A stretch of DNA of 64,000 nt. Origin: Motilibacter deserti (GTDB lineage: Bacteria > Actinomycetota > Actinomycetes > Motilibacterales > Motilibacteraceae). The stretch covers positions 900,933 to 964,932 of the forward strand of contig NZ_JAANNP010000001.1 of the NCBI RefSeq assembly GCF_011250635.1, written 5' to 3'. Positions 1-64,000 of this stretch are shown here, one piece after another; the stretch's first letter is position 1; every line of letters starts with the position of its first letter. The notes under the pieces were generated by a model. It was given only the letters and a program-made list of their open reading frames with translations. It made no database searches and was not told the origin of the DNA. Position numbers and translations under genes: made by a program.

Positions 1-659
1 GCGCCGGGCAGGCCGGCCAGCTCAGCATGGTCGTGCTGCCCTCGGCGCTGTCCGGCCTGCTGCCCGCAGCGGTGGGCGAGTTCCGTCGCCGCTGCCCGCA
101 GGTCAGCCTCGACCTGCGTCCGGGAGAGGCGGACGACGCCTTCGCCGCGCTGCGCTCGGGAGTTGCGGACCTCATCGTCGCGGTGCAGCCCGGCTCGGCC
201 CGCGAGGTGCCCGACGACGGCCTGACCTACGTCCACGTCGTCGACGACTGCTACAAGGTCGTCCTGCCCAAGGCGCACCGGCTCGCGAACCGTCGGCTGA
301 TCGACGTGGCCGACCTGGCCGAGGAGGACTGGGTGACGACCTCCTCCTGCCCGGGCTACTGCCAGCTGCCGGTCTACGAGACGTGGGAGGCCGCGGGCTT
401 CACGCCGCGCACCGGCATGGACGCCGACGACTTCCCGGCGGCGCAGGGCTACGTCGCCGCCGGCCTCGGCGTCGCGCTCATCCCGCGCATCGCGCTCACG
501 AGCGTGCGCGACGACGTCGTCGTGCGCCGGCTGCGCGGCGACGAGCCGTTCCGCCGGATCTTCGCCGTCACGCGGCCGGCCTTGGCCGGCGACACCCGGG
601 TCCGGCACATGGTCGAGTCGCTGCAGTCCGTCGTGGCGCCGCGGCTGGCGACGGCCTAG
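1..659 (+). CDS. LysR-type regulator, effector-binding domain (5' partial)
   Basis: The reading frame is open from the left edge (first full codon at position 3), so only the C-terminal part of the gene is present. The translation has the layout of a LysR substrate-binding domain: a first strand with the segment MVVLPSALSGLLPAAVGEFR, then the P-x-V-x-L-D-L-R-P-G-E stretch, and late in the domain GYVAAGLGVALIPRIAL, the usual 'V..G.Gva.lP' signature. The N-terminal winged helix-turn-helix must lie outside the window, so the ATG at 27 is internal and not the start. The effector and target genes cannot be told. The next gene starts 4 bases after the stop, but its secreted product suggests no functional link. 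Confidence 0.85.
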   Translation, partial: AGQAGQLSMVVLPSALSGLLPAAVGEFRRRCPQVSLDLRPGEADDAFAALRSGVADLIVAVQPGSAREVPDDGLTYVHVVDDCYKVVLPKAHRLANRRLIDVADLAEEDWVTTSSCPGYCQLPVYETWEAAGFTPRTGMDADDFPAAQGYVAAGLGVALIPRIALTSVRDDVVVRRLRGDEPFRRIFAVTRPALAGDTRVRHMVESLQSVVAPRLATA

Positions 660-663
660 CGCG

Positions 664-1650
664 ATGGCGGTCGACTTCCCCCGATGGCTGGCGGTCCCCG
701 TGGCGTCGGCTGCCTTCCTCGGCGCTGCCCTCGTCAGCGCGCCGGGCGCGGCGGCGGACGTGGTCCAGTGGCCGGACGAGGCGGGCGACGGCGGCGTCGC
801 CCAGGCGGACGTCACGGCGTACTCGCTCGGCGTCTTCGCCGACTTCACCGGCGGCAGCGTGCGGCTGGCGGCGTACGACGCCACCGCGGTGACCCGCCTC
901 GTCATCAGCGTCTCGCTGGACGTGGACGCGGACGGCTCGGCCGACTACGTGATCTGGAAGTACGCCCGCCCCGGCCCGGTCGAGGTCATCCGCGAGTCCG
1001 ACGCCGAGACCGTCTGCACCAACGGCTTCGCCGCCTACGACCCCGCAGCCTCGACGGTCTCGGTGTACGCCCCGAGCAGCTGTGTGGGCAGCCCCGCCTC
1101 GGCGCGCGCCCAGGTCTACGTCGGCGGCTACGCCCTGGCCACCGGGGCCGCGGACTTCGCCCCCGACGCCGACAGCTTCTCCCCCGCCGTGCGCGTGAGC
1201 CCGGCCTCGCCGCTGCAGCCGCCCGCGGCGACGCCCGCGCCCACGCCGGCTCCGCCCGCGCCCCCTGCGCCCACACCGACCCCGACCCCGACCCCGACAA
1301 CGTCCCCCGTGCCGCCCGTCGCCCCGGAGCCCGGGACGGCCGCGCGGACGGCGCCGCGGGCCCGGGCGAGCGTGTCCTACAGCCGTGGCGTCGCGACGGT
1401 GTGCGTGGTGGCGCGCTCGGGCTCGGCCCCGCTGCGCGCGGAGCGGGTGCAACTGCTGACGAAGCCGCCCCGGGCCGCCGCCTGGCGCGCGGGGCCGGCG
1501 TACACGCTCAACCGCGTGGGGCGGGCGTGCGTCACGCAGCCGGCGGTGCGGGTCTGGCAGTACCGCTGGCGGGTGCTCGGCAGCCCGGCCGTCACCCCGG
1601 TGACGACCGGCACGGTGCGAGTGGAGCCGCGGCCCGTCCGGGAGCGCTGA
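664..1650 (+). CDS. secreted protein of unknown function with Pro/Thr-rich linker
   Basis: The product is 328 residues and I do not recognise the family. A signal peptide is visible: an N-terminal Arg, a hydrophobic stretch (VPVASAAFLGAALVS) and an A-x-A type cleavage region (APGAAADV) near residue 35. Residues 36-175 form a beta-rich domain with an Asp-rich DVDADGSADYVIW segment that looks like a calcium-binding loop. A linker of repeated Pro, Ala and Thr follows (about 185-225), then a C-terminal Arg-rich beta domain of about 90 residues. There is no clear ribosome site before the ATG, which lies 4 bases after the preceding stop. It is probably an extracytoplasmic structural or binding protein, but its role is unknown. 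Confidence 0.6.
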   Translation: MAVDFPRWLAVPVASAAFLGAALVSAPGAAADVVQWPDEAGDGGVAQADVTAYSLGVFADFTGGSVRLAAYDATAVTRLVISVSLDVDADGSADYVIWKYARPGPVEVIRESDAETVCTNGFAAYDPAASTVSVYAPSSCVGSPASARAQVYVGGYALATGAADFAPDADSFSPAVRVSPASPLQPPAATPAPTPAPPAPPAPTPTPTPTPTTSPVPPVAPEPGTAARTAPRARASVSYSRGVATVCVVARSGSAPLRAERVQLLTKPPRAAAWRAGPAYTLNRVGRACVTQPAVRVWQYRWRVLGSPAVTPVTTGTVRVEPRPVRER

Positions 1651-1790
1651 CGCGCCGCGACCGCGACGACCACGCCGGGGCGTACGAGCTGGCGTCCCTC
1701 GTGTGCCGCTCGTAGGCCAATGATCGACGGCTGGCCCGGCCGGCCCTTATGCACGCGACGCATGAGGACGTCGAGTGGGAGGATCAGGGC

Positions 1791-3014
1791 ATGGAGGTCC
1801 TGCAATCTGCCAAGCTCGCCGATGTCCTCTACGACGTCCGCGGCCCCGCACTGACCCGGGCGAAGGAGCTGGAGAGCGCAGGGCACCGGGTCCTCAAGCT
1901 CAACATCGGCAACCCCGCGCCGTTCGGCTTCGAGGCGCCGCACGAGCTGCTCGAGGACATGATCGCGAACCTGCCGATCGCGCAGGGCTACAGCGACAGC
2001 AAGGGCATCCTCTCGGCCCGCCGCGCGGTGATGCAGTACGCGCAGAACAAGGGCTTCCCCAGCGTGGACGTCGAGGACATCTACCTCGGCAACGGCGTCA
2101 GCGAGCTGATCGTCATGGCGCTTCAGGGCCTGTTGGACAACGGGGACGAGGTGCTCGTCCCGGCGCCGGACTACCCGCTGTGGACCGCGTCGACAAGCCT
2201 GGCCGGCGGGCGCGCGGTGCACTACCGGTGCGACGAGTCCAACGGCTGGCAGCCCGACATCGAGGACCTCGAGTCCAAGGTCACCGACCGCACCAAGGCG
2301 ATCGTCGTGATCAACCCGAACAACCCCACCGGCGCGGTCTACGACCGGCCGGTCCTCGAGGCCATCACCGAGGTCGCGCGGCGGCACGGGCTGCTGATCA
2401 TGGCCGACGAGATCTACGACAAGATCCTCTACGACGACACGGTGCACACGTCGATCGCGTCGATCGCCCCCGACCTGCTCTGCCTGACCTTCAACGGGCT
2501 GTCGAAGGCGTACCGCGTCGCCGGCTTCCGGTCCGGCTGGATGATCGTCTCCGGCCCGAAGAAGCACGCGGCCAGCTACATCGAGGGGCTGGACCTGCTG
2601 GCCAACATGCGGCTGTGCCCGAACGTCCCGGCGCAGCACGTGATCCAGGCCGCGCTCGGCGGCTACCAGAGCATTCACGACCTCCTGCTGCCCGGCGGCC
2701 GGCTCCTCGAGCAGCGCGACCTCACGTGGAAGCTGCTCAACGAGATCCCCGGCGTCAGCTGCGTCAAGCCCCGCGGCGCGCTCTATTGCTTCCCGCGTCT
2801 CGACCCCGAGGTCTACCCCGTGCAGGACGACCGCCGGCTCATCCTCGACCTGCTCGAGGAGCAGCACGTGCTCGTGGTGCAGGGGACGGGCTTCAACTGG
2901 TTCGCCCCCGACCACTTCCGCATCGTGACCCTCCCCCGGGTCGAGCAGCTCGAGGACGCGCTCGGGCGCATCCGCAGCTTCCTCGAGGACCGCGACTGGA
3001 GCGCGCGCCGCTGA
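1791..3014 (+). CDS. class I/II PLP aminotransferase, alanine transaminase type
   Basis: This is a 407-residue aminotransferase of fold type I, close to AlaT-type enzymes that exchange the amino group between alanine and 2-oxoglutarate in the cytoplasm. Visible signatures are the N-terminal LNIGNPAPFGFEAP, NPNNPTGAVY at 175-184, ADEIYD at 205-210, and the PLP-lysine segment SKAYRVAGFR with K239. I chose the ATG at 1791 because GGGAGG lies 8 bases upstream (1777-1782) and the family begins at this MEVLQSAKLADVLYDVRGP segment. A longer in-frame ATG at 1749 would add 14 unlikely residues. The gene stands alone and is closed by a strong hairpin. Substrate specificity beyond the family is inferred. 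Confidence 0.88.
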   Translation: MEVLQSAKLADVLYDVRGPALTRAKELESAGHRVLKLNIGNPAPFGFEAPHELLEDMIANLPIAQGYSDSKGILSARRAVMQYAQNKGFPSVDVEDIYLGNGVSELIVMALQGLLDNGDEVLVPAPDYPLWTASTSLAGGRAVHYRCDESNGWQPDIEDLESKVTDRTKAIVVINPNNPTGAVYDRPVLEAITEVARRHGLLIMADEIYDKILYDDTVHTSIASIAPDLLCLTFNGLSKAYRVAGFRSGWMIVSGPKKHAASYIEGLDLLANMRLCPNVPAQHVIQAALGGYQSIHDLLLPGGRLLEQRDLTWKLLNEIPGVSCVKPRGALYCFPRLDPEVYPVQDDRRLILDLLEEQHVLVVQGTGFNWFAPDHFRIVTLPRVEQLEDALGRIRSFLEDRDWSARR

Positions 3015-3023
3015 CCGCAGCGT

Positions 3024-3061
3024 CCGGGTCCTGGGGTCGTTCCCACGACCCCAGGACCCGG
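3024..3061. terminator. two-way hairpin terminator between convergent genes
   Basis: A perfect 17-bp inverted repeat (arms 3024-3040 and 3045-3061) encloses a 4-base loop, TCCC. It sits 9 bases after the aminotransferase stop and about 60 bases from the stop of the convergent GH43 gene. There is no T-run, as is common for high-GC actinobacterial terminators. Confidence 0.8.
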
Positions 3062-3122
3062 ATGCCGGGCGGTCAGTGGACGGGGCCCTCCACCCGTCGC
3101 CGACGTTGCCCGGGAAGTGCAG

Positions 3123-5111
3123 CTAGCTCCGCAGCCAGGGAGCAAGGGCGTCCAGCAGCGCGCCCCGCGCGGCCGCACTGATCTTGGCCGGTCGAGCGGC
3201 CGCGACCACGTCGCGCAGCCGCCTCAGGATGTCGATCGCCTCGTTCTCGTCGCCGTCGGCCTGTGCCGCACCGGCCGCGTCCAGCAGCGCGCGCAGGTCC
3301 CGCGCGAAGCTGCTCTGCACGCCTCCCGACGCCACGTGGGTGTCGAGGATGGCGTAGACGGGGTCCAGGCTGAGCCCGTGGGTGAGGTCCATCATCCCCT
3401 TCGACGCGGTCAGCGTGTAGTTCTCGCCGAACACGTTGAGCTGCAGGATGCCCACCTTGACGTTCTCGGTCGTGCCGAGGATGCGCACCCGGATCGCGTG
3501 CGTGAAGACACGGTCGAACGGCAGGTAGTCGACCGCGAGGGCGGTGGTGTTCTGGCTCTTGTCGACCAGCGGTGCCCACGCGTTGGCGTTGATGTCGAAG
3601 AACTCGACGGTGTACTTCACCGCGTTCCTCGCCGTGAAGGTCTGCCCGAGCTCCTTCCAGTTGATCTGGATCGCCGAGACGTGGAACGCGTTGCTCAACC
3701 CGACGACGAACGTCGGGGACGGGTCACCGTCGCGCGGCTCCCACCACGTGCTGAACGTCCGGTCCGTCGCGTAGTACGGCGTGCGGCCGGGCGCGTAGCT
3801 GCTGGCCCAGTACGCGTACGAGTTCGTGGCGAGGTTGTAGAGGCCGGCGTCACGGCTGGTGTTGCCGGCCGGCGGCGTCGCGGCGGGAGAGAGCTGCGGC
3901 GTGTTCGTGATGCGGCAGGAGATGTTGCCCCGGTCGTCCACCTCGCAGATGTCGATCCCCATCCGCCGCTCGAAGATCTCCTCGTACGCGATGACGTACG
4001 TGTAGAAGAAGACGAGGTTGCCGTCGGCGTCCTGGACGAAGCTGCCGTGGCCGGCGTCGGGATAGAGCGAGCTCGGGAAGTTGCCGCCGATGTCGTGGCC
4101 GATCGGGTTGTTCGCCTGCGGGACGAAGGGCCCGAGCGGGCCGCCCGTGGACTTGTAGACGCCGGTCGAGTACGTGGTGTGCTCGGTGCCGCCGGAGGCG
4201 ACCTGGATGTAGTACTGCTGGCCGATCTTGAAGAGCTGCGAGCCCTCGACGTAGCCCAGGTTGTACATCTGCTTGCTGTCGCCGAGGTGCATCCACTCCT
4301 CGTGCGGGTCGAAGTCGACGACCACGACCGGCTCGGTCAGGAGGCGCGTCGGGTTGTTCGGGTCGAGCTCGACGCCCATGATCGGGGCGCCGATGTTGTA
4401 GGAGAGGTAGAGCCGGTTGGTGTCCTCGTCGAGGAAGAACTGCACGTCGCCGGGGCTGATCGTCTGGCCGCCGGGACGGGTGAAGCGGCCCAGCTGCGTC
4501 CAAGGGCCCGTGGGGCTGTCGGCGACGTAGACGGGCGAGTTGTTGCCCGCGAGGTAGTACTTGCCGTTCACCCGGACCGCCGTGGGGGCGGTCGGCCCGA
4601 TGTTCATCTCATGCATCTGCCAGTTGATGTAGTCGGTGGTGGAGAACACCCACCGGTTGCTGTTCTGCATGCTGCCGGAGAGGTAGAGCCAGATCGTGCC
4701 GTCCCAGTTGACGGCCGAGAAGTCGGCCACGGTCCGGAACGCGTTCTCGCTGAGCACCCGGAACCCGGTCCTGGCCCGGCCCACGAGGTTGCGGCCGTCC
4801 GCCTCGACCCACTGCTCCTTCGCGAGGATCGGCAGCATCTGCGTGGAGTTGATGCCCGCGTCCGTGGCAGGCAGCGTGCTCGGGGTTCGGCGCACCTCCA
4901 TCCACGGCAGGTTGATGGGGTTCACGTACGTCTTGCTCATGTCGACGGGAGCCGTCGCGTACTTGGGCTGCAGACGCGTGCCGACGGTCGTGTGCAGCGG
5001 TGCGGCGTGCGCGGTCTCGGCTACGAGCGGGACCGTGGCCGCGGCCGCCCCGAGGGCGGAGGCGCGCAGGAACGCGCGCCGCCCCATGCCTTCGCGGGTG
5101 TGGTCTTCCAT
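3123..5111 (-). CDS. exported glycoside hydrolase family 43 enzyme with F5/8C-like and FIMAH domains
   Basis: The product is 662 residues with a twin-arginine-type signal (GMGRRAFLRAS at 8-18, then an Ala-rich hydrophobic run and AETAHA cleavage region), so folded export is likely. The central part has GH43 five-bladed-propeller segments, such as EGSQLFKIGQQYYIQVASGG and PDAGHGSFVQDADGNLVFFYTY, pointing to arabinoside or xyloside cleavage. A discoidin-like beta domain follows, then a helical FIMAH-like tail (FARDLRALLDAAGAAQ...AIDILRRLRDVV). The ATG at 5111 has GGAGGA 5 bases upstream; the open frame continues to 5183 without a better site. A LacI-type operator candidate lies 160 bp upstream. 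The exact substrate is not known. Confidence 0.82.
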   Translation of the reverse strand: MEDHTREGMGRRAFLRASALGAAAATVPLVAETAHAAPLHTTVGTRLQPKYATAPVDMSKTYVNPINLPWMEVRRTPSTLPATDAGINSTQMLPILAKEQWVEADGRNLVGRARTGFRVLSENAFRTVADFSAVNWDGTIWLYLSGSMQNSNRWVFSTTDYINWQMHEMNIGPTAPTAVRVNGKYYLAGNNSPVYVADSPTGPWTQLGRFTRPGGQTISPGDVQFFLDEDTNRLYLSYNIGAPIMGVELDPNNPTRLLTEPVVVVDFDPHEEWMHLGDSKQMYNLGYVEGSQLFKIGQQYYIQVASGGTEHTTYSTGVYKSTGGPLGPFVPQANNPIGHDIGGNFPSSLYPDAGHGSFVQDADGNLVFFYTYVIAYEEIFERRMGIDICEVDDRGNISCRITNTPQLSPAATPPAGNTSRDAGLYNLATNSYAYWASSYAPGRTPYYATDRTFSTWWEPRDGDPSPTFVVGLSNAFHVSAIQINWKELGQTFTARNAVKYTVEFFDINANAWAPLVDKSQNTTALAVDYLPFDRVFTHAIRVRILGTTENVKVGILQLNVFGENYTLTASKGMMDLTHGLSLDPVYAILDTHVASGGVQSSFARDLRALLDAAGAAQADGDENEAIDILRRLRDVVAAARPAKISAAARGALLDALAPWLRS

Positions 5112-5565
5112 GATCGTCCTCCAACGTCGTCGTTGTCGTGGGGGGTCGGAACGCCGGCCCCGCGCCCGGCCGGGTGGGCGCATGGTGTGCCACCGGAGCC
5201 AGCAGCCGCGGGGCGGTGATGCGACGGGGCCGGCGCAACGGCCAGGTGGGCGTAGCCGTCCTGGTTATCGAGTTAGCGTTCACATAGGAACGTCGGTCGC
5301 TCTCGCCGTTGCGATGTCGGCGACAGCCAATGCGCCGCGGCACGAATCACCGCGGAGTCTGCAGCATTGCGGTGTGGTAGGACCGCGGTGCCTTCTGGCC
5401 GTTTTGTCGTGCCGCCGAACATACTGAGGGGGCCCGGCAGCGTCAAGAGGCGCGTTCCGGCGCAGCCGGCCGCACCGCGGCCGGGCCCCGCTTCCACGTG
5501 CCCCGCCGATGGCTCCCGTGCCCGGCGGCCGTCCGTCCTCCTGACACCGACCTCCGGGAGGGCCG
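5112..5565. other. 454-bp divergent intergenic region
   Basis: This stretch separates the GH43 gene (minus strand) from the reductase gene (plus strand). It holds the GH43 ribosome site (5117-5122 on the minus strand), the LacI-like site at 5271-5284 and a moderately AT-rich core around 5265-5330. No ORF with plausible coding character or RNA gene is visible. Promoters for both flanking genes are expected here but I cannot place them with confidence. Confidence 0.5.
5271..5284. promoter_or_regulatory. candidate LacI-family operator upstream of GH43 gene
   Basis: The 14-mer AGTTAGCGTTCACA (TGTGAACGCTAACT on the other strand) matches 11 of 14 positions of TGTTAGCGCTAACA, the palindrome typical of LacI-family repressors of sugar genes. 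It stands out as an AT-richer patch in GC-rich DNA, 160 bp upstream of the exported GH43 gene. No LacI-family gene is in the window, so the cognate repressor would be elsewhere. Confidence 0.45.
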
Positions 5566-6234
5566 ATGGCTCGCAAGCTGCTCGTCAACACGTTCGTCTC
5601 GCTCGACGGCGTCATGCAGGCGCCGGGTGGCCCGCAGGAGGACCCGACGGGCGGCTTCGACGTGGGCGGCTGGAGCGCACCGCACTGGGACGAGGTGATG
5701 GGCAGCGCCATGGCGGAGGCGTTCGGTCGGCCGCTGGACCTGGTCCTCGGGCGGCGGACGTACGAGATCTTCGCCGCGCACTGGCCCTTCGTGCACGACG
5801 AGACCGCCGACTGGCTGAACGCGATGACCAAGCACGTCGCGTCTCGGACGCTCTCGGCGGTGAGCTGGCAGGGGGCCCGGCTGCTCCCGGGCGACGCCGG
5901 CGACGCGATCACCGAGCTCAAGCGGCAGGACGGCCCTGACCTGATGGTGCAGGGCAGCGCCGACCTGCTGCAGACGCTCCTGCGGCGCGAGCTCGTCGAC
6001 GAGCTGTCGGTCTGGACGTTCCCGGTGCTGCTCGGGCACGGCAAGCGCCTCTTCGGGGAAGGCACGCAGCCCGGCGCGCTCCGGCTGCTGCGCTGCGTTC
6101 CGTCGACGACCGGCGTGGTCATCAGCACGTACGCCGCGGACGGCGCCGTCCGGCGGGGCGACTTCCAGCTTTCTCAGCCCGGTGAAGCGGAGCTCGCGCG
6201 CCGGGAGGCGTTGCGCGCGGAGTCGGCGGCCTGA
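5566..6234 (+). CDS. dihydrofolate-reductase-like / RibD C-terminal domain protein
   Basis: The product is 222 residues, of the cytoplasmic family annotated as 'dihydrofolate reductase family' (RibD C-terminal fold). Family segments are KLLVNTFVSLDGVMQAPGG at the N-terminus, a DLVLGRRTYEIF motif near 60-70, and DLMVQGSADLLQTLLRRELVDEL with PVLLGHGKRLF toward the C-terminus. The last two build the NADPH-binding sheet. Members are usually stand-alone reductases of unknown substrate and not folate enzymes. The ATG has GGGAGG 4 bases upstream. There are no functional neighbours: the next gene is convergent and 61 bases away. Confidence 0.82.
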   Translation: MARKLLVNTFVSLDGVMQAPGGPQEDPTGGFDVGGWSAPHWDEVMGSAMAEAFGRPLDLVLGRRTYEIFAAHWPFVHDETADWLNAMTKHVASRTLSAVSWQGARLLPGDAGDAITELKRQDGPDLMVQGSADLLQTLLRRELVDELSVWTFPVLLGHGKRLFGEGTQPGALRLLRCVPSTTGVVISTYAADGAVRRGDFQLSQPGEAELARREALRAESAA

Positions 6235-6295
6235 CGCCCGCCTATGCAGCGCGCATCGGTGAAGCGCCGTTTGCCGATGTGCTCTGCATGGGTCG

Positions 6296-9200
6296 TCAAT
6301 CGGCCTCGAGCTGTGCCAGTGCCTGCGCCGCGGCGGCCTCCCACCGCGCAGACCCGGCGCGCCGGGCGACCTCGACAGCCTGTCGGAAGTGCGCGGCGGC
6401 GTCATCCCGACGCCCGAGGGCCGCCGCCGACCGGCCGAGGAACTCCGCCACCGGGCCGAGGGTGACCAGCCCGCTCCCCGCCCCGGCCAGCTCGTCGGCG
6501 GCCGGCAGCAGCGCGGCGTACGACCGCTCCACCGCCGCGAGCTCGCCGAGCTTGACGGCGGCGAGCAGGTGCAGGCAGCTGCGGGCCTCGAAGAGCAGGT
6601 CCCGCGGCGACGTGGGTACCTCGTCCAGCGCCGCGCGCGCCGCCTGCCGGTCCCCGCGCGCGAGCAGGGCCACCGGGCGCACCCACTCCGCATAGGGGCC
6701 GCACTCCTCCGGCTCCCCGTCGCCGCCGTGCAGCGTCGCGAGCGCCAGGCCGAGGATGCCGTGCTCGACCCCGGCCATCCCGGCGCCGGTGAGCCTCGCC
6801 GCGGCGCGTCGGTAGGCAGCCTCCGCGGGCGCGCGCTCCCCGGTCACCGCGAGGCGGAGCGCGGCGTACCAGGCCGTGAACGTCCCTGCCGCGGGAAGGT
6901 CGTAGCGTTCAGCGATCCGGTCGACCGCGGCGGCATGCTCGTCGGCGGCGTCGAGATCGCCGAGCGCGCAGGCCGACTGCAGCAGGACCAGGTGCCCGAG
7001 CACCGCGAAGGGCGCGAGGCCGTCGTCCTCGCCGGCGACCTGCAGCAGCTGAGCGCCGATCGCCGCGCGCTCGGGCGCGAGGCCCGCCCGGGCGTACGCC
7101 TGCAGGAACCGCGCGTTGAGCGCGAGCGCCAGCAGCAGCGGGTCGTCGAGCCGTCGGGCCAGCTGCTCCGCCTCGTCGGCCGCGGCGCGGCCCCGCGGGG
7201 TCTCGTCGGCCCGCCGCTCCATCGCGACCGTGACGAGCAGCCGCACGCGCTCGGCGTCGGAGCCGGCGGGAAGCCGGACGAGGGCACGCTCGGCGACGTC
7301 GACGATCCGCGCGGACAGCTCGTCGTCGTCGTTGACCGGCCAGACCGCGGGCACGTCGAACGACCCGAGCACCGCGGCCACGAGGACCGGGTCGTCCAGC
7401 GACTCGACGGCGTCGAGAGCGGCGGCCCGGTGCCGGCGGGCCTCGGCGAGCCGCCCGGTGACCGCGAGCGCGCGCACCCGCCCCATCAGCGCCTCGAGCT
7501 GCCGGCGCGGCCCGCCCGACCCCCAGCGGTCGAGCGCAGCCAGCGCCTCGCCCCAGAGCCGGGCTGCCTCGTGCACAGCCGTGCGTCGCTCGGCGGAACG
7601 GGCGGCGGCCGCCGCGTAGTGCGCGACGTCCTCCGGCGCCGCCCGGCTACCCGCCCGCACCAGGTGGAACGCGACGGCCTCGACCTCGTCCGGCCGCTCA
7701 CGCACGAGGTAGGCCCCCGCCGCCGCGTGCCACTGCGCGCGCCGGGCCTGCGGCAGCTCGTCGTAGAGGGTCTCCTGCACGAGCGCGTGCGCGAAGCGCA
7801 GCCGCTCGGCGTCCGACTCGACGAGGAACCCGGCGAGCAGCGCGGCCTCCACGGACTCCAGCACCAGCTCCTCGTCGCCGGCCAGTGCGGCCAGGACGTC
7901 GAGGTCGGGATCAACGCCGAGGACGGCGGCCTGGCGCAGATGCGTGCGGGCCGCCGCCGGCAGCCCGGCGAGGCGGTGACGCAGGACGTCGCGCACGCCG
8001 GGAGGCACCGACTGCAACGCTCCTTCGCCCTCCGCGTCCCACACGGCGAGCAGCTCGCGGACGAAGAACGGGTTCCCACCACTACGGACGTGCATCTGCC
8101 GTAGTGCTTCCGGCGAGAGTGGGCGCGCCCCGACCGCCGTCGCGAGCTGCGCGACCTGCTCGAGGCCGAGGCCCCCCAGGTAGACCCGCGTCGGCTCGTG
8201 GCGGGCCAGCCGGCCCAGCGCTTCGGTCAGCGTGGGCGAGAGCTCGGTCGACCGGTACGTCCCCAGCACGAGCAGGCGACCGGCGGCGGGCGCGGCGGAC
8301 AGGGCCACGAGCAGCGCGAGCGCGTCGTCGTCGGCCCATTGCAGGTCGTCGAGGACGACGAGCAGCGGCCGGTCCGCCGTCGCGCGCGCGACCAGGCCCA
8401 CCGCGGCCCGGGCGCGCGCGAACCGGGTGGGCAGTGGGACCGCGTCCTCCGGCCAGTCGACGCCCGCCTCGCGCAGCGCCTGCGCCCACGGCCACGCGGC
8501 CGGCGCTCCGGCCAGCTCCGGGCACTCTCCCCAGGCCACCGCCCAGCCCGCTGCCGCGAGCCGCCCTGCAGCCGCCCGCGCCAACGCGGTCTTGCCGGCT
8601 CCCGCGACGCCGGAGACCAGCGCCACGTGCGGACGCCCGTAGGCGAGCACCGCGGCGGCGGCGCGCTCCAGCTGCGCCAACTCGTCCGCCCGTCCCACGA
8701 AGACGGCGTTGTCGGGGCCGTTCAGGCCGCCCGGTGCGGCCGGCGCTGGGGCTTGGAGCAGCTCGACTGCCGGCGGCCGGGCGGCACCCGGCGGCGGCGC
8801 CACGAGGGCGAGCCGCGGTGACTGGGCCAGGATGTCGGCCTGCAGCTGCTGCAGCGCCGGGCCGAGGTCGGCCCCGACCTCGGCGCGCAGGACGTCGTGT
8901 GCCCGCCGCACGGCCGCCAGGGCGTCGGCCTGCCGGCCGCTGCGGTAGAGCGCGAGCGCCAGCAGGCGCCAGGCCTCCTCCCGCAGCGGATGGGCGGCGG
9001 CGTGCGCCTCCAGCCCCGGCACCGCCGCCGCCTCCCGCCCGAGCGCCAGGGCCGCCGCCGCGCGGCGCTCGACCGCCAGCAGCCGCAACTCGTCCAGCCG
9101 AGCGGCCTCGGCGCGCGCCCACGGCAGGTCCGCGAACTCCGCGTACGCCCCGCCGCTCCAGCTGCCCAGCGCCGCGTCGAGCACCGCGTGCGCCTCGGCC

Positions 9201-9568
9201 GCCTGCCCTCCGTCGAGCAGCGCGCCGGACCGCGCGACCTCGTCCTCGAACCGCCACGCGTCCACCGCGTCGGCGGCCGGCCGCAGCGCATAGCCGGGCG
9301 CCGCCGTGACGAGCAGGTGCGAGGGCGTACGCGGCGGCCGGGTCGGCTCGAGGGCCTTGCGCAACGCTCCGACGAAGGTCTGCACCGCGCCGAGCGCAGC
9401 CTCCGGCGGGTCCTCCCACAGATCGTCGATCAGCCGCCGGACGGGGACGACGCGGCGGCGCGCGACGAGCAGCCGGGCGAGCACGGCCCGGTGGCGCGGT
9501 CCCTTGAGGTCGAGCGGCCGGCCACCGTCGTACGCCTCGAGCGGCCCCAGCACGCGAAACGTCACCAT
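6296..9568 (-). CDS. AfsR/SARP-family transcriptional regulator with AAA ATPase and TPR-like region
   Basis: The product is 1090 residues. Residues 1-95 are an OmpR-like winged helix (MVTFRVLGPLEAYDGG...LRKALEP); about 100-245 is a bacterial transcriptional activation domain (BTAD). An STAND-type ATPase follows, with Walker A GVAGAGKT at 320-327 and Walker B LLVVLDD at 402-408. The long Ala/Arg-rich helical C-terminal half looks like TPR repeats. This is the AfsR layout: a pathway activator whose DNA binding is gated by nucleotide. The ATG at 9568 was chosen because homologous N-termini start at MVTFRVLG; the frame extends 108 codons further upstream without coding character. It is divergent from a hydrolase gene, with direct repeats between them. 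Confidence 0.85.
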   Translation of the reverse strand: MVTFRVLGPLEAYDGGRPLDLKGPRHRAVLARLLVARRRVVPVRRLIDDLWEDPPEAALGAVQTFVGALRKALEPTRPPRTPSHLLVTAAPGYALRPAADAVDAWRFEDEVARSGALLDGGQAAEAHAVLDAALGSWSGGAYAEFADLPWARAEAARLDELRLLAVERRAAAALALGREAAAVPGLEAHAAAHPLREEAWRLLALALYRSGRQADALAAVRRAHDVLRAEVGADLGPALQQLQADILAQSPRLALVAPPPGAARPPAVELLQAPAPAAPGGLNGPDNAVFVGRADELAQLERAAAAVLAYGRPHVALVSGVAGAGKTALARAAAGRLAAAGWAVAWGECPELAGAPAAWPWAQALREAGVDWPEDAVPLPTRFARARAAVGLVARATADRPLLVVLDDLQWADDDALALLVALSAAPAAGRLLVLGTYRSTELSPTLTEALGRLARHEPTRVYLGGLGLEQVAQLATAVGARPLSPEALRQMHVRSGGNPFFVRELLAVWDAEGEGALQSVPPGVRDVLRHRLAGLPAAARTHLRQAAVLGVDPDLDVLAALAGDEELVLESVEAALLAGFLVESDAERLRFAHALVQETLYDELPQARRAQWHAAAGAYLVRERPDEVEAVAFHLVRAGSRAAPEDVAHYAAAAARSAERRTAVHEAARLWGEALAALDRWGSGGPRRQLEALMGRVRALAVTGRLAEARRHRAAALDAVESLDDPVLVAAVLGSFDVPAVWPVNDDDELSARIVDVAERALVRLPAGSDAERVRLLVTVAMERRADETPRGRAAADEAEQLARRLDDPLLLALALNARFLQAYARAGLAPERAAIGAQLLQVAGEDDGLAPFAVLGHLVLLQSACALGDLDAADEHAAAVDRIAERYDLPAAGTFTAWYAALRLAVTGERAPAEAAYRRAAARLTGAGMAGVEHGILGLALATLHGGDGEPEECGPYAEWVRPVALLARGDRQAARAALDEVPTSPRDLLFEARSCLHLLAAVKLGELAAVERSYAALLPAADELAGAGSGLVTLGPVAEFLGRSAAALGRRDDAAAHFRQAVEVARRAGSARWEAAAAQALAQLEAD

Positions 9569-9616
9569 CTCGGCCCGACCGTACTGCACCGGCAGCCGCT
9601 GCCCGCCGGCTCGGTT

Positions 9617-9660
9617 GACGCTGACCGCTGCCTCAGCGGACGCTGACCGGCTGCTGATCG
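9617..9660. promoter_or_regulatory. in-phase 11-mer direct repeats, candidate SARP binding site
   Basis: The 11-mer GACGCTGACCG occurs perfectly at 9617-9627 and 9639-9649, start-to-start 22 bp, with an 8/11 copy at 9650-9660 (GCTGCTGATCG). Spacing of 11 and 22 bp puts all copies on one face of the helix, as known for SARP activators, which bind direct repeats spaced 11 or 22 bp. They lie between the AfsR-like gene and the hydrolase gene. Confidence 0.5.
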
Positions 9661-9722
9661 GGCTGACGGATCGTGGTCCCACGGACGGCGAGCGCCGACG
9701 GCGAGCGGACAGGAGAAGGCAG

Positions 9723-10601
9723 ATGGCACGGACGATCCCCGGGTTCCAGCAGCAGCGCGTCGAGGTCGCGGAGGGGGTCGCGCTCTCGGTCGCTGTGGCC
9801 GGGGCCGGCAGCCCGGTCGTGCTGCTGCACGGCTTCCCGCAGACCCACCTGATGTGGCGGCACGTCGCCGCCGACCTCGCGGCCGACCACACGGTGATCT
9901 GCCCGGACCTGCGCGGCTACGGCGCGAGCGACAAGCCGGCCGACACGGACGGGCAGGCGTACTCGAAGCGGACGATGGCCGCCGACGTCGTCGCGGTCGC
10001 GCGGGCGCTCGGCCACGACCGGTTCGCGCTCGTCGGCCACGACCGTGGCGGCCTCGTGGCGATCCGCGCGGGCCTCGACTTCCCCGACGTCGTCACGCAC
10101 CTGGGCGCTCTCGACATCCTTCCGATGCTGGACTCGTGGGAGGTCCTGCACGGGACGTCGGCGGCCGTGGCGTTCCACCTCTACCTGATGGCACAGCCGC
10201 CCGGCCTGCCCGAAGCCATGATCTCCGCTTCAGCAGATGCGTTCTTCGGGTACTTCCTCGACATCTGGGCCAACGACCCTGACGCCATCCCCGCCGACGT
10301 GCGGGCGGAGTACCTCGACGCCTGCCGCGCCGCCGTGCCCTCGATCGTCGCCGACTACCGCGCCTCCGCCACTGTCGACCTCGAGCACGACGCCGCCGAC
10401 CGGGACGCCGGCAGGAAGCTGGGCATGCCGGTGGCCGTGCTGCAGCAGGACTGGGGCCCCGGCTTCAGCGAGGCGGCCGTGGCGCGCTGGAGCGCGTGGG
10501 CGTCGGACCTCGACCACACCTTCGTCTCCGCCGGCCACTTCATGGCCGAGGAGGCGCCGGCGGAGGTGCTCAAGGCGGTCCGGGGGCTGCTGGCCCGCTG
10601 A
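9723..10601 (+). CDS. alpha/beta hydrolase, haloacetate dehalogenase / epoxide hydrolase type
   Basis: The product is 292 residues, a soluble alpha/beta hydrolase. The oxyanion region is LLHGFPQTHLMWR (about 34-46), followed by PDLRGYGASDKP (61-72). The nucleophile elbow is GHDRGG with Asp107, so the nucleophile is Asp and not Ser, as in dehalogenases and epoxide hydrolases. The catalytic His is probably in SAGHFMAEEAP near residue 271. DRGG plus the RGYG segment fits fluoro/haloacetate dehalogenase-like enzymes best, but the true substrate is unknown. AGGAGAAGG lies just before the ATG. The divergent AfsR-like gene and the repeats between them suggest this gene may be its target. Confidence 0.83.
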   Translation: MARTIPGFQQQRVEVAEGVALSVAVAGAGSPVVLLHGFPQTHLMWRHVAADLAADHTVICPDLRGYGASDKPADTDGQAYSKRTMAADVVAVARALGHDRFALVGHDRGGLVAIRAGLDFPDVVTHLGALDILPMLDSWEVLHGTSAAVAFHLYLMAQPPGLPEAMISASADAFFGYFLDIWANDPDAIPADVRAEYLDACRAAVPSIVADYRASATVDLEHDAADRDAGRKLGMPVAVLQQDWGPGFSEAAVARWSAWASDLDHTFVSAGHFMAEEAPAEVLKAVRGLLAR

Positions 10602-10607
10602 CGCAGC

Positions 10608-10967
10608 TCAGGACCACGTCCGGCGGGCGTGCACGAGCGCCCGCTCGGACGCGCCGTCACCGGCGAACGCGCCGCCGACCTCTCCGGTGGACGCGTTGAC
10701 GACGAGGCTCGCGAGGGACGGCTCGCCCCGCCGGCGGCAGTCCTCGGACAGCAGGTCGAGAAAACGCCCCATGCCCTGCACCAGGTAGGGAAGGCCGAGC
10801 TCCTCGCGCAGCTCGCCGTACGTGAGGGTCTCGCCGGCGAGGGCGACCTCGACGAGGTGGGCGCGGGCCCGCGGGAGCCAGGCGAGGGCCGTCGGCGTGA
10901 CGGTGGCGACCCGGCCGCCCACCACGACCTTCTCGCCGAGTCGCAACGGGACGTGCACGCGCACCAT
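10608..10967 (-). CDS. small conserved protein of unknown function
   Basis: The product is 119 residues and has no family I can name with confidence. The first 35 residues are beta-rich (VRVHVPLRLGEKVVVGGRVATVT). The segment LTYGELREELGLPYLVQGMGRFLDLLSEDCRRRGEPSLASLVVNASTGEVGGAF resembles a short winged-helix-like module with a 'pvL..i...c...g.P.LtslVVn..tG.pG..f' pattern that I associate with nuclease-linked or orphan proteins. The match is from memory only. The stop lies 6 bases from the stop of the convergent hydrolase. There is no signal peptide or membrane segment, so it is cytoplasmic. Confidence 0.55.
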   Translation of the reverse strand: MVRVHVPLRLGEKVVVGGRVATVTPTALAWLPRARAHLVEVALAGETLTYGELREELGLPYLVQGMGRFLDLLSEDCRRRGEPSLASLVVNASTGEVGGAFAGDGASERALVHARRTWS

Positions 10968-11058
10968 CCTGGCAGCGGGCGAGCGCGACCGCGCACCCGC
11001 TCTACCGGGCTTGCCCGAGCGGGTCGCCGCGTGCCTCAGGCTCCGGTGCCCTCGAGCG

Positions 11059-11916
11059 TCAGCGCACCAGGTCCAGCAGCCAGCCGGCGATCTCCTCGCC
11101 GGCCATCACGCCGGAGCTCTGGGTGACGCCGACGTGCGGGGCGTTCCAGCCCTGGTCGTGCAGCTCGCCGTGCGCCGGGCGGACGCCGGCGTCCGCCAGC
11201 TCGAGCAGCTCGGCGTCGAGCAGCGAGTCACCGGCGGCGAGCACCCGGCCCGCACCCACCCGCTGCACGACCTCCACGATGGCGGCGGACTTCGTCAGCG
11301 GCCGCGGGACGAGGTAGAGCTTGCGGCCCTGCAGCGAGACGGTCCATCCCTGCGTCTCGGCCCACATCGACAGCTCGGCGACGAGGCCCACCGGCATCTC
11401 GTCGCGCTGCACAACCGCATAGCAGAAGAGGTCTTCAGCGATGCGCAGCTTGCGCGTCCAGCGCGGGTCGCACACCTTGCGCAGGTGCTCGGTGATGACC
11501 GGCAGCGGGGCGCACGCCGCCGCGAGCGCCGCGTCGACCTGCCGCCGCCAGTCCTCGTCCGGCTGGCCGTCGACGAGCAGGTGCCCGCCGTTGGCGCAGA
11601 CGGCGTAGCGGGGCGGCGGCCCGGGCAGGTGCACCCGGGCGTACTGGTCGCGGGTGCGCGTGGTGGTCGGCACGAGCACCGCCGCAGCCGCGAGCTCCTG
11701 GAGCAGGCGGCCGGCCTCCGCGGTCAGGAAGGAGAGCGGCTCGCCGTGGTAGACCTCCGCGACGAGCATCTGCGGCGCCTGCGCGTCGGGGACGCGGAGC
11801 CCGAGGGCGCGCGCGGAGAAGATCAGGGTCCGGTCCAGGTCGCACGCCGCGACCGCGGGCGTGGGCCCGGGCACCGTCCGCTGCGTGTCCCCCGGGCTCG
11901 TCGTCTCGCTCGTCAT
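11059..11916 (-). CDS. HAD-superfamily phosphatase of the Ter-linked biosynthetic set
   Basis: The product is 285 residues with a HAD fold. Motif I is ACDLDRTLIFS (about 24-34); motif II is TTTRTRDQY near 85; a Lys-containing segment (PLTKSAAIVEVV) and the late acidic motif GDSLLDAELLELAD follow, as in Cof/SPP-like phosphatases. It is the last gene of a leftward operon: its ATG overlaps the stop of the PRTase-StiP gene (ATGA, 11913-11916) and AAGGAG lies inside that gene, so translation is probably coupled. In the TerD-linked gene set this phosphatase is proposed to dephosphorylate a nucleoside-like intermediate. The substrate is not known. Confidence 0.8.
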   Translation of the reverse strand: MTSETTSPGDTQRTVPGPTPAVAACDLDRTLIFSARALGLRVPDAQAPQMLVAEVYHGEPLSFLTAEAGRLLQELAAAAVLVPTTTRTRDQYARVHLPGPPPRYAVCANGGHLLVDGQPDEDWRRQVDAALAAACAPLPVITEHLRKVCDPRWTRKLRIAEDLFCYAVVQRDEMPVGLVAELSMWAETQGWTVSLQGRKLYLVPRPLTKSAAIVEVVQRVGAGRVLAAGDSLLDAELLELADAGVRPAHGELHDQGWNAPHVGVTQSSGVMAGEEIAGWLLDLVR

Positions 11917-14705
11917 GCTGTTGCTCCTTGCTCTGCGCCTGCCGCCACGCGGCCGTCCGCTCCCGTCGCCCCGCGCGTGTAGCGGGGGTGGATCAGCCCC
12001 ACGCAGCTGTAGGGCAGGCCGTCCACGACCTCGACGGGCACACCTCGCTGCTCCGCGAGCAGCAGCACGTGGGCGAGCCCGGCCTCGGCGTCCCGGCGCA
12101 CGAGGACCCGCCAGGGGACGCGGCGCAGCAGGACCCGTGTCGTCTCGCCGACGCCGGGCTTCACCAGGTTGACGTCGTGGATGCCGTAGTCCGCGCTGAC
12201 CCGCTCCACCGCCGCCCAGCCCTCCCAGGTCGGGGCCCGGTCCGCGGCCGCGAGGCGTGGCCAGTCGCGCTCGACCTGCGCCCGGACCTCGTCGAACCGG
12301 GCGGACACCGCGTCGACGAAGCGCGCGCTGACGTCGGCGCCGGCCAGCTCCGCGTAGAACTTGGCGCCGTGGAAGTCGTCCGGGCCGATCAGCGCCGTGT
12401 TGAGCACCGTGCGGCTGACCAGCCCGGAGACCGTCGAGTTGAGGCAGGCCGACGGGATGAGGAAGTCGTCTCGGGTGCCGAAGACCTCGACGCAGCGCCC
12501 GGGGTCCGCCAGCACCGCCAGGCCCGGGTCGAAGCGGACGCCAGTGCGCTCGGCATGGCCGTCGAGCGCCGCCTGCAGCTCGCGGGCGATGGCGCCCTTG
12601 CCCGTCCAGCCGTCGACGAACACGACGTCCTCCGGGCGGTGGGACGCGGCCAGCCAGCGCAGGGCCACCTCGTCGATGCCGCGCCCGCGCACGATGCTGG
12701 CCGAGTAGTGCGGCAGGTCCACGCCGCGGGCGAGCGCCCAGCGTCGCATGAGCACGCCGACGGGGGTGCCGGCCCGGGCCAGGCTCACGAGCACCGCGCC
12801 GCGCCCACGCTCGGCGAGCACGGTCTCGGTGACCACGCCGACGGCGTGGGCGAGCCGGCCGGCGGACGCGTCGAGCGCCGCGGCGAAGAGCTGCTGATAG
12901 GCGGCGGTCGGCTGGTACTCGACCGGCAGGGACTCGGCGTAGTGCGCCCCGCCGGACTGGATCGCCTCCTCGCGCTCCTCGACGGGCGCCTCGAGCGGGA
13001 CGCCGGACAGGTCGGTCAGCAGCCAGCCGACCTCGTCGGCGGCGTAGGAGCCGAACTGCGGGCCGCGCAGCGGCGACGGGAGCCGCCGTGACCGCGCACG
13101 GGGCAGGCCCGGCTGCCCGCCGGAGGAGCCGGCCTGCGGCTGTGTGCGAGCCCGGCCCGGGGTGCTCGTGGGCAGCACGAGGAGCACGGCCTGCGCGGCG
13201 ACGGGCGCGACAGCGGCGAGCAGCCCGTCCGGGGCGTGCAGCGCAGGGGTGTCCGCCGCCTCGTCGACGACGAGCACGACCGCGTCCACGTCCGGCTGCC
13301 CGGCGCCCGGGACGACGTTGTAGGCGTAGCGCGGGCCGGGGCCGTCGGCGGGGTCGTCGGACGACGGGAAGGTGAGCGCCGTACGGATGGCGTAGCCCGG
13401 GTCGTCGACCGCCAGGACGGGCGACCGCGTCGTCGAGGAGAAGCGCACCTGCGCTGCGGGTATGCGCTCGGCGAGCGCCGCGGCGATGCGCAGCGGCGCG
13501 TAGAGCAGCTCCTCGCTGCCGAGGACCAGCACCCGGCCGCCGTCCGTCAGCACGGGCCCGAGGGCGTCCTGCAGCGCCTTCGCCGTCTGCGCGACCGCCG
13601 CGTCGAAGGCCGGCCGGTCCCCGGGGCCGAACCCGTGCCGGCCGCCCTCGGGCAGCCCGGCAGGCCAGGGCGCGTGCAGCCGGTGCGGCTTCGGGGCGGG
13701 CGCCGCCTCCGCCGAGGGCGCACGGGCCCCGGAGCGCGCCTCACCCAGCTGCGCGAGGAGCTCGGCCGCCCGGCCGTGGAGGCCGGCCGGAAGCTCCGCC
13801 TCACCGACCGCGAGCGCGACGACCTCGACACTCGCGCCGAGCTCGGCCGCGAACCGTTGCAGCCGCTCCCGGTCCTCGTCGGTGCGCAGGTCGACGAGCG
13901 CGGCGACGACGTAGCGGTCGCGCGGGTGCTCGCGGTGCAGGGCCGCGAGCGTGTTGAGCGCCGTCTGGCCGGTGCTGAGCTCGTCGTCGACCAGCACCAG
14001 CGGCCCGGGCCCGGCGAGCAGGCCGGGGTCGGCCGGCAGCAGCGCATGGCTGGTCGCGTGGCTGTGCTCCTCCTCGAAGCCGGCGGCGGGCGCGAGCCCC
14101 GGCACGGACCGGCGGGTGGAGTGGAGGTACGCGGCGCCCAGCGCGTCGGCGACGCAGTGCCCGAGTGCGGTGGCCGTCTCGGCGAACCCCAGCACGACGG
14201 GCGCGGCCGCGCCGAATGAGGGGGCTTCTGCCGCGCCGGCCTCGGGCGGGGCGTCGCTGCGCAGCCGTCGCCAGAGCTCGGCCGTCTGCTCCTGCCCGCC
14301 GGAGAGCGCCGCGGCGAGCAGGGGGCGCACCCGAGGGGCCGGGGACACGTCGCTGTCGGCGGGCGCAGCGTCGGCGGATGGAGCATCGCTGGCCGGAGCT
14401 TCAGTGGCCGCAACGCCCGTGGCTCCCGCGCCGTGGGCACTGGGCGGGACGGCGAGCGTCCGGGCGACGAGCCGGCCGAGCAGCAGGCCGCAGGCGTCGA
14501 CGAGCCGGGGGTCCGTCGGCACGTGCTTGCCCAGCACCCGGGAGACGAGCAGGTGCGCCCGACGCGGGTTGCGCCGCAGGGCGAGCCCGAGCAGGTCCTC
14601 CAGCCGCAGCCCGAGCGCCGAGCCGGTGGTGCGCAGCCCGATGCCGAGCTCCCGGCTCGCCCACTCCCCCGTCCACGGCACGGAGCCGCCGAGGCTGTCG
14701 CTCAC
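11913..14705 (-). CDS. fused PRTase-TRSP and StiP-PELOTA protein of the Ter stress island
   Basis: This is one 930-residue frame that joins two proteins usually encoded separately. Residues 1-330 form a phosphoribosyltransferase, with PRPP loop LVLVDDELSTGQTALNTL at 236-253. Residues 340-505 hold the TRSP domain (the letters T-R-S-P are at 426-429). A Pro/Arg/Gly linker (about 510-543) leads to the StiP region, which begins LRGPQFGSYAADEVGWLLTDLS (546-567) and has EEAIQSGGAHYAESLPVEYQP. A PELOTA-like RNA-binding tail (HDVNLVKPGVGETTRVLL) starts near 843. The GTG start overlaps the preceding stop (GTGA, 14702-14705). No ATG, GTG or TTG occurs in the linker, so a separate StiP start there is unlikely. 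A sequencing frame error is possible. Confidence 0.82.
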   Translation of the reverse strand: MSDSLGGSVPWTGEWASRELGIGLRTTGSALGLRLEDLLGLALRRNPRRAHLLVSRVLGKHVPTDPRLVDACGLLLGRLVARTLAVPPSAHGAGATGVAATEAPASDAPSADAAPADSDVSPAPRVRPLLAAALSGGQEQTAELWRRLRSDAPPEAGAAEAPSFGAAAPVVLGFAETATALGHCVADALGAAYLHSTRRSVPGLAPAAGFEEEHSHATSHALLPADPGLLAGPGPLVLVDDELSTGQTALNTLAALHREHPRDRYVVAALVDLRTDEDRERLQRFAAELGASVEVVALAVGEAELPAGLHGRAAELLAQLGEARSGARAPSAEAAPAPKPHRLHAPWPAGLPEGGRHGFGPGDRPAFDAAVAQTAKALQDALGPVLTDGGRVLVLGSEELLYAPLRIAAALAERIPAAQVRFSSTTRSPVLAVDDPGYAIRTALTFPSSDDPADGPGPRYAYNVVPGAGQPDVDAVVLVVDEAADTPALHAPDGLLAAVAPVAAQAVLLVLPTSTPGRARTQPQAGSSGGQPGLPRARSRRLPSPLRGPQFGSYAADEVGWLLTDLSGVPLEAPVEEREEAIQSGGAHYAESLPVEYQPTAAYQQLFAAALDASAGRLAHAVGVVTETVLAERGRGAVLVSLARAGTPVGVLMRRWALARGVDLPHYSASIVRGRGIDEVALRWLAASHRPEDVVFVDGWTGKGAIARELQAALDGHAERTGVRFDPGLAVLADPGRCVEVFGTRDDFLIPSACLNSTVSGLVSRTVLNTALIGPDDFHGAKFYAELAGADVSARFVDAVSARFDEVRAQVERDWPRLAAADRAPTWEGWAAVERVSADYGIHDVNLVKPGVGETTRVLLRRVPWRVLVRRDAEAGLAHVLLLAEQRGVPVEVVDGLPYSCVGLIHPRYTRGATGADGRVAAGAEQGATA

Positions 14706-15865
14706 CCGCCCACGCTCGCGGCCAGCAGGTCCACGTGCGTGACGTCCTGGGCGGCGACCCCGAAGACCTCGGCCCGGCGCATGGTGCGCTGCGCCCAGGA
14801 GGTGTGCGGCTTGCTCTCGTTCATCTTGTTGCCGTAGCCCGAACGGCTGACCCCGCCTCGGCTGGCGCTCTCCAGCACGTCCCGCGCGTCGCTCCACTCC
14901 TCGTGGCTCACGACGGACATCGCGTGCACCACGCCGACGTGGTTGGGGTGGATCACCGTCTTGCCGGTCAGGCCGCTGGCCCGGTCGAGCTGGACCTCGC
15001 GCAGCAGGCCGTCCATGCCGCGGTCCACCAGGTCGTGGCGCAGGTTGCGCGCGTCGTTCTCCTCGAACGGCGTCGTGCGCAGCAGCGGCCGGAAGACGCG
15101 CTCCTGGGTGGAGAAGTACTCCCACACCGGGCCGGTCACCACGAAGCCGGACTCGTCGCTGCGGCCGAGCACGTTGACGATGTCGCCGATCGCGCTGGCC
15201 ACCGGGTGGACGTCGTAGATCGTGAGCTCCCTGTCGCGACGGATGCCGTAGGCGCTGCACAGGTCGGTGGCGCCGATGCGCACGGCCAGGACCATGTCGC
15301 GGTGCTTGCCGAGCAGGCGCGCGACGCCGACGAGGACGTCCGTACGCGTCTCACGGTAGACGATCTCCGGCGACTCCAGCACCGGCATGAGGAACAGCCG
15401 CAGCCCCGTGGCCGCCCGCAGCTCGGCCAGCTCGTCGAGGTAGGCCACCCCCGACAGGTCCGTGAACTTGGGCACGACGAACCCGCTGAGGATCGAGGCG
15501 GAGGCCCCCAGCGCGTGCACGATCTGGCTCATCTGCTCGGGCCGACGCACCCGGACGAAGAGCAGCGGGGCGTCGTCGGGCGCTCCGGCGGCGAGGGCGC
15601 GCAACTGCTCCACCGCGTGGGACTGGGCCGCGTCGACCTCCTCGTCCGGGACGGCGTCCTCCAGGCACACGACCAGGCTCCGCACGCCGGCCCGCGCCTG
15701 GCGGGCGATGTCGTCCGCGAGGCGCGGCCGGTTGGCCGGCGAGTACAGCGTCGCGCCGAGCGCCACCGCGAGCGTCGCCGGGTCGCTGGACCGGTCGAAC
15801 CAGGAGGGCTGCACGTGGAAGAGGTGCTCGCGCACCTGCGCAGGCACGTGGTCGAAGTGGCGCAT
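14702..15865 (-). CDS. CitE-like C-C bond lyase (HpcH/HpaI aldolase superfamily) of the Ter island
   Basis: The product is 387 residues, a TIM-barrel lyase related to citrate lyase beta subunit. Visible segments are LGATLYSPANRPRLADDI, VVCLEDAVPDEEVD (metal/CoA-ester site region), FVRVRRPEQM, and LFLMPVLESPEIVYRE and GKTVIHPNHVGVVHAMS near the end. The family occurs with PRTase, StiP, HAD and TerD genes. I start at the ATG at 15865 because GGGAGGGAGAGG lies directly upstream; the earlier in-frame ATG at 15892 would consume that site. It is the first gene of the leftward operon lyase, PRTase-StiP, HAD, each pair overlapping by 4 bases. The substrate is unproven. Confidence 0.82.
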   Translation of the reverse strand: MRHFDHVPAQVREHLFHVQPSWFDRSSDPATLAVALGATLYSPANRPRLADDIARQARAGVRSLVVCLEDAVPDEEVDAAQSHAVEQLRALAAGAPDDAPLLFVRVRRPEQMSQIVHALGASASILSGFVVPKFTDLSGVAYLDELAELRAATGLRLFLMPVLESPEIVYRETRTDVLVGVARLLGKHRDMVLAVRIGATDLCSAYGIRRDRELTIYDVHPVASAIGDIVNVLGRSDESGFVVTGPVWEYFSTQERVFRPLLRTTPFEENDARNLRHDLVDRGMDGLLREVQLDRASGLTGKTVIHPNHVGVVHAMSVVSHEEWSDARDVLESASRGGVSRSGYGNKMNESKPHTSWAQRTMRRAEVFGVAAQDVTHVDLLAASVGG

Positions 15866-16103
15866 TGCCTCTCCCTCCCTCTGCTTGCTCAAAGGGCCGG
15901 CTGGTCGTCCCGGCTAGCTCGCGCCGGTCCCCAGGCTCCGGCCGGCGCGCGTCGCCGTCCAGCGAACGGTAGCCGGACCCGGCCCGCGCGCGGAGCCGGA
16001 CGACGTGAGGCTGTGGACACACGACCCGTCGGTGCGGCGACGATCGGCGAGCCCTGTGCGTTCCCCAGACGACGCATGATCCGACGTGAGGCAGGATTCG
16101 ACG
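15866..16103. promoter_or_regulatory. divergent promoter region of the Ter island
   Basis: This 238-bp spacer separates the leftward lyase operon from the rightward TerF-like gene, so both promoters should lie here. The ribosome site of the lyase gene (GGGAGGGAGAGG on the minus strand) is at about 15871-15883. I can place no convincing -35/-10 pair, and no ORF is supported. Confidence 0.4.
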
Positions 16104-17480
16104 ATGACGACTCTCGCCAAGGGGGCAAACGTCCCGCTCCCGGCCACCCGTGTCACGGCCGTCCTGGGCTGGCAGGCCGGCCCCGGCGTCCCGGACGTGG
16201 ACGCGTCGGCACTCCTGCTGACCGCGGACGGACGCGTGCGCTCCGACACCGACTTCGTCTTCTACAACCAGCCCCAGCACCCTTCCGGCGCCGTACGCCA
16301 CACGGGCAAGCAGGCCGGCTCGGGCCCCGCGTCCGACGGCATCTCGGTGGACACGGGCGTGGTCGAGCCGGTCATCGAGCGGGTCGTGATCGGCGCGTCC
16401 TCGGACGGCGGCCCCTTCGGCAGCGTCCCCGGCCTGCACCTGCGGGTGCTCGACGCCGACAGCGGGGCCGAGCTCGTGCGGTTCGACATCGGCGACGCGA
16501 GCACCGAGACCGCCTTCGTGTTCGGCGAGCTCTACCGGCGCGGCGGGCAGTGGAAGTTCCGCGCGGTCGGGCAGGGGTACGCCTCGGGCCTGGCCGGGCT
16601 GGCCACCGACTTCGGCATCAGCGTCGACGACGAGCCGGCCGCCGCGGCGCCCGCACCGGCCCCCGCCGCCGCTGCCGCCCCTGCCATCTCGCTGAAGAAG
16701 CAGCAGCTGGTCAACCTGGAGAAGAAGCTGGAGCAGCGCGGCGACCGCAAGCTGCTCGACCTGACCAAGCGGGCGGCGGTGTCCCTGGAGAAGAAGGGCC
16801 TCGGCGAGCACACGGCGCGCGTGGCCATCTGCCTGGACATCTCCGGCTCGATGCACCGGCTCTACTCCAGCGGCAAGATCCAGGCCCTGGCCGAGCGCGT
16901 GCTGGCGCTCGGCATGCGCTTCGACGACGACGCCAGCATCGACTGCTTCGTGTTCGGCGAGAAGGCCTACACGGCCGGCTCGATGAGCCCGGACAACTAC
17001 AGCGCCTACGTCCGCGAGATCCTCAGCTCCCACAAGCTGGAGGCGGGGACCTACTACGGCAAGGCCATGGGCATCGTCCGCAAGCACTACTTCGGCTCGG
17101 ACGCGCCCCGTTCGTCACCGCTGTCCGACGTCCCGGTCTACGTCATGTTCATCACCGACGGCGCGACCTTCGACGAGGACGTCACGCGCGGTCACGTGAT
17201 GTCGAGTTCGTACGAACCGCTCTTCTGGCAGTTCATGGCCATCGGACGGAGCAGCAAGTCCGTCGACGCCCGGCCCTCGCGATTCAGCCTCGGGGGCGGC
17301 CGCAGCGAGTTCGCGTTCCTCGAGGGCCTGGACGACATGTCGGGCCGCTACCTCGACAACGCCGACTTCTTCGCGGTCGAGGACCCGGCGAACATCTCCG
17401 ACGACGCGCTGTTCGACCTGCTCATGACCGAGTACCCGGAGTGGCTCAAGCAGGCCCGCCAGCGCGGGCTGGTGCGCTGA
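16104..17480 (+). CDS. TerF-like protein: TerD domain plus von Willebrand factor A domain
   Basis: The product is 458 residues. Residues 1-175 are a TerD domain, with [43 protein letters not shown] and the Ca-site region [34 protein letters not shown]. An Ala/Pro linker (178-194) and a Lys/Leu-rich helix follow. A vWA domain begins near 238, with its metal site DISGSM at 245-250 and a later [11 protein letters not shown] segment. This is the TerF layout of tellurite/stress systems, where TerD-type units bind calcium at the membrane and vWA adds metal-dependent protein binding. The ATG at 16104 follows AGGA by 7 bases; an ATG at 16086 adds six residues. It diverges from the lyase operon. Confidence 0.85.
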
Positions 17481-17502
17481 GCCTGCTCGGACCTCCCTCC
17501 GG

Positions 17503-17546
17503 ACGACGACGCGCCTGCGGCCGAGCGGCCGCAGGCGCGTCGTCGT
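17503..17546. terminator. strong two-way hairpin terminator
   Basis: A perfect 20-bp inverted repeat (17503-17522 and 17527-17546) with loop GAGC lies between the TerF-like gene, which ends 22 bases before it, and the convergent DUF475 gene, which ends 13 bases after it. Confidence 0.85.
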
Positions 17547-17559
17547 TCGCGCTCGGGGG

Positions 17560-18690
17560 TCAGACCCGCGGGATCGCGGTCTCGTGCTCCTCGATGTGCC
17601 CGTCGAGCGTCACGACCTCGCCGTGGCCGACCTTCTTGTTGTGCTGCAGAGAGCTCAGCAGCGCGGCCCCGATGAAGGCGACGCCGATGAGGCCGGTGAC
17701 GACCTCGGGCACCTCGTGGCCGATCGAGACAAGCATGATGACCGCGAGCGCGCCGATGGCCCAGTGGGCACCGTGCTCGAGGTAGATGTACTGCGAGAGC
17801 GTGCCCTTGCGGACCAGGTAGACGGTCAGCGAACGGATGTACATCGCGCCGATGCCGAGGCCTGCGGCGATGATGTAGATGTTGTTCGAGATCGCGAACG
17901 CGCCGATGACGCCGTCGAACGAGAACGAAGCGTCGAGGACCTCGAGGTAGAGGAAGAGGAAGAAGCCGGCCTTGCCGGTCGCCTTCGCCACCTGCGACGG
18001 GCCGCTGCGTCGGGCCGGAGCGGCGTCCTCCTCGTCGTCCCCGAGGGCGCCCTGGCTCTCGAAGAGGCTGCCGAGGCCATTGACCAGCAGGTAGGTCATC
18101 ACGCCGAGGACACCGGAGAGCAGCACCTCCCCGGGCTCCTCCGCGAGCGTCTCGGCCGCGACCGCGAGCGCACCGAGGCCCAGCACGACGGCGAGCGCGT
18201 CGAGCTGGCCGAGGCGGGCGAGCGGGCGCTCCAGGAAGCCGAGCCAGTGGTGCTCGCGCTCCTCGTCGAAGAGCCAGTCCAGGAAGAGCATCAGCAGGAA
18301 GAGCCCGCCGAACGCGGCGATGTCCGGGTGCGCCTCGTGCAGGAGGTAGGCGTAGCTCCCCTCCTCCTCGGCGCTGCCGCCCTCGTTCGCGAGCCGGATC
18401 GCCTCGATCGGCGACAGCTGCGCCGTGATGCCGACGATCAGCAGCGGGAAGACGAGCCGCATGCCGAACACCGCGATCGCGATGCCGATGGTGAGGAAGA
18501 TCTTCTGCCAGAAGTCCGACATCCGGACGAGGATCTTGGCGTTGACGACAGCGTTGTCGAACGACAGCGAGATCTCGAGGATCGACAGGATGGCGACCAG
18601 GACCAGGGCTTCGGGGCCGCCGAGCAGCAGGGCGGCCACCAGGCCGACGGCAGTGATGCCGAACGACCATCCGAAGGTGCGCAGGATCAC
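17560..18690 (-). CDS. DUF475 integral membrane protein (TerC-like)
   Basis: The product is 376 residues with about nine hydrophobic segments. It carries two related signatures of the TerC/DUF475 group: LSILEISLSFDNAVVNAKIL (about 35-54) and LEVLDASFSFDGVIGAFAIS (about 248-267). The paired acidic residues inside these membrane helices (E/D-x-SFDN/DG) are thought to bind metal ions. A charged cytoplasmic loop (GDDEEDAAPARRSGPSQ) precedes the second half. TerC relatives work with TerD proteins at the inner face of the membrane, and the adjacent terD gene (164 bases upstream, same strand) supports that. Which metal, and whether it transports it, is not known. Confidence 0.87.
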   Translation of the reverse strand: MILRTFGWSFGITAVGLVAALLLGGPEALVLVAILSILEISLSFDNAVVNAKILVRMSDFWQKIFLTIGIAIAVFGMRLVFPLLIVGITAQLSPIEAIRLANEGGSAEEEGSYAYLLHEAHPDIAAFGGLFLLMLFLDWLFDEEREHHWLGFLERPLARLGQLDALAVVLGLGALAVAAETLAEEPGEVLLSGVLGVMTYLLVNGLGSLFESQGALGDDEEDAAPARRSGPSQVAKATGKAGFFLFLYLEVLDASFSFDGVIGAFAISNNIYIIAAGLGIGAMYIRSLTVYLVRKGTLSQYIYLEHGAHWAIGALAVIMLVSIGHEVPEVVTGLIGVAFIGAALLSSLQHNKKVGHGEVVTLDGHIEEHETAIPRV

Positions 18691-18783
18691 GACTCTCCTC
18701 GAGTGCGACTGTCGCTCCGGAGCGGAGCAGCGGACATTCCGGCGAAGCGTATCCGCGCCGGCGGGCTGATCGGGCGCATGCAG

Positions 18784-18815
18784 CGGCCCGGCGCCCCTAC
18801 GGGAACGCCGGGCCG
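18784..18815 (-). terminator. hairpin after terD
   Basis: A perfect 10-bp inverted repeat (18784-18793 and 18806-18815) with a 12-base loop lies 39-70 bases beyond the terD stop, before the DUF475 gene. A second hairpin (18821-18828 with 18832-18839, loop TGC) lies between it and the terD stop. Together they probably end or attenuate terD transcription. Confidence 0.6.
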
Positions 18816-18853
18816 TGCGATCGGCGGCTGCGCCGCCGAGGGAGAGCGGGAGG

Positions 18854-19435
18854 TCAGACCCCGACGCCGAAGTCGGAGGCGATGCCGCGCAGGCCGGAGG
18901 CGTAGCCCTGGCCGACGGCGCGGAACTTCCACTCGGCGCCGCTGCGGTAGACCTCGCCGAAGACCATGGCCGTCTCGGTGGAGGCGTCCTCGGAGAGGTC
19001 GTAGCGGGCCAGCTCCTCGTTGTTGTCGCCGTTCACGACGCGGATGAACGCGTTGCGCACCTGGCCGAAGTTCTGCGACCGGGTCTCGGCGTCGTAGATG
19101 GAGACGGCGAAGACGACCTTGTCGGCCTCGGCCGGCATCGCGGGCAGCGTGAGCTTGATCTGCTCGTCGTCGCCCTCGCCCTCACCGGTCAGGTTGTCGC
19201 CGGTGTGCTCGACCGCGCCCTCCGGGCTCTTCAGGTTGTTGAAGAAGATGAAGTGCTGGTCGGAGAGCACCTTGCCGTCGGCCTTGACGAGGATGGCCGA
19301 GGCGTCGAGGTCGAAGTCCGTGCCCGTCGTCGTGCGGACGTCCCAGCCCAGGCCGACGACGGCGTTGCTGAGGCCGGACGGCCCTGCCTGCTTGGTGAGC
19401 GAGACATTCCCGCCCTTGGAAAGGCTGACTCCCAC
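18854..19435 (-). CDS. terD: TerD-family calcium-binding stress protein
   Basis: The product is 193 residues, the normal length for a single-domain TerD protein. Family motifs are the N-terminus [14 protein letters not shown], the [28 protein letters not shown] segment, and the C-terminal [34 protein letters not shown]. Conserved acids in the last two bind Ca2+ in known TerD structures. It is soluble and probably membrane-associated through its neighbours. The start is GTG at 19435, with GGAGG about 6 bases upstream. It lies between the coiled-coil gene and DUF475 on the same strand. In actinobacteria such genes respond to envelope, oxidative or tellurite stress; regulation cannot be read here. 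Confidence 0.93.
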
Positions 19436-19577
19436 GAGGGACCTCCGATGGTGATCGTGGGCGAACGTACGCCCAACAGCTTCGAGGCGTAGAACGCCGT
19501 GGATGTGGCGGCTGGTTCCGCGAGCCTACTGCGATCACGCGTGACGCAGCTCGCACGCCCGCGGCGCCCCTCGCAGC

Positions 19578-20801
19578 TCAGCGGGCGCGTGCGGACCGGA
19601 TCTCGCCCACGACGGAGGCCGCGCCGGCGGCCACCGCGTCCAGCTCGCGCAGGTAGGCCCACCAGTCCGGGTGCGGGCGTTCATGGACGGACTCGGCCGC
19701 CCGGTCCAGGCGCAGCGCGAGCGAGTCCAGCGCGGCGACCCAGCGCGGCGTCGGGGGCTCCGCGCCGGCCAGCGCGAGCCGCTGCGCGTCCCGCACGGCG
19801 AAGCGCGCCGCCTTGAGGGCCGCGGACGGGTCGGCGGCGACGGCCTCCAGCCGCTCGCGCCGGCGGCCCACCTCCGACACCGCGTCGTCAGCGTCGTCGA
19901 GCGCCGAAGCGGCCGCCTGCACCGCCCGCTCCGCCCCGGCGCGGTCACCGCGGCGGGCCAGCCCGTCCGCCTCGCCCAGGAGCTCGCGTGCCCGTGCGAC
20001 CTGCTCGCGCGCCCCGGGCAGCGCCGCCTCGACGTCCTGCCAGGACGCCTGCACGAATCCCCGGCGCAGGGCCGACAGCGCCGGCCCGAGCCCGTCGAGC
20101 CGGTGCGCGAGCGCGTCGGCCCGGGTCCGCAGCGACGCCAGCCGGCGGCGTACGGCCTCCCACTGTCGCGGGAGGTCCTCCGCCTGGGCCCGCGCGCGCT
20201 CGGCCTGCTCGGTGACGCGGGCGGCGAGCTGCAGCGCGCCGGCGATGCCGAGCCGCGCCGCCCCCGCCTCCAGCTGGGCCGCGTCCTGCTCGGCAGCAGC
20301 CAGCAGCCGCCCCGCCTCCGCCGGCTCCAGCCCGGCCCGCTCCAGCCCGGACACGGCCCCGCGGGCCGCGGCGAGAGCCGTACGCGCCGACTGCACCCGG
20401 GGCGGGAGCTCGGCGAGGGCGGCGTCCACGGCTGCGAGCGCGCCCGCCGAGCGGGCCGCGAACGCGTCGAGCTCGGCCGAGCAGCGCCGCATCCGCTCGA
20501 GCACGGCGTCGAAGGCGGCCGCCGCCGCGCCGGGCGACTGCGGGGCGCCCTCGTCGTCGAGCGGATGGGCGTCGATCGCCGCGATGTAGGCCGCGCCCAG
20601 CATGTCCGCGGCCTTGTCCAGGGGCGCGAACTGCGCGGTCAGGCGGCCGCCCGGCCCGTGCGGGTCGAGGGTGGCAGCCGCCGATACCCGCGCCCGCAGG
20701 TCGCGCTGCCCCCGGTCGACGGAGTAGAACGCCTCGATCAGCGCGTCGCGCGCGGCCAGCGCGCGCGCCACCTGCTCGCTCTGGCCGCGACGGCCTCGCA
20801 C
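19578..20801 (-). CDS. Ala-rich coiled-coil protein linked to terD
   Basis: The product is 407 residues, almost all helix-forming, with a high Ala/Arg/Glu content and heptad-like spacing over long stretches (for example LERMRRCSAELDAFAARSAGALAAVDAALAELPPRV and AARVTEQAERARAQAEDLPRQWEAVRRRLASLRTRADAL). There is no signal peptide or membrane helix. The start GTG at 20801 has AAGGGGAG 9 bases upstream. Long coiled-coil proteins occur beside terD in many actinobacteria and are thought to scaffold the membrane-linked Ter complex; that role is inferred from context. I cannot name a specific family. Confidence 0.7.
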   Translation of the reverse strand: MRGRRGQSEQVARALAARDALIEAFYSVDRGQRDLRARVSAAATLDPHGPGGRLTAQFAPLDKAADMLGAAYIAAIDAHPLDDEGAPQSPGAAAAAFDAVLERMRRCSAELDAFAARSAGALAAVDAALAELPPRVQSARTALAAARGAVSGLERAGLEPAEAGRLLAAAEQDAAQLEAGAARLGIAGALQLAARVTEQAERARAQAEDLPRQWEAVRRRLASLRTRADALAHRLDGLGPALSALRRGFVQASWQDVEAALPGAREQVARARELLGEADGLARRGDRAGAERAVQAAASALDDADDAVSEVGRRRERLEAVAADPSAALKAARFAVRDAQRLALAGAEPPTPRWVAALDSLALRLDRAAESVHERPHPDWWAYLRELDAVAAGAASVVGEIRSARAR

Positions 20802-20982
20802 CCGACTGACTCCCCTTGCCCCGTCCCGCCCGCGACTCCGGCCCCGATGCAGCTCCGGCCCCGGCCTTCCCTCGTCACGGCGCGCCGCGACGTTCCCGCT
20901 CCGTCACGCTACCGCCGGGGCCGTACCGTGGCTCCGAACGTTTCCACACCGCTAACCCGGCGGCCACCTGCTCGGAGGGGAA

Positions 20983-21879
20983 GTGGCGGACGAGCGGGAG
21001 ACCATCGAGGCCATGCGCACCCTCGCCGCAGCCACCACCGTTGCAGCGCCTCAGGTCGTCGCCCACCGCGGAGCCTCGGCCGACGTCGCCGAGCACACGC
21101 TGGCGGCCTACGAGAAGGCCATCGCGGACGGCGCGGACGCCCTCGAGTGCGACGTCCGGCTCACCCGCGACGGGCACCTGGTCTGTGTGCACGACCGCCG
21201 GGTGGACCGCACGTCCGACGGCCGCGGCGTGGTGTCGACGCTCGAGCTGGCCGACCTGGCCCAGCTGGACTTCGAGTCCTGGGCGGGCGCGGGCCGGTGG
21301 CAGGCCGAGGGCGTCGACCGCGACGAGCGCGGCGTCCTGACCCTGGACCGCCTGCTGGACCTGGTGCGCAGCGCGGACCGCCCGGTGCAGCTCGCGATCG
21401 AGACCAAGCACCCGACGCGCTGGGCGGGGCGTGTCGAGCGCAGCCTCATCGAGCTGCTCGACCGTCACGGGCTGGCCCGGCCGCGCCCGGGCGAGGCGAG
21501 CACGGTCCGGGTCATGAGCTTCAGCAGCACGGCCCTGCGCCGGGTCGGCGAGATCGCGCCCGGCCTGCCGCTGGTGTGGCTGACCAGCCGGCACCGGCTC
21601 GGGATGAGCGCCGGGCGCGCGACGGGCGTGCGGATGCCGGCGATGGGCGGCCTGGTGGCCGGGCTGCCCGCCGGCATCGGCGGCTTCGGGCCCAGCATCG
21701 GGCTGCTGCGCGAGCGCCCGGACCTGGTGGAGGCGGCGCACCGGCGCGGCCGAGCCGTCCACGTGTGGACCGTCGACGAGCCCGCCGACCTCCGGCTCTG
21801 CCTGGACCTCGGCGTGGACGTCGTCATCACCAACCGCCCGGCGGCGCTCCGCTCCCAGCTGCTGCGCCTCGGCGCCTGA
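20983..21879 (+). CDS. glycerophosphodiester phosphodiesterase
   Basis: The product is 298 residues with no signal peptide, a cytoplasmic GDPD TIM barrel. The catalytic His-Arg pair is in VVAHRGASADVAEHTLAAY (about 25-43), the metal-binding acids in GADALECDVRLTRDGHLVCVHDRRVDRTSDG, and the later barrel strands in VQLAIETKHPTR and VHVWTVDEPADL. It would hydrolyse glycerophosphodiesters to glycerol-3-phosphate and an alcohol during lipid turnover. The GTG at 20983 has GGAGG 4 bases upstream; an ATG at 21013 is an alternative that removes 10 residues. The preceding gene is divergent and the next is convergent (7 bases), so it is probably transcribed alone. Confidence 0.9.
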   Translation: MADERETIEAMRTLAAATTVAAPQVVAHRGASADVAEHTLAAYEKAIADGADALECDVRLTRDGHLVCVHDRRVDRTSDGRGVVSTLELADLAQLDFESWAGAGRWQAEGVDRDERGVLTLDRLLDLVRSADRPVQLAIETKHPTRWAGRVERSLIELLDRHGLARPRPGEASTVRVMSFSSTALRRVGEIAPGLPLVWLTSRHRLGMSAGRATGVRMPAMGGLVAGLPAGIGGFGPSIGLLRERPDLVEAAHRRGRAVHVWTVDEPADLRLCLDLGVDVVITNRPAALRSQLLRLGA

Positions 21880-21886
21880 GCTGCCC

Positions 21887-22807
21887 TCAGGCCGCGGCGG
21901 CGACGCGGCGGACGAGCTCGGTCCGCAGCTCGTGCGCGCCGTCGGCGCGAGTGGCCTCGTAGTAGGCCCGCCACCCCTCGGCGACGGGCACGACGGTGAC
22001 GTAGCGCAGGCCGCCGGGGGCGTGCGGCGACACGAGGACGGGCTCCTCGCCCAGCGCGGTGAACGTCCCGGCCGGCAGCGAGCCCACCGCGACCCCGGTC
22101 TGCTCCTCCCAGTTCTGCCCGGGCGTCGCACGACCGTCGTAGTAGGCCAGCAGCCGGTCGCCGTCGACGAGCACCGCGCTGAGCCGCACGCCCCGTGCGT
22201 CCCACAGCCCGGGACGGCCGGCGAGGGCGGTGCCCTGCCACTGCCAGTCGACGCCGTCGAGGCTCGTCGCGTGCTCGGTCGTCATGCGGTCCGTGGCAGA
22301 GGGGTCGTCGAGGGGGTGCACCGACGCCCACAGGTGCCAGCGCCCGTCGTGGTGCACGATCACCGGGTCCTTGGGCGCCGCCTGCCCGGTGCACGGGAGC
22401 ACGGTCCGCGGGGCCGCGGTGGCGAGGCCCTCCGGCGTCGCCGCCTCGAGCAGGTCCACCCGCCAGCCGCGGGTGCCCGGGATGGCCGCGCTGACGTACA
22501 TCCGCCACCGGCCCTCGGGTGTGACCACGACGGCGGGGCGCTCCAGCGACTCGGCGCCGAAGGCGTCCTTCTCGACCACCGCGACCGTCTCGAAGCGCAC
22601 GCCGTCCGCCGAGCGGGCCAGGACGTTCGCGTAGCCGCGCCCCTCCCCCACGGGCCGGCGCATCCGGTAGGCCAGGTAGTGGACGCCGTCCACGACCAAC
22701 GCGCTCGGGCCGCCCGCCCACGCGCCCGGCCGGCCCTCGGGCGGCTCCACCACGACCGTGCCCGCGTCCCAGTCCAGCAGAGGCAGCCCCTCGGGCAGGT
22801 CCGTCAC
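21887..22807 (-). CDS. cytoplasmic five-bladed beta-propeller protein, glycosidase-like
   Basis: The product is 306 residues with repeated propeller blades of the GH32/43/62/130 type (GGPSALVVDGVHYLAYRMRR; ERPAVVVTPEGRWRMYVSA; KDPVIVHHDGRWHLWASVH; SAVLVDGDRLLAYYDGRA; RYVTVVPVAEGWRAYYEA). No signal peptide is present, so it is not an exported polysaccharide enzyme. I cannot identify a complete catalytic triad, so activity is uncertain. The GTG at 22807 has GGAGGA 8 bases upstream; the ATG at 22837 lacks such a site. It is divergent from the APS kinase gene, with 127 bp between them. Confidence 0.65.
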   Translation of the reverse strand: MTDLPEGLPLLDWDAGTVVVEPPEGRPGAWAGGPSALVVDGVHYLAYRMRRPVGEGRGYANVLARSADGVRFETVAVVEKDAFGAESLERPAVVVTPEGRWRMYVSAAIPGTRGWRVDLLEAATPEGLATAAPRTVLPCTGQAAPKDPVIVHHDGRWHLWASVHPLDDPSATDRMTTEHATSLDGVDWQWQGTALAGRPGLWDARGVRLSAVLVDGDRLLAYYDGRATPGQNWEEQTGVAVGSLPAGTFTALGEEPVLVSPHAPGGLRYVTVVPVAEGWRAYYEATRADGAHELRTELVRRVAAAA

Positions 22808-22934
22808 GATGCTGTTCCTCCAGACCGGGGCCGTCATGGTCGCCAAAGGATCGTCCACCGCTCGCACGGTCGGCAAACGCGCGCGGCGACGGTGCCCGAG
22901 GGGCGGACGACCGGCGTACGCGAAGCTGGGGCCC

Positions 22935-24338
22935 ATGAGCGCGGTGCCGAGCAGCGAGGTCTCCGTCCGGGTGGACGACGCGACCGCCGACGACGTCGAG
23001 CTGGCCCTGTCCGGTGCGTACGCCCCCGGCCCCCGGCTTTTGACGGCCCCGGAGCGGGCGGCGGTCGCCGCTGACGGCACGCTGCCCGACGGAACCGGGT
23101 GGGAGCTCCCGCTCGCCCTGGCCCTGCCCGCCGGGACGGAGCAGGTCACCTCGGGCGACCGCGTCGTGCTCGTGGACTCCGAGGCGGTGCCGTTCGCGGC
23201 GCTGACGGTCGCCGAGGCGGCCGAGGAGGACGGGCACACGCTGCTGGCCGGCCCGCTGGAGCGGCTGCGCCCGCGCAGCCCCGGCATCTTCGCTTCGCTG
23301 CGCCTGGCCCCGCAGGAGGTACGCGGCGAGCAGGGCGGCCCGGTGCTCGCCGTCCCGTGCGCCCGGCCGCTGCACCGGCACGACGTCGACGCGATCCTGG
23401 CCGCCGCCGCCCGCGACGGCGCGCAGGTGCTGCTGCTCGGCCTCGTCGGCGCCGGGCGCGAGGTGCCCGCCGAGCAGCTGGTGCGCGCGCTGCGCCCGCT
23501 GGGCCTGCGAACCCGGCTCGTGCCGCTCCCCGCCCACCCCGGCCTGCAGCCCGTGGCCGCGGCCCGGCTCGCGGTGCGCGTGGCGGCCGCGTACGGCGCG
23601 GACCGGGTGCTGCTGCCCCACGCGGACGGGCTGTCGCAGGGCGTCGGGGACGGCCTGCCCGTGCCGGTCGAGGTCGGGCCGGAGGGGCCGCTGCCGGCGC
23701 CGGCCCTCGCACAGCTGCTGGACCGCGGGGAGCCGCTGCCCGAGGGCTTCACCTTCCCCGAGGCCGAGCGCGCCCTGCGCCACGCCCACCCGGCCACCAC
23801 CGAGCGCGGGCTCGTCATGCTCTTCACCGGCCTGTCGGGGTCGGGCAAGTCGACCGTCGCCCGCGCGGTGGTCGAGGCCGTGGTCGAGCGCAGCGACCGC
23901 ACCGTCACGCTGCTGGACGGCGACGTCGTGCGCACGATGCTCTCCTCGGGGCTCGGGTTCTCCCGGCCCGACCGGGAGCTCAACGTCCGCCGCATCGGCT
24001 GGGTCGCCGCCGAGATCGCGCGGCACGGGGGCACCGCCGTGTGCGCGCCGATCGCGCCCTACGCCTCCGTCCGCGCCGACGTCCGCGCGATGGCCGAGCG
24101 GGCCGGGGCGTACGTCCTCGTCCACGTCTCCACGCCCTTGCAGGTGTGCGAGGCGCGCGACCGCAAGGGCCTCTACGCGAAGGCGCGGGCCGGCCTCATC
24201 CCCGAGTTCACCGGCATCTCGGACCCCTACGAGGCGCCGGACGACGCCGACCTGGTGCTCGACACGTCCGTCGTCACGCTCGAGGAGTGCGTCGAGCGGG
24301 TGTGGCGGCTGCTCGTCGACCGGCGCCTGGTGGGGTGA
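22935..24338 (+). CDS. cysC: APS kinase with N-terminal sulfurylase-like domain
   Basis: The product is 467 residues. The C-terminal half (about 290-467) is a complete adenylyl-sulfate kinase: P-loop GLSGSGKS at 299-306, DGDVVRTMLSSGLGFSRPDRELNVRRIGWVAAEIARHGG, and APIAPYASVRADVR. It makes PAPS from APS and ATP. The first 290 residues resemble the PUA-like and catalytic regions of ATP sulfurylase, but I find neither the QxRNPxHxxH-type motif (here CARPLHRHDVDAI) nor GRDHAG, so this half is probably inactive or regulatory. True sulfurylase subunits CysN and CysD lie 5-8 kb away on the other strand. The ATG at 22935 begins the family-like MSAVPSSEV; 59 upstream codons look non-coding. Confidence 0.85.
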   Translation: MSAVPSSEVSVRVDDATADDVELALSGAYAPGPRLLTAPERAAVAADGTLPDGTGWELPLALALPAGTEQVTSGDRVVLVDSEAVPFAALTVAEAAEEDGHTLLAGPLERLRPRSPGIFASLRLAPQEVRGEQGGPVLAVPCARPLHRHDVDAILAAAARDGAQVLLLGLVGAGREVPAEQLVRALRPLGLRTRLVPLPAHPGLQPVAAARLAVRVAAAYGADRVLLPHADGLSQGVGDGLPVPVEVGPEGPLPAPALAQLLDRGEPLPEGFTFPEAERALRHAHPATTERGLVMLFTGLSGSGKSTVARAVVEAVVERSDRTVTLLDGDVVRTMLSSGLGFSRPDRELNVRRIGWVAAEIARHGGTAVCAPIAPYASVRADVRAMAERAGAYVLVHVSTPLQVCEARDRKGLYAKARAGLIPEFTGISDPYEAPDDADLVLDTSVVTLEECVERVWRLLVDRRLVG

Positions 24339-24424
24339 GCCCGTCGCCAAAGCCGCACGTCGGGCCGCTGCGCGTCGCTACTGTGCGATCAGACGGTGCC
24401 GGTAGTCGGGTGGGGCGGGGCGGG

Positions 24425-25183
24425 ATGAGCGACGAGCACGGCACGCCGGCGCGCCGGCGTACCTCCATGGCCGAGATCGCCGCCGTCCCCTCGGACCGGC
24501 CGAGCGTCGCCTCGCTCGTGGGCGGCGCCCGCGGCTTCCTCGAGGCCGTGGTGCCCGGCGCCCTGCTCGTCGCGCTCTACCCCGCGACGCACCGGCTCGG
24601 GCTGTCCCTCGGCATCGCCGTCACGGCGAGCGCGGCGGTCGCCGTCATCCGGGTCTCCCGGCGCGAACGGCTCGGCCCCGCCGTCGGCAGCGTCCTCGTG
24701 ACCGGGGCGGGCGCGCTGCTCGCGCTGCGCTCGGGCAAGGCGGAGGACGCCTACCTGCCCGGCCTGGTCGGGACGCTCTTCCTCGTCGTGGTGTGCCTGG
24801 GCTCCGCCGCGGTGCGCTGGCCGCTGGTCGGCCTGCTGCTGACGCTGTTCGGCGGCCAGCCGGTGGCGTCGTGGCGCGAGAGCCCGCGGCGGCTGCGCAA
24901 CTACCGCGTCGTCACCACGGTCTTCGGGCTCGGCTACCTCGTGCGCGCCTGCATCCAGTGGCCGCTCTACCTCGCCGGCTCGTTCACCGGCATGGGGATC
25001 GCCAAGCTGGTCCTCGGCATGCCGCTGTACGCCGTGTGCGGGCTGCTCTCGTGGGCCTGGCTGCGCCGGCTCGACCGGACCGGGGCTGGAGCGGTCGTCC
25101 CGCGGCAGACACGCCGCACGCAGGCTGCGGACGCCACCGGCGCCGCACGAGCCGCTGACCCGGACGTCCGCGCCGCCACCTAG
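24425..25183 (+). CDS. DUF3159-type integral membrane protein
   Basis: The product is 252 residues with about six hydrophobic segments. The order GGARGFLEAVVPGALLVALYP, VTASAAVAVIRVSRRE, LPGLVGTLFLVVVCLGSAAVRWPLVG, LLTLFGG, FGLGYLVRACIQWPLYLAG and LVLGMPLYAVCGLLSWAWLRR is that of the actinobacterial DUF3159 family. The conserved W-R-x-x-P-R-x-L-x-x-Y cytoplasmic loop is present (WRESPRRLRNYRVVT). The function of the family is not established. A disordered tail rich in Ala, Thr and Arg follows. The ATG at 24425 follows a G-rich stretch. It begins 86 bases after cysC on the same strand and could be co-transcribed, though no functional link is evident. Confidence 0.75.
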   Translation: MSDEHGTPARRRTSMAEIAAVPSDRPSVASLVGGARGFLEAVVPGALLVALYPATHRLGLSLGIAVTASAAVAVIRVSRRERLGPAVGSVLVTGAGALLALRSGKAEDAYLPGLVGTLFLVVVCLGSAAVRWPLVGLLLTLFGGQPVASWRESPRRLRNYRVVTTVFGLGYLVRACIQWPLYLAGSFTGMGIAKLVLGMPLYAVCGLLSWAWLRRLDRTGAGAVVPRQTRRTQAADATGAARAADPDVRAAT

Positions 25184-25544
25184 GCCCGGACCGAGGGCCG
25201 CAGGAGCTCTCCGGCCCGTGGACCGTGACCGGTCCCGGAGCAGCAGTGATACGGGCGCAGCACCCGACGAGCCGTCACCGCCGGACGCCTGCCCGTTGAG
25301 GCTCGATGCCCGCGCTGGGCATTGACGCGGGCCGCGCCGACCAAGACTCTCGAGTCCGACCGGCACGCCCGGTCGGGCGCGGTCGGGGCACCGGTCGACA
25401 GGCACGGGAGGGGGACCCGGGCAGCGGCCGCCGGCCCGCATGACGCGCTCGCCCTGCGCGATCTCCCCTACGGCACAAGCCGTCCACGCGCTTCCTCACG
25501 TTCACGCGGCTCCGGCTGCTCTGACGTCAACGGAAGGGAAGAAC
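25184..25544. other. 361-bp intergenic region upstream of M23 peptidase
   Basis: The stretch between the DUF3159 gene and the M23 peptidase gene has no supportable gene. An ORF start at 25440 in frame with the peptidase gene is unlikely, because it would bury the signal peptide behind 35 extra residues. A short inverted repeat (TGCCC/GGGCA around 25308-25323) is visible. I looked for a c-di-AMP-type leader, common before actinobacterial cell-wall hydrolases, and saw no convincing core. Confidence 0.4.
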
Positions 25545-27287
25545 ATGCATTCTCGTGCGCGCATTCGTTGCGCCGCCACCCTCACGGCCGTCCTCGTGGC
25601 GGCCCCGCTCGTCGGCGTCGCGTCGGCACCAGCGGGGGCGGCAGCTCCACCGCCGACGGCAACGGCGCCGATCAGCGCCCTCGCCGTCGACCCACGGATC
25701 CTCTCGTCATTCGACGCGATCGAGCAGGCGATGGCCGGCTACCGCACGGCCGGACGGCTCGCCGGCCATGTCGCCGACAGCCTGGCCGACCGGCTCACCC
25801 GCGCGCGGGCCCTCGCCGAGCAGGGCGCAGAGACGCGCACGATCGCCTACGTCGAGCAGTTCGCAGCCCGTGCCCGCAACCAGGTCAAGGGCGACGCCGA
25901 CGACCTGGCGGTCCGGGCGGACCTGGTGTCCCGCGCCGAGCAGCTGATCGTGCTGCTGCGCGAGGCGGAGGAGGCCGAGAACGCCGGAGGCACCACCATC
26001 GGGACCGTGCCGGCCGCCGGCGGGACCGTCGCCCTGGCCGGCATCGCGTCCGTGGCCTTCCCCGCCGACGCGTTCGAGCAGGACACGAGCGTGCGCATCA
26101 CGGCGGCCAGCGACGCCGCGGTCGTCGCCGCGTACGCCGAGACGGGCTTCCTCTTCGACGCCGGCCCGAGCGCCCCGCTGCAGGTCGTGCTGCGGACGGG
26201 CGCCGCCCAGCCACGCGGCGGCGCGCAGGTCACGCTCGACGTGCCCGCGCAGCTGCGGTCCGCGCTGCCGGCCGAGGCGGAGATCCGGGTCTTCGCCCGC
26301 AACGTCTACGCGGACGAGGACGAGCGGCACGAGACCTACGAGCCGCTCGACGAGCGCTTCGCCCGGGACTCGACGAGCGTGACGGTCGCCGTCCCGGCGC
26401 ACTTCTTCGGCCCGGACACGAGCGGGGCCGGGCGCTCCCTGACGCTGGTGCTCGGCAGCACACCGACGGCGGACCCGCAGGCGCCGGCGGCAGCTCGCGG
26501 GGCGGCAGCTCGCTCGGCGGGCGGCGTCGCGACGGCGGCGGCCGACTGCCAGGGCTCGTCGCTCGAGCCGCCGCTCGCGACGATGAACGTCAGCAGCCCG
26601 TTCGGCCCGCGCTCGAACCCGTTCAACGGCACGCAGGACTACCACTACGGCGTGGACTTCGACGTTCCCACCGGGACGAACGTCATGGCCGTGGCCGATG
26701 GCGTGGCCGAGCGCGTCACCACCCAGACCGCCAACGGCCAGGTGACCGGGTGGGGCAACTACGTCGTCGTCCGGCACGCCGACGGCTCCAAGTCGCTCTA
26801 CGCGCACCTGCTGCCCGACGGCAGGGTCGCCCAGGGCGCGACCGTGACCGCGGGCCAGGTCATCGCGCAGTCGGACAACTCCGGGTCGTCGACGGGGCCG
26901 CACCTGCACCTGGAGTACGCCCCCAACGGGCAGATCTACGACAAGGCCGCGAAGGTCGACCCCCAGCCCTGCATCGGGCAGAACGTCGAGGGGAGCATCA
27001 CCGTGCGCGACAACGGCACCCTGGCCGACGACGCGTTCACGGTGCGGGTGGAGGGGCTCGTCGTCTGCCGCACCACGATCGGCGCCTCCAACACCTGCGC
27101 GGTGGGCAGCCTGCGGCCGGGCCAGCGGACGCTCAGCCTCACCGCGGACATCGCCCCGGACGACGTCGGCACCTACGAGATCACGCTCGGGCGCGGGCTG
27201 ACGTTCAGCACCGGCGGCACCAGTGCGAGCGGCGTCGTGGGGCAGGGGGACACCGCGACGTACACGATCGTCGTCCCCTCCGGCTGA
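25545..27287 (+). CDS. secreted M23-family metallopeptidase with FIMAH-like helical domain
   Basis: The product is 580 residues. A Sec signal peptide (about 1-33: MHSRARIRC..., Val/Ala core, GVASAPAGAAA) is followed by a helical segment (about 55-140: SLADRLTRARALAEQGAE...QLIVLL) resembling FIMAH domains, then a beta-rich domain and an Ala-rich linker. The M23 domain spans about 350-480: SPFGPRSNPFNGTQDYHYGVDFDVPTG provides the first zinc ligands (H and D) and TGPHLHLEY the HxH pair. A C-terminal Ig-like domain follows. It should cut peptidoglycan peptide bridges outside the membrane. AAGGGAAGAAC precedes the ATG at 25545. A hairpin at 27326 ends the unit. Confidence 0.85.
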   Translation: MHSRARIRCAATLTAVLVAAPLVGVASAPAGAAAPPPTATAPISALAVDPRILSSFDAIEQAMAGYRTAGRLAGHVADSLADRLTRARALAEQGAETRTIAYVEQFAARARNQVKGDADDLAVRADLVSRAEQLIVLLREAEEAENAGGTTIGTVPAAGGTVALAGIASVAFPADAFEQDTSVRITAASDAAVVAAYAETGFLFDAGPSAPLQVVLRTGAAQPRGGAQVTLDVPAQLRSALPAEAEIRVFARNVYADEDERHETYEPLDERFARDSTSVTVAVPAHFFGPDTSGAGRSLTLVLGSTPTADPQAPAAARGAAARSAGGVATAAADCQGSSLEPPLATMNVSSPFGPRSNPFNGTQDYHYGVDFDVPTGTNVMAVADGVAERVTTQTANGQVTGWGNYVVVRHADGSKSLYAHLLPDGRVAQGATVTAGQVIAQSDNSGSSTGPHLHLEYAPNGQIYDKAAKVDPQPCIGQNVEGSITVRDNGTLADDAFTVRVEGLVVCRTTIGASNTCAVGSLRPGQRTLSLTADIAPDDVGTYEITLGRGLTFSTGGTSASGVVGQGDTATYTIVVPSG

Positions 27288-27325
27288 CACGGGCCCCGGC
27301 CGGGCCTGACCGGTCGCGGTCGAAG

Positions 27326-27358
27326 CGAGGAGGGCGCTCCGCGCGGGCGCCCTCCTCG
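27326..27358 (+). terminator. hairpin terminator after M23 peptidase gene
   Basis: A 12-bp perfect stem (27326-27337 with 27347-27358) and a 9-base loop lie 39 bases beyond the peptidase stop and before the next gene's start at 27467. Confidence 0.7.
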
Positions 27359-27466
27359 GCATGCCCGCCCGCTGATCCGTCCCGGCACCCGCGCCTCGCC
27401 CGACGGCCACCTTCCGGTCACAGGCCCAAAGCCCGGGCGCAACCCGGCAGCTCTACCTTTCGCCCC

Positions 27467-29140
27467 ATGCCGACCCTGTCCTTGCGCGCCGTCTCGCGCC
27501 GCGCGGCCGCACCCGCCGCGCTCACCGTCTCGCTGCTCGGGCTGGCGGCCCTGCCCGGGCCGCTCCCCGCGGGCATGGCCGAGGCCGCGCCGCCCCAGCT
27601 GCCCCTGGAGCTCCCGCTCGGGCCCGCCGGCCTGGCCGAGACGCACTCCACCCAGACGCTGCAGCCGGGCGTGTCACTCACGTCGATCACGCGCGGCACC
27701 GCCGACCCCGCCACCGTGTGGACCGTCGAGGTGCAGGTGCCCGCCGGTGGCAGGCCGACCGGCGCGCGCACCGCGATCGGCACCGAGGCCGACGCGCAGG
27801 CGCTCGCCGCCCGGCTGGCCGCGGCCGGGTTCGGCCCCCGCGTCGAGCCCGTGGACACCCCCGCCACGGCCGACTTCGCCGGCGGTGTCATCGGCTACCG
27901 GGTCCGCATCGGCCAGTTTCCCGCGCAAGCCCAGGCCACGGCCGAGCAGGCGCGGGTCGGCGCGGCCGGCTTCCCCGGCGCGTCCACCGTCTTCAGCGGC
28001 TGGGACGGCGCCGCCTCCGACCGCGGCCCGTGGAAGCTGCAGGTGCTGACGATCGACCCGCGCGCCTTCACCGGCTCGCTCGTCGCGTCGTACGGCCCCA
28101 GCCTGCGCGACCGCGAGACCACCAGCGCGCTCGGGCGGGCCGCCGGCGCCACGGCGGCGGTCAACGCCGGGTACTTCGTGCTCGACAGCGCGTCCGGCGC
28201 CCCTGGCGACCCCGCCGGGGCCGGGATGTACGACGGCGAGCTCCTCAGCGAGCCGGTGGGCGACCGTCCCGTCCTGCTGCTCGACGACGACGCTCGCGGC
28301 ACCCGCGTCGAGCGCGTCACGTGGACCGGCTCGGTGCTGGCGCCGAAGGGCGCCCGGCTCCCACTCGACGGGGTCAACCGCGTCCCCGGCCTCATCCGCA
28401 ACTGCGGCGGTACCCCGGACGACGCCGCCTTCGGCAGCGCGCCCCGCCACGACACGACCTGCACAGACCCGGACGAGCTGGTCGCCTTCACGACCGCCTA
28501 CGGCCCCACGACGCCGTCGGGCGCGGGTGTCGAGGCCGTCCTCGACGCGCACGAGCGTGTCGTCGCCGTCCGCTCGCCGCGCGGTGGCGCGCTGCCGGCG
28601 GGCGGGCGCTCGGTCCAGGCGACCGGTACGCAGGCCGCGCGGCTCTCCGCGGTGGCCGCCGTGGGCAAGCGGCTGCGCCTGCAGGCCACACTGGTCGACG
28701 AGGGCGGGCGTGTCGTGCGGCACTCGGCCGGCACCTCGCTCGTCAACGGCGGCCCCGAGCTCGTGCGCGACGGGGTCGAGCACGTGACCGTCGCCCGCGA
28801 CGGCATGGTCCGCCCCGGCGACCCGTCGTTCTACTACGGCTGGGCCGCCAAGCGGAACCCGCGCACGATCGCCGGGGTGGACGCGTACGGCCGGACCGTC
28901 CTCGTCACCGCCGACGGTCGCAGCACGGCGAGCCTCGGCCTCTCGATCCCGGAGGCGGCCCGGGTCGCCAAGTCGCTCGGGCTGCGCGACGCGCTCAACC
29001 TCGACGGCGGCGGCTCGACGACGATGGTCGCGCGCGGCGCGGTCGTGAACACTCCGTCCGACGCCGGCGGCGCCGAGCGCCCGGTCGGCGACGCGCTGCT
29101 GGTGCTCCCGTCTGCGTCCTCGCAGCGCCGCCTGCCCTGA
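27467..29140 (+). CDS. secreted phosphodiester glycosidase (NAGPA-type) protein
   Basis: The product is 557 residues. It has a signal peptide (about 1-40, Arg-rich start, LTVSLLGLAALPGPLPAGMAEAA). An SPOR-like segment with two conserved beta strands (about 70-165: WTVEVQVPAG...IGTEADAQALAARLAAAG) precedes the catalytic region. The NAGPA/DUF2233 domain carries AAVNAGYFVLDS near 225 and the diagnostic late motif ALNLDGGGSTTMV near 508-520. Members remove GlcNAc-1-phosphate or related groups from phosphodiester-linked glycans, so a cell-envelope sugar is a likely target. The start ATG at 27467 lacks a strong ribosome site. It is convergent with cysN across an unusual palindrome. Confidence 0.8.
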   Translation: MPTLSLRAVSRRAAAPAALTVSLLGLAALPGPLPAGMAEAAPPQLPLELPLGPAGLAETHSTQTLQPGVSLTSITRGTADPATVWTVEVQVPAGGRPTGARTAIGTEADAQALAARLAAAGFGPRVEPVDTPATADFAGGVIGYRVRIGQFPAQAQATAEQARVGAAGFPGASTVFSGWDGAASDRGPWKLQVLTIDPRAFTGSLVASYGPSLRDRETTSALGRAAGATAAVNAGYFVLDSASGAPGDPAGAGMYDGELLSEPVGDRPVLLLDDDARGTRVERVTWTGSVLAPKGARLPLDGVNRVPGLIRNCGGTPDDAAFGSAPRHDTTCTDPDELVAFTTAYGPTTPSGAGVEAVLDAHERVVAVRSPRGGALPAGGRSVQATGTQAARLSAVAAVGKRLRLQATLVDEGGRVVRHSAGTSLVNGGPELVRDGVEHVTVARDGMVRPGDPSFYYGWAAKRNPRTIAGVDAYGRTVLVTADGRSTASLGLSIPEAARVAKSLGLRDALNLDGGGSTTMVARGAVVNTPSDAGGAERPVGDALLVLPSASSQRRLP

Positions 29141-29145
29141 CCCGT

Positions 29146-29202
29146 TCGCCAGAATGCGTCATCGTGCCAGTACGCGATTGGCACGATGACGCATTCTGGC
29201 GA
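29146..29202. repeat. perfect 24-bp inverted repeat, AT-richer than its surroundings
   Basis: Arms 29146-29169 and 29179-29202 are exact reverse complements, with a 9-base loop. Each arm carries AGAATGCGTCATCGTGCC. It could act as a two-way terminator for the convergent glycosidase and cysN genes. A second small palindrome, AATGCGGCATT (29215-29225), shares GCATTCTG with it. The length and base composition differ from the other hairpins here. Confidence 0.75.
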
Positions 29203-29274
29203 TAGAGCCGCGACAATGCGGCATTCTGCCAAGCCGGGGTGGGCGTGGCGTGGGTGCGCCGGGTGGCCCTGCCG

Positions 29275-30525
29275 TCAGTCCTGGCCGGTGGTGTTGAGCA
29301 TGCCCGCGCCGACCGTGCGGTTGGTGGCCTCGTCGACGAGGATGAAGCCGCCGGTCGCGCGGTTGCGGCCGTACGGGTCGGCGAACAGCGGCACGGTGGT
29401 GCGCAGCCGGACCCGGCCGATGTCGTTGAGGCCGAGCTGCTCGACGCCCTCCTCGCGGTGCAGGGTGTTGACGTCGAGGCGGTACTGCAGCTCCTTGACC
29501 ATCGCCCGCGCCGAGCGTGTCGTGTGCTTGACGGCGAGCTTCTGGCGAGGGCGGAGCGGCTCGTCGGTCATCCAGCACACCATCGCGTCGACGTCCTGGG
29601 TGACGTGCGGGGTGTTGTGCGGCCGGCAGATCATGTCGCCGCGGGAGATGTCGATCTCGTCCTCGAGGCGGATGGTCACCGACATCGGGGAGAACGCCTC
29701 GGCCACCGGGCCGCTCGGGCCGTCGATGCCGGCGATGCGGGAGGTGAAGCCACTGGGCAGCACCATGACCTCGTCACCGGGCTTGAAGACACCGCCGGCG
29801 ACGGTGCCTGCGTAGCCGCGGTAGTCGGGGAACTCGCGCGACTGCGGACGGATGACGTATTGAACAGGGAAGCGCGCATCCACGAAGTTGCGGTCGCTCG
29901 CGATGTGCACGTGCTCGAGGTGGTGCAGCAGCGACGGGCCTTCGTACCACGGCATGTTCTTCGACCGGTGGACGATGTTGTCGCCCTCGAGCGCGGAGAT
30001 CGGGATGATCTGCACGTCGGGGAAGTCGAGCTTGGACGCGAACCCGGTGAACTCGGAGGCGATCTGCTCGAAGACCTCCTGTGAGTAGTCGACGAGGTCC
30101 ATCTTGTTGACCGCGACGACGAGGTGCGGGACGCGCAGCAGCGAGACCAGGAACGAGTGCCGGCGGCTCTGCTCCAGGATCCCCTTGCGGGCGTCGACGA
30201 GCACGATCGCCAGGTCGGCCGTGGAGGCGCCGGTGACCATGTTGCGGGTGTACTGGATGTGCCCGGGGGTGTCCGCGATGATGAACTTGCGCCGCGGGGT
30301 GGCGAAGTAGCGGTAGGCCACGTCGATCGTGATGCCCTGCTCGCGCTCGGCGCGCAGGCCGTCCGTGAGCAGCGCGAGGTTGACGTAGTCGTTGCCCGCG
30401 CTGGCGCGCTCGACGGCTTCGTACTGGTCCTCGAAGATCGACTTGCTGTCGTAGAGCAGCCGGCCGATGAGCGTGCTCTTGCCGTCGTCTACCGAGCCGG
30501 CGGTCGCGAACCGCAGGATGTCCAT
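29275..30525 (-). CDS. cysN: sulfate adenylyltransferase subunit 1 (GTPase)
   Basis: The product is 416 residues, a translation-factor-like GTPase that drives ATP sulfurylase. G1 is GSVDDGKSTLIGRLLYD (about 11-27); the G3 region is ADTPGHIQYTRNM; G4 is AVNKMDLVDYS; further domain-II strands such as FPVQYVIRPQSREFPDYRGYAGTVAGG follow. It has no fused APS kinase domain; cysC is separate. With CysD it forms APS from sulfate and ATP. Its ATG lies 1 base after the cysD stop. It is the last gene of the leftward operon controlled by the SAM-IV riboswitch at 33743-33856. Confidence 0.95.
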   Translation of the reverse strand: MDILRFATAGSVDDGKSTLIGRLLYDSKSIFEDQYEAVERASAGNDYVNLALLTDGLRAEREQGITIDVAYRYFATPRRKFIIADTPGHIQYTRNMVTGASTADLAIVLVDARKGILEQSRRHSFLVSLLRVPHLVVAVNKMDLVDYSQEVFEQIASEFTGFASKLDFPDVQIIPISALEGDNIVHRSKNMPWYEGPSLLHHLEHVHIASDRNFVDARFPVQYVIRPQSREFPDYRGYAGTVAGGVFKPGDEVMVLPSGFTSRIAGIDGPSGPVAEAFSPMSVTIRLEDEIDISRGDMICRPHNTPHVTQDVDAMVCWMTDEPLRPRQKLAVKHTTRSARAMVKELQYRLDVNTLHREEGVEQLGLNDIGRVRLRTTVPLFADPYGRNRATGGFILVDEATNRTVGAGMLNTTGQD

Positions 30526-30526
30526 G

Positions 30527-31447
30527 TCAGAAGTAGCCTTCCCGCTTACGGTCCTCCATGGCGGCCTCGCTCACCTTGTCGTCGCCGCGGGTGGCCCCGC
30601 GCTCGGTGAGCCGGGTCGCCGCGACCTCGGCAACGATCTTCTCGAGCGTGTCCGCCTCCGAGCGGACGGCCGCGGTCAGGTTGGCGTCGCCGACCGTGCG
30701 GTAGCGCACCGTCTCCACCGTCGACGTCTCACCCTCGCGCAGCGCGATGAACTCGTTGACCGCGTAGAGCATCCCCTGCCGGTCCACCACCTCGCGCTGG
30801 TGCGCGAGGTAGAGCGACGGGATCTCGATGCTCTCCTCGAGGATGTAGTTCCAGATGTCGAGCTCGGTCCAGTTCGACAGCGGGAAGACGCGGATGGACT
30901 CGCCCATGTGGATGCGCCCGTTGTAGAGGCTCCAGAGCTCGGGGCGCTGGTTCTTCGGGTCCCACTGGCCGAACTCGTCCCGGAAGGAGAAGACCCGCTC
31001 CTTGGCCCGCGCCTTCTCCTCGTCGCGCCGGGCGCCGCCGAAGGCCGCGGTGAAGCCGTGCTTCTCGATGGCCTCGAGCAGGACCGGCGTCTGGATGCGG
31101 TTGCGCGAGCCGTTGGGCTCCTCGCGCACGAGGCCGCGCTCGATCGCGTCGGGCACCGAGGCGACCAGCAGCTGGACCCCCAGCTCGGCCGCCCGCTTGT
31201 CGCGGAAGGCGAGCACCTCGGGGAAGTTGAGCCCCGTGTCCACGTGCAGGACCGGGAACGGGATGCGCGCCGGCCAGAACGCCTTCTCGGCGAGCCGGAG
31301 CATCACGATCGAGTCCTTGCCGCCGGAGAACAGCAGCACCGGCCGCTCGAGCTCGGCCACGACCTCGCGGAAGATGTGGATCGACTCGGCCTCGAGCGTC
31401 TTCAGCTGGGTGAGGCGGTAGTCGGGGTTGCCCTTGGGGGTGGTCAT
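30527..31447 (-). CDS. cysD: sulfate adenylyltransferase subunit 2
   Basis: The product is 306 residues, the catalytic subunit of ATP sulfurylase with a PAPS-reductase-like ATP pyrophosphatase fold. The P-loop segment VLLFSGGKDSIVMLRLAEKAF (about 37-57) is followed by HVDTGLNFPEVLAFRD, FGGARRDEEKARAKERVFSFRD and FPLSNWTELDIWNYI. The C-terminal DRKREGYF is the usual ending. The ATG at 31447 overlaps the cysQ stop (ATGA, 31444-31447), implying coupling; the open frame reaches 32047 but the upstream part is a shadow of cysQ. The functional partner cysN follows after 1 base. Confidence 0.95.
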   Translation of the reverse strand: MTTPKGNPDYRLTQLKTLEAESIHIFREVVAELERPVLLFSGGKDSIVMLRLAEKAFWPARIPFPVLHVDTGLNFPEVLAFRDKRAAELGVQLLVASVPDAIERGLVREEPNGSRNRIQTPVLLEAIEKHGFTAAFGGARRDEEKARAKERVFSFRDEFGQWDPKNQRPELWSLYNGRIHMGESIRVFPLSNWTELDIWNYILEESIEIPSLYLAHQREVVDRQGMLYAVNEFIALREGETSTVETVRYRTVGDANLTAAVRSEADTLEKIVAEVAATRLTERGATRGDDKVSEAAMEDRKREGYF

Positions 31448-32274
31448 CGCGCGCCCTCGTCCTTCCGGCCCGTTGCCGTCCCAGCACTGCCTGCCGCGCC
31501 GTCGGCGGAGCCCGCACCGCCCGAGAGCGACGCGATCGCCGCGAGCACGGCGTCCGCGAGCTCGGGGCGGCACACGACCAGGTCCGGCAGCGACGGGTCG
31601 GGCCGATTGTAGGCAAGCGGCGAGCCGTCGACCCGGCTCGTGTGCAGGCCGGCCGCGCGGGCGACGGCGACGGGGGCGGCGGAGTCCCACTCGTACTGCC
31701 CGCCGGTGTGGACGTAGGCGTCGGCCTCGCCGCGCAGCACGGACATGGCCTTGTAGCCGGCCGAGCCCATCGGCACCAGCTCGGCGCCGATCTCCCGCGC
31801 GACGCCCTTCACCAGCTCGGTCGCCCGGCTCCGGCTGACCGCGAGCCGGGGCGCGGCGCCCGCGGGGCGCGCGGGCGGGGCGGCCGCGTCGTCGGTCGCG
31901 AGGACGATGCCGCTCGCGCCGACCGCCGGCAGGGCGACGGCCCCGTCGGTCAGCTCGCCGTCCTGCCAGAGCGCCACGTGCACGGCCCAGTCGTGGCGGC
32001 CGGCCTCGCCGTACTCCCGCGTGCCGTCCAGCGGGTCCACGATCCACACCCGGCGGGCGGTGAGCCGGACGGGGTCGTCCAGCGCCTCCTCGGACAGGAC
32101 CGCGTCGTCCGGGCGCAGCCGCGCGAGCAGGTCGGCGATGACGGCCTGGGCGGCGGCGTCGGCGCGGGCCCGCAGGTCCGGGGCGCCGGCCGCGGTGGCG
32201 CGCAGCGCGAGGAGGGTGTCACCGGCCTCGGCGGCGACGGTGCGGGCGACGGAGACGTCGGAGAGAGCGGACAC
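31444..32274 (-). CDS. cysQ: 3'(2'),5'-bisphosphate nucleotidase
   Basis: The product is 276 residues of the inositol-monophosphatase-like family. The metal-binding motifs are LSEEALDD, WIVDPLDGTREYG (DPLDGT) and a C-terminal YEWDSAAPVAVARAAG (WD motif). It converts the by-product PAP to AMP and can adjust PAPS levels. The start is at 32274, 16 bases after the preceding desulfurase stop. Its stop overlaps the cysD start. Sitting inside the sulfate-activation operon fits CysQ and not a general inositol phosphatase. The last 25 residues are a low-complexity Gly/Ala/Ser tail. Confidence 0.9.
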   Translation of the reverse strand: MSALSDVSVARTVAAEAGDTLLALRATAAGAPDLRARADAAAQAVIADLLARLRPDDAVLSEEALDDPVRLTARRVWIVDPLDGTREYGEAGRHDWAVHVALWQDGELTDGAVALPAVGASGIVLATDDAAAPPARPAGAAPRLAVSRSRATELVKGVAREIGAELVPMGSAGYKAMSVLRGEADAYVHTGGQYEWDSAAPVAVARAAGLHTSRVDGSPLAYNRPDPSLPDLVVCRPELADAVLAAIASLSGGAGSADGAAGSAGTATGRKDEGAR

Positions 32275-32290
32275 GCGGGCCTTCCGTCGA

Positions 32291-33700
32291 CTACTGGTGG
32301 GTCTGGCGGCGCAGGATGCGGGCCGCGGTGCCCGCCGCCGAGGGTCGTGCGTCGCTCGCCACGGCCCAGCCGGTCGACGTGCGAGTGTACTGAGCGCGCG
32401 GCCCCGCCTGGGTGAGCGCGCGCAAGCCCCCGACCAGGGCGTCGACGTCGGCCTCGGTCGTGGCCACGCCGATGCTCGCCCGCAGCGCGGTCCCGGACGC
32501 GGCGTCCCCGCACCCGTCCACCGGCCGCTCGCAGTCGAGCAACGCGTCGACGAGCGGGTGGGCGCAGAACCGCCCGTGCCGCACGCCCACGCCGTGCTCG
32601 GCCGAGAGCGCGGTGGCCAGCAGGGCCGGGTCCCACCCCTCGACGGTGAACGTCGCGACGCCGATGCGCTCCACGGCCTCGCCCCACAGCCGGTGCACCC
32701 GCAGGCCGGGGACCGACGCGAGCCCGGCCTCGAGCCGGGCGAGCAGCGCGTGCTCGCGCCGCTCCAGCGCCGCCCGGCCGGCGGCCTCCAGCTGCGCGCA
32801 CGCCACCGCGATCGCGACGGCGCCGAGCACGTTCGGCGTCCCGCCCTCGTGGCGCGCCGGGCCGGCCGCCCAGGCCTGCCCCGCGGTCGTCACCGCGGTC
32901 GTCGCCCCGCCCCCGGGCAGGTAGGGCCCGGCCGCGTCCAGCCAGTCGGCACGGCCGGCGAGCACGCCGGCACCGTAGGGCGCGTAGAGCTTGTGCCCGG
33001 ACAGCGCCACCCAGTCAGCGCCGAGCGCCCGCAGGTCGACGACGCGGTGCGGGGCGAGCTGCGCGGCGTCGACCGCCACCCGGGCGCCGTAGCGGCGCGC
33101 GAGGGCGACGACCTGCTCGACCGGCCAGACCTCCCCCGTCACGTTGCTCGCCCCGGTGACGGCCACGAGCACGGGCCCGTGAAGCCCACGCAGCGCGCCC
33201 TCCAGCGCATCGAGCGCCGCCTGCGGCGAGGCCGGCACCGCCAGCAGCACGTGCCGGCCGCCGCGCTCCGCGTGCCCGCGCCACGGCAGGAGGTTCGCGT
33301 GGTGCTCGGAGGCGTACGACACGACCGTGGTGCCGGCTGGCAGGCAGTGCGCCAGCAGCGCGAACGCGTCGGTGGTGTTGCGGGTGAAGACGACCTGGTC
33401 GCCGGGGCGGCACCCGAGGAAGCCGGCGACGCCCGCACGGGCCTGCTCGAGGAGCTCGGTGCTGACCTGCGAGGCGTAGCCCGCGCCGCGGTGGACGCTC
33501 GCGTACCACGGCAGGGCCTCGGCGACCGCGTCGGCGACGGCCTGCAGGCACGGCGCCGAGGCGGCCACGTCGAGGTCGGCGTACGCCGTGGTGCCGCCGG
33601 TCGCGAGCGGGGCCCGGCGCCCGGCGCCGACCACGGGCAGGGGGCGCCCGGGCACGGGCAGGAAGGCGGTGGCGACCGGGCGCTCGTCCAGCAGCGTCAT
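32291..33700 (-). CDS. class V aminotransferase, SufS-like cysteine desulfurase
   Basis: The product is 469 residues. The PLP-lysine lies in ADWVALSGHKLYAPYGAGVL (about 233). A candidate active-site Cys lies in GVRHGRFCAHPL (about 378), which lines up with the 'R.G..CAQPL' Cys of SufS. An extra N-terminal 45 residues and a C-terminal 40 residues extend beyond the usual 410. It would release sulfane sulfur from cysteine for Fe-S or other sulfur transfer. Good ribosome site GAGGAG before the ATG at 33700. It is the first gene of the operon with cysQ-cysD-cysN and directly follows the SAM-IV riboswitch. No suf or isc genes are nearby, so its acceptor is unknown. Confidence 0.8.
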   Translation of the reverse strand: MTLLDERPVATAFLPVPGRPLPVVGAGRRAPLATGGTTAYADLDVAASAPCLQAVADAVAEALPWYASVHRGAGYASQVSTELLEQARAGVAGFLGCRPGDQVVFTRNTTDAFALLAHCLPAGTTVVSYASEHHANLLPWRGHAERGGRHVLLAVPASPQAALDALEGALRGLHGPVLVAVTGASNVTGEVWPVEQVVALARRYGARVAVDAAQLAPHRVVDLRALGADWVALSGHKLYAPYGAGVLAGRADWLDAAGPYLPGGGATTAVTTAGQAWAAGPARHEGGTPNVLGAVAIAVACAQLEAAGRAALERREHALLARLEAGLASVPGLRVHRLWGEAVERIGVATFTVEGWDPALLATALSAEHGVGVRHGRFCAHPLVDALLDCERPVDGCGDAASGTALRASIGVATTEADVDALVGGLRALTQAGPRAQYTRTSTGWAVASDARPSAAGTAARILRRQTHQ

Positions 33701-33742
33701 GAGTGCTCCTCGAGGTCAGGGACCTGCGAGGCTGCTCTCACG

Positions 33743-33856
33743 GGTCCGCGCTTGCCGGGCGCACGGCGCGCTCGGCCAGGTCGTCACCCGGAGCACCCCA
33801 CCGCGGAGGAGGGTTGCCGGCCAGCAAGCCGGGGCTGAACGCTGGCACTCGTGACC
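33743..33856 (-). ncRNA. SAM-IV riboswitch
   Basis: On the minus strand the leader begins GGTCACGAGTGCCAGCG and continues with the core pieces CCCCGGCTTGCTGG, CCGGCAACCCTCC and GGGGTGCTCCGGGTGACGACC, ending with the pseudoknot strand GGCAAGCGCGGACC. These match, nearly base for base, the actinobacterial SAM-IV element known from Mycobacterium. It ends about 42 bases before the ATG of the desulfurase gene. S-adenosylmethionine binding normally turns such operons off. Only four of the expected outer P1 pairs are Watson-Crick here, a small deviation. I identified it by eye and not with a covariance model. Confidence 0.9.
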
Positions 33857-34291
33857 TGCGCACAGCATGGCACACCCGTCCCCTGCGGGGCCATGCGCCG
33901 TCCGGGTGGCGAGACAGGGCGGTCACGACCGGACGCCGGGGCTCTGCTCACGCAATGAGCGCGAATGCCGTAAGCGAAAGGTAAGGAATTCCCGCGGCTT
34001 CGTGACTGGCGTCGGCGGCAATATCTCGGGCGAACGTACCGGACTCGCGGCCGACCGGGCTGCGGGTCATGGCCATTGCCGGGGGAAGGCGCCCGTCAGC
34101 CGTCCCGCAGGTCCAAGCCACGGCAGCGCGGGCCTGCTCGGCCCGCTCGGCCCAGTCGGGCTCGGCCGGCCGGGACCGGGCCACCGACGGGGGCCGGACG
34201 TCGAGCGGGCAGCTCTTCCACTTTGGAGACTTCGGATTCATCAACAGCGCTTCGCCGATGAGCAGGGCGCCCGACGAGGGGGACCTTCCTG
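33857..34291. other. 435-bp intergenic region upstream of the repeat protein
   Basis: This region lies between the SAM-IV leader (minus) and the secreted repeat protein (plus), so both promoters should be here. A distinct AT-richer patch (about 33951-33990, with GTAAGCGAAAGGTAAGG) might hold promoter elements. A long untranslated leader of the repeat protein is possible, since the stretch from 34060 to 34275 is GC-rich with several small inverted repeats. No gene is supported. Confidence 0.4.
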
Positions 34292-36493
34292 ATGCCACGA
34301 CGTACGCCTTGGCCGCGCAGAGCGTGGCTGACCGTGGGGCTCGCGCTGACGGCGCTGCTGCCCGTGCAGGCCACGCCGGCCGGGGCGGCCACTGCCGAGG
34401 ACGTCCGCACGTCCACGGCGGCGGTGGAGCCGGCCGGGTCGACGTACTCGCCGCTCGACACGGTGCGGGTGCTCGACACGCGCGAGGGCACGGGCGCCCG
34501 GCCGGGCCTGGTGGGCGCCGGCGAGGCCGTCACCCTCAAGGTGACCGGGCCGGCCGAGAGCGGCATGGCCCCGGCGGGGGCCACCGCCGTCGTGCTCAAC
34601 GTCATTGCCGTCGGCCCGACACAGGCCACGTACGTCTCGGTGTTCCCCACGGGCCAGGCCGACGGGCCGCGGACGTCGAGCCTGAACGTCTCCACGGGCC
34701 AGACGCGGGCCAACCTCGTCACGGTGAAGGTCGCGGCCGACGGGACCGTCCAGCTGTACAACGACCGGGGCGCGGTGCACCTCGTCGCGGACCTGCAGGG
34801 CTACTACAGCACCAGCTCGACCGGCGCCTTCCTGCCCACCGACCCCAAGCGCGTGGTCGACACCCGCGCTGGCATCGGGCTCGACGTCCCGGTGGCGAAG
34901 ATCGGTCCCGGCGGCACGCTCCGCGTCCGGCTCGGCGCTCCGCAGGCAATCGTGCTCAACGTGACCGTGACCAACGTGACCGAGCAGACGTACGTCTCGG
35001 TGTACTCCTCGATGTCACCGGGCCGAGCCCAGGACGGCCGGGCGCCGGAGTTCTCCAACATCAACGTCGGCCCGGGCGGGACGGTCGCCAACCAGGTCAT
35101 CGCGAAGGTCGACGCCGACGGCTACCTCACGTTCTACAACGCGGCCGGCACCGTCGACATCGTCGCCGACATGGTCGGCTCCTACACGCAGTTCGAGGAC
35201 GGCGTGTACGTCCCCGGCGCCCCACGGCGGGTCCTCGACACCCGGGACGGCACGGGGTCGTCCGCAGCCCGGGTCGGCCCCGGCGGGACGCTCCGGCTGC
35301 AGGTGACCGGCCCGGCCGGCAGCGGCCTCGCCCCCGTCGGCACGAAGGCCGTCGTGCTCAACCTGACGGCCACCAACGTGAGCGCCCTCACGTACGTCTC
35401 GGCCTATCCCAGCGGCTCCGCGAACGGGCCGGGCACGTCGAGCCTCAACGTGGACGCCGGGGAGACCGCGCCGAACCATGTCACGGTCAAGGTGGCCGCC
35501 GACGGCAGCATCACGCTCTACAACTCCGCCGGCAGCGTCGACCTCGTGGCCGACCTCCAGGGCGCGTACGTCCCGGCCGACACCTCCGCGAGCCCGCCCG
35601 GCCTGACCATCGCGTCGAGCTACTTCGAGAAGGACACCATCACGGCCGGCGACCTCGTCCACCAGGTCGTGACCCTCACCGGCCCGGCGCCCAAGGGCGG
35701 CTTCTTCATCTTCACGAGCGGCGTCAGCGACCGCGGCTACCGCTACACCGGCGGGTCCAACTACCGCGTACCCGCAGGGCAGACCACATTGCGCTTCCCG
35801 GTCCACTTCGGCCCGGTCCTCACCCGCGTCACCTGGTCGATCGAGCAGGTCTGCAACGGCTGCACGACAGCCGTGTCGCCCTCGATCACGGTGCTGCCGC
35901 TGGACCCCGCGGAGATCGCGATCAAGCGCGTGACCCCATCGAAGCCGGTCGCCGCGCGACGCGAGCGACTGTCGTTGACGATCGAGCTGACCGCGCCGGC
36001 ACGTCCCGGGGGCACGACGGTCGACCTGGACTTCGGCGACGTCTGCTGCACGTCGGTCACCCTGGACATCCCTCTCGTGGCGACGGTGCCCGGCGGGCGC
36101 ACCTCGGTGACCATCCCGTTCCAGGTCATCGACGCCCCCGCGGAGCCGAGCCTCCAACTGCTCGGCGCGACGACACGGCTGTCCCGCTTCCGCACCCTGC
36201 TGCTGGTCGCCTCGCCCGGCTTCCTCCTCCACGGCAACCTCGTGGACCCCGCCACCAGCCGCGCGACGTCATGGGTCGGGCTGGGCTCGCCCCGGTCCGT
36301 CGACACGGTGGTCGCGTTGTCGTCCGAGGCGCCGTGGATCACGGTCCCCCCGTCGGTGACCGTCCCCGCGGGCGCCGAGGGAGCGTTCTTCCCCTCCACC
36401 GTCGACGTCGGCGCCAGCGGCGGGGCGCCTTCCGGCCGGATCTTCGCGACTCTCGACGGGACGACCGTGTCCTCGCGGGTCTTCCTGCGCTGA
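34292..36493 (+). CDS. secreted protein with three about-125-residue beta repeats
   Basis: The product is 733 residues. A signal peptide (about 1-33, RRTPWPRRAW then LTVGLALTALLPVQATPAGA) is followed by three copies of a beta repeat at about 53-175, 180-303 and 305-425. Each begins with a variant of 'P.RVLDTR.GTG' and ends 'TVK(V/D)AADG...LYN..G.V.LVADLQGYY'. This repeat is common in actinobacterial secreted proteins and often precedes catalytic or binding domains. The C-terminal 300 residues are beta-rich with Cys-containing segments (VCNGCTTAV, DVCCTSV) and end in an Ig-like strand pattern. No catalytic motif is evident. AGGGGG precedes the ATG at 34292. It is a likely cell-surface structural or adhesive protein. 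Confidence 0.75.
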   Translation: MPRRTPWPRRAWLTVGLALTALLPVQATPAGAATAEDVRTSTAAVEPAGSTYSPLDTVRVLDTREGTGARPGLVGAGEAVTLKVTGPAESGMAPAGATAVVLNVIAVGPTQATYVSVFPTGQADGPRTSSLNVSTGQTRANLVTVKVAADGTVQLYNDRGAVHLVADLQGYYSTSSTGAFLPTDPKRVVDTRAGIGLDVPVAKIGPGGTLRVRLGAPQAIVLNVTVTNVTEQTYVSVYSSMSPGRAQDGRAPEFSNINVGPGGTVANQVIAKVDADGYLTFYNAAGTVDIVADMVGSYTQFEDGVYVPGAPRRVLDTRDGTGSSAARVGPGGTLRLQVTGPAGSGLAPVGTKAVVLNLTATNVSALTYVSAYPSGSANGPGTSSLNVDAGETAPNHVTVKVAADGSITLYNSAGSVDLVADLQGAYVPADTSASPPGLTIASSYFEKDTITAGDLVHQVVTLTGPAPKGGFFIFTSGVSDRGYRYTGGSNYRVPAGQTTLRFPVHFGPVLTRVTWSIEQVCNGCTTAVSPSITVLPLDPAEIAIKRVTPSKPVAARRERLSLTIELTAPARPGGTTVDLDFGDVCCTSVTLDIPLVATVPGGRTSVTIPFQVIDAPAEPSLQLLGATTRLSRFRTLLLVASPGFLLHGNLVDPATSRATSWVGLGSPRSVDTVVALSSEAPWITVPPSVTVPAGAEGAFFPSTVDVGASGGAPSGRIFATLDGTTVSSRVFLR

Positions 36494-36581
36494 CGCGTGG
36501 CGGTCGTTCCGACGACCGTAATCACACGGTAAGCCCTCAAGGGAAGCGGAACTCCTGAACATTCCGCGAGCATCGGGCGGC

Positions 36582-36610
36582 ACGACGGCGCGGAGGAGCC
36601 GCGCCGTCGT
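36582..36610 (+). terminator. hairpin terminator after secreted repeat protein
   Basis: A perfect 12-bp stem (36582-36593 with 36599-36610) and loop AGGAG lie about 90 bases after the gene's stop. A weaker 6-bp hairpin (36546-36551 with 36562-36567) precedes it. Confidence 0.7.
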
Positions 36611-36720
36611 AGCCGTCCGATCACTGGAGGGTGCCGTGGGCACGTACGCCACACCATCGACGGGTGACGGTCAAGGGCCAGCTGCTCGTCAATGGCGCCC
36701 TGACAGCGCTGCGCACGAGG

Positions 36721-36750
36721 GCGGCGGCTACCCCTTCCGGTAGCCGCCGT
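36721..36750 (-). terminator. hairpin terminator overlapping the 3' end of the small HExxH gene
   Basis: Inverted repeat arms GGCGGCTACC (36723-36732) and GGTAGCCGCC (36739-36748), extended by one more pair, enclose 6 bases. The structure covers the last codons and stop (36728) of the minus-strand gene. Confidence 0.6.
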
Positions 36751-37081
36751 CCTCCAGCCCCGCCTCGACCTCGAACCGGTTCGTGGACGCCTCCGAGCCC
36801 GCGCGCAGGTAGAGCCAGGCGAACCGGAGGCCGTAGCGCCGCCACTGGTCGGCGTGGACGCGCTCGTGCCGGATGCGCGCCGGGCTGCGCGCCCACTCCT
36901 GGCTGCCCGTGAGGTAGGTGTCGCCCCACGTCACGCCGCCGCGCGGATAGGCCCGCTTCGGCAAGCCCCAGCAGACGTGCAGCCCGTCGTGCCGCTCGTG
37001 GCGGGCGCCGAGCATCCGGGCGTACGCGCGCGCGAGCCGCCCGACGAGCTCGGCCTGGCGCCGGGTGCGCGCGTTCTCCAC
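36728..37081 (-). CDS. small conserved actinobacterial protein with HExxH-like motif
   Basis: The product is 117 residues without signal peptide. It carries RIRHERVHADQWRRYG near 70-85, where HERVH fits the HExxH zinc-peptidase pattern, followed by an N-x-x-E (TNRFEVEAG) about 23 residues later that could supply a third ligand. The ending 'E.EAGL.DGGY' is a pattern I associate with small actinobacterial proteins of unknown function. Whether it is a protease is not shown. The start is GTG at 37081; the gene is divergent from the acetyltransferase gene with 42 bases between them. The base composition is like the neighbours. Confidence 0.6.
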   Translation of the reverse strand: MENARTRRQAELVGRLARAYARMLGARHERHDGLHVCWGLPKRAYPRGGVTWGDTYLTGSQEWARSPARIRHERVHADQWRRYGLRFAWLYLRAGSEASTNRFEVEAGLEDGGYRKG

Positions 37082-37123
37082 GCCGGGACGCTAGCGCGGC
37101 CGGGCCGTTGCGACAATCGCTGC

Positions 37124-37606
37124 ATGAGCACCGATGCCGTACGCCCCGCCCGCCCCGAGGACGTCGCCGCGATCCTCGGCCTGATCCGCGAGCTCGCGGA
37201 GTACGAGCGCGCCCTGCACGAAGTGCTCGCCACCGAAGAGCAGATCACCGAAGCGCTCTTTGGCGAAGCGCCTCGCGTGCATGCACACGTCGCCGAGCAC
37301 GAAGGCGCCGTGGCCGGCTTCGCCCTGTGGTTCCTCAACTTCTCCACGTGGCAGGGCCGGCACGGGATCTACCTCGAGGACCTGTACGTCCGGCCCGAGG
37401 TGCGCGGGCACGGCTACGGCAAGGCGCTGCTCAGCACGCTCGCCGCGCTGTGCATCGAGCGCGGCTACGCGCGGCTCGAGTGGTCGTGCCTGGACTGGAA
37501 CGAGCCGGCGCGGGGGTTCTACCGGTCCATGGGGGCCGAGCCGATGGAGGAGTGGACCGTGCACCGGCTGACCGGCGAGGCGCTGGCCCTCGCGGGGAAG
37601 GCCTAG
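37124..37606 (+). CDS. GNAT N-acetyltransferase, diamine/RimI type
   Basis: The product is 160 residues with a complete GNAT fold. Motif A is YLEDLYVRPEVRGHGYGKALLSTLAALC (the R-G-x-G-x-G/A acetyl-CoA loop at about 99-104). Motif B is GYARLEWSCLDWNEPARGFYRSMGAEP. The N-terminal PEDVAAILGLIRELAEYERA and the W-L-N-F-S-T-W segment resemble spermidine/diamine acetyltransferases, so a small amine substrate is likely. The ATG at 37124 is the family-like start (MSTDAVRPARPED); the longer open frame upstream is a shadow of the divergent gene. It is convergent with the crcB pair at 16 bases. Confidence 0.85.
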   Translation: MSTDAVRPARPEDVAAILGLIRELAEYERALHEVLATEEQITEALFGEAPRVHAHVAEHEGAVAGFALWFLNFSTWQGRHGIYLEDLYVRPEVRGHGYGKALLSTLAALCIERGYARLEWSCLDWNEPARGFYRSMGAEPMEEWTVHRLTGEALALAGKA

Positions 37607-37622
37607 TAGAAGGCCGAGCTGG

Positions 37623-37991
37623 TCAGAAGGCCGAGCCCAGCGCCCAGCCGGCGCCGACGGCGGCGAGGCCCGCTCCCGCGCTCGCCACGACGTACAGCAG
37701 AGCGGGCAGCGGGCGGCCGTCCTCGGTGAGCCGGAGCGCCTCGAGGGTGAAGGTGCTGTAGGTGCTCAGCGCGCCGCAGAACCCGGGGCCGACCACCGCG
37801 ACGACGCGCGAGCCCGCGTGCCCGTCCGCCGCCAGCGCGGTCAGCGTCCCGAGGACGAGGCAGGCGGCCACGTTGACGAGCAGCGTCCCCCAGGGGAACG
37901 CCGCCCCGAGCCGGCGCTGCACCGCCCTGTCCGTGAGGAAGCGGAGCGGGGCACCGACGGCCGCGCCCAGCGCGATCAGCAGCGGGGTCAC
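37623..37991 (-). CDS. crcB: CrcB/FluC fluoride channel subunit (second copy)
   Basis: The product is 122 residues with four membrane helices. The family motifs PWGTLLVNVAACLVLG (N in the pore lining) and GFCGALSTYSTFTLEAL (Phe-box region) are visible. Fluc channels export fluoride passively as dual-topology dimers. This gene begins at GTG 37991, whose GTGA overlaps the stop of the upstream crcB at 37988, so the two are coupled. Paired crcB genes in actinobacteria usually encode heterodimers with opposite orientation. The open frame continues upstream but only as a shadow. Confidence 0.9.
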   Translation of the reverse strand: MTPLLIALGAAVGAPLRFLTDRAVQRRLGAAFPWGTLLVNVAACLVLGTLTALAADGHAGSRVVAVVGPGFCGALSTYSTFTLEALRLTEDGRPLPALLYVVASAGAGLAAVGAGWALGSAF

Positions 37992-38389
37992 CGCAGGGCC
38001 CGCCGGGTGAGCGCCGTCCCGGCCCAGACCGCGGCCAGCGCCGCGGCGAGGGCGCCGACGGCGTACGTCAGCGCGACCGCGAGCCGGCCGGCGGCCGCGA
38101 GCTGGTGGGCCTCGAGGGCGTAGGTGGAGAAGGTCGTGTAGCCGCCGAGCACTCCGACGCCGAGGAACGGGCGGGCCACGCGCGGAGGCCTCGCGCGCCG
38201 CGACAGCACCGCGAGCACGGCCATCAGCACGCCGATCAGGAAGCAGCCCGAGACGTTGACGACCACGGTCGACCAGGGGACCTCGCCAGCCGCATGGGGC
38301 AGCAGCTCCCCGACCGCGTAGCGCGCCTCGGCGCCGACGACGCCGCCCGCCGAGACCGCGGCCACATCCGTCCAGCCGCCCGCGCGCAC
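37988..38389 (-). CDS. crcB: CrcB/FluC fluoride channel subunit (first copy)
   Basis: The product is 133 residues with four membrane helices. Motifs are GAEARYAVGELLP at the first helix, PWSTVVVNVSGCFLIGVL (pore Asn) and GVLGGYTTFSTYALEAHQL. It starts with GTG at 38389. It is upstream and overlapping with the second crcB. I saw no fluoride-riboswitch core in the 120 bases before its start. Charge distribution suggests it could be the partner with opposite membrane orientation, but I have not tested this. Confidence 0.9.
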   Translation of the reverse strand: MRAGGWTDVAAVSAGGVVGAEARYAVGELLPHAAGEVPWSTVVVNVSGCFLIGVLMAVLAVLSRRARPPRVARPFLGVGVLGGYTTFSTYALEAHQLAAAGRLAVALTYAVGALAAALAAVWAGTALTRRALR

Positions 38390-38516
38390 CGGCGAATGCT
38401 AGGGCTTGCGACACCGCCGCGCCCGCCAGCGACCTACGGTTCGTACCGTGCGCGGGCCGCGGGGTAGCGTGGGCCTCTTGGGGCGGACGCCCCATTCCGC
38501 ACGCGAGGGAGTCCGG

Positions 38517-38951
38517 TTGAGCGAGAGCGCCCTGTCCACGGTGAACAGGCCCGAGAGCCCCGCCGGGGACATCGTCGAGGTCACGCTGCCGGCTTCGAGC
38601 GCGTACCTCTCCGTCCTGCGTACCGCCACCGCCGGCCTGGCCGCGCGGCTCGACTTCACCCTCGACGAGATCGAGGACCTGCGCATCGCGGTCGACGAGG
38701 CCTGCGCGATGCTCCTGCCCCAGGCTGCCCCGGACGCCGAGCTCGTCTGCCGCTTCGCCCTCGAGGACGACGCGATCGAGGTCACGGTCCGGGCGCCCAC
38801 GACACGCGGCGTCCAGCCCGAGCGCGAGACGTTCTCCTGGACCGTCCTCACTGCGCTGGCGGGCGAGGTGGACGCCGGGATCGACGAAGGCCTCACCGTA
38901 TGGATCTCCTTGCACAAGCGCCGCGGCCTGCCCACGGGCGCGGCGTCGTGA
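38517..38951 (+). CDS. RsbW/UsfX-type anti-sigma factor
   Basis: The product is about 144 residues with a GHKL-type ATPase fold in the RsbW/UsfX style: VTLPASSAYLSVLRTATAGLAARLDFTLDEIEDLRIAVDEACAMLL, with the N-box-like 'D.RIAVDEAC', and a C-terminal 'FSWTVLTALAGEV' strand-helix. It resembles mycobacterial UsfX, the SigF anti-sigma factor. I chose TTG at 38517, with GAGGGAG 6 bases upstream, over the ATG at 38406, which adds Arg-rich residues; length then matches UsfX (145). Its stop overlaps the GTG start of sigF (GTGA, 38948-38951). It would bind SigF and release it on an anti-anti-sigma signal. Confidence 0.88.
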   Translation: MSESALSTVNRPESPAGDIVEVTLPASSAYLSVLRTATAGLAARLDFTLDEIEDLRIAVDEACAMLLPQAAPDAELVCRFALEDDAIEVTVRAPTTRGVQPERETFSWTVLTALAGEVDAGIDEGLTVWISLHKRRGLPTGAAS

Positions 38952-39820
38952 CCACGTCCGGCCCGATGACCGACCCCCAGGCCTCCTCTGCGGACGAGGC
39001 CCCTGCCCCCGCTGCCGAGCCGACCGTCCCCGCGCCGGCGACCTCCGGGTCGAGCGGCATGGGCGTCGACCGTGAGCGCACGCGCGCGCTGTTCGCCCAG
39101 CTCACCACGCTCGAGGAGGGCAGCCCGCAGCGCAAGCGCGTCCGCGACGCGCTCGTCGAGCAGCACCTTCCGCTGGTCGAGCACCTCGCCCGCCGCTTCC
39201 GCAACCGCGGCGAGCCGTACGACGACCTGGTCCAGGTCGCCACGATCGGCCTCATCAAGTCCGTCGACCGCTTCGACCCGGGCCGCGGGGTCGAGTTCTC
39301 GACCTACGCCACCCCGACGATCGTCGGCGAGATCAAGCGCCACTTCCGCGACAAGGGCTGGGCGGTCCGCGTGCCGCGGCGCCTGCAGGAGCTGCGCCTC
39401 ACCCTCACCCAGGCGACCAGCGAGCTCTCCCAGCGCAACGGCCGCGCTCCGACCGTCGCGGAGCTCGCGACCCAGCTCGGCATCAGCGAGGAAGAGGTCC
39501 TCGAGGGGCTGGAGTCGGCGAACGCCTACAGCACCCTCTCGCTCGACGCCAGCGACCAGGGCGACGAGGACTCGGTCGCCGTCGTCGACACCCTCGGCGT
39601 GGACGACGAGGCGCTCGAGGGCGTGGAGTACCGCGAGTCGCTCAAGCCGATGCTGGAGAAGCTGCCGCCGCGCGAGCAGAAGATCCTGCTGCTGCGCTTC
39701 TTCCGCGGCATGACCCAGTCCGAGATCGCCGCCGAGGTCGGCATCTCGCAGATGCACGTCTCCCGACTGCTGGCGCGCACGCTCGCGCAGCTGCGCGAGG
39801 GGCTGCTGACCGAGGACTAG
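38948..39820 (+). CDS. sigF: SigB/SigF-family RNA polymerase sigma factor
   Basis: The product is 290 residues. A disordered 40-residue N-terminal tail precedes region 2 (LPLVEHLARRFRNRGEPYDDLVQVATIGLIKSVDRFDPGRGVEFSTYATPTIVGEIKRHFRDKGW). Region 3 follows (VPRRLQELRLTLTQATSELSQRNGRAPTVAELA), then region 4 (KLPPREQKILLLRFFRGMTQSEIAAEVGISQMHVSRLLARTL). It is a stress/stationary-phase type sigma factor paired with the RsbW-like gene, whose stop it overlaps. The GTG at 38948 is preferred over an internal ATG at 38966 because of the overlap. A strong hairpin follows. Which anti-anti-sigma protein controls it is not visible. Confidence 0.93.
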   Translation: MTTSGPMTDPQASSADEAPAPAAEPTVPAPATSGSSGMGVDRERTRALFAQLTTLEEGSPQRKRVRDALVEQHLPLVEHLARRFRNRGEPYDDLVQVATIGLIKSVDRFDPGRGVEFSTYATPTIVGEIKRHFRDKGWAVRVPRRLQELRLTLTQATSELSQRNGRAPTVAELATQLGISEEEVLEGLESANAYSTLSLDASDQGDEDSVAVVDTLGVDDEALEGVEYRESLKPMLEKLPPREQKILLLRFFRGMTQSEIAAEVGISQMHVSRLLARTLAQLREGLLTED

Positions 39821-39838
39821 CACGCCGGTCGGTCCGGC

Positions 39839-39872
39839 ACGGGGCGGGTTGCGTACGCGCAGCCCGCCCCGT
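39839..39872 (+). terminator. hairpin terminator after sigF
   Basis: A 15-bp stem with one G-T pair (39839-39853 with 39858-39872) and loop TACG starts 19 bases after the sigF stop. It may also serve the convergent membrane-protein gene ending at 39892. Confidence 0.75.
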
Positions 39873-39891
39873 CGCGCGTCCGGCCCGGAGC

Positions 39892-40425
39892 TCAGCTGGG
39901 GGGCGTCCCGCCCGGGTCGGCTTGTGGCACGCCGCGCTCACCCGTGAGCAGCCCGCCGACACCGGGGGCGAGTGCCAGCACCAGGCCGAGCACGCCGAGG
40001 ACGAGGACGGGCACGCCCAGCCACGCCTCGTCCTGGCCCATCGCGTCCCAGCCGACGGGCAGGGCGAGCAGCGACGAGAGCACGGCCGGCGCCCGCGCCC
40101 AGCGGCGGCGGCGCAGCACGGCGCGGGCTGCGGCGAGCAGCACCCCGCCGTACAGCAGGAACAGGGCGATGAGGAAGGCCCAGAAGAGCGGGTTGCCCGC
40201 GCCGTCGGCGATGGCGTCGACGAGCACGACGGCGCCCACGCCCACGAGGGCGAGGCCCTCCAGGGCGACGCACGCGGCGAGCGCGAGCAGCCCCCGGGTG
40301 GGCCGGGGCAGGCCCGTCGACGACGAACCCGTTCCCGCCGGGCGGGACGAGCCGCCAGGGGACGGCGGGGGCACGACCGCGTCGCCTGACGGCACGGTCT
40401 TCGACGCCTTGGACCGGGGCTTCAC
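39892..40425 (-). CDS. small multi-pass membrane protein of unknown function
   Basis: The product is 177 residues. A disordered basic N-terminus (KPRSKASKTVPSGD, then Pro/Gly/Ser) precedes four hydrophobic segments: LLALAACVALEGLALVGVGAVVL, PLFWAFLIALFLLYGGVLLAAA, VLSSLLALPVGW and VPVLVLGVLGLVLALAP. A short Arg-rich loop (RAVLRRRRWARAP) joins the middle helices. I recognise the layout as common in actinobacterial proteins near lipid kinases, but no function is known. The GTG at 40425 is chosen because the open frame beyond it is a shadow. It is divergent from the lipid-kinase gene with 34 bases between them. Confidence 0.6.
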   Translation of the reverse strand: MKPRSKASKTVPSGDAVVPPPSPGGSSRPAGTGSSSTGLPRPTRGLLALAACVALEGLALVGVGAVVLVDAIADGAGNPLFWAFLIALFLLYGGVLLAAARAVLRRRRWARAPAVLSSLLALPVGWDAMGQDEAWLGVPVLVLGVLGLVLALAPGVGGLLTGERGVPQADPGGTPPS

Positions 40426-40459
40426 GGCTCCCGACGATAACGGTCCTATCCTGATCAGG

Positions 40460-41374
40460 ATGCGCGCCCTGCTCGTCGCCAACCCGGCCGCCACCACGAC
40501 CACGCTGCGAGCGCGGGAGGTCATCGCGCGGGCGCTGGCCAGCGACCTCAAGATCGAGACGGCCGCCACCGAGGGGCGGGGCCACGCGGTCGAGCTCGCG
40601 CGGCAGGCGCGAGCCGACGGCGTCGACGTGGTGATCGTCCTCGGCGGCGACGGCACCGTCAACGAAGCCGTCAACGGGCTGCTGGCCGACGGCCCGATCG
40701 GAACCGGCCCGGCGCTGGCCATCGTCCCCGGCGGGAGCACCAACGTCTTCGCGCGCGCGCTCGGGCTGCCGGCCGAGCCGGTCGAGGCGACCGGCCAGCT
40801 GCTCGAGGCCCTGCGCGAGGGCCGCCGCCGTCGGGTGGCGCTGGGGCGGGTCGACGGGCGCTGGTTCACGTTCACGGCGGGCATCGGGCTGGACGCGGCC
40901 GTCGTGGAGCGTGTCGAGGCCGCGCGCGCGGCCGGCAAGCTCTCCACGCCCGCGCTCTACCTGCGGCTGGCCGCGCGCCAGCTGTCCGGGCGCGAAAGGA
41001 CGCCGATCACGCTCGAGCAGCCCGGCCAGGAGCCGGTCGACGGGCTGCGGCTGGCGGTCGTCGCCAACACCCGGCCATGGACCTACCTCGGGCGGCGCCC
41101 CATCGACCCCTATCCCCCGGCAGCGCTCGATGCCGGGCTCGCGGTCTTCGGGCTGCGCAGCCTGCGCCCGCTCCCCGTGGCGCGCACCTCCGCGCAGCTG
41201 CTCCACGGGCGTCGGCCGCCGCAGGGTAGGCATGTCGTAACAGTGGGTAATGTCCGCTCTGTGACATTCACCGCAGCACGCGAGGTGCCCCTTCAGGTGG
41301 ACGGCGACTTCGTCGGGCGCTCCAAACGCTTCGTCGTCGAATCCGTCCTGGCCGCTTTGCCGGTGTTGACCTGA
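40460..41374 (+). CDS. diacylglycerol/sphingosine kinase-family lipid kinase
   Basis: The product is 304 residues. The N-terminal ATP-binding segments are ALLVANPAATTTT and VDVVIVLGGDGTVNEAVNGLL (GGDGT near 60-65), then ALAIVPGGSTNVFARALGLP. The C-terminal beta-sandwich has FTFTAGIGLDAAVVERVE and LQVDGDFVG near the end. The family phosphorylates diacylglycerol or related lipids at the membrane. AGGA just before the ATG at 40460 supports this start. The upstream in-frame extension to 39944 overlaps the divergent gene and is a shadow. It is monocistronic; a large leader region follows before wblE. Confidence 0.9.
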   Translation: MRALLVANPAATTTTLRAREVIARALASDLKIETAATEGRGHAVELARQARADGVDVVIVLGGDGTVNEAVNGLLADGPIGTGPALAIVPGGSTNVFARALGLPAEPVEATGQLLEALREGRRRRVALGRVDGRWFTFTAGIGLDAAVVERVEAARAAGKLSTPALYLRLAARQLSGRERTPITLEQPGQEPVDGLRLAVVANTRPWTYLGRRPIDPYPPAALDAGLAVFGLRSLRPLPVARTSAQLLHGRRPPQGRHVVTVGNVRSVTFTAAREVPLQVDGDFVGRSKRFVVESVLAALPVLT

Positions 41375-41710
41375 GGAATCAGTTACGGGACGGTTAGACC
41401 CTCGGCGAAGGGGATAGACCGTCACGGCAAGGGCCTCAGCGATGGGGTTCCGTGATCTGGCTGTGATGTAGTCGACAGCGCACGCAGTGCGGTAACAGGC
41501 CGGAAACCCTTGTGAACCCCACGAGGCGGTGGAAGGCTGACTGCAGGCGCCCGCGATCCGGGCGCCGACCTGTGCGCGCCGACCGCTTGGCTAGGCAACG
41601 TCCTGCTGTGCGAACGACGACCACGGGGCGGCCCGAGAATCCATCGGGCCGCTGCTCGACGACGAGGGGGCTTCTCGCCCCCCCGCATGACCTGCGAGGA
41701 GTGGAAACGC
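41375..41710 (+). promoter_or_regulatory. 336-bp hairpin-rich leader upstream of wblE
   Basis: Three consecutive inverted repeats lie here: GGCGCCCG/CGGGCGCC (41546-41566, 5-base loop), GCGGCCCGA/TCGGGCCGC (41628-41652, 7-base loop) and GGGGGC/GCCCCC (41666-41682, 5-base loop). The last ends 12 bases before the ribosome site GAGGAG (41695-41700). The spacing suggests a structured 5' leader that may control wblE. I cannot assign a known RNA family, and a promoter is not resolvable. Confidence 0.45.
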
Positions 41711-41962
41711 ATGGACTGGCGCCACGAGGCTGCCTGCCGTGACGAGGACCCCGAGCTGTTCTTCCCGATCGGCAACACAGGCCCTGCGCTGCTGCAGATC
41801 GAGGAAGCCAAGGCGGTCTGCCGTCAGTGCCCTGTCACCGAGTCGTGCCTCACGTGGGCGCTCGAGTCGGGTCAGGACGCCGGTGTCTGGGGCGGGCTGA
41901 GCGAGGACGAGCGCCGCGCGCTCAAGCGCCGTGCTGCCCGCAGCCGGGTCCGGACGGCCTAG
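41711..41962 (+). CDS. wblE: WhiB-family iron-sulfur regulator, WblE/WhiB1 type
   Basis: The product is 83 residues. It matches WhiB1/WblE: MDWRHEAACRDEDPELFFPIGNTGPALLQIEEAKAVCRQCPVTESC, with the four cluster-binding cysteines at C9, C37, C40 and C46, then the GVWGG turn and a basic C-terminal helix (KRRAARSRVR) that contacts DNA. WhiB1 proteins bind a [4Fe-4S] cluster and the primary sigma factor. I start at ATG 41711 with GAGGAG about 10 bases upstream; an ATG at 41687 would add eight residues not seen in the family. It has its own structured leader and hairpin terminator. Confidence 0.95.
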   Translation: MDWRHEAACRDEDPELFFPIGNTGPALLQIEEAKAVCRQCPVTESCLTWALESGQDAGVWGGLSEDERRALKRRAARSRVRTA

Positions 41963-42061
41963 TTCTCCGCTACGGCGGCAGCTGCACCCCCTTCCCCCGA
42001 ACGAGCCCGCAACGACCGGTGCCAGCCTGACTGGCTTCGCACGTCGCGGACGGTTGCGTCC

Positions 42062-42095
42062 CGAGAGCCTCGGCGGTAGCCCGCCGGGGCTCTCG
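42062..42095 (+). terminator. hairpin terminator after wblE
   Basis: A 15-bp stem with one G-T pair (42062-42076 with 42081-42095) and loop TAGC lies about 100 bases after the wblE stop. Confidence 0.75.
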
Positions 42096-42205
42096 CCGTG
42101 CTCGACATAGTGGCACTCGTCGGCCTCGGCCGCTGCACCGGGGGGTCACTCGATAGGACGACGTCTCCTCCACGTCACCCATCCGGACTCCGCTCCTGTC
42201 GTCCT

Positions 42206-42242
42206 CGCGCTCGCCGCGCTCGCCGCGCTCGCCCGCGCTCGC
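42206..42242. repeat. 9-bp tandem repeat (CGCGCTCGC, four copies)
   Basis: Copies start at 42206, 42215, 42224 and 42234. It lies in the spacer beyond the sensor-kinase stop and may be simple sequence expansion. No function is inferred. Confidence 0.7.
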
Positions 42243-42306
42243 CTGCGCGCGCCCTGCCCGCACGGTGCCCCCGGGGCGCGCCGCACCCGAGGGGTGCGCG
42301 CGCCCG

Positions 42307-43797
42307 TCACGGGGTAGAGCCGTCGACCCCCGCCGGTGATACGGGCACGGACACATCGACCGTGGCGACGGTGCCCCCGCCCTCCCCCGGCGCCATCGTG
42401 AGCGTCCCGCCGAGCTCGGTCCTGACCAGCCCGGTCACGATCCGCAGCCCGAGGTTGGCCGAGGCGTCGAGCGAGAACCCCTCCGGCAGCCCGGGCCCGT
42501 TGTCCTGGACGGTAACCCGCAGGGACGCCCCGCGCCGGCGGGCGGCCATCTCCACGTCGCCGCCGCCTCGCGGCCCGCAGCCGTGCTCGACCGCGTTCGC
42601 GAGCAGCTCGGTCAGCACCAGCGCCAGCGGCGTCGCGACCTCGGCGGGCAGCACGCCGAACTCCCCGGTGCGGCGCAGTCGCACGGGTGCGCCCGCCGTC
42701 GCGACCTCCACGACCCCGGACGCGAGCCGTCCGGCGACCTCGTCGAAGGCCACCTGCCCGTCGGCCGAGCGCGACAGCGTCTCGTGCACGACCGCGATCG
42801 ACCCGACCCGGGAGACCGCCTCGTTCAGCGCAGCACGGGCCTCCTCGGCCTGCACCCGGCGCGCCTGCAGCCGCAGCAGCGCCGCGACGGTCTGCAGGTT
42901 GTTCTTCACCCGGTGGTGGATCTCGCGGATGGTCGCGTCCTTGGAGAGCAGCTCCTGCTCGCGGCGGCGCAGCTCGGACACCTCCCGGACGAGGACGAGC
43001 GCGCCCACCCGGGTGCCGCGCGCCAGCAGCGGGATCGCCCGCAGCAGCACGACCGTCCCGTTGACCGCCACCTCGCCCCACCGGTGCGACCGTCCGCCGA
43101 CCACGCTCTCCAGCGCCTCGTCGACCGGCTCCTGGTGCGGGGCCAGCGCGGCGGTGGCCCGGCCGAGGTGGGCACCGACCAGGTCCGCGGTGACGCCGAG
43201 CCTGCGGTAGGCCGACAGCGCGTTGGGGCTCGCGTAGGTCACGTAGCCGTCGGGGTCGAGCCGGAGCAGCCCGTCGCCGACCCGCGGCGAGGACGCGCCG
43301 TCGCCCTCCCCGCCGAGCGGGAAGCACCCCTCCGCGATCATCCGCGCGAGGTCGTTCGCGCAGCGCAGGTAGGTCAGCTCCAGCCGGCTCGGCGTCCTGG
43401 CCGTGGCCAGGTTGGTGTGCCGGGTGATCACGCCGATCACACGGCCGCCGCGCATCACCGGCACGGTCTCCTCGCGCACCGGCACGTCGGCCCGCCATTC
43501 GGGGTCGCGCTCGCGGCAGATCCGCCCCTCGTCGTACGCGGTGTCCACCTGGGTGCGGCAGCCGCGCGGCAGCACGTCCCCGACCACGTCGTCGACGAGC
43601 AGCGTCGGCCCCGTCGTCGGGCGCATCTGGGCGACCGCGACGTACGCACTGGCGTCGGAGTAGGGCACCCACAGCACCAGGTCGGCGAACGAGAGGTCGG
43701 CGAGCAGCTGCCAGTCCGCGATGAGCGCCTGCAGGTGGTCGAGGTCGGCCTCGTCGAGCGCCGTCCGCTCGCGGGCCAGGTCCGTCAACGTCGGCAC
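42307..43797 (-). CDS. PdtaS-type sensor histidine kinase (GAF/PAS/HisKA_2/HATPase)
   Basis: The product is 496 residues with no membrane helix, so it is cytoplasmic. A GAF-like N-terminal domain (about 1-140, LLADLSFADLVLWVPYSD) is followed by a PAS-like domain (about 165-275, LLRLDPDGYVTYASPNALSAYRRLG). The HisKA_2 H-box is TIREIHHRVKNNLQTVAALLRLQARR (about 285-310), and a HATPase_c domain with ELLANAVEHG, DNGPGLPEGF and GLRIVTGLV follows. This layout matches PdtaS, which works with PdtaR, an ANTAR-type RNA-binding regulator. No PdtaR gene is in the window. I start at GTG 43797, which has no good ribosome site; the longer open frame overlaps the next gene. Confidence 0.87.
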   Translation of the reverse strand: MPTLTDLARERTALDEADLDHLQALIADWQLLADLSFADLVLWVPYSDASAYVAVAQMRPTTGPTLLVDDVVGDVLPRGCRTQVDTAYDEGRICRERDPEWRADVPVREETVPVMRGGRVIGVITRHTNLATARTPSRLELTYLRCANDLARMIAEGCFPLGGEGDGASSPRVGDGLLRLDPDGYVTYASPNALSAYRRLGVTADLVGAHLGRATAALAPHQEPVDEALESVVGGRSHRWGEVAVNGTVVLLRAIPLLARGTRVGALVLVREVSELRRREQELLSKDATIREIHHRVKNNLQTVAALLRLQARRVQAEEARAALNEAVSRVGSIAVVHETLSRSADGQVAFDEVAGRLASGVVEVATAGAPVRLRRTGEFGVLPAEVATPLALVLTELLANAVEHGCGPRGGGDVEMAARRRGASLRVTVQDNGPGLPEGFSLDASANLGLRIVTGLVRTELGGTLTMAPGEGGGTVATVDVSVPVSPAGVDGSTP

Positions 43798-43919
43798 GGG
43801 AAGGAGATTACGTGCTCGACGCGCGCCCGCCGCCGCCCAGCGGTGTGGCTGTGGACGGCGCCAGGGCTGTGGACGAGCGCGCTGCCCGGGGCCGCCGTCG
43901 GCGGCGTGACCGCGGCGGG

Positions 43920-44276
43920 TCAGGCGGCCGGCGGTGCGAAGACGCAGAACTCGTTGCCCTCGGGGTCCGCGAGCACCACCCAGTCCTCCTCCGGGACCGC
44001 GCCCTCCTCGCGCAGCACGGTGGCGCCGTGGGCGACGATCTCGCGCCAGTCGCCCTCGACGTCCAGGTGGACCCTGTCCTTCACGGTCTTCGGCTCCGGG
44101 ACCTGGTTGAACCACAACCCCGGTCCCGCGGCGCCCGTCGGCGGCACCAGCGGCACCGCCTTCCACCCCGGGCGCGCGTCCTCGCGGACGTGGTAGCCCA
44201 GCAACGGAGCCCACCACTGCGCCAGGGCATACGCGTCCCCGGCGTCGATGCAGACGTCCAGCAGTCTCCCTCGCAC
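43920..44276 (-). CDS. VOC-family (glyoxalase/bleomycin-resistance-like) protein
   Basis: The product is 118 residues. It has the paired beta-alpha-beta-beta-beta modules of the vicinal oxygen chelate fold: LLDVCIDAGDAYALAQWWAPLLGYHVRED and then RVHLDVEGDWREIVAHGATVL, ending VVLADPEGNEFCVF (typical 'DPEGNEFC'). Substrate and metal use are unknown; the group includes glyoxalases and resistance proteins. The GTG at 44276 has GAGGGGGG about 9 bases upstream. The gene is the last of a leftward run but is separated by 25 bases from the preceding stop. Confidence 0.83.
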   Translation of the reverse strand: MRGRLLDVCIDAGDAYALAQWWAPLLGYHVREDARPGWKAVPLVPPTGAAGPGLWFNQVPEPKTVKDRVHLDVEGDWREIVAHGATVLREEGAVPEEDWVVLADPEGNEFCVFAPPAA

Positions 44277-44301
44277 CGTGTCCCCCCTCGTCGCTCTCGG
44301 C

Positions 44302-44820
44302 CTACGTGCCCAGCAGGCCGCCGATCAGCCCCTCGACCTCCTGGGTGGCATACCAGAGCAGCTCGTGGCCCTCCACCTGCTCGACCGTGAAGGCGGCGTC
44401 CCCGTCACCGGCCCGCGCGGCCGGCAGGGCCTGCAGGGCCGCCCGCACGTCCGGCTCGGCCTCCGCGTCGTCCACGTGGACGCTGGCGATCCTGGCCAGC
44501 GGGACCGCCGCGCCCAGCCGCACCCCGCCGCGGCCGAGCGCCGCGTCCGGCTGCACGCTCGCGTCCGGCACGTCCGCGGCGACGACCACGCGGCGCGCGG
44601 CCGAGGCGGCGCCGGCGGACGTCTCGGCCTGCAGCCGCTCGAGCGAGGCCGCCGCCGCGAGGTCCGAGGCCGCGTACTCCAGCTCCTCCTCGTCGCCCTC
44701 GGCGTACCACTCGCGCAGCGCCGGTGTCACCGCGAAGGCCACGAGCGGCGGCGGGCCGACCTCGCGCTGCTCGAGGAGCGCGGCGAGGCCACGCGGGGTC
44801 GAGGGCAGGTAGACCCGCAC
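44302..44820 (-). CDS. DUF6912-like actinobacterial protein of unknown function
   Basis: The product is 172 residues with no signal peptide. It begins MRVYLPSTPRGLAALL (about 2-16) and has 'AVTPALREWYAEGDEEELEYAASDLAAAASLERL', a pattern I recall from an actinobacterial domain of unknown function. It continues 'RRVVVAADVP...ARIASVHVDDAEAEPDVRAALQAL' and ends 'HELLWYATQEVEGLIGGLL'. It starts with GTG directly after the stop of the upstream patatin gene (0-base gap), so the pair is likely co-transcribed. No biochemical role is known to me. Confidence 0.65.
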   Translation of the reverse strand: MRVYLPSTPRGLAALLEQREVGPPPLVAFAVTPALREWYAEGDEEELEYAASDLAAAASLERLQAETSAGAASAARRVVVAADVPDASVQPDAALGRGGVRLGAAVPLARIASVHVDDAEAEPDVRAALQALPAARAGDGDAAFTVEQVEGHELLWYATQEVEGLIGGLLGT

Positions 44821-45873
44821 CTACGCCACCTCCTGGGTCGCCGGCAGGCACTGGCGGCGCAGCGCGGCCGCGGTCGTGCGGAGACTGGTCTCGAGCACCC
44901 GGACGCGCCGGGCCGGGTCCATGAGGTTCGCGCCCATGGCCTGCAGGTCCTGCGGGCCGGGCGTGACCAGGACGACCCGGGTGCCCCCGGCGGCCACGGC
45001 CCGCGCCTCGGCGAGCACGCGGCGCGTCACCCGGCGGCGCCAGAGCCGCTCGGCCTTCTCCAGCCGGCCCGTCGGCCGGTCCGGCTGGGTCGAGGCGAGC
45101 GGCGCCACGACGTACAGCTCGTCGAGGCCGAGGCCGGCGAACAGGTCCACGCTCACCGCCGAGCGCAGCCCGCCGTCGACGTAGTCGCGCCCGTCGATCC
45201 GCACCGGCGCGAACCACAGCGGCGCCGTGCACGACGCCTCGACCGCGCGCCCGAGCGACACCTGTGGAGCGCCCTCGCGGCCGAACACGACCCGCTCCCC
45301 GGTGGCGAAGTCCACCGCGGGGATCCAGACCGGCCTCGGCGCCCACGCACCCTTCCCGACCATGGCGTCGACGGCGCCCCGCAGCGCGGCGAGGCTCCCG
45401 CGCCCGCGCGGCGCCGCCGCCCACAGCGCCGTCACCCAGGGCACCTCGCCGCGGTGGCGTACGGCCCGCGCGAGCAGGGCGGGGGATGCGGGCATGCGCC
45501 CGGGGCGGGCCGGGCGGGCGCCCCCGGTGCCGGTCTCGTGGTCCCAGACGACCGTCAGCCCCTCCGGCAGCGGGAGGCCGAGGTGGAAGTCGCGCAACTG
45601 CTCCGCGCTCACCCCGGCGGCCAGCGTCGCCGCGACGACCGAGCCCGCGGAGGTCCCGACGAGCACCTCCGCCTCGCGCGCGTCCACGCCCAGCACCTCG
45701 GACAGGGCGCAGAGCGCGCCGACCTCCCACGCAGCGCCGAGCACGCCTCCGGCGCCCAGCGCGATGCCCCGGCGCACGCCCAACTCCGCCTCCTGCGTCC
45801 CCACGGTCCCGACCTCCGCCCCCGACCCGACGGCCGCTGCGGGCACGGACTCGCTGCGCTGCTCGTCGAGCAC
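44821..45873 (-). CDS. patatin-like phospholipase (RssA/NTE type)
   Basis: The product is about 350 residues. It has the patatin features: glycine-rich oxyanion loop GIALGAGGVLGAAWEVGAL, nucleophile elbow VGTSAGS (GxSxG) and the DGG dyad in VDGGLRSAVSVDLF. It should hydrolyse acyl esters of lipids by a Ser-Asp dyad. I chose GTG at 45873, with GGAAGG 10 bases upstream; the open frame continues to 45990 but the extension would overlap the divergent gene's ribosome site. It is divergent from the cupredoxin gene and is followed directly by the DUF6912-like gene. Confidence 0.85.
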   Translation of the reverse strand: MLDEQRSESVPAAAVGSGAEVGTVGTQEAELGVRRGIALGAGGVLGAAWEVGALCALSEVLGVDAREAEVLVGTSAGSVVAATLAAGVSAEQLRDFHLGLPLPEGLTVVWDHETGTGGARPARPGRMPASPALLARAVRHRGEVPWVTALWAAAPRGRGSLAALRGAVDAMVGKGAWAPRPVWIPAVDFATGERVVFGREGAPQVSLGRAVEASCTAPLWFAPVRIDGRDYVDGGLRSAVSVDLFAGLGLDELYVVAPLASTQPDRPTGRLEKAERLWRRRVTRRVLAEARAVAAGGTRVVLVTPGPQDLQAMGANLMDPARRVRVLETSLRTTAAALRRQCLPATQEVA

Positions 45874-45974
45874 TCGTCGAGCACCTTCCGGGGCGGCTGC
45901 GTCATGCTGCCACGCCAGGTGCGCCCAGGCCGCATAGCCTTGGCCCCGCCGAGCCGATCGAAGGAGAACGTCCC

Positions 45975-46553
45975 GTGCGAGTGCGAGCACGCCTGTCCGC
46001 CGTCCTGGTCGCCCCCGCGTGCGCGCTCGCGCTAGCGGCCTGCGGCGGCGGGTCCGACGGCGAGCAGCCGCTCGCCGACACGGCGCCCTCCCCGACCGCG
46101 CCGACGGCCTCCGCCCCGACGCTCAGCCCCTCGCCCGTCCCCTCGCCCTCGGCGCCCGCGGCCGGCACCTCCGCCCCCGCGGCGACCTCCGGCTCGACGA
46201 CCCCGCGCAGCACCCCCACGTACGCCACCCCCTCGGCGCCGGTCACCGTCTCGCCGACGCCCTCGGGCGACGCCGCCGCCGCGGACGACCTGGTGCGCGA
46301 GGTCAAGGTCACGGTCGCCGGCGGCAAGGTCACGCCGCCGCCGAGCCACGTCGACGTCACCAAGGGCACCGTCGTCCGCATCATCGTGACGAGCGACGTG
46401 GCCGACGAGATGCACGTCCACGGCTACGACCTCGAGGGCGAGCTGCCCGCCGGCCAGCCCGGGAGCGTGGAGTTCACCGCGAACCGGACCGGCAGCTTCG
46501 AGGTCGAGACCCACGAGTCGGGCCTGCTGCTGTTCCAGCTGCTCGTCAAGTGA
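45975..46553 (+). CDS. lipoprotein with cupredoxin-like domain
   Basis: The product is 192 residues. The lipobox LALAACGGG gives a lipid-anchored Cys near residue 20. A long Pro/Ser/Thr/Ala linker (about 28-105) spans the wall. The C-terminal domain (about 108-192) has the cupredoxin-like strands VREVKVTVAGGKVTPPPSHVDVTKGTVVRIIVTSDVADEMHVHGYDLEGEL and FEVETHESGLLLFQLLV. His residues in MHVHGYD and ETHESG could bind copper, though the usual Cys ligand is missing. AAGGAG lies 8 bases before the GTG at 45975. Its stop overlaps the start of the next gene (GTGA, 46550-46553), so the two work together. Confidence 0.8.
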   Translation: MRVRARLSAVLVAPACALALAACGGGSDGEQPLADTAPSPTAPTASAPTLSPSPVPSPSAPAAGTSAPAATSGSTTPRSTPTYATPSAPVTVSPTPSGDAAAADDLVREVKVTVAGGKVTPPPSHVDVTKGTVVRIIVTSDVADEMHVHGYDLEGELPAGQPGSVEFTANRTGSFEVETHESGLLLFQLLVK

Positions 46554-47929
46554 CGGGGCCGGCTGCGGGCACCGCGCTGCTGCCTCCGGGTGCGGACGCC
46601 GTGCTGGCGCACGGCATCGGCGGCCGGCAGGACCTGCCCATCCCGTTCTCGTACGCCCTCACCGGCGCCGCGCTCGCGCTCGTCCTGTCCTTCGTGCTGC
46701 TCGGCGTCCTCTGGCGCAACCCCAAGCTGACCGGTGAGCGCGCCGGCCGGCCGCTGCCCGACGGCCTCGCCCGCGTGCTCGACTCGCCGGCTTTCGCCTG
46801 GACGCTGCGCATCGTCGGGCTCGTGGTCAGCGGGTGGTTCGCAACGTCGCTGCTGTTCGGCAAGGACATCGCGACCAACCCGGCGCCCTACGCGATCTTC
46901 ATCCTGCTCTGGGTCGGCATCGTCCCGCTGTCGGTGCTGTTCGGCCCGGTCTGGCGCTACCTCAACCCATTGCGCACGCTGCACGCGCTGCTCGCCGCGG
47001 CCATGCGGACCAGGCCCGAGGACGGGCTCTACCCGCTCTCCCCGCGCGTCGCGTACTGGCCGGCGGCCGTCGGGCTGTTCGCGTTCGTCTGGCTCGAGCT
47101 GGTCGCGCCCGACCGCGCCACGCTCCCCGTGCTGCGCGCTTGGGTGGCGGCGTACGCCGGCGTGCACCTGATCTGCGCGGCGGTCTTCGGCTCGCGGTGG
47201 TTCGACCGCGGCGACGCGTTCGAGGTCTACTCCGCGTTCTTCGGCAAGCTCAGCCCGCTCGGGCGGCGCGACGACGGCCGGCTGGTGCTGCGCAACCCGC
47301 TCGACGGCATGGCATCGCTGCGCCCGGCTCCCGGTCTGGTCGCCGTCGTCGCCGTGATGCTCGGCTCGACCGCGTGGGACTCCTACTCCGGATCCACCCG
47401 CTGGGTGTCCTACGCCCAGCAGGCCGAGCACCGAACGCTCGTCGGCACGCTCGGACTGCTCGCCGCCGTCGTCCTCGTCGGGCTCGTGCTCGTCGCCGCG
47501 GCGCTGCTCGCCGGCAGGCTCGGCCACGTGGCCGGCTCCGGCCGCGAGCGCGTGCCGCTGTGGCAGATGCCCGGCGAGTTCGCGCACACGATCGTGCCGA
47601 TCGCGCTGGGCTACGTCGTCGCGCACTACTACTCGCTCTTCGTCCTCGAGGGCCAGCGCGCCGTCATCCTGGCCACCGACCCGCTGCAGACCGGGGCGGA
47701 CTACCTCGGCCTGCGCGACGCCAGCATCCAGGCCTCGTTCATCACCCCGACGAGCGTCTCGGTGCTGCAGGTCGTCGCGGTCGTCACCGGCCACATCCTC
47801 GGCGTCGTGCTGGCCCACGACCGCGGCGTACGCCTCTTCCCGCACGCGCGCGCGGTCGCCGGTCAGCTGCCGCTGCTCGTCGTCATGGTCGGCTACACCT
47901 GCGCCGGCCTGGCGCTGCTGCTCGAGTAG
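46550..47929 (+). CDS. multi-pass membrane protein coupled to the cupredoxin lipoprotein
   Basis: The product is 459 residues with about 11 hydrophobic segments. Early ones include YALTGAALALVLSFVLLGVLW and APYAIFILLWVGIVPLSVLFGPVW, later ones VGTLGLLAAVVLVGLVLVAAALL and LLVVMVGYTCAGLALLL. It contains 'WRYLNPLRTLH' and 'GEFAHTIVPIALGYVVAHYYSLFVLEG' with potential metal ligands (H, H). I cannot name a characterised transporter family. The GTG start overlaps the cupredoxin stop by 4 bases, implying a shared metal- or redox-related function in the membrane. The gene is convergent with the CpaE-like gene at 18 bases. Confidence 0.7.
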   Translation: MTGPAAGTALLPPGADAVLAHGIGGRQDLPIPFSYALTGAALALVLSFVLLGVLWRNPKLTGERAGRPLPDGLARVLDSPAFAWTLRIVGLVVSGWFATSLLFGKDIATNPAPYAIFILLWVGIVPLSVLFGPVWRYLNPLRTLHALLAAAMRTRPEDGLYPLSPRVAYWPAAVGLFAFVWLELVAPDRATLPVLRAWVAAYAGVHLICAAVFGSRWFDRGDAFEVYSAFFGKLSPLGRRDDGRLVLRNPLDGMASLRPAPGLVAVVAVMLGSTAWDSYSGSTRWVSYAQQAEHRTLVGTLGLLAAVVLVGLVLVAAALLAGRLGHVAGSGRERVPLWQMPGEFAHTIVPIALGYVVAHYYSLFVLEGQRAVILATDPLQTGADYLGLRDASIQASFITPTSVSVLQVVAVVTGHILGVVLAHDRGVRLFPHARAVAGQLPLLVVMVGYTCAGLALLLE

Positions 47930-47947
47930 TCGCCCCGCGGCCCCGGG

Positions 47948-49267
47948 TCAGGCCGGCCGGCGCCTGCGCAGCCGCCGTCGCTCCGGCTCGGCCTTCCCGA
48001 CCAGCTGCGCCGCCAGCCGCTTCAGCGGGGCGCGCGCGGGCGAGCCCGGCGCCATGTCGGCGAGGACGCGGCCGGTGAGCAGCGCGCTGTCGAACGCCGA
48101 CCGGTCCTCGGGGACGAAGACGCAGTCGCGAAGCCCGGCGTAGCGCTCGAGCGCCTCGGCCAGCTGGCGCTCGGGGTCCGGGCCGACCGGGGCACGGCGC
48201 ACGCGGTTGACGACGACGCGAAGCTCGGCGCCGGGCACGAGGTCGCGCAGGTCCGCCAGAGCGCGGACGAACCGCTGCACGCCGATCGCGTCCGCCGAGC
48301 AGACGGCGACGACGACGTCGGCGAGCTCGAGCGTCGTGAGGGTGGCGCCGTTGCGGCGGGGCGCCGCGGTGTCGAAGGAGAGCTCCTCGTCCTGCTCGAG
48401 GCAGAACCCGCAGTCGACCACCACCAGCCCGGCCAGCTGGCGCGCGAGCGCGTAGACCTGCTCGAGCCCGGCCGGGCGCAGCTCCGGCCAGCGGTGCGCG
48501 CGCGGGATGCCGGTGAGCACCCGGAGCCGTGGGTCCACCAGCGGGGCGACGCGGGCCAGGCCCTCGGCGTCCAGGCTGCCCGCCCCGGCCATGCGCGCTG
48601 CGGCCGCGAGGCCGGGCGACTCGTCGAGCAGGCCGAGGCACTGCGCGACCACCCCGCCGTAGACGTCGGCGTCCGCGAGCAGCGTCGTCGTGCCCGACCG
48701 GGCGGCCTCGCTCGCGAGCGTCACCGCCACGCTCGTCCGCCCGGGCGCTCCGGCCGGTCCCCACACTGCGACCAGCCGCCCGGGCCCCTCCGCCGGCTCC
48801 TCCGGAGCGTCGGTGCCCTCGTCGTCGCCGTCGGCGGGTGTCGCCGGCAGCGACCGCAGCGGCTCGGAGTACGCGAGGGCCGGGCGCGCCACGGCTCCCT
48901 CCCCCGCCGCGAGCTGCTGCACCGCGCGGGCGACAGCGGCCGTGACGGCAGCGGGGCCGGCGTCCACCGCGACCAGCACGTCGACGCCGAGGGCGCGCAG
49001 CCGCCGCTCCGCCTCCGCGTCTCCCGCGGGGACGACGCCGACAGCCGCGACCCCGGCGACCGCGAGCCGCGCCACCGCGTCGCGATCGAGCCGGCGCAGC
49101 TGGGCCGAGAGCAGCACGGCGGCACCCACGCCCGACGCGGCCGTGGCCAACAGGTCGGCGAGGTCCACGCAGCGCCGCACGACCGTGACGCCGGGCGCGT
49201 CGTCCAGCTGCGCCACGAGGCCGGCCTCCCAGGCCGCGCCGGGCAGCGCGGTCAGGACCTCGATCAC
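47948..49267 (-). CDS. CpaE/MinD-type P-loop ATPase
   Basis: The product is 439 residues. Residues 1-130 resemble a receiver-like domain without a clear phosphorylatable set. The C-terminal half is a MinD/ParA-like ATPase with a deviant P-loop VWGPAGAPGRTSVAVTLASEAA (about 160-181), then TTLLADADVYGGVVAQCLGL and VVVDCGFCLEQDE. This layout is that of CpaE, a localisation factor in Flp pilus systems. The other pilus genes (CpaF ATPase, TadB/C) are absent from the window. The ATG overlaps the stop of the upstream SAF protein (ATGA, 49264-49267), so the two are coupled. Confidence 0.75.
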   Translation of the reverse strand: MIEVLTALPGAAWEAGLVAQLDDAPGVTVVRRCVDLADLLATAASGVGAAVLLSAQLRRLDRDAVARLAVAGVAAVGVVPAGDAEAERRLRALGVDVLVAVDAGPAAVTAAVARAVQQLAAGEGAVARPALAYSEPLRSLPATPADGDDEGTDAPEEPAEGPGRLVAVWGPAGAPGRTSVAVTLASEAARSGTTTLLADADVYGGVVAQCLGLLDESPGLAAAARMAGAGSLDAEGLARVAPLVDPRLRVLTGIPRAHRWPELRPAGLEQVYALARQLAGLVVVDCGFCLEQDEELSFDTAAPRRNGATLTTLELADVVVAVCSADAIGVQRFVRALADLRDLVPGAELRVVVNRVRRAPVGPDPERQLAEALERYAGLRDCVFVPEDRSAFDSALLTGRVLADMAPGSPARAPLKRLAAQLVGKAEPERRRLRRRRPA

Positions 49268-49995
49268 GACCCGGCCCCGTCCTCGGCCGGCCCGGGCACC
49301 CGGACCAGCTGCACCGGCCCGGCCGCCGCCGCGCGCAGCAGCCGTCCCACGTCGGCCGCGGGGACCTGCAGCTGGACCGTCGCGCTGCCGCCGCCGCCGA
49401 ACGTGCTCCCGTCACCGCCGAGGCCCAGCACGGGGACGCCCTGCAGCACCGGAGCGAGGGGCACCGGACGGGCAGCAGCGCGGGCAGCCGGCACGTCCCG
49501 CGCCTGCGCCGAGCCCTCGTCCGGGACCTCTGCGGCCTGCGCCGCGGCGCCGTCGGCGTCCTCCTCCGACACGACGTAGACGTCGACCAGCGAGTGCTCG
49601 TCCAGCCCGACCACCGAGGCGGGCGTGACCGCCACCGGCACGGCCCGGTAGTCGCGCGCAGTGCCGCGCACGACGGCGGCGACGGGGAGCAGCTCGCCCT
49701 CGGCGACCGGCCGCGTCGCGAGCAGGCCCTCGGGGTCCACGCTCGCCGGGACGTACCGGTCGAGGCGGCCCTCGATGCGCACGCGTCGCGGCTCGAGGTC
49801 CGCCGCTGCGAGCGCGGCGTTCGCGGCGACGTCGTGCCGGACCGCCCACACGGCCACCGTGTCGTCGGCCGCTGCGACGACGCGGGCGCCGGCCACCACC
49901 GAGCCGAGGACGAGCAGGACGCCGACCACGAAGCGGGCGTCGAGCCACCGGGCGCGCGGCAGTCGGGCTGCGGAGGGAGCGGGCAGGTCCGCCAC
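49264..49995 (-). CDS. SAF-domain protein, CpaB/RcpC-like
   Basis: The product is 243 residues. One membrane helix (RFVVGVLLVLGSVVAGARVVAAA, about 23-45) is followed by an SAF-type beta domain: VWAVRHDVAANAALAAADLEPRRVRI, and 'RPVAEGELLPVAAVV'. These resemble pilus assembly protein CpaB. A flexible Ala-rich segment leads to 'VQLQVPAADVGRLLRAAAAGPVQLVRVPG'. GTG at 49995 has AGGAG about 9 bases upstream. It is co-directional and overlapping with the CpaE-like gene. A paired SAF and MinD-like gene without the rest of a pilus locus is common in actinobacteria and its role is unclear. Confidence 0.72.
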   Translation of the reverse strand: MADLPAPSAARLPRARWLDARFVVGVLLVLGSVVAGARVVAAADDTVAVWAVRHDVAANAALAAADLEPRRVRIEGRLDRYVPASVDPEGLLATRPVAEGELLPVAAVVRGTARDYRAVPVAVTPASVVGLDEHSLVDVYVVSEEDADGAAAQAAEVPDEGSAQARDVPAARAAARPVPLAPVLQGVPVLGLGGDGSTFGGGGSATVQLQVPAADVGRLLRAAAAGPVQLVRVPGPAEDGAGS

Positions 49996-50255
49996 GGAGG
50001 GGCTCCTCGGGTACGTGGTTGGTCGGGCTGTCGAGCACGGCTCACAGGGAGCGGCTCGGGAGGCGCTTCGTCCGCAAGGAGGCACCCGTCGAGGCCTCCT
50101 CGGCATGGTGCAGCAGCACCAGCCGGTGGCGTGCGCGCTGTCCACTGCCGGGTGACGCCCGGGAGGGTGACCGGGGACGCGGAACCACCCGCGAGGGAAC
50201 GCCAGGGTGTGGACAGCGCGGATCCCGGCCCGATCGCTGCCACACTGGACCGGCC

Positions 50256-50516
50256 ATGGCCGTGCAACGTCGCTTCCTGCAGCTCGCCGACGTCGCGGAG
50301 ATCCTCAACATCTCCGCGTCGCAGGCCTACGCCCTCGTCCGCAACGGGGAGCTGCCCGCGATCAAGATCGGCGGCCGCGGGCAGTGGCGCGTGGAGGCGA
50401 CCGTCCTCGAGTCCTACATCCAGCGGCTCTACGACGAGACCCGCGCGTTCGTCGACGCGCACCCGTTCGGCAACGGCGTCGAGGACGCGGTCGACGGGGC
50501 CGACGTCCGGGACTGA
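50256..50516 (+). CDS. excisionase/MerR-type helix-turn-helix DNA-binding protein
   Basis: The product is 86 residues. It is a winged helix-turn-helix of the HTH_17 group: RRFLQLADVAEILNISASQAYALVRNGELPAIKIGGRGQWRVEATVLESYIQRLYDETRAF. The helix-turn-helix is at about 10-31, the wing at 32-45. A short acidic tail follows. The group includes BldC-like developmental regulators and phage excisionases; here the conserved chromosomal context favours a regulator. The ATG at 50256 is the family-like start; the open frame reaches 50019 without coding character. No strong ribosome site is visible. Confidence 0.83.
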   Translation: MAVQRRFLQLADVAEILNISASQAYALVRNGELPAIKIGGRGQWRVEATVLESYIQRLYDETRAFVDAHPFGNGVEDAVDGADVRD

Positions 50517-50540
50517 ACCCTCGCCGGGCCGTAGGGCCGC

Positions 50541-51089
50541 TCAGCGCGCGCGGATGACGGCGAGCGCGGCGAACGGCACCGAGCGCACCCCGCGTGCCCG
50601 GGCGTCCCGCCCCTCGTCGACCGGGCCCTCGCTGCTGTCGACGAAGTCCGCCCCGACGCGGTCCAGCGTCCCCGTCCAGTCGGCGCCGTCCACGGTCGTC
50701 ACCCGCACCGTCGCCCGGTCGCGCACCAGCCCGCGCAGCGCCGTGCCCAGCGTCAAGCGCGCGGCCACGGACGCCGGCCGCGGCGGCCCCGCTGCTCGCC
50801 CACCGAGGCCCAGAACCGTGGTCACGGCCGACACCGGCACCAGGGCGTCCCGCCCGTCCTCCTGAAGCAGCAGCCAGTCCGGCCCCACGTCGACGAGCCG
50901 GCCGCGGACGCGCCCGGCCGCGCCGACGACGACCGTGAGGGACGACCCCACCGCAGCGCGCAGGCGGTCGACGAGGCGAACGCGGGCGAGCTCACGCCGT
51001 GTCCGGTCGGCCACCTCGGCCTGGTGCTCGGCGCGCTCGGCCTCCTCGAGCTGGGCCTCCAGGTCCGCGAAGAGCTCCTCCCATCGCAC
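50541..51089 (-). CDS. conserved actinobacterial protein of unknown function
   Basis: The product is 182 residues. An N-terminal coiled coil (WEELFADLEAQLEEAERAEHQAEVADRTRRELARVRLVDRL) precedes a small beta-barrel-like part (VGSSLTVVVGAAGRVRGRLVDVGPDWLLLQEDGRDALVPVSAVTTVLGL) that looks like an LSm/SH3-type fold, then a second similar part (TVRVTTVDGADWTGTLDRVGADFVDSS). I do not know its function. The GTG at 51089 has TAGGAA 6 bases upstream; a start at 51122 is less likely. It is divergent from the LysM gene. Confidence 0.65.
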   Translation of the reverse strand: MRWEELFADLEAQLEEAERAEHQAEVADRTRRELARVRLVDRLRAAVGSSLTVVVGAAGRVRGRLVDVGPDWLLLQEDGRDALVPVSAVTTVLGLGGRAAGPPRPASVAARLTLGTALRGLVRDRATVRVTTVDGADWTGTLDRVGADFVDSSEGPVDEGRDARARGVRSVPFAALAVIRAR

Positions 51090-51201
51090 GCGCGCGTTCC
51101 TACCCGCACTTCCCGATCCCAAGCAAGCCTTCGTTCGAGCGATTGAACTGCAGCAGCAGGAGGACTACACAAGCAAACGCAAGCAAACGAAGGGAGTACC
51201 T

Positions 51202-52008
51202 GTGTATCGCGCCGTCCGGCCGCTCACCGCCGCCTTCGCCACTCTGATCGGCGCCGGCGCCGTGGTGGTGTCCGTCGACCTGCTCCTGCGCGCCACGTCC
51301 GCGACGACGCGCGAGCTCCAGCAGCCGTCCGTCGCTGCGTTCGACACGCTGGTCACGCTGGCCGCCCTCGCCGGGGTCTGGCTGTGCCTCGGCTGGCTCC
51401 TGCTCGCCGTCGTGCTCAGCGCCGCGGCGGCGCTGCCGGCGCTCGCAGGCAGCGCGGCCGACCGCGCGGCCTGCCTCGTCGCGCCCGTCGTGCTGCGTCG
51501 CGTCGTCGCCGGGGTCGTCGGGGCGTTCGTCGTCGTCGGCGTCGCGGTGCCGGCCGGCGCCGCTGAGCTCACGGGCGCCACGACGGTCGCGCGCACGGTG
51601 GCGGACACCGGGACCGCGGAGCTCGCGGGTGCGGCGAAGGCCGCCGGCGGCGCGTCGCTCCCGGCAGGCCCGGCCTCCGGCGCCGTCGTCACCGGCCTCG
51701 TCACCGGCCTCGTCACCGGCCTCGTCGCCGAGCGTCCCGCCGCGGGGTCCGTCCGCGCGACCGTGTCGTCGGCCGTCCCGTCAGCCGACCGCCCGGCAGC
51801 AACAAGCGACGGCAACGAGCGTGCCGCCGTCGTCGTGCGTGGCGGCGACACGCTCTGGTCGATCGTGGAGCGTGCGCTCGGCCCGACGGCGGGCGCCGCA
51901 GACGTAGCGGCGGCCTGGCCGGCGTGGTGGGACGCGAACCGCGACGTGATCGGGCCCGACCCCGGCCTGCTCCGCCCCGGCCAAGTGCTCCATCCGCCGG
52001 CGCCCTGA
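51202..52008 (+). CDS. membrane protein with C-terminal LysM domain
   Basis: The product is 268 residues. Three hydrophobic segments (LTAAFATLIGAGAVVVSVDLLL, FDTLVTLAALAGVWLCLGWLLLAVVL, VVLRRVVAGVVGAFVVVGVAVPAGAAE) lead to a low-complexity linker. It contains a perfect 12-bp DNA repeat coding VTGL three times. A LysM domain at about 212-265 (RAAVVVRGGDTLWSIVERALGP...AWWDANRDVIGPDPGLLRPGQVL) should bind peptidoglycan. The GTG at 51202 has AGGGAG 6 bases upstream. It precedes the Rv3235-family gene on the same strand. Confidence 0.82.
   Translation: MYRAVRPLTAAFATLIGAGAVVVSVDLLLRATSATTRELQQPSVAAFDTLVTLAALAGVWLCLGWLLLAVVLSAAAALPALAGSAADRAACLVAPVVLRRVVAGVVGAFVVVGVAVPAGAAELTGATTVARTVADTGTAELAGAAKAAGGASLPAGPASGAVVTGLVTGLVTGLVAERPAAGSVRATVSSAVPSADRPAATSDGNERAAVVVRGGDTLWSIVERALGPTAGAADVAAAWPAWWDANRDVIGPDPGLLRPGQVLHPPAP
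51688..51723 (+). repeat. 12-bp tandem repeat in the LysM gene (three copies)
   Basis: GTCACCGGCCTC is repeated exactly three times, encoding VTGLVTGLVTGL in the linker before the LysM domain. The unit length keeps the frame, so copy number could vary without loss of the protein. Confidence 0.85.
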
Positions 52009-52030
52009 CCCCTCCCCTCAGCCCGCCCCG

Positions 52031-52084
52031 GCTTCCCCCGTTCCCGCTTCCCCCGTTCCCGCTTCCCCCGTTCCCGCTTCCCCG
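52031..52084. repeat. 15-bp tandem repeat, about 3.6 copies
   Basis: GCTTCCCCCGTTCCC repeats exactly at 52031, 52046 and 52061, followed by a partial copy at 52076. It fills most of the 85-bp gap between the LysM gene stop and the Rv3235-family ATG at 52094, so it sits where a ribosome site for that gene would be expected. Confidence 0.9.
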
Positions 52085-52093
52085 GAGACCGCC

Positions 52094-52750
52094 ATGCCCC
52101 GCACCACACCCGCGCTTCGCGCCACCCCGCCGCGACGACTGCCCGCGCCGCGCTGGGAGCCGCCGTACGACGACGAGGTGGCCCCGCTCCCGCCCACCGC
52201 ACGCTCCGGCCAGGCACAGCTCGCCCTGTCGTTCCCGCTGCCCACGGGCCTGCCCGCGACCCCCGACCTCCCCCGGCTACGGCTAGTGGGCGAGGAGGAC
52301 GACGGCTTCGGACGACGGCCGACGGGCCGGGACGAGCTCCCCGAGCCGCGCGCCTGGGCCGCCCGGCTCGTGCAGGCCGTCGTCGAGGTGCTCAGCGGGG
52401 AGCGGCCGCCCGCCCAGCTGCTGCGCTGGACGAGTGAGGAGGTGTACGCCCGGGTGCGCACGACCGCCGCGCCGCCGCGCAGGGCCATGACGACGCGAGC
52501 GCGGGCGCACGTCCGCTCGGTGCACGTGTGCGAGCCCGACGACGGCGTCGCCGAGGTCGCCGCGGTGATCGTCCGCAACGGCCGCGCGCAGGCGTTGGCG
52601 CTGCGTATGGAAGGGCTCGACGGGCGGTGGCAGTGCACGACGCTCGACGTCCTGCTGCCGACCGCGGCCGCCCGCGGCACGGACGAGCCGGTTCCGGCGG
52701 GGGCGGCGCCGAGCGCAGCGTCGGCGTCCGTGGCGCGGGCCGCGGGGTGA
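52094..52750 (+). CDS. Rv3235-family protein
   Basis: The product is 218 residues with no signal peptide. The family region is 'RAWAARLVQAVVEVLSGERPPAQLLRWTSEEVYARV' (about 78-113) followed by RARAHVRSVHVCEPDDGVAEVAAVIVRNGRAQALALRMEGLDGRWQCTTLDVLLP, the core of the Rv3235 family found next to secA in many actinobacteria. Its role is unknown; the context suggests a link to cell envelope or translation. The 5' end is a Pro/Arg-rich disordered tail. The start ATG at 52094 is preceded by a tandem repeat instead of a clean ribosome site. It is convergent with secA. Confidence 0.8.
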   Translation: MPRTTPALRATPPRRLPAPRWEPPYDDEVAPLPPTARSGQAQLALSFPLPTGLPATPDLPRLRLVGEEDDGFGRRPTGRDELPEPRAWAARLVQAVVEVLSGERPPAQLLRWTSEEVYARVRTTAAPPRRAMTTRARAHVRSVHVCEPDDGVAEVAAVIVRNGRAQALALRMEGLDGRWQCTTLDVLLPTAAARGTDEPVPAGAAPSAASASVARAAG

Positions 52751-52806
52751 GGCACCGCTCGTTCGGCACCTGCTCGCGCACGTGAGCCATAAGAGACCGG
52801 CGAAGA

Positions 52807-52884
52807 CGGCGCCCGACGTCGGCGCCCGACGTCGGCGCACGAACTCGACGCACAAACTCGACGCACGACCTCGGCGCTCGACCA
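52807..52884. repeat. 13-bp degenerate tandem repeat, six copies
   Basis: Six head-to-tail 13-mers follow one another: CGGCGCCCGACGT twice, then CGGCGCACGAACT, CGACGCACAAACT, CGACGCACGACCT and CGGCGCTCGACCA. They lie between the Rv3235-family stop and the shared terminator with secA. There are no unique spacers, so it is not a CRISPR array. Confidence 0.85.
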
Positions 52885-52916
52885 GGAGGCGCACCGGCCG
52901 TCGGCGCACGAAGGCC

Positions 52917-52952
52917 GACGGCCCGGCACCGGAAAGCCGGTGCCGGGCCGTC
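52917..52952. terminator. two-way hairpin terminator between Rv3235-family gene and secA
   Basis: A perfect 16-bp stem (52917-52932 with 52937-52952) and loop AAAG lies 18 bases before the secA stop codon position and after the tandem-repeat tract. Confidence 0.85.
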
Positions 52953-52970
52953 AGGCCGCGATGTGCGAGG

Positions 52971-55895
<2,925 letters not shown>

Positions 55896-56134
55896 GCGGT
55901 CGGCTCCTAGCACTCGGTGCCGCCCGGCTCGCCCGCCGCTCCCAGGAGCTGGGCTCGGCGACGTGCGCGACGACGGCCGGCGCCGCGGTGGCGCCTCACG
56001 TCGTCATGCTATGCCGCAAGCGGGGTACATGGTCGACGTGCCGGCATACCCGCCCAGCTACGCTTCGCGATGACGGCGGCAGCAAGCGGCGCCGCCGGCA
56101 CGCACGTGCGCTCCACCTCGACGGAAGGACCTCG

Positions 56135-56323
56135 ATGGCTCAGGCGAGCAGCCGCGGACGCCCCATCTCCTGGGTGTGGGTGTTCATCATGCTGGCCTTC
56201 TTCACCGTCGGCGGCATCGGTCTGGCGGCCGGCTCCTGGGTCGTCTTCTGGATCGGCAGCGCGGGCTTCCTGATCGCGGGCCTGCTGTCGCTCTTCACGG
56301 GGATCCTGCGCGACGTCCACTGA
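56135..56323 (+). CDS. small two-helix membrane protein
   Basis: The product is 62 residues: a short polar N-terminus (AQASSRGRPISW) and two membrane helices (VWVFIMLAFFTVGGIGLAAGSW, VVFWIGSAGFLIAGLLSLFTGIL). It resembles the small membrane proteins of the HGxxPAAW/DUF6704 type found near secA or hpf in actinobacteria, but the match is weak. ATG at 56135 has GGAAGGA about 5 bases upstream. It is divergent from secA and ends at a strong terminator pair. Its function is unknown. Confidence 0.7.
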   Translation: MAQASSRGRPISWVWVFIMLAFFTVGGIGLAAGSWVVFWIGSAGFLIAGLLSLFTGILRDVH

Positions 56324-56342
56324 CGATCGCCGCCGGCGATCG
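56324..56342 (+). terminator. hairpin just after the small membrane protein gene
   Basis: An 8-bp perfect stem (56324-56331 with 56335-56342), loop GCC, begins at the first base after the stop codon. A larger hairpin follows. Confidence 0.6.
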
Positions 56343-56366
56343 AGCACCGTCCGGACTGACCGACGC

Positions 56367-56402
56367 CACGGGCTGGCAGCCTGCGCCGGCTGTCAGCCCG
56401 TG
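56367..56402. terminator. two-way hairpin terminator before YcaQ gene end
   Basis: A 15-bp stem with one G-T pair (56367-56381 with 56388-56402), loop of 6 bases. It ends 48 bases before the stop of the convergent YcaQ gene. Confidence 0.75.
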
Positions 56403-56449
56403 CCGGCGGTGCCTCCGGCGGCGACCCCCGGCTAGCCGGTCGCGCCCGG

Positions 56450-57712
56450 TCAGCCCGGCGTGGCGCGGGCCAGCGCGGTCGCGAGGGAGGCGGCAAGGTC
56501 CCCTCGGGGAGCGGCGACGACGTCGTCCAGCCCGAGCCATCCGGCCAGCGTGCCGAGCTCGGCGGCCAACTGCTCGGCGGTGTCGTCCGGCGCGCTCGGC
56601 TCCGCGTACGCGGCCTGCACCCGCAGCACGCCAACCTGCCGGTCGGCCTTGAGGTCGACGCGCGCGACCAGCCGGTCGCCCAGCAGGAACGGCAGCACGT
56701 AGTAGCCGTGGACGCGCTTGTCCGCCGGGACGTAGATCTCTATGCGGTAGCGGAAGCCGAAGAGCTCCTCGGTCCGCGAGCGCTCCCAGACCAGCGGGTC
56801 GAACGGCGCCAGCAGCGCCCGGGCGGAGACGGCCCGCGGCACGCGGGCGTCACGGTGCAGCCACGCCTGCCGTGCCCACCCCGCGACCTCGACGGGCAGC
56901 AGCTCGCCGCTCTCCACCAGCAGCTCGATGCCCGTCCTGGCGTCGGGCGGGGCGAGCCGGAAGTAGTCGCGCAGGTGCCGCTCGGTGGCCACGCCCGTGG
57001 CCCGCGCCGCGATCGACACCAGCGTGGCGAAGGCCTCCGGCTCCTGCGGCGTCGGCGCCTCGACGACGGCCCGCGGCAGCGCGCGGGCGGGGGTGGCGTA
57101 GCGGCGCTCGAACTGCGCCGTGCGGCCGGCCGAGGTGATCTGCCCGGAGAAGAACAGGTGCTCCAGCGCCTGCTTCGTCCAGCTCCAGTTCCAGCCCCAG
57201 TTCTCCTTCGCCCGGGGGGCGTCCGTCTCCAGGGCCCGCTCGACCTGCGCGGCCGTGAGCGGCCCGCGGCGGCGTACCTCGTCCAGGACGGCCGCCACGA
57301 GCTCGGGATGCTCGACCGCGACCCGGCGCATGCCGCCCCAGGCCTCGGTCGCCCAACGGTCCATGCGCCAGCGCAGGGACGGCAGCGTCGTGGCCGGGAC
57401 GAGGCTCGCCTCGTGCGCCCAGTACTCCGTCAGCCGCCGCGGCGCCACCGAGCTCGCGCGGTCGAGCAGCGCCCGGTCGTAGGGCCCGAGCCTGCTGAAC
57501 AGCGGCATGTAGTGGGCGCGCACCAGGACGTTGACGCTGTCGATCTGCAGCAGCCCGATGCGCTCGACCATCGCCAGCAGCTGCCGCGTGCCCGGGGCGC
57601 CGGACGGGCGGCTCCCGCCGAACCCCTGCGCCGCGAGGGCGACGCGGCGCGCCTGCGCGAGGGACAGGCGCTCGATCCGGCGGGGCACGTCGGCGATCGT
57701 GCCATCCGGCAC
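56450..57712 (-). CDS. YcaQ-type DNA crosslink-repair glycosylase
   Basis: The product is 420 residues. It begins with the winged-helix segment [20 protein letters not shown] and '[36 protein letters not shown]', the YcaQ/AlkX family signature, then '[13 protein letters not shown]' and the later segments [55 protein letters not shown]. YcaQ in E. coli opens DNA interstrand crosslinks; the QxD catalytic region fits 'LQIDSVN'. The gene lies 18 bases after the response-regulator gene on the same strand. Confidence 0.9.
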
Positions 57713-57730
57713 CGACGGCCGCAGGACCGA

Positions 57731-58456
57731 TCAGGTGATCTCGAGCAGCTTCTCGCGCACCGCGTAGACGACGGCTTCCATGCGCGAGTGCAGCTGCAGC
57801 TTCTCCAGGATGTTGCGCACGTGGTTCTTGACGGTGTTCTCGCTGATGTAGAGCTCTTTGGCGATGTCACGGTTGTTGAGGCCGCGCGCCACGAGCTTGA
57901 GCACCTGCAGCTCGCGCTCGGTCAGGCGCGGCGCCGGCACCTGCTCGCGCTCGTCGCTGCGCTTGATCATGCTGGCGAACTCGGTGAGCAGCTTGGACGC
58001 CATCGCGGGGCTGATGAGCGACTGGCCGCTGTGCACCTTGCGGATCGAGGAGGCGACCTCCTCGATCGAGACGTCCTTGAGCAGGTAGCCCTTGGCGCCG
58101 GCCTTGATCGCCTCGTAGAGGTCGGCCTCCTCGTCGGAGATCGTCAACATGATGATCTCCGCGCTCGGCACCACGTCGCGGATCGCGGTGCAGGCGTCGA
58201 TCCCGCCACGCCGCGGCATCCGCACGTCCATCAGCACGATGTCGGGCGCGAGCTCCGCAGCCAGCTTGACCGCCTCGCCGCCGTCACCCGCCTCGCCGAC
58301 GACCTCGATGTCGTCCTCCTGGGCGAGGACCATCTCCAGACCGCGCCGGAACAACGCGTGATCATCGACTACGAGGACCCTGATCGCGTCGCCGCTGAGC
58401 GGCGAGCCGTCAGCCGCCCCGTCGTCGGCAGTGCCCGTCGTCCCAGCGTGTGCCAC
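57731..58456 (-). CDS. NarL/FixJ-family response regulator
   Basis: The product is 241 residues. The receiver domain (about 25-140) has the acidic pocket VLVVDDH, phospho-acceptor Asp77 in DIVLMDVRMP, and the Lys in KGYLLKD. The LuxR-type output helix-turn-helix is 'LTERELQVLKLVARGLNNRDIAKELYISENTVKNHVRNILEKLQLHSRMEAV' (about 178-230). A 20-residue acidic/Ser tail precedes the receiver. No partner kinase is adjacent. In Streptomyces a regulator of this kind stands next to hpf at the secA/mtrAB block, which matches the order here. The GTG at 58456 is the likely start. Confidence 0.93.
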   Translation of the reverse strand: MAHAGTTGTADDGAADGSPLSGDAIRVLVVDDHALFRRGLEMVLAQEDDIEVVGEAGDGGEAVKLAAELAPDIVLMDVRMPRRGGIDACTAIRDVVPSAEIIMLTISDEEADLYEAIKAGAKGYLLKDVSIEEVASSIRKVHSGQSLISPAMASKLLTEFASMIKRSDEREQVPAPRLTERELQVLKLVARGLNNRDIAKELYISENTVKNHVRNILEKLQLHSRMEAVVYAVREKLLEIT

Positions 58457-58620
58457 ATGCAGCCTTTCGATCGCCTCGCGTCATGATGACACGCGGTCGG
58501 GAGACCGACCGCGTAGTCCGGCAAACGCTCCCACGCCACCACCCGTCCGGGCACCGCGGACGAGCCGAGCCTGCCGGCGGGGGCCGCCGCGGTCGCACCG
58601 GACGGCCCCAGCCGGATGGG

Positions 58621-59280
58621 CTACGCCTGCTGCTCCAGGTCGAGGCCGATGACCCCGTAGTCCCAGCCCTTGCGCCGGTAGACCACGCTCGGGCGCCCGG
58701 TCTTGGCCTCCACGAAGAGGAAGAAGTCGTGCCCGACCAGCTCCATCTCGTAGAGCGCCTGCTCCAACGTCATCGGTGAGGCGTTGTGCACCTTCTCCCT
58801 GATGACGACGGGGCTCTCGCCCAGCTCGCCGGGCACTCCGGCCGCGACGCCGTCCGGCGACGCGGGCTCGTCGACGTCGGGGAGGGCCTCCTCGGTCGCC
58901 ACGAGCAGGGAGCCCGCGTCGGCTGCGTCCCACGAGGCCGACGCGGCGGCGACGGACACCGGGGTCTTGCCTCCGTGGTGGACGCGTCGCCGGTCCGCGG
59001 CGCGGCGCAGGCGCCCCTCGAGCTTGGCCAGCGCCAGGTCCAGGGCCGTGGCCCGGTCGTCGGCGCACGCCTCGGCACGCACGACCGGCCCTCGGGACCG
59101 GACCGTGATCTCGACTCGCTCGCACTCGTTGGACAACCGCGGGTTGTGCTCCTGGGACACTTCGACGTCGATGCGCATCACCTTCGCGTCGAAGCGCTCC
59201 ACCTTGGAGAGTTTCTCCACGGCGTGCCGCCGGAAGCGGTCAGAGACCTCTGTGTGCCGGCCCTTGACGACGACGTCCAC
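58621..59280 (-). CDS. hpf: ribosome hibernation promoting factor, long form
   Basis: The product is 219 residues. The N-terminal S30AE domain (about 1-100: MDVVVKGRHTEVSDRFRRHAVEKLSKVERF...RIDVEVSQEHNPRL) covers the decoding centre. A linker leads to the C-terminal dimerisation domain (about 160-219: VVIREKVHNASPMTLEQALYEMELVGHDFFLFVEAKTGRPSVVYRRKGWDYGVIGL). Long-form HPF makes 100S dimers in stationary phase or stress. GTG at 59280 has the ideal site AGGAGG 6 bases upstream. It lies 405 bp after comF on the same strand, in a separate unit, and about 164 bp before the response-regulator gene. Confidence 0.95.
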   Translation of the reverse strand: MDVVVKGRHTEVSDRFRRHAVEKLSKVERFDAKVMRIDVEVSQEHNPRLSNECERVEITVRSRGPVVRAEACADDRATALDLALAKLEGRLRRAADRRRVHHGGKTPVSVAAASASWDAADAGSLLVATEEALPDVDEPASPDGVAAGVPGELGESPVVIREKVHNASPMTLEQALYEMELVGHDFFLFVEAKTGRPSVVYRRKGWDYGVIGLDLEQQA

Positions 59281-59685
59281 GGAACCTCCTGGACTAGACG
59301 ACGGAGTCTGGTGCTGCTACCCGGCGAAGGTGCGGCTCCACCCCCTTCCACCCAGGAAAAAGCCGGGGACCAGCCGTTCAGGGACAAGACGGGGCGGCAC
59401 CCACCCGGCCGACCTGGTCTTCGACCCCACATCCGCCTGCTGAGGGGCTCGCAGCCTCATGGCCACTACTGCCCTTCTCCCGGGACGGGAGCCATCTGGA
59501 CTCCCGGCGAGGCAGGACTTACTTCTAAGCCGCACCGTGATCAGTCGACGAGAAGTCGCCTTACGTGGACCGTTTTGCCTGCGGCTGGCATCGGCTAGCC
59601 GGAGGCGGGACCGGACGGGCGGATGCCCGTACGCGGCCACTGCCCCGGCGCAACCACGGGCCCGGGTGGGTGCCATGGACGAACG
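59281..59685 (-). promoter_or_regulatory. 405-bp leader/promoter region of hpf
   Basis: This gap between comF and hpf is the longest in the right half of the window. It includes the hpf ribosome site and a small hairpin (CGGGAG at 59486-59491 with CTCCCG at 59501-59506). It has no gene I can support. The length suggests a long 5' leader or several promoters for hpf, a gene often under stress or growth-phase control, but I found no convincing SigB-type or SigF-type motif. Confidence 0.4.
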
Positions 59686-60492
59686 CTAGTCGTTTCTGCG
59701 CCGGCGTGCGTCGCGCCCCGTGAGCGGAGGCGAGCGCATGGTGGCTCCCAGCGCGTCGGGGGCCACCGGAGCGCGCCGCTGGCTGGCGGCGACGGCCGCG
59801 ACGGCCAGCACGTCGGCGCCCGCGGCGCGCAGGGCACGGCTGGCCTCCGCGAGCGTGGCTCCGGTCGTGAGCACGTCGTCGACGACCACGACACGGGCCG
59901 CGACGACCAGCCCCGCGAGCCGGGCGGGGACCTCGTGAGCGCCGTCAAGGTTGCGGGCGCGAGCGCCGGCGTCCAGGCCCGCGGAGTCGGCCACCCGGCG
60001 CCGCAGCCGCAGCACCGGCGCGAGGCGTACGGGGTGGCCGGCGCGGCGCGCCTCCTGCGTCGCGCGGCGGGCCAGGACGCGTACCGGGTCCCGGCCGCGC
60101 CGCCGCACCGCCGCCGGGGCCGAGGGCACGGGCACCAGCAGGACGGGCGCAGCCGGTTGCACCGCAGGGTGAGCGCCGAGGGCCTGGACGACCGACCGCC
60201 CGAGAGCGGCGCCGAGCGGACGAGCCAGTGCGGCCCTGCCGTCCTCCTTGTACGCCGCGAGCACCGATCGGGCGGCCCCTGCGTAGGCCGCCGTCGCCCA
60301 GGACGGAGGCAGCCCCGGCGGGGGCGGGCAGGGAACGGCCGGGCGTGCCGGGGCGGCCAGGGCCCGGGCGCAGCCGTCGCAGAGCAGCGGGATGTCGGGC
60401 AGGCCGCAGCCTGCGCACCCGTCGTCGAGGACGAGCCCGACGAGCGCGCGGGCCGCCCGCCGGAGCAGGTGCGGGCCGGTCGGAGTCGTCAT
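59686..60492 (-). CDS. comF: ComF-family phosphoribosyltransferase-like protein
   Basis: The product is 268 residues. A zinc-finger-like N-terminus has CAGC and CDGC (Cys 26, 29, 38 and 41). A phosphoribosyltransferase fold follows: VLLVPVPSAPAAVRRRGRDPVRVLARR (PRPP-binding) and VVVDDVLTTGATLAEASRAL (the PRTase 13-residue loop). ComF is linked to DNA uptake in competent bacteria; in actinobacteria its role is unclear. It lies 112 bases beyond the lpqB stop on the same strand. The open frame has the usual length. Another candidate, a stand-alone purine PRTase, is less likely given the Cys pairs. Confidence 0.88.
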   Translation of the reverse strand: MTTPTGPHLLRRAARALVGLVLDDGCAGCGLPDIPLLCDGCARALAAPARPAVPCPPPPGLPPSWATAAYAGAARSVLAAYKEDGRAALARPLGAALGRSVVQALGAHPAVQPAAPVLLVPVPSAPAAVRRRGRDPVRVLARRATQEARRAGHPVRLAPVLRLRRRVADSAGLDAGARARNLDGAHEVPARLAGLVVAARVVVVDDVLTTGATLAEASRALRAAGADVLAVAAVAASQRRAPVAPDALGATMRSPPLTGRDARRRRND

Positions 60493-60604
60493 GGCCCCAC
60501 CGTGCGCTGCGCAGCCGCCTGCTCGGGGGCGGCGTCCCGCATCTGTGGACGGGCGCGGCGCTTGTGGACGGCGTGGTCTGCCGGCTGGCCGCCGGGGCCC
60601 GCGG

Positions 60605-62491
60605 TCAGCCGGCGTAGGCGGGGTCGCGAAGCCCTCGCTGCAGCGCGTTGGACAGCCCGTCGGACTCGTCGAGGGCGAACACCGCCGGGCGCCCGCTCGA
60701 GGAGGCGACGAGCAGCGTCCCGCCCGTGCGGGTGGGCGGGGCGGTGATCTCGTCCACCCCGCTCGTCACGGTCGGCCCCGTCGCCACACCGACGGTGCCC
60801 GGCGTGAGGAAGAGCGCCCGCGAGTTGTCCCCGTCCACGACCAGCATCGCCAGCGAGGTCGGCGACCTCCAGTCCAGGTCGTGGACCTGCTGCCACGATC
60901 CCTGCAGGGGCAGGACCGCGCCGCCCAGCCGGTAGCCGGTGCCGCCCGCGGGCGGCAGCACTGCGGCGACGACCACCCGGTCATCGGCCGGCTGCCGCGT
61001 CGAGCGCAGCACCAGGACGACACGGGCGCCGTCGTGGGCCGGCTCGACCTGCCAGGGCCGGTAGCCCTCGAGGAGGGCCGTGGGGACCTGCACCGGGGCG
61101 GCTGCGTCCTCCCCCGAGGCGGTCACGAGCACGTCGCCGGTGGCCCGGTCGACGGTCCACACGTTGCCGTGCGCGTCGAACGCGGGCGGGGCGAGCGGCC
61201 CGGTCCGTGCAAGGTGCACGCGGTGCAGCGTGCCGTCCGGCTCCTGCACCTGCAGGCCGCGCTCGCCGTCGCTGAGCGCGGCGATGCGCTGGGGCGTGGC
61301 CGGCAGGGACCGGGCCGGGTGACGGAGCGGGCGCGCGAAGGCCCCGAGCGCGCCGGGCATCACCCCCAGCTGGGCGTCGCCGGGGTTGAACGTCTGCAGC
61401 TTGCCGTTGCGGTCGATGACGAGGACGTTGGGGCCGGGGACCAGCGTCTCCTGCAACGGGTCGAACGCGTTGTCCGCCCCTGTCGCGTCAAAGGTCTCCG
61501 TGCCGAGCGTGACCTGCACCGGGCCGTCGACGCCAGGGACGGCGGCCAGGCTCCGCCCGAGCTGGGCGAGAGCGAGCTGGCGCCGCTCGGCGGGGAGCCG
61601 CGTCACCGGCCCGGCCAGCTCGACGAACGCCTCGCCGCTCACGACGCGCGCGTCGACCAGCCGCGTGCCGGACGGGATCGCGGTTTCGACCGCGCCCTGC
61701 AGCCCCGGCCCCGGCCCGGCGAGGAGCCGGCGGGTGAGGGCCGCCGGCACCTCGTCGTCACCCTTGGGCAGGTAGACCTGGTCGGGCACGAGGGCGCGCC
61801 CGGACGGGTCGGCGAACCACACCGGCAGCGCGAGCATGGCGCGCTCGACGGCAGCCCGGGACAGCAGCAGCCCCTGCCCGAGGCTGGTGTAGCCCCCGGC
61901 GGTGCCGGAGGCGTCGACGGCGTCGAGCTGCCACTGGGCGTCCTGCCCGTCCGCGCTGTCGTCCCCCGCACCGTCGTCGGCCGCGCCGTCGTCGGCCGCA
62001 CCATCGTCCGACGACCCCGGCGTGGGCGCGGCGGCGTCGACGAGCTGGAAGGTCACCTGGATCTCGGTGCGTGGGATCGGCCGGTAGCGGCCGTCGGCGT
62101 CGATGCGTCCGACGACGGAGGTCGTCATCGTCTGGGTCGAGCTGGTGGGCTGCGCGGGAAAGGTCGCCCTGCCCTCGTAGACGAGGATGCCCGCCGTCGG
62201 CTGCCAGCGCTGGCGCGCGTTCTGGGTGAGGAACCGCCGAGCGGTCGCGAAGTCCTCGTCGAACCCCGACGACGCGGCGAGGAAGCGGGCGACGACGTCG
62301 AGCGGGGTGAGCCCGGGCTCGGGGCCGGGCGCCTGCTGGTGGACGAACGGCTGCTCCTGGCCGGCGCCGCGCTCCTCCCCGGAGCTGCGGACACGGGTGT
62401 CGGTGGGGATGCCCGAGCAGGCCGTGGCGAGGACGAGCACCGCCAGGAGCGCCACGGCCCGGGCGAGCGCACGCGGCGCGCGATCAGCCAC
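60605..62491 (-). CDS. lpqB: lipoprotein LpqB
   Basis: The product is 628 residues. The lipobox LATACSGIPTDTRV gives a lipid-anchored Cys near residue 25. The N-terminal half has a GerMN-like domain (about 270-400: VPAALTRRLLAGPGPGLQGAVETAIPSGTRLVDARVVSGEAFVELAGPV), and the C-terminal half a propeller-like lipoprotein LpqB region (VLVIDRNGKLQTFNPGD, VRVVLVLRSTRQPAD). LpqB binds MtrB and modulates the MtrAB signal. The GTG at 62491 overlaps the mtrB stop (8 bases) with GGAGG upstream, so the two are coupled. The open frame to 62707 is a shadow of mtrB. Low-complexity Asp/Ala repeats (DDGAADDGAADDGAGDD) occur around residue 180. Confidence 0.9.
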   Translation of the reverse strand: MADRAPRALARAVALLAVLVLATACSGIPTDTRVRSSGEERGAGQEQPFVHQQAPGPEPGLTPLDVVARFLAASSGFDEDFATARRFLTQNARQRWQPTAGILVYEGRATFPAQPTSSTQTMTTSVVGRIDADGRYRPIPRTEIQVTFQLVDAAAPTPGSSDDGAADDGAADDGAGDDSADGQDAQWQLDAVDASGTAGGYTSLGQGLLLSRAAVERAMLALPVWFADPSGRALVPDQVYLPKGDDEVPAALTRRLLAGPGPGLQGAVETAIPSGTRLVDARVVSGEAFVELAGPVTRLPAERRQLALAQLGRSLAAVPGVDGPVQVTLGTETFDATGADNAFDPLQETLVPGPNVLVIDRNGKLQTFNPGDAQLGVMPGALGAFARPLRHPARSLPATPQRIAALSDGERGLQVQEPDGTLHRVHLARTGPLAPPAFDAHGNVWTVDRATGDVLVTASGEDAAAPVQVPTALLEGYRPWQVEPAHDGARVVLVLRSTRQPADDRVVVAAVLPPAGGTGYRLGGAVLPLQGSWQQVHDLDWRSPTSLAMLVVDGDNSRALFLTPGTVGVATGPTVTSGVDEITAPPTRTGGTLLVASSSGRPAVFALDESDGLSNALQRGLRDPAYAG

Positions 62492-64000
62492 GGGCCACCT
62501 CCGTCCGCTGGTAGGGCGCGCCGACGGCGAGGAAGCGCGGGCGGTCCGGCCCCAGCGGGATCGGCGAGCCGCCCAGCTCCTGCCCGGCCCGGCGCGGCAG
62601 CGTGAGGCGGAACTGGGCGCCCCGGCCCGGCTCGCCGTACGCCTCGAGCTCCCCGCCGTGCAGGTGGGCGTCCTCGAGCGCGATGGACAGCCCCAGCCCG
62701 GTCCCACCGGTCTGCCGTGCCCGGGACGGGTCCGCCCGCCAGAACCGGTCGAAGACGCGTCCGGCCTCCTCCGGGCTCAGCCCGACCCCCGAGTCCTGCA
62801 CGGACAGGGCGACGGCCTCGTCGTCGGCGGCGACCGTGACGACGACCGGCTTGCCCTCGCCGTGCTCGATCGCGTTGACGACGAGGTTGCGCACGATGCG
62901 CTCGATCCGGCGCCCGTCGACGTCCGCGGTGCACGCCTGCTCCGGGGCGACCAGCTCCAGCGTGCTGCCGCGGCGCTCGGCCAGCGGCTCGGTGGCGTCG
63001 AGGACCCGCCGGGCGATGGCGCGCAGGTCGCACGGCTCGGGGTCGAGGACGGCGGCCCCCGCGTCGAAGCGGCTGATCTCGAGCAGGTCGGCCAAGAGGT
63101 CCTCGAACCGGTCCAGCTGGGCCTGGAGCAGCTCGCTGGAGCGGGCCACGTCCGGCGGGAAGCTCGAGACGTAGCTGTGCAGGACGTCCGCGGCCATGCG
63201 GACGGTCGTCAGCGGCGTACGCAGCTCGTGGGAGACGTCGGAGACGAAGCGCCGCTGCAGCCGGGACAGGTCCTCGAGCCGGCGGATCTGGCTCTGCAGG
63301 CTGCGGGCCATGCGGTTGAACGACGCCGCCAGCCGGGCCAGGTCGTCCTCGCCGCGGATGTGCATGCGCTCCTCGAGCCGCCCCGCGGCCAGCCGCTCGG
63401 CGATGCGGGCGGCCATACGGACCGGGGTCACGACCGTCCGGGCGACGACGTAGGCGATGAGGCCGACCAGCACGACGAGCGCGAGCCCGGCGACGGCCAG
63501 GGTGCGGCGTACGAGCCCGAGGGTCTGGGCCTCCTGGTCCAGCGGGAAGACGTAGTAGAGCTCGTAGGGCTTGGCCCCCACCTCGAGCGCGGCGCCCACG
63601 ATGAGCGCCGGGACGCGGGTGCCGTCCCGGTCGTCGGCCATCGCGTACGCCCAGTAGGTCCGCCCCTGCCCCTCCTGCTGGCCCTGCACCTCCCTGCGCA
63701 GGGTCGGCGGGATCGACTGGGGCGTGTTCACGCCAGAGGCGTAGCTGGAGTAGACGTCTCCCGGCGGGTCGCTGTCCTCGTGCGGCCCGGGCAGCAGCAG
63801 CACCTCGCGGCGGCCCGCCTCCCCACCGCCGCTCGCCAGCCGGCCGACGATCGTGCTGGCCCGGCTGTTGACGAGCCCGGGAGTCCACTCCTGGGTCTGC
63901 TCCACCGTCGCCTGCGCGAACTGGTAGCCCGACCGCGTCTCGGCGAGCGCGCTGTCGACCTTCGCGCCCAGCACGCCGTCCCGCACCTGGGCGAACAGGA
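62484..64000 (-). CDS. mtrB: MtrB sensor histidine kinase (5' end outside the window)
   Basis: The frame is open to the right edge, so the start and the first transmembrane part are missing; about 505 residues are visible. It shows one membrane helix (LVRRTLAVAGLALVVLVGLIAYVVARTVV), a HAMP linker (PVRMAARIAERLAAGRLEERM), the H-box FVSDVSHELRTPLTTVRMAADVLHSY, N-box VRNLVVNAIEHGEG, G1 DSGVGL and G2 TGGTGLGLSIALEDAHLHGG. This is the MtrB layout, the kinase of the essential MtrAB system that controls cell-wall and division genes. lpqB follows with an 8-base overlap. mtrA should lie just upstream, outside the window. Confidence 0.95.
   Translation of the reverse strand, partial: LFAQVRDGVLGAKVDSALAETRSGYQFAQATVEQTQEWTPGLVNSRASTIVGRLASGGGEAGRREVLLLPGPHEDSDPPGDVYSSYASGVNTPQSIPPTLRREVQGQQEGQGRTYWAYAMADDRDGTRVPALIVGAALEVGAKPYELYYVFPLDQEAQTLGLVRRTLAVAGLALVVLVGLIAYVVARTVVTPVRMAARIAERLAAGRLEERMHIRGEDDLARLAASFNRMARSLQSQIRRLEDLSRLQRRFVSDVSHELRTPLTTVRMAADVLHSYVSSFPPDVARSSELLQAQLDRFEDLLADLLEISRFDAGAAVLDPEPCDLRAIARRVLDATEPLAERRGSTLELVAPEQACTADVDGRRIERIVRNLVVNAIEHGEGKPVVVTVAADDEAVALSVQDSGVGLSPEEAGRVFDRFWRADPSRARQTGGTGLGLSIALEDAHLHGGELEAYGEPGRGAQFRLTLPRRAGQELGGSPIPLGPDRPRFLAVGAPYQRTEVARG

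Follow-up and report, generated by a model that had tools for sequence, protein, structure and literature searches.

A SAM-IV riboswitch precedes a desulfurase-cysQ-cysD-cysN operon in Motilibacter deserti

Introduction

The closest described counterparts of the locus analysed here are found in Streptomyces, where a SAM-IV riboswitch precedes the cysteine desulfurase gene SLIV_26975 of Streptomyces lividans TK24 (PMC8079986) and the class-V PLP enzyme gene CRV15_21540 of Streptomyces clavuligerus (PMC8269248). In Mycobacterium avium, SAM-IV stands before the O-acetylhomoserine sulfhydrylase gene MAV_4315 (PMC3774663), with homocysteine synthesis as the target, which is the textbook type for this family. 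Sulfate activation genes under a SAM riboswitch are known from Bacillus subtilis, whose cysHP-sat-cysC-ylnDEF operon has been named as regulated by the S-box (PMC2743287). The cysDN genes of Streptomyces coelicolor lie in a separate cluster, SCO6097-6098 (PMC4991794).

Here we describe a SAM-IV element within a 64,000-nt stretch of the Motilibacter deserti genome (the window). The two Streptomyces loci share with it the aptamer family and, going by annotation, the type of first gene, but no cysQ-cysD-cysN has been reported behind their SAM-IV elements. The M. avium locus shares the aptamer family. The B. subtilis operon is alike in placing sulfate activation genes behind a SAM riboswitch, but this is of another class (SAM-I), the enzyme is Sat instead of CysDN, and neither a desulfurase nor cysQ is present. 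We found no link between SAM-IV and cysDN in the literature searched, an absence which is not in itself proof. What is new is only the combination of SAM-IV with sulfate activation genes, which is limited to the family of the window; each half of it was known before.

Results

An Rfam scan of the whole window identified a complete SAM-IV aptamer (RF00634) at 33856-33743 on the minus strand, which matches positions 1-116 of the 116-position model with 106.4 bits (gathering threshold 38, E 1.4e-18) and is the sole SAM-IV in the 5.0-Mb genome. Its score is close to the upper end of the range of the family, and the conserved core is intact in an alignment of 24 sequences. Between the window and a sister species the aptamer changes at two positions only, both in the P5 loop region, while the desulfurase proteins are 85% identical. 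Judged by these matches the element is a genuine and canonical SAM-IV riboswitch, which presumably binds SAM. The window also holds a complete raiA RNA (RF03072, 143.2 bits) at 59400-59670 on the minus strand.

The first gene has its ATG 42 nt 3′ of the aptamer on the same strand (32291-33700) and encodes a 469-aa SufS-like class-V PLP enzyme, a putative cysteine desulfurase (PF00266, Aminotran_5, E 5.8e-81). It is followed, still on the minus strand, by cysQ (31444-32274, GTG start, PF00459) for a 3′(2′),5′-bisphosphate (PAP) phosphatase, by cysD (30527-31447) for the small subunit of sulfate adenylyltransferase and by cysN (29275-30525) for its GTPase subunit. The adjacent CysD and CysN both exceed their subfamily cut-offs (TIGR02039, 444 bits, cut-off 397; TIGR02034, 569 bits, cut-off 336) and make up a CysDN ATP sulfurylase. 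CysQ scores 104.6 bits with the equivalog model TIGR01331, under the curated cut-off of 228.8, and a CysQ-like function is likely despite this, since the closest match in the PDB is the PAP phosphatase 5djf (E 1.9e-61). Read from the sequence, the successive junctions measure +16 nt, -4 nt (an ATGA overlap) and +1 nt, and neither a sigma70-like promoter nor a terminator-like site on the minus strand turned up inside the operon in a consensus scan, which is a weak test in a GC-rich genome. A first-pass annotation had placed a SAM-IV core on the minus strand just before a SufS-like desulfurase, with cysQ, cysD and cysN following at junctions of 16 bases, a 4-base overlap and 1 base; the covariance match falls at exactly its coordinates, the profile matches confirm the gene order and the junctions are as it stated. 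We suggest that the riboswitch and the four genes lie on one transcript.

Of the curated models, the SufS family TIGR01979 fits the first enzyme best, with 263.6 bits against a cut-off of 475.1, and another gene of the same genome reaches 567.9 bits on this model. The latter is likely the real SufS of the genome, and these two scores rule out the operon enzyme as SufS proper; by its profile it is a SufS-like paralogue. It has the lysine and the cysteine loop of the Type II (SufS-like) cysteine desulfurase superfamily: the PLP-binding lysine motif SGHKLYAPxG is found in 24/24 members of its clade and the active-site cysteine motif RxGxFCAHP in 23/24. Because these motifs are kept and the solved structures related to the enzyme by sequence alignment are cysteine desulfurases, desulfurase-type chemistry is likely.

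The distribution of this pairing was examined in 98 relatives of the same class. SAM-IV is present in 47 of them, and the desulfurase clade is the downstream gene of 23 of the 61 elements inspected with flanking DNA (window included), the remainder standing before MetY- or MetX-type genes, transporters and other genes. Seen from the enzyme, a desulfurase at a threshold of ≥300 bits occurs in 25 genomes and has SAM-IV directly upstream in 23; in G019 and G093 the gene lacks an upstream SAM-IV, and Rfam finds none there. Among 80 relatives from named genomes, including Kribbella, Pseudonocardia, Nocardioides, Amycolatopsis, Blastococcus, Geodermatophilus and others, the pairing is seen in 68. 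No conserved partner gene was found among the neighbours of the desulfurase in relatives, and cysQ, cysD or cysN stands beside it in none of the 80. The desulfurase clade is thus an ordinary SAM-IV target, among the commonest downstream genes, and was already published as such for Streptomyces. The first-pass annotation had regarded SAM-IV as best known before methionine/homocysteine genes and had set the present locus against this; with regard to the desulfurase the contrast does not stand, given the above counts and the Streptomyces reports (PMC8079986; PMC8269248), but it does for cysQ-cysD-cysN.

Some further SAM-IV arrangements were seen in the survey. One locus (L034, G003:C16) carries two back-to-back elements, at 1956-2073 (-) and 2175-2291 (+) with about 100 nt between them, one being oriented towards a desulfurase, its counterpart towards a luciferase-like monooxygenase gene. 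G004 has a further SAM-IV (L037) before a GST-like gene and the same type of monooxygenase, and in L084 (G006:C11) SAM-IV is followed by a small ORF, a rhodanese-like protein and a MetY/MetZ-type enzyme. Contig CAIXWQ010000747.1 (L192), labelled as a delta proteobacterium, contains SAM-IV (111.9 bits) and the desulfurase, which probably reflects mis-binning of actinobacterial DNA.

A comparison by eye of the position lists for SAM-IV and for CysD, which 77 of the 98 genomes encode, placed the two near each other only in G000, G001, G003 and G004, all of the family of the window and four of its five genomes. The operon is the same in G001 and G004, complete with SAM-IV and desulfurase. In G003, SAM-IV stands immediately before cysQ-cysD-cysN and the desulfurase is absent from the locus; a distant desulfurase with its own SAM-IV is encoded elsewhere in that genome, and is 51% identical to that of the window and 62–64% identical to those of other families. 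The fifth member, G002, has cysQ-cysD-cysN with neither desulfurase nor SAM-IV. As the element of G003 directly precedes cysQ-cysD-cysN with no desulfurase in between, the switch belongs to these genes too, which supports the earlier proposal that it appears to gate sulfate activation. From these gene arrangements we conclude that sulfate activation is a predicted SAM-IV target in this family in its own right, not dependent on the desulfurase, which has either been lost at the G003 locus or been gained in the other family members.

As the genome contains no Sat-type ATP sulfurylase and a single copy of CysD, CysDN is the only sulfate-activating enzyme found. An ORF with an APS kinase domain (22758-24338, plus strand; PF01583, 186 bits) is located some 5 kb past cysN, on the strand opposite to it, and its long N-terminal part has no match to ATP sulfurylase (PF01747). 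CysH is encoded on another contig, which has no SAM-IV, with a sulfite reductase and an ABC transporter as its neighbours; its curated match above cut-off is a PAPS reductase (NF002537), and it carries the CC...CxxC residues that are characteristic of iron-sulfur APS reductases. The PF01053 family is represented by a clear cystathionine gamma-synthase and by a second enzyme that comes closest to cystathionine gamma-lyase, and neither MetY nor MetZ was found in the genome. Methionine sulfur apparently comes via cysteine, and with CysDN as the sole ATP sulfurylase found, end-product feedback by SAM on sulfate activation is therefore a reasonable reading.

Downstream of the aptamer, the expression platform (33742-33698, minus strand) can form a hairpin, CCUCG(c)AGGUC-CCU-GACCUCGAGG with an outer CGUGAG/CUCAUG stem, that covers the Shine-Dalgarno sequence GAGGAG (33711-33706) and the AUG. 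Its MFE is -23.2 kcal/mol (z -3.70 against dinucleotide shuffles), and its inner stem is retained in the sister species (L033) and re-formed from other bases in G004 (L036). The P1 3′ strand GACCUG (33782-33777, minus strand), identified by direct sequence and constrained folding, would pair in the SAM-bound form with CAGGUC at 33858-33853, and it is also complementary to a second CAGGUC at 33726-33721 (-), its proposed alternative partner. Read directly from the sequence, this switch arm could serve either as an anti-sequestor with the P1 3′ strand or as the 5′ arm of the hairpin over the ribosome-binding site (RBS).

Of 74 desulfurase leaders with GACCNGG, 11 carry the exact 7-nt complement further downstream, where 3.75 would be expected, and the leader of the window has a 6-nt version; a general search, open to all complements of the P1 3′ strand, gave a result at chance (p 0.97). 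The architecture GGTCC-loop-GACC-GGAG, a pattern defined after the leaders had been inspected, occurs in 23 of 91 desulfurase leaders against 0.15 in shuffles, and in 0.14% of background 90-nt windows. Folding energies were -99.3 for the minimum, -92.8 for the anti-sequestor state and -91.2 for the P1-formed state, the last two not being clearly separated. The RBS hairpin stays in the minimum-energy structure when folding is unconstrained, and two balanced states were not seen in these energy calculations.

Discussion

We consider it probable that the SAM-IV element is a SAM-dependent off-switch for the whole desulfurase-cysQ-cysD-cysN operon and acts by masking the RBS. When SAM is bound, P1 would close and leave the downstream CAGGUC arm free to join the hairpin that buries GAGGAG and the AUG, whereby translation of the desulfurase gene would stop; translational coupling and loss of mRNA would lower cysQ-cysD-cysN as well. 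At low SAM, the P1 3′ strand would instead pair with this arm and the RBS would be exposed. The model builds on the aptamer, the gene order, their conservation and the pairing potential of the platform, from which switching and repression by SAM are predicted. Feedback would run from sulfate via APS (made by CysDN), sulfite, sulfide, cysteine, cystathionine, homocysteine and methionine to SAM, so that a full methionine pool would probably shut off the intake of sulfur.

RBS masking has to be weighed against attenuation, in which the SAM-bound aptamer would cause transcription to terminate in the leader. In S. clavuligerus, Term-seq style data are reported to show premature termination of transcription at the SAM-IV leader of the class-V PLP enzyme gene (PMC8269248), so some members may be controlled at the level of transcription. 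In the window, too, a strong hairpin ends at the AUG, but no U-run follows it, no minus-strand terminator-like site was found, and its end coincides exactly with the Shine-Dalgarno sequence and AUG, which suits translation control; we therefore think attenuation unlikely here.

The extent of the regulated unit can also be questioned, as SAM-IV might control the desulfurase only, with cysQ-cysD-cysN merely adjacent and driven by a promoter of their own inside the desulfurase gene. SAM-IV with the desulfurase alone is indeed the general arrangement in Actinomycetes, and G002 has cysQ-cysD-cysN with neither. Against this, the element of G003 directly precedes cysQ-cysD-cysN, the junctions are tight, and the scan of this high-GC genome, weak as it is, found no promoter-like site, which makes such a division quite improbable. 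That the aptamer is a degenerate relic which has lost its switching we regard as most improbable, as no point in support of it was found and both the match, which spans the whole model with a score at the high end for the family, and the two aptamer changes, set against 85% identity of the desulfurase proteins, speak against it. Repression of the whole operon by RBS masking is hence the reading that we favor.

More tentatively, we raise a joint proposal which is possible but on balance doubtful: that the SAM-IV-linked SufS-like clade represents a distinct desulfurase serving an unrecognised SAM-related need, and that in this family SAM-IV has in addition come to control the sole ATP sulfurylase, with SAM itself as the direct feedback signal on the entry of sulfate.

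The leaders offer a candidate translation-control platform for SAM-IV, in which the P1 3′ strand and the Shine-Dalgarno arm would compete for one GGTCC arm, and which is found in at least 12 genera. One of the commonest SAM-IV targets, beside MetY/MetX, is a SufS-like enzyme of putative role, which poses the question of why SAM would turn a desulfurase off. With the arrangement described here, the first step of sulfate assimilation would join the SAM-IV regulon in one actinobacterial family.
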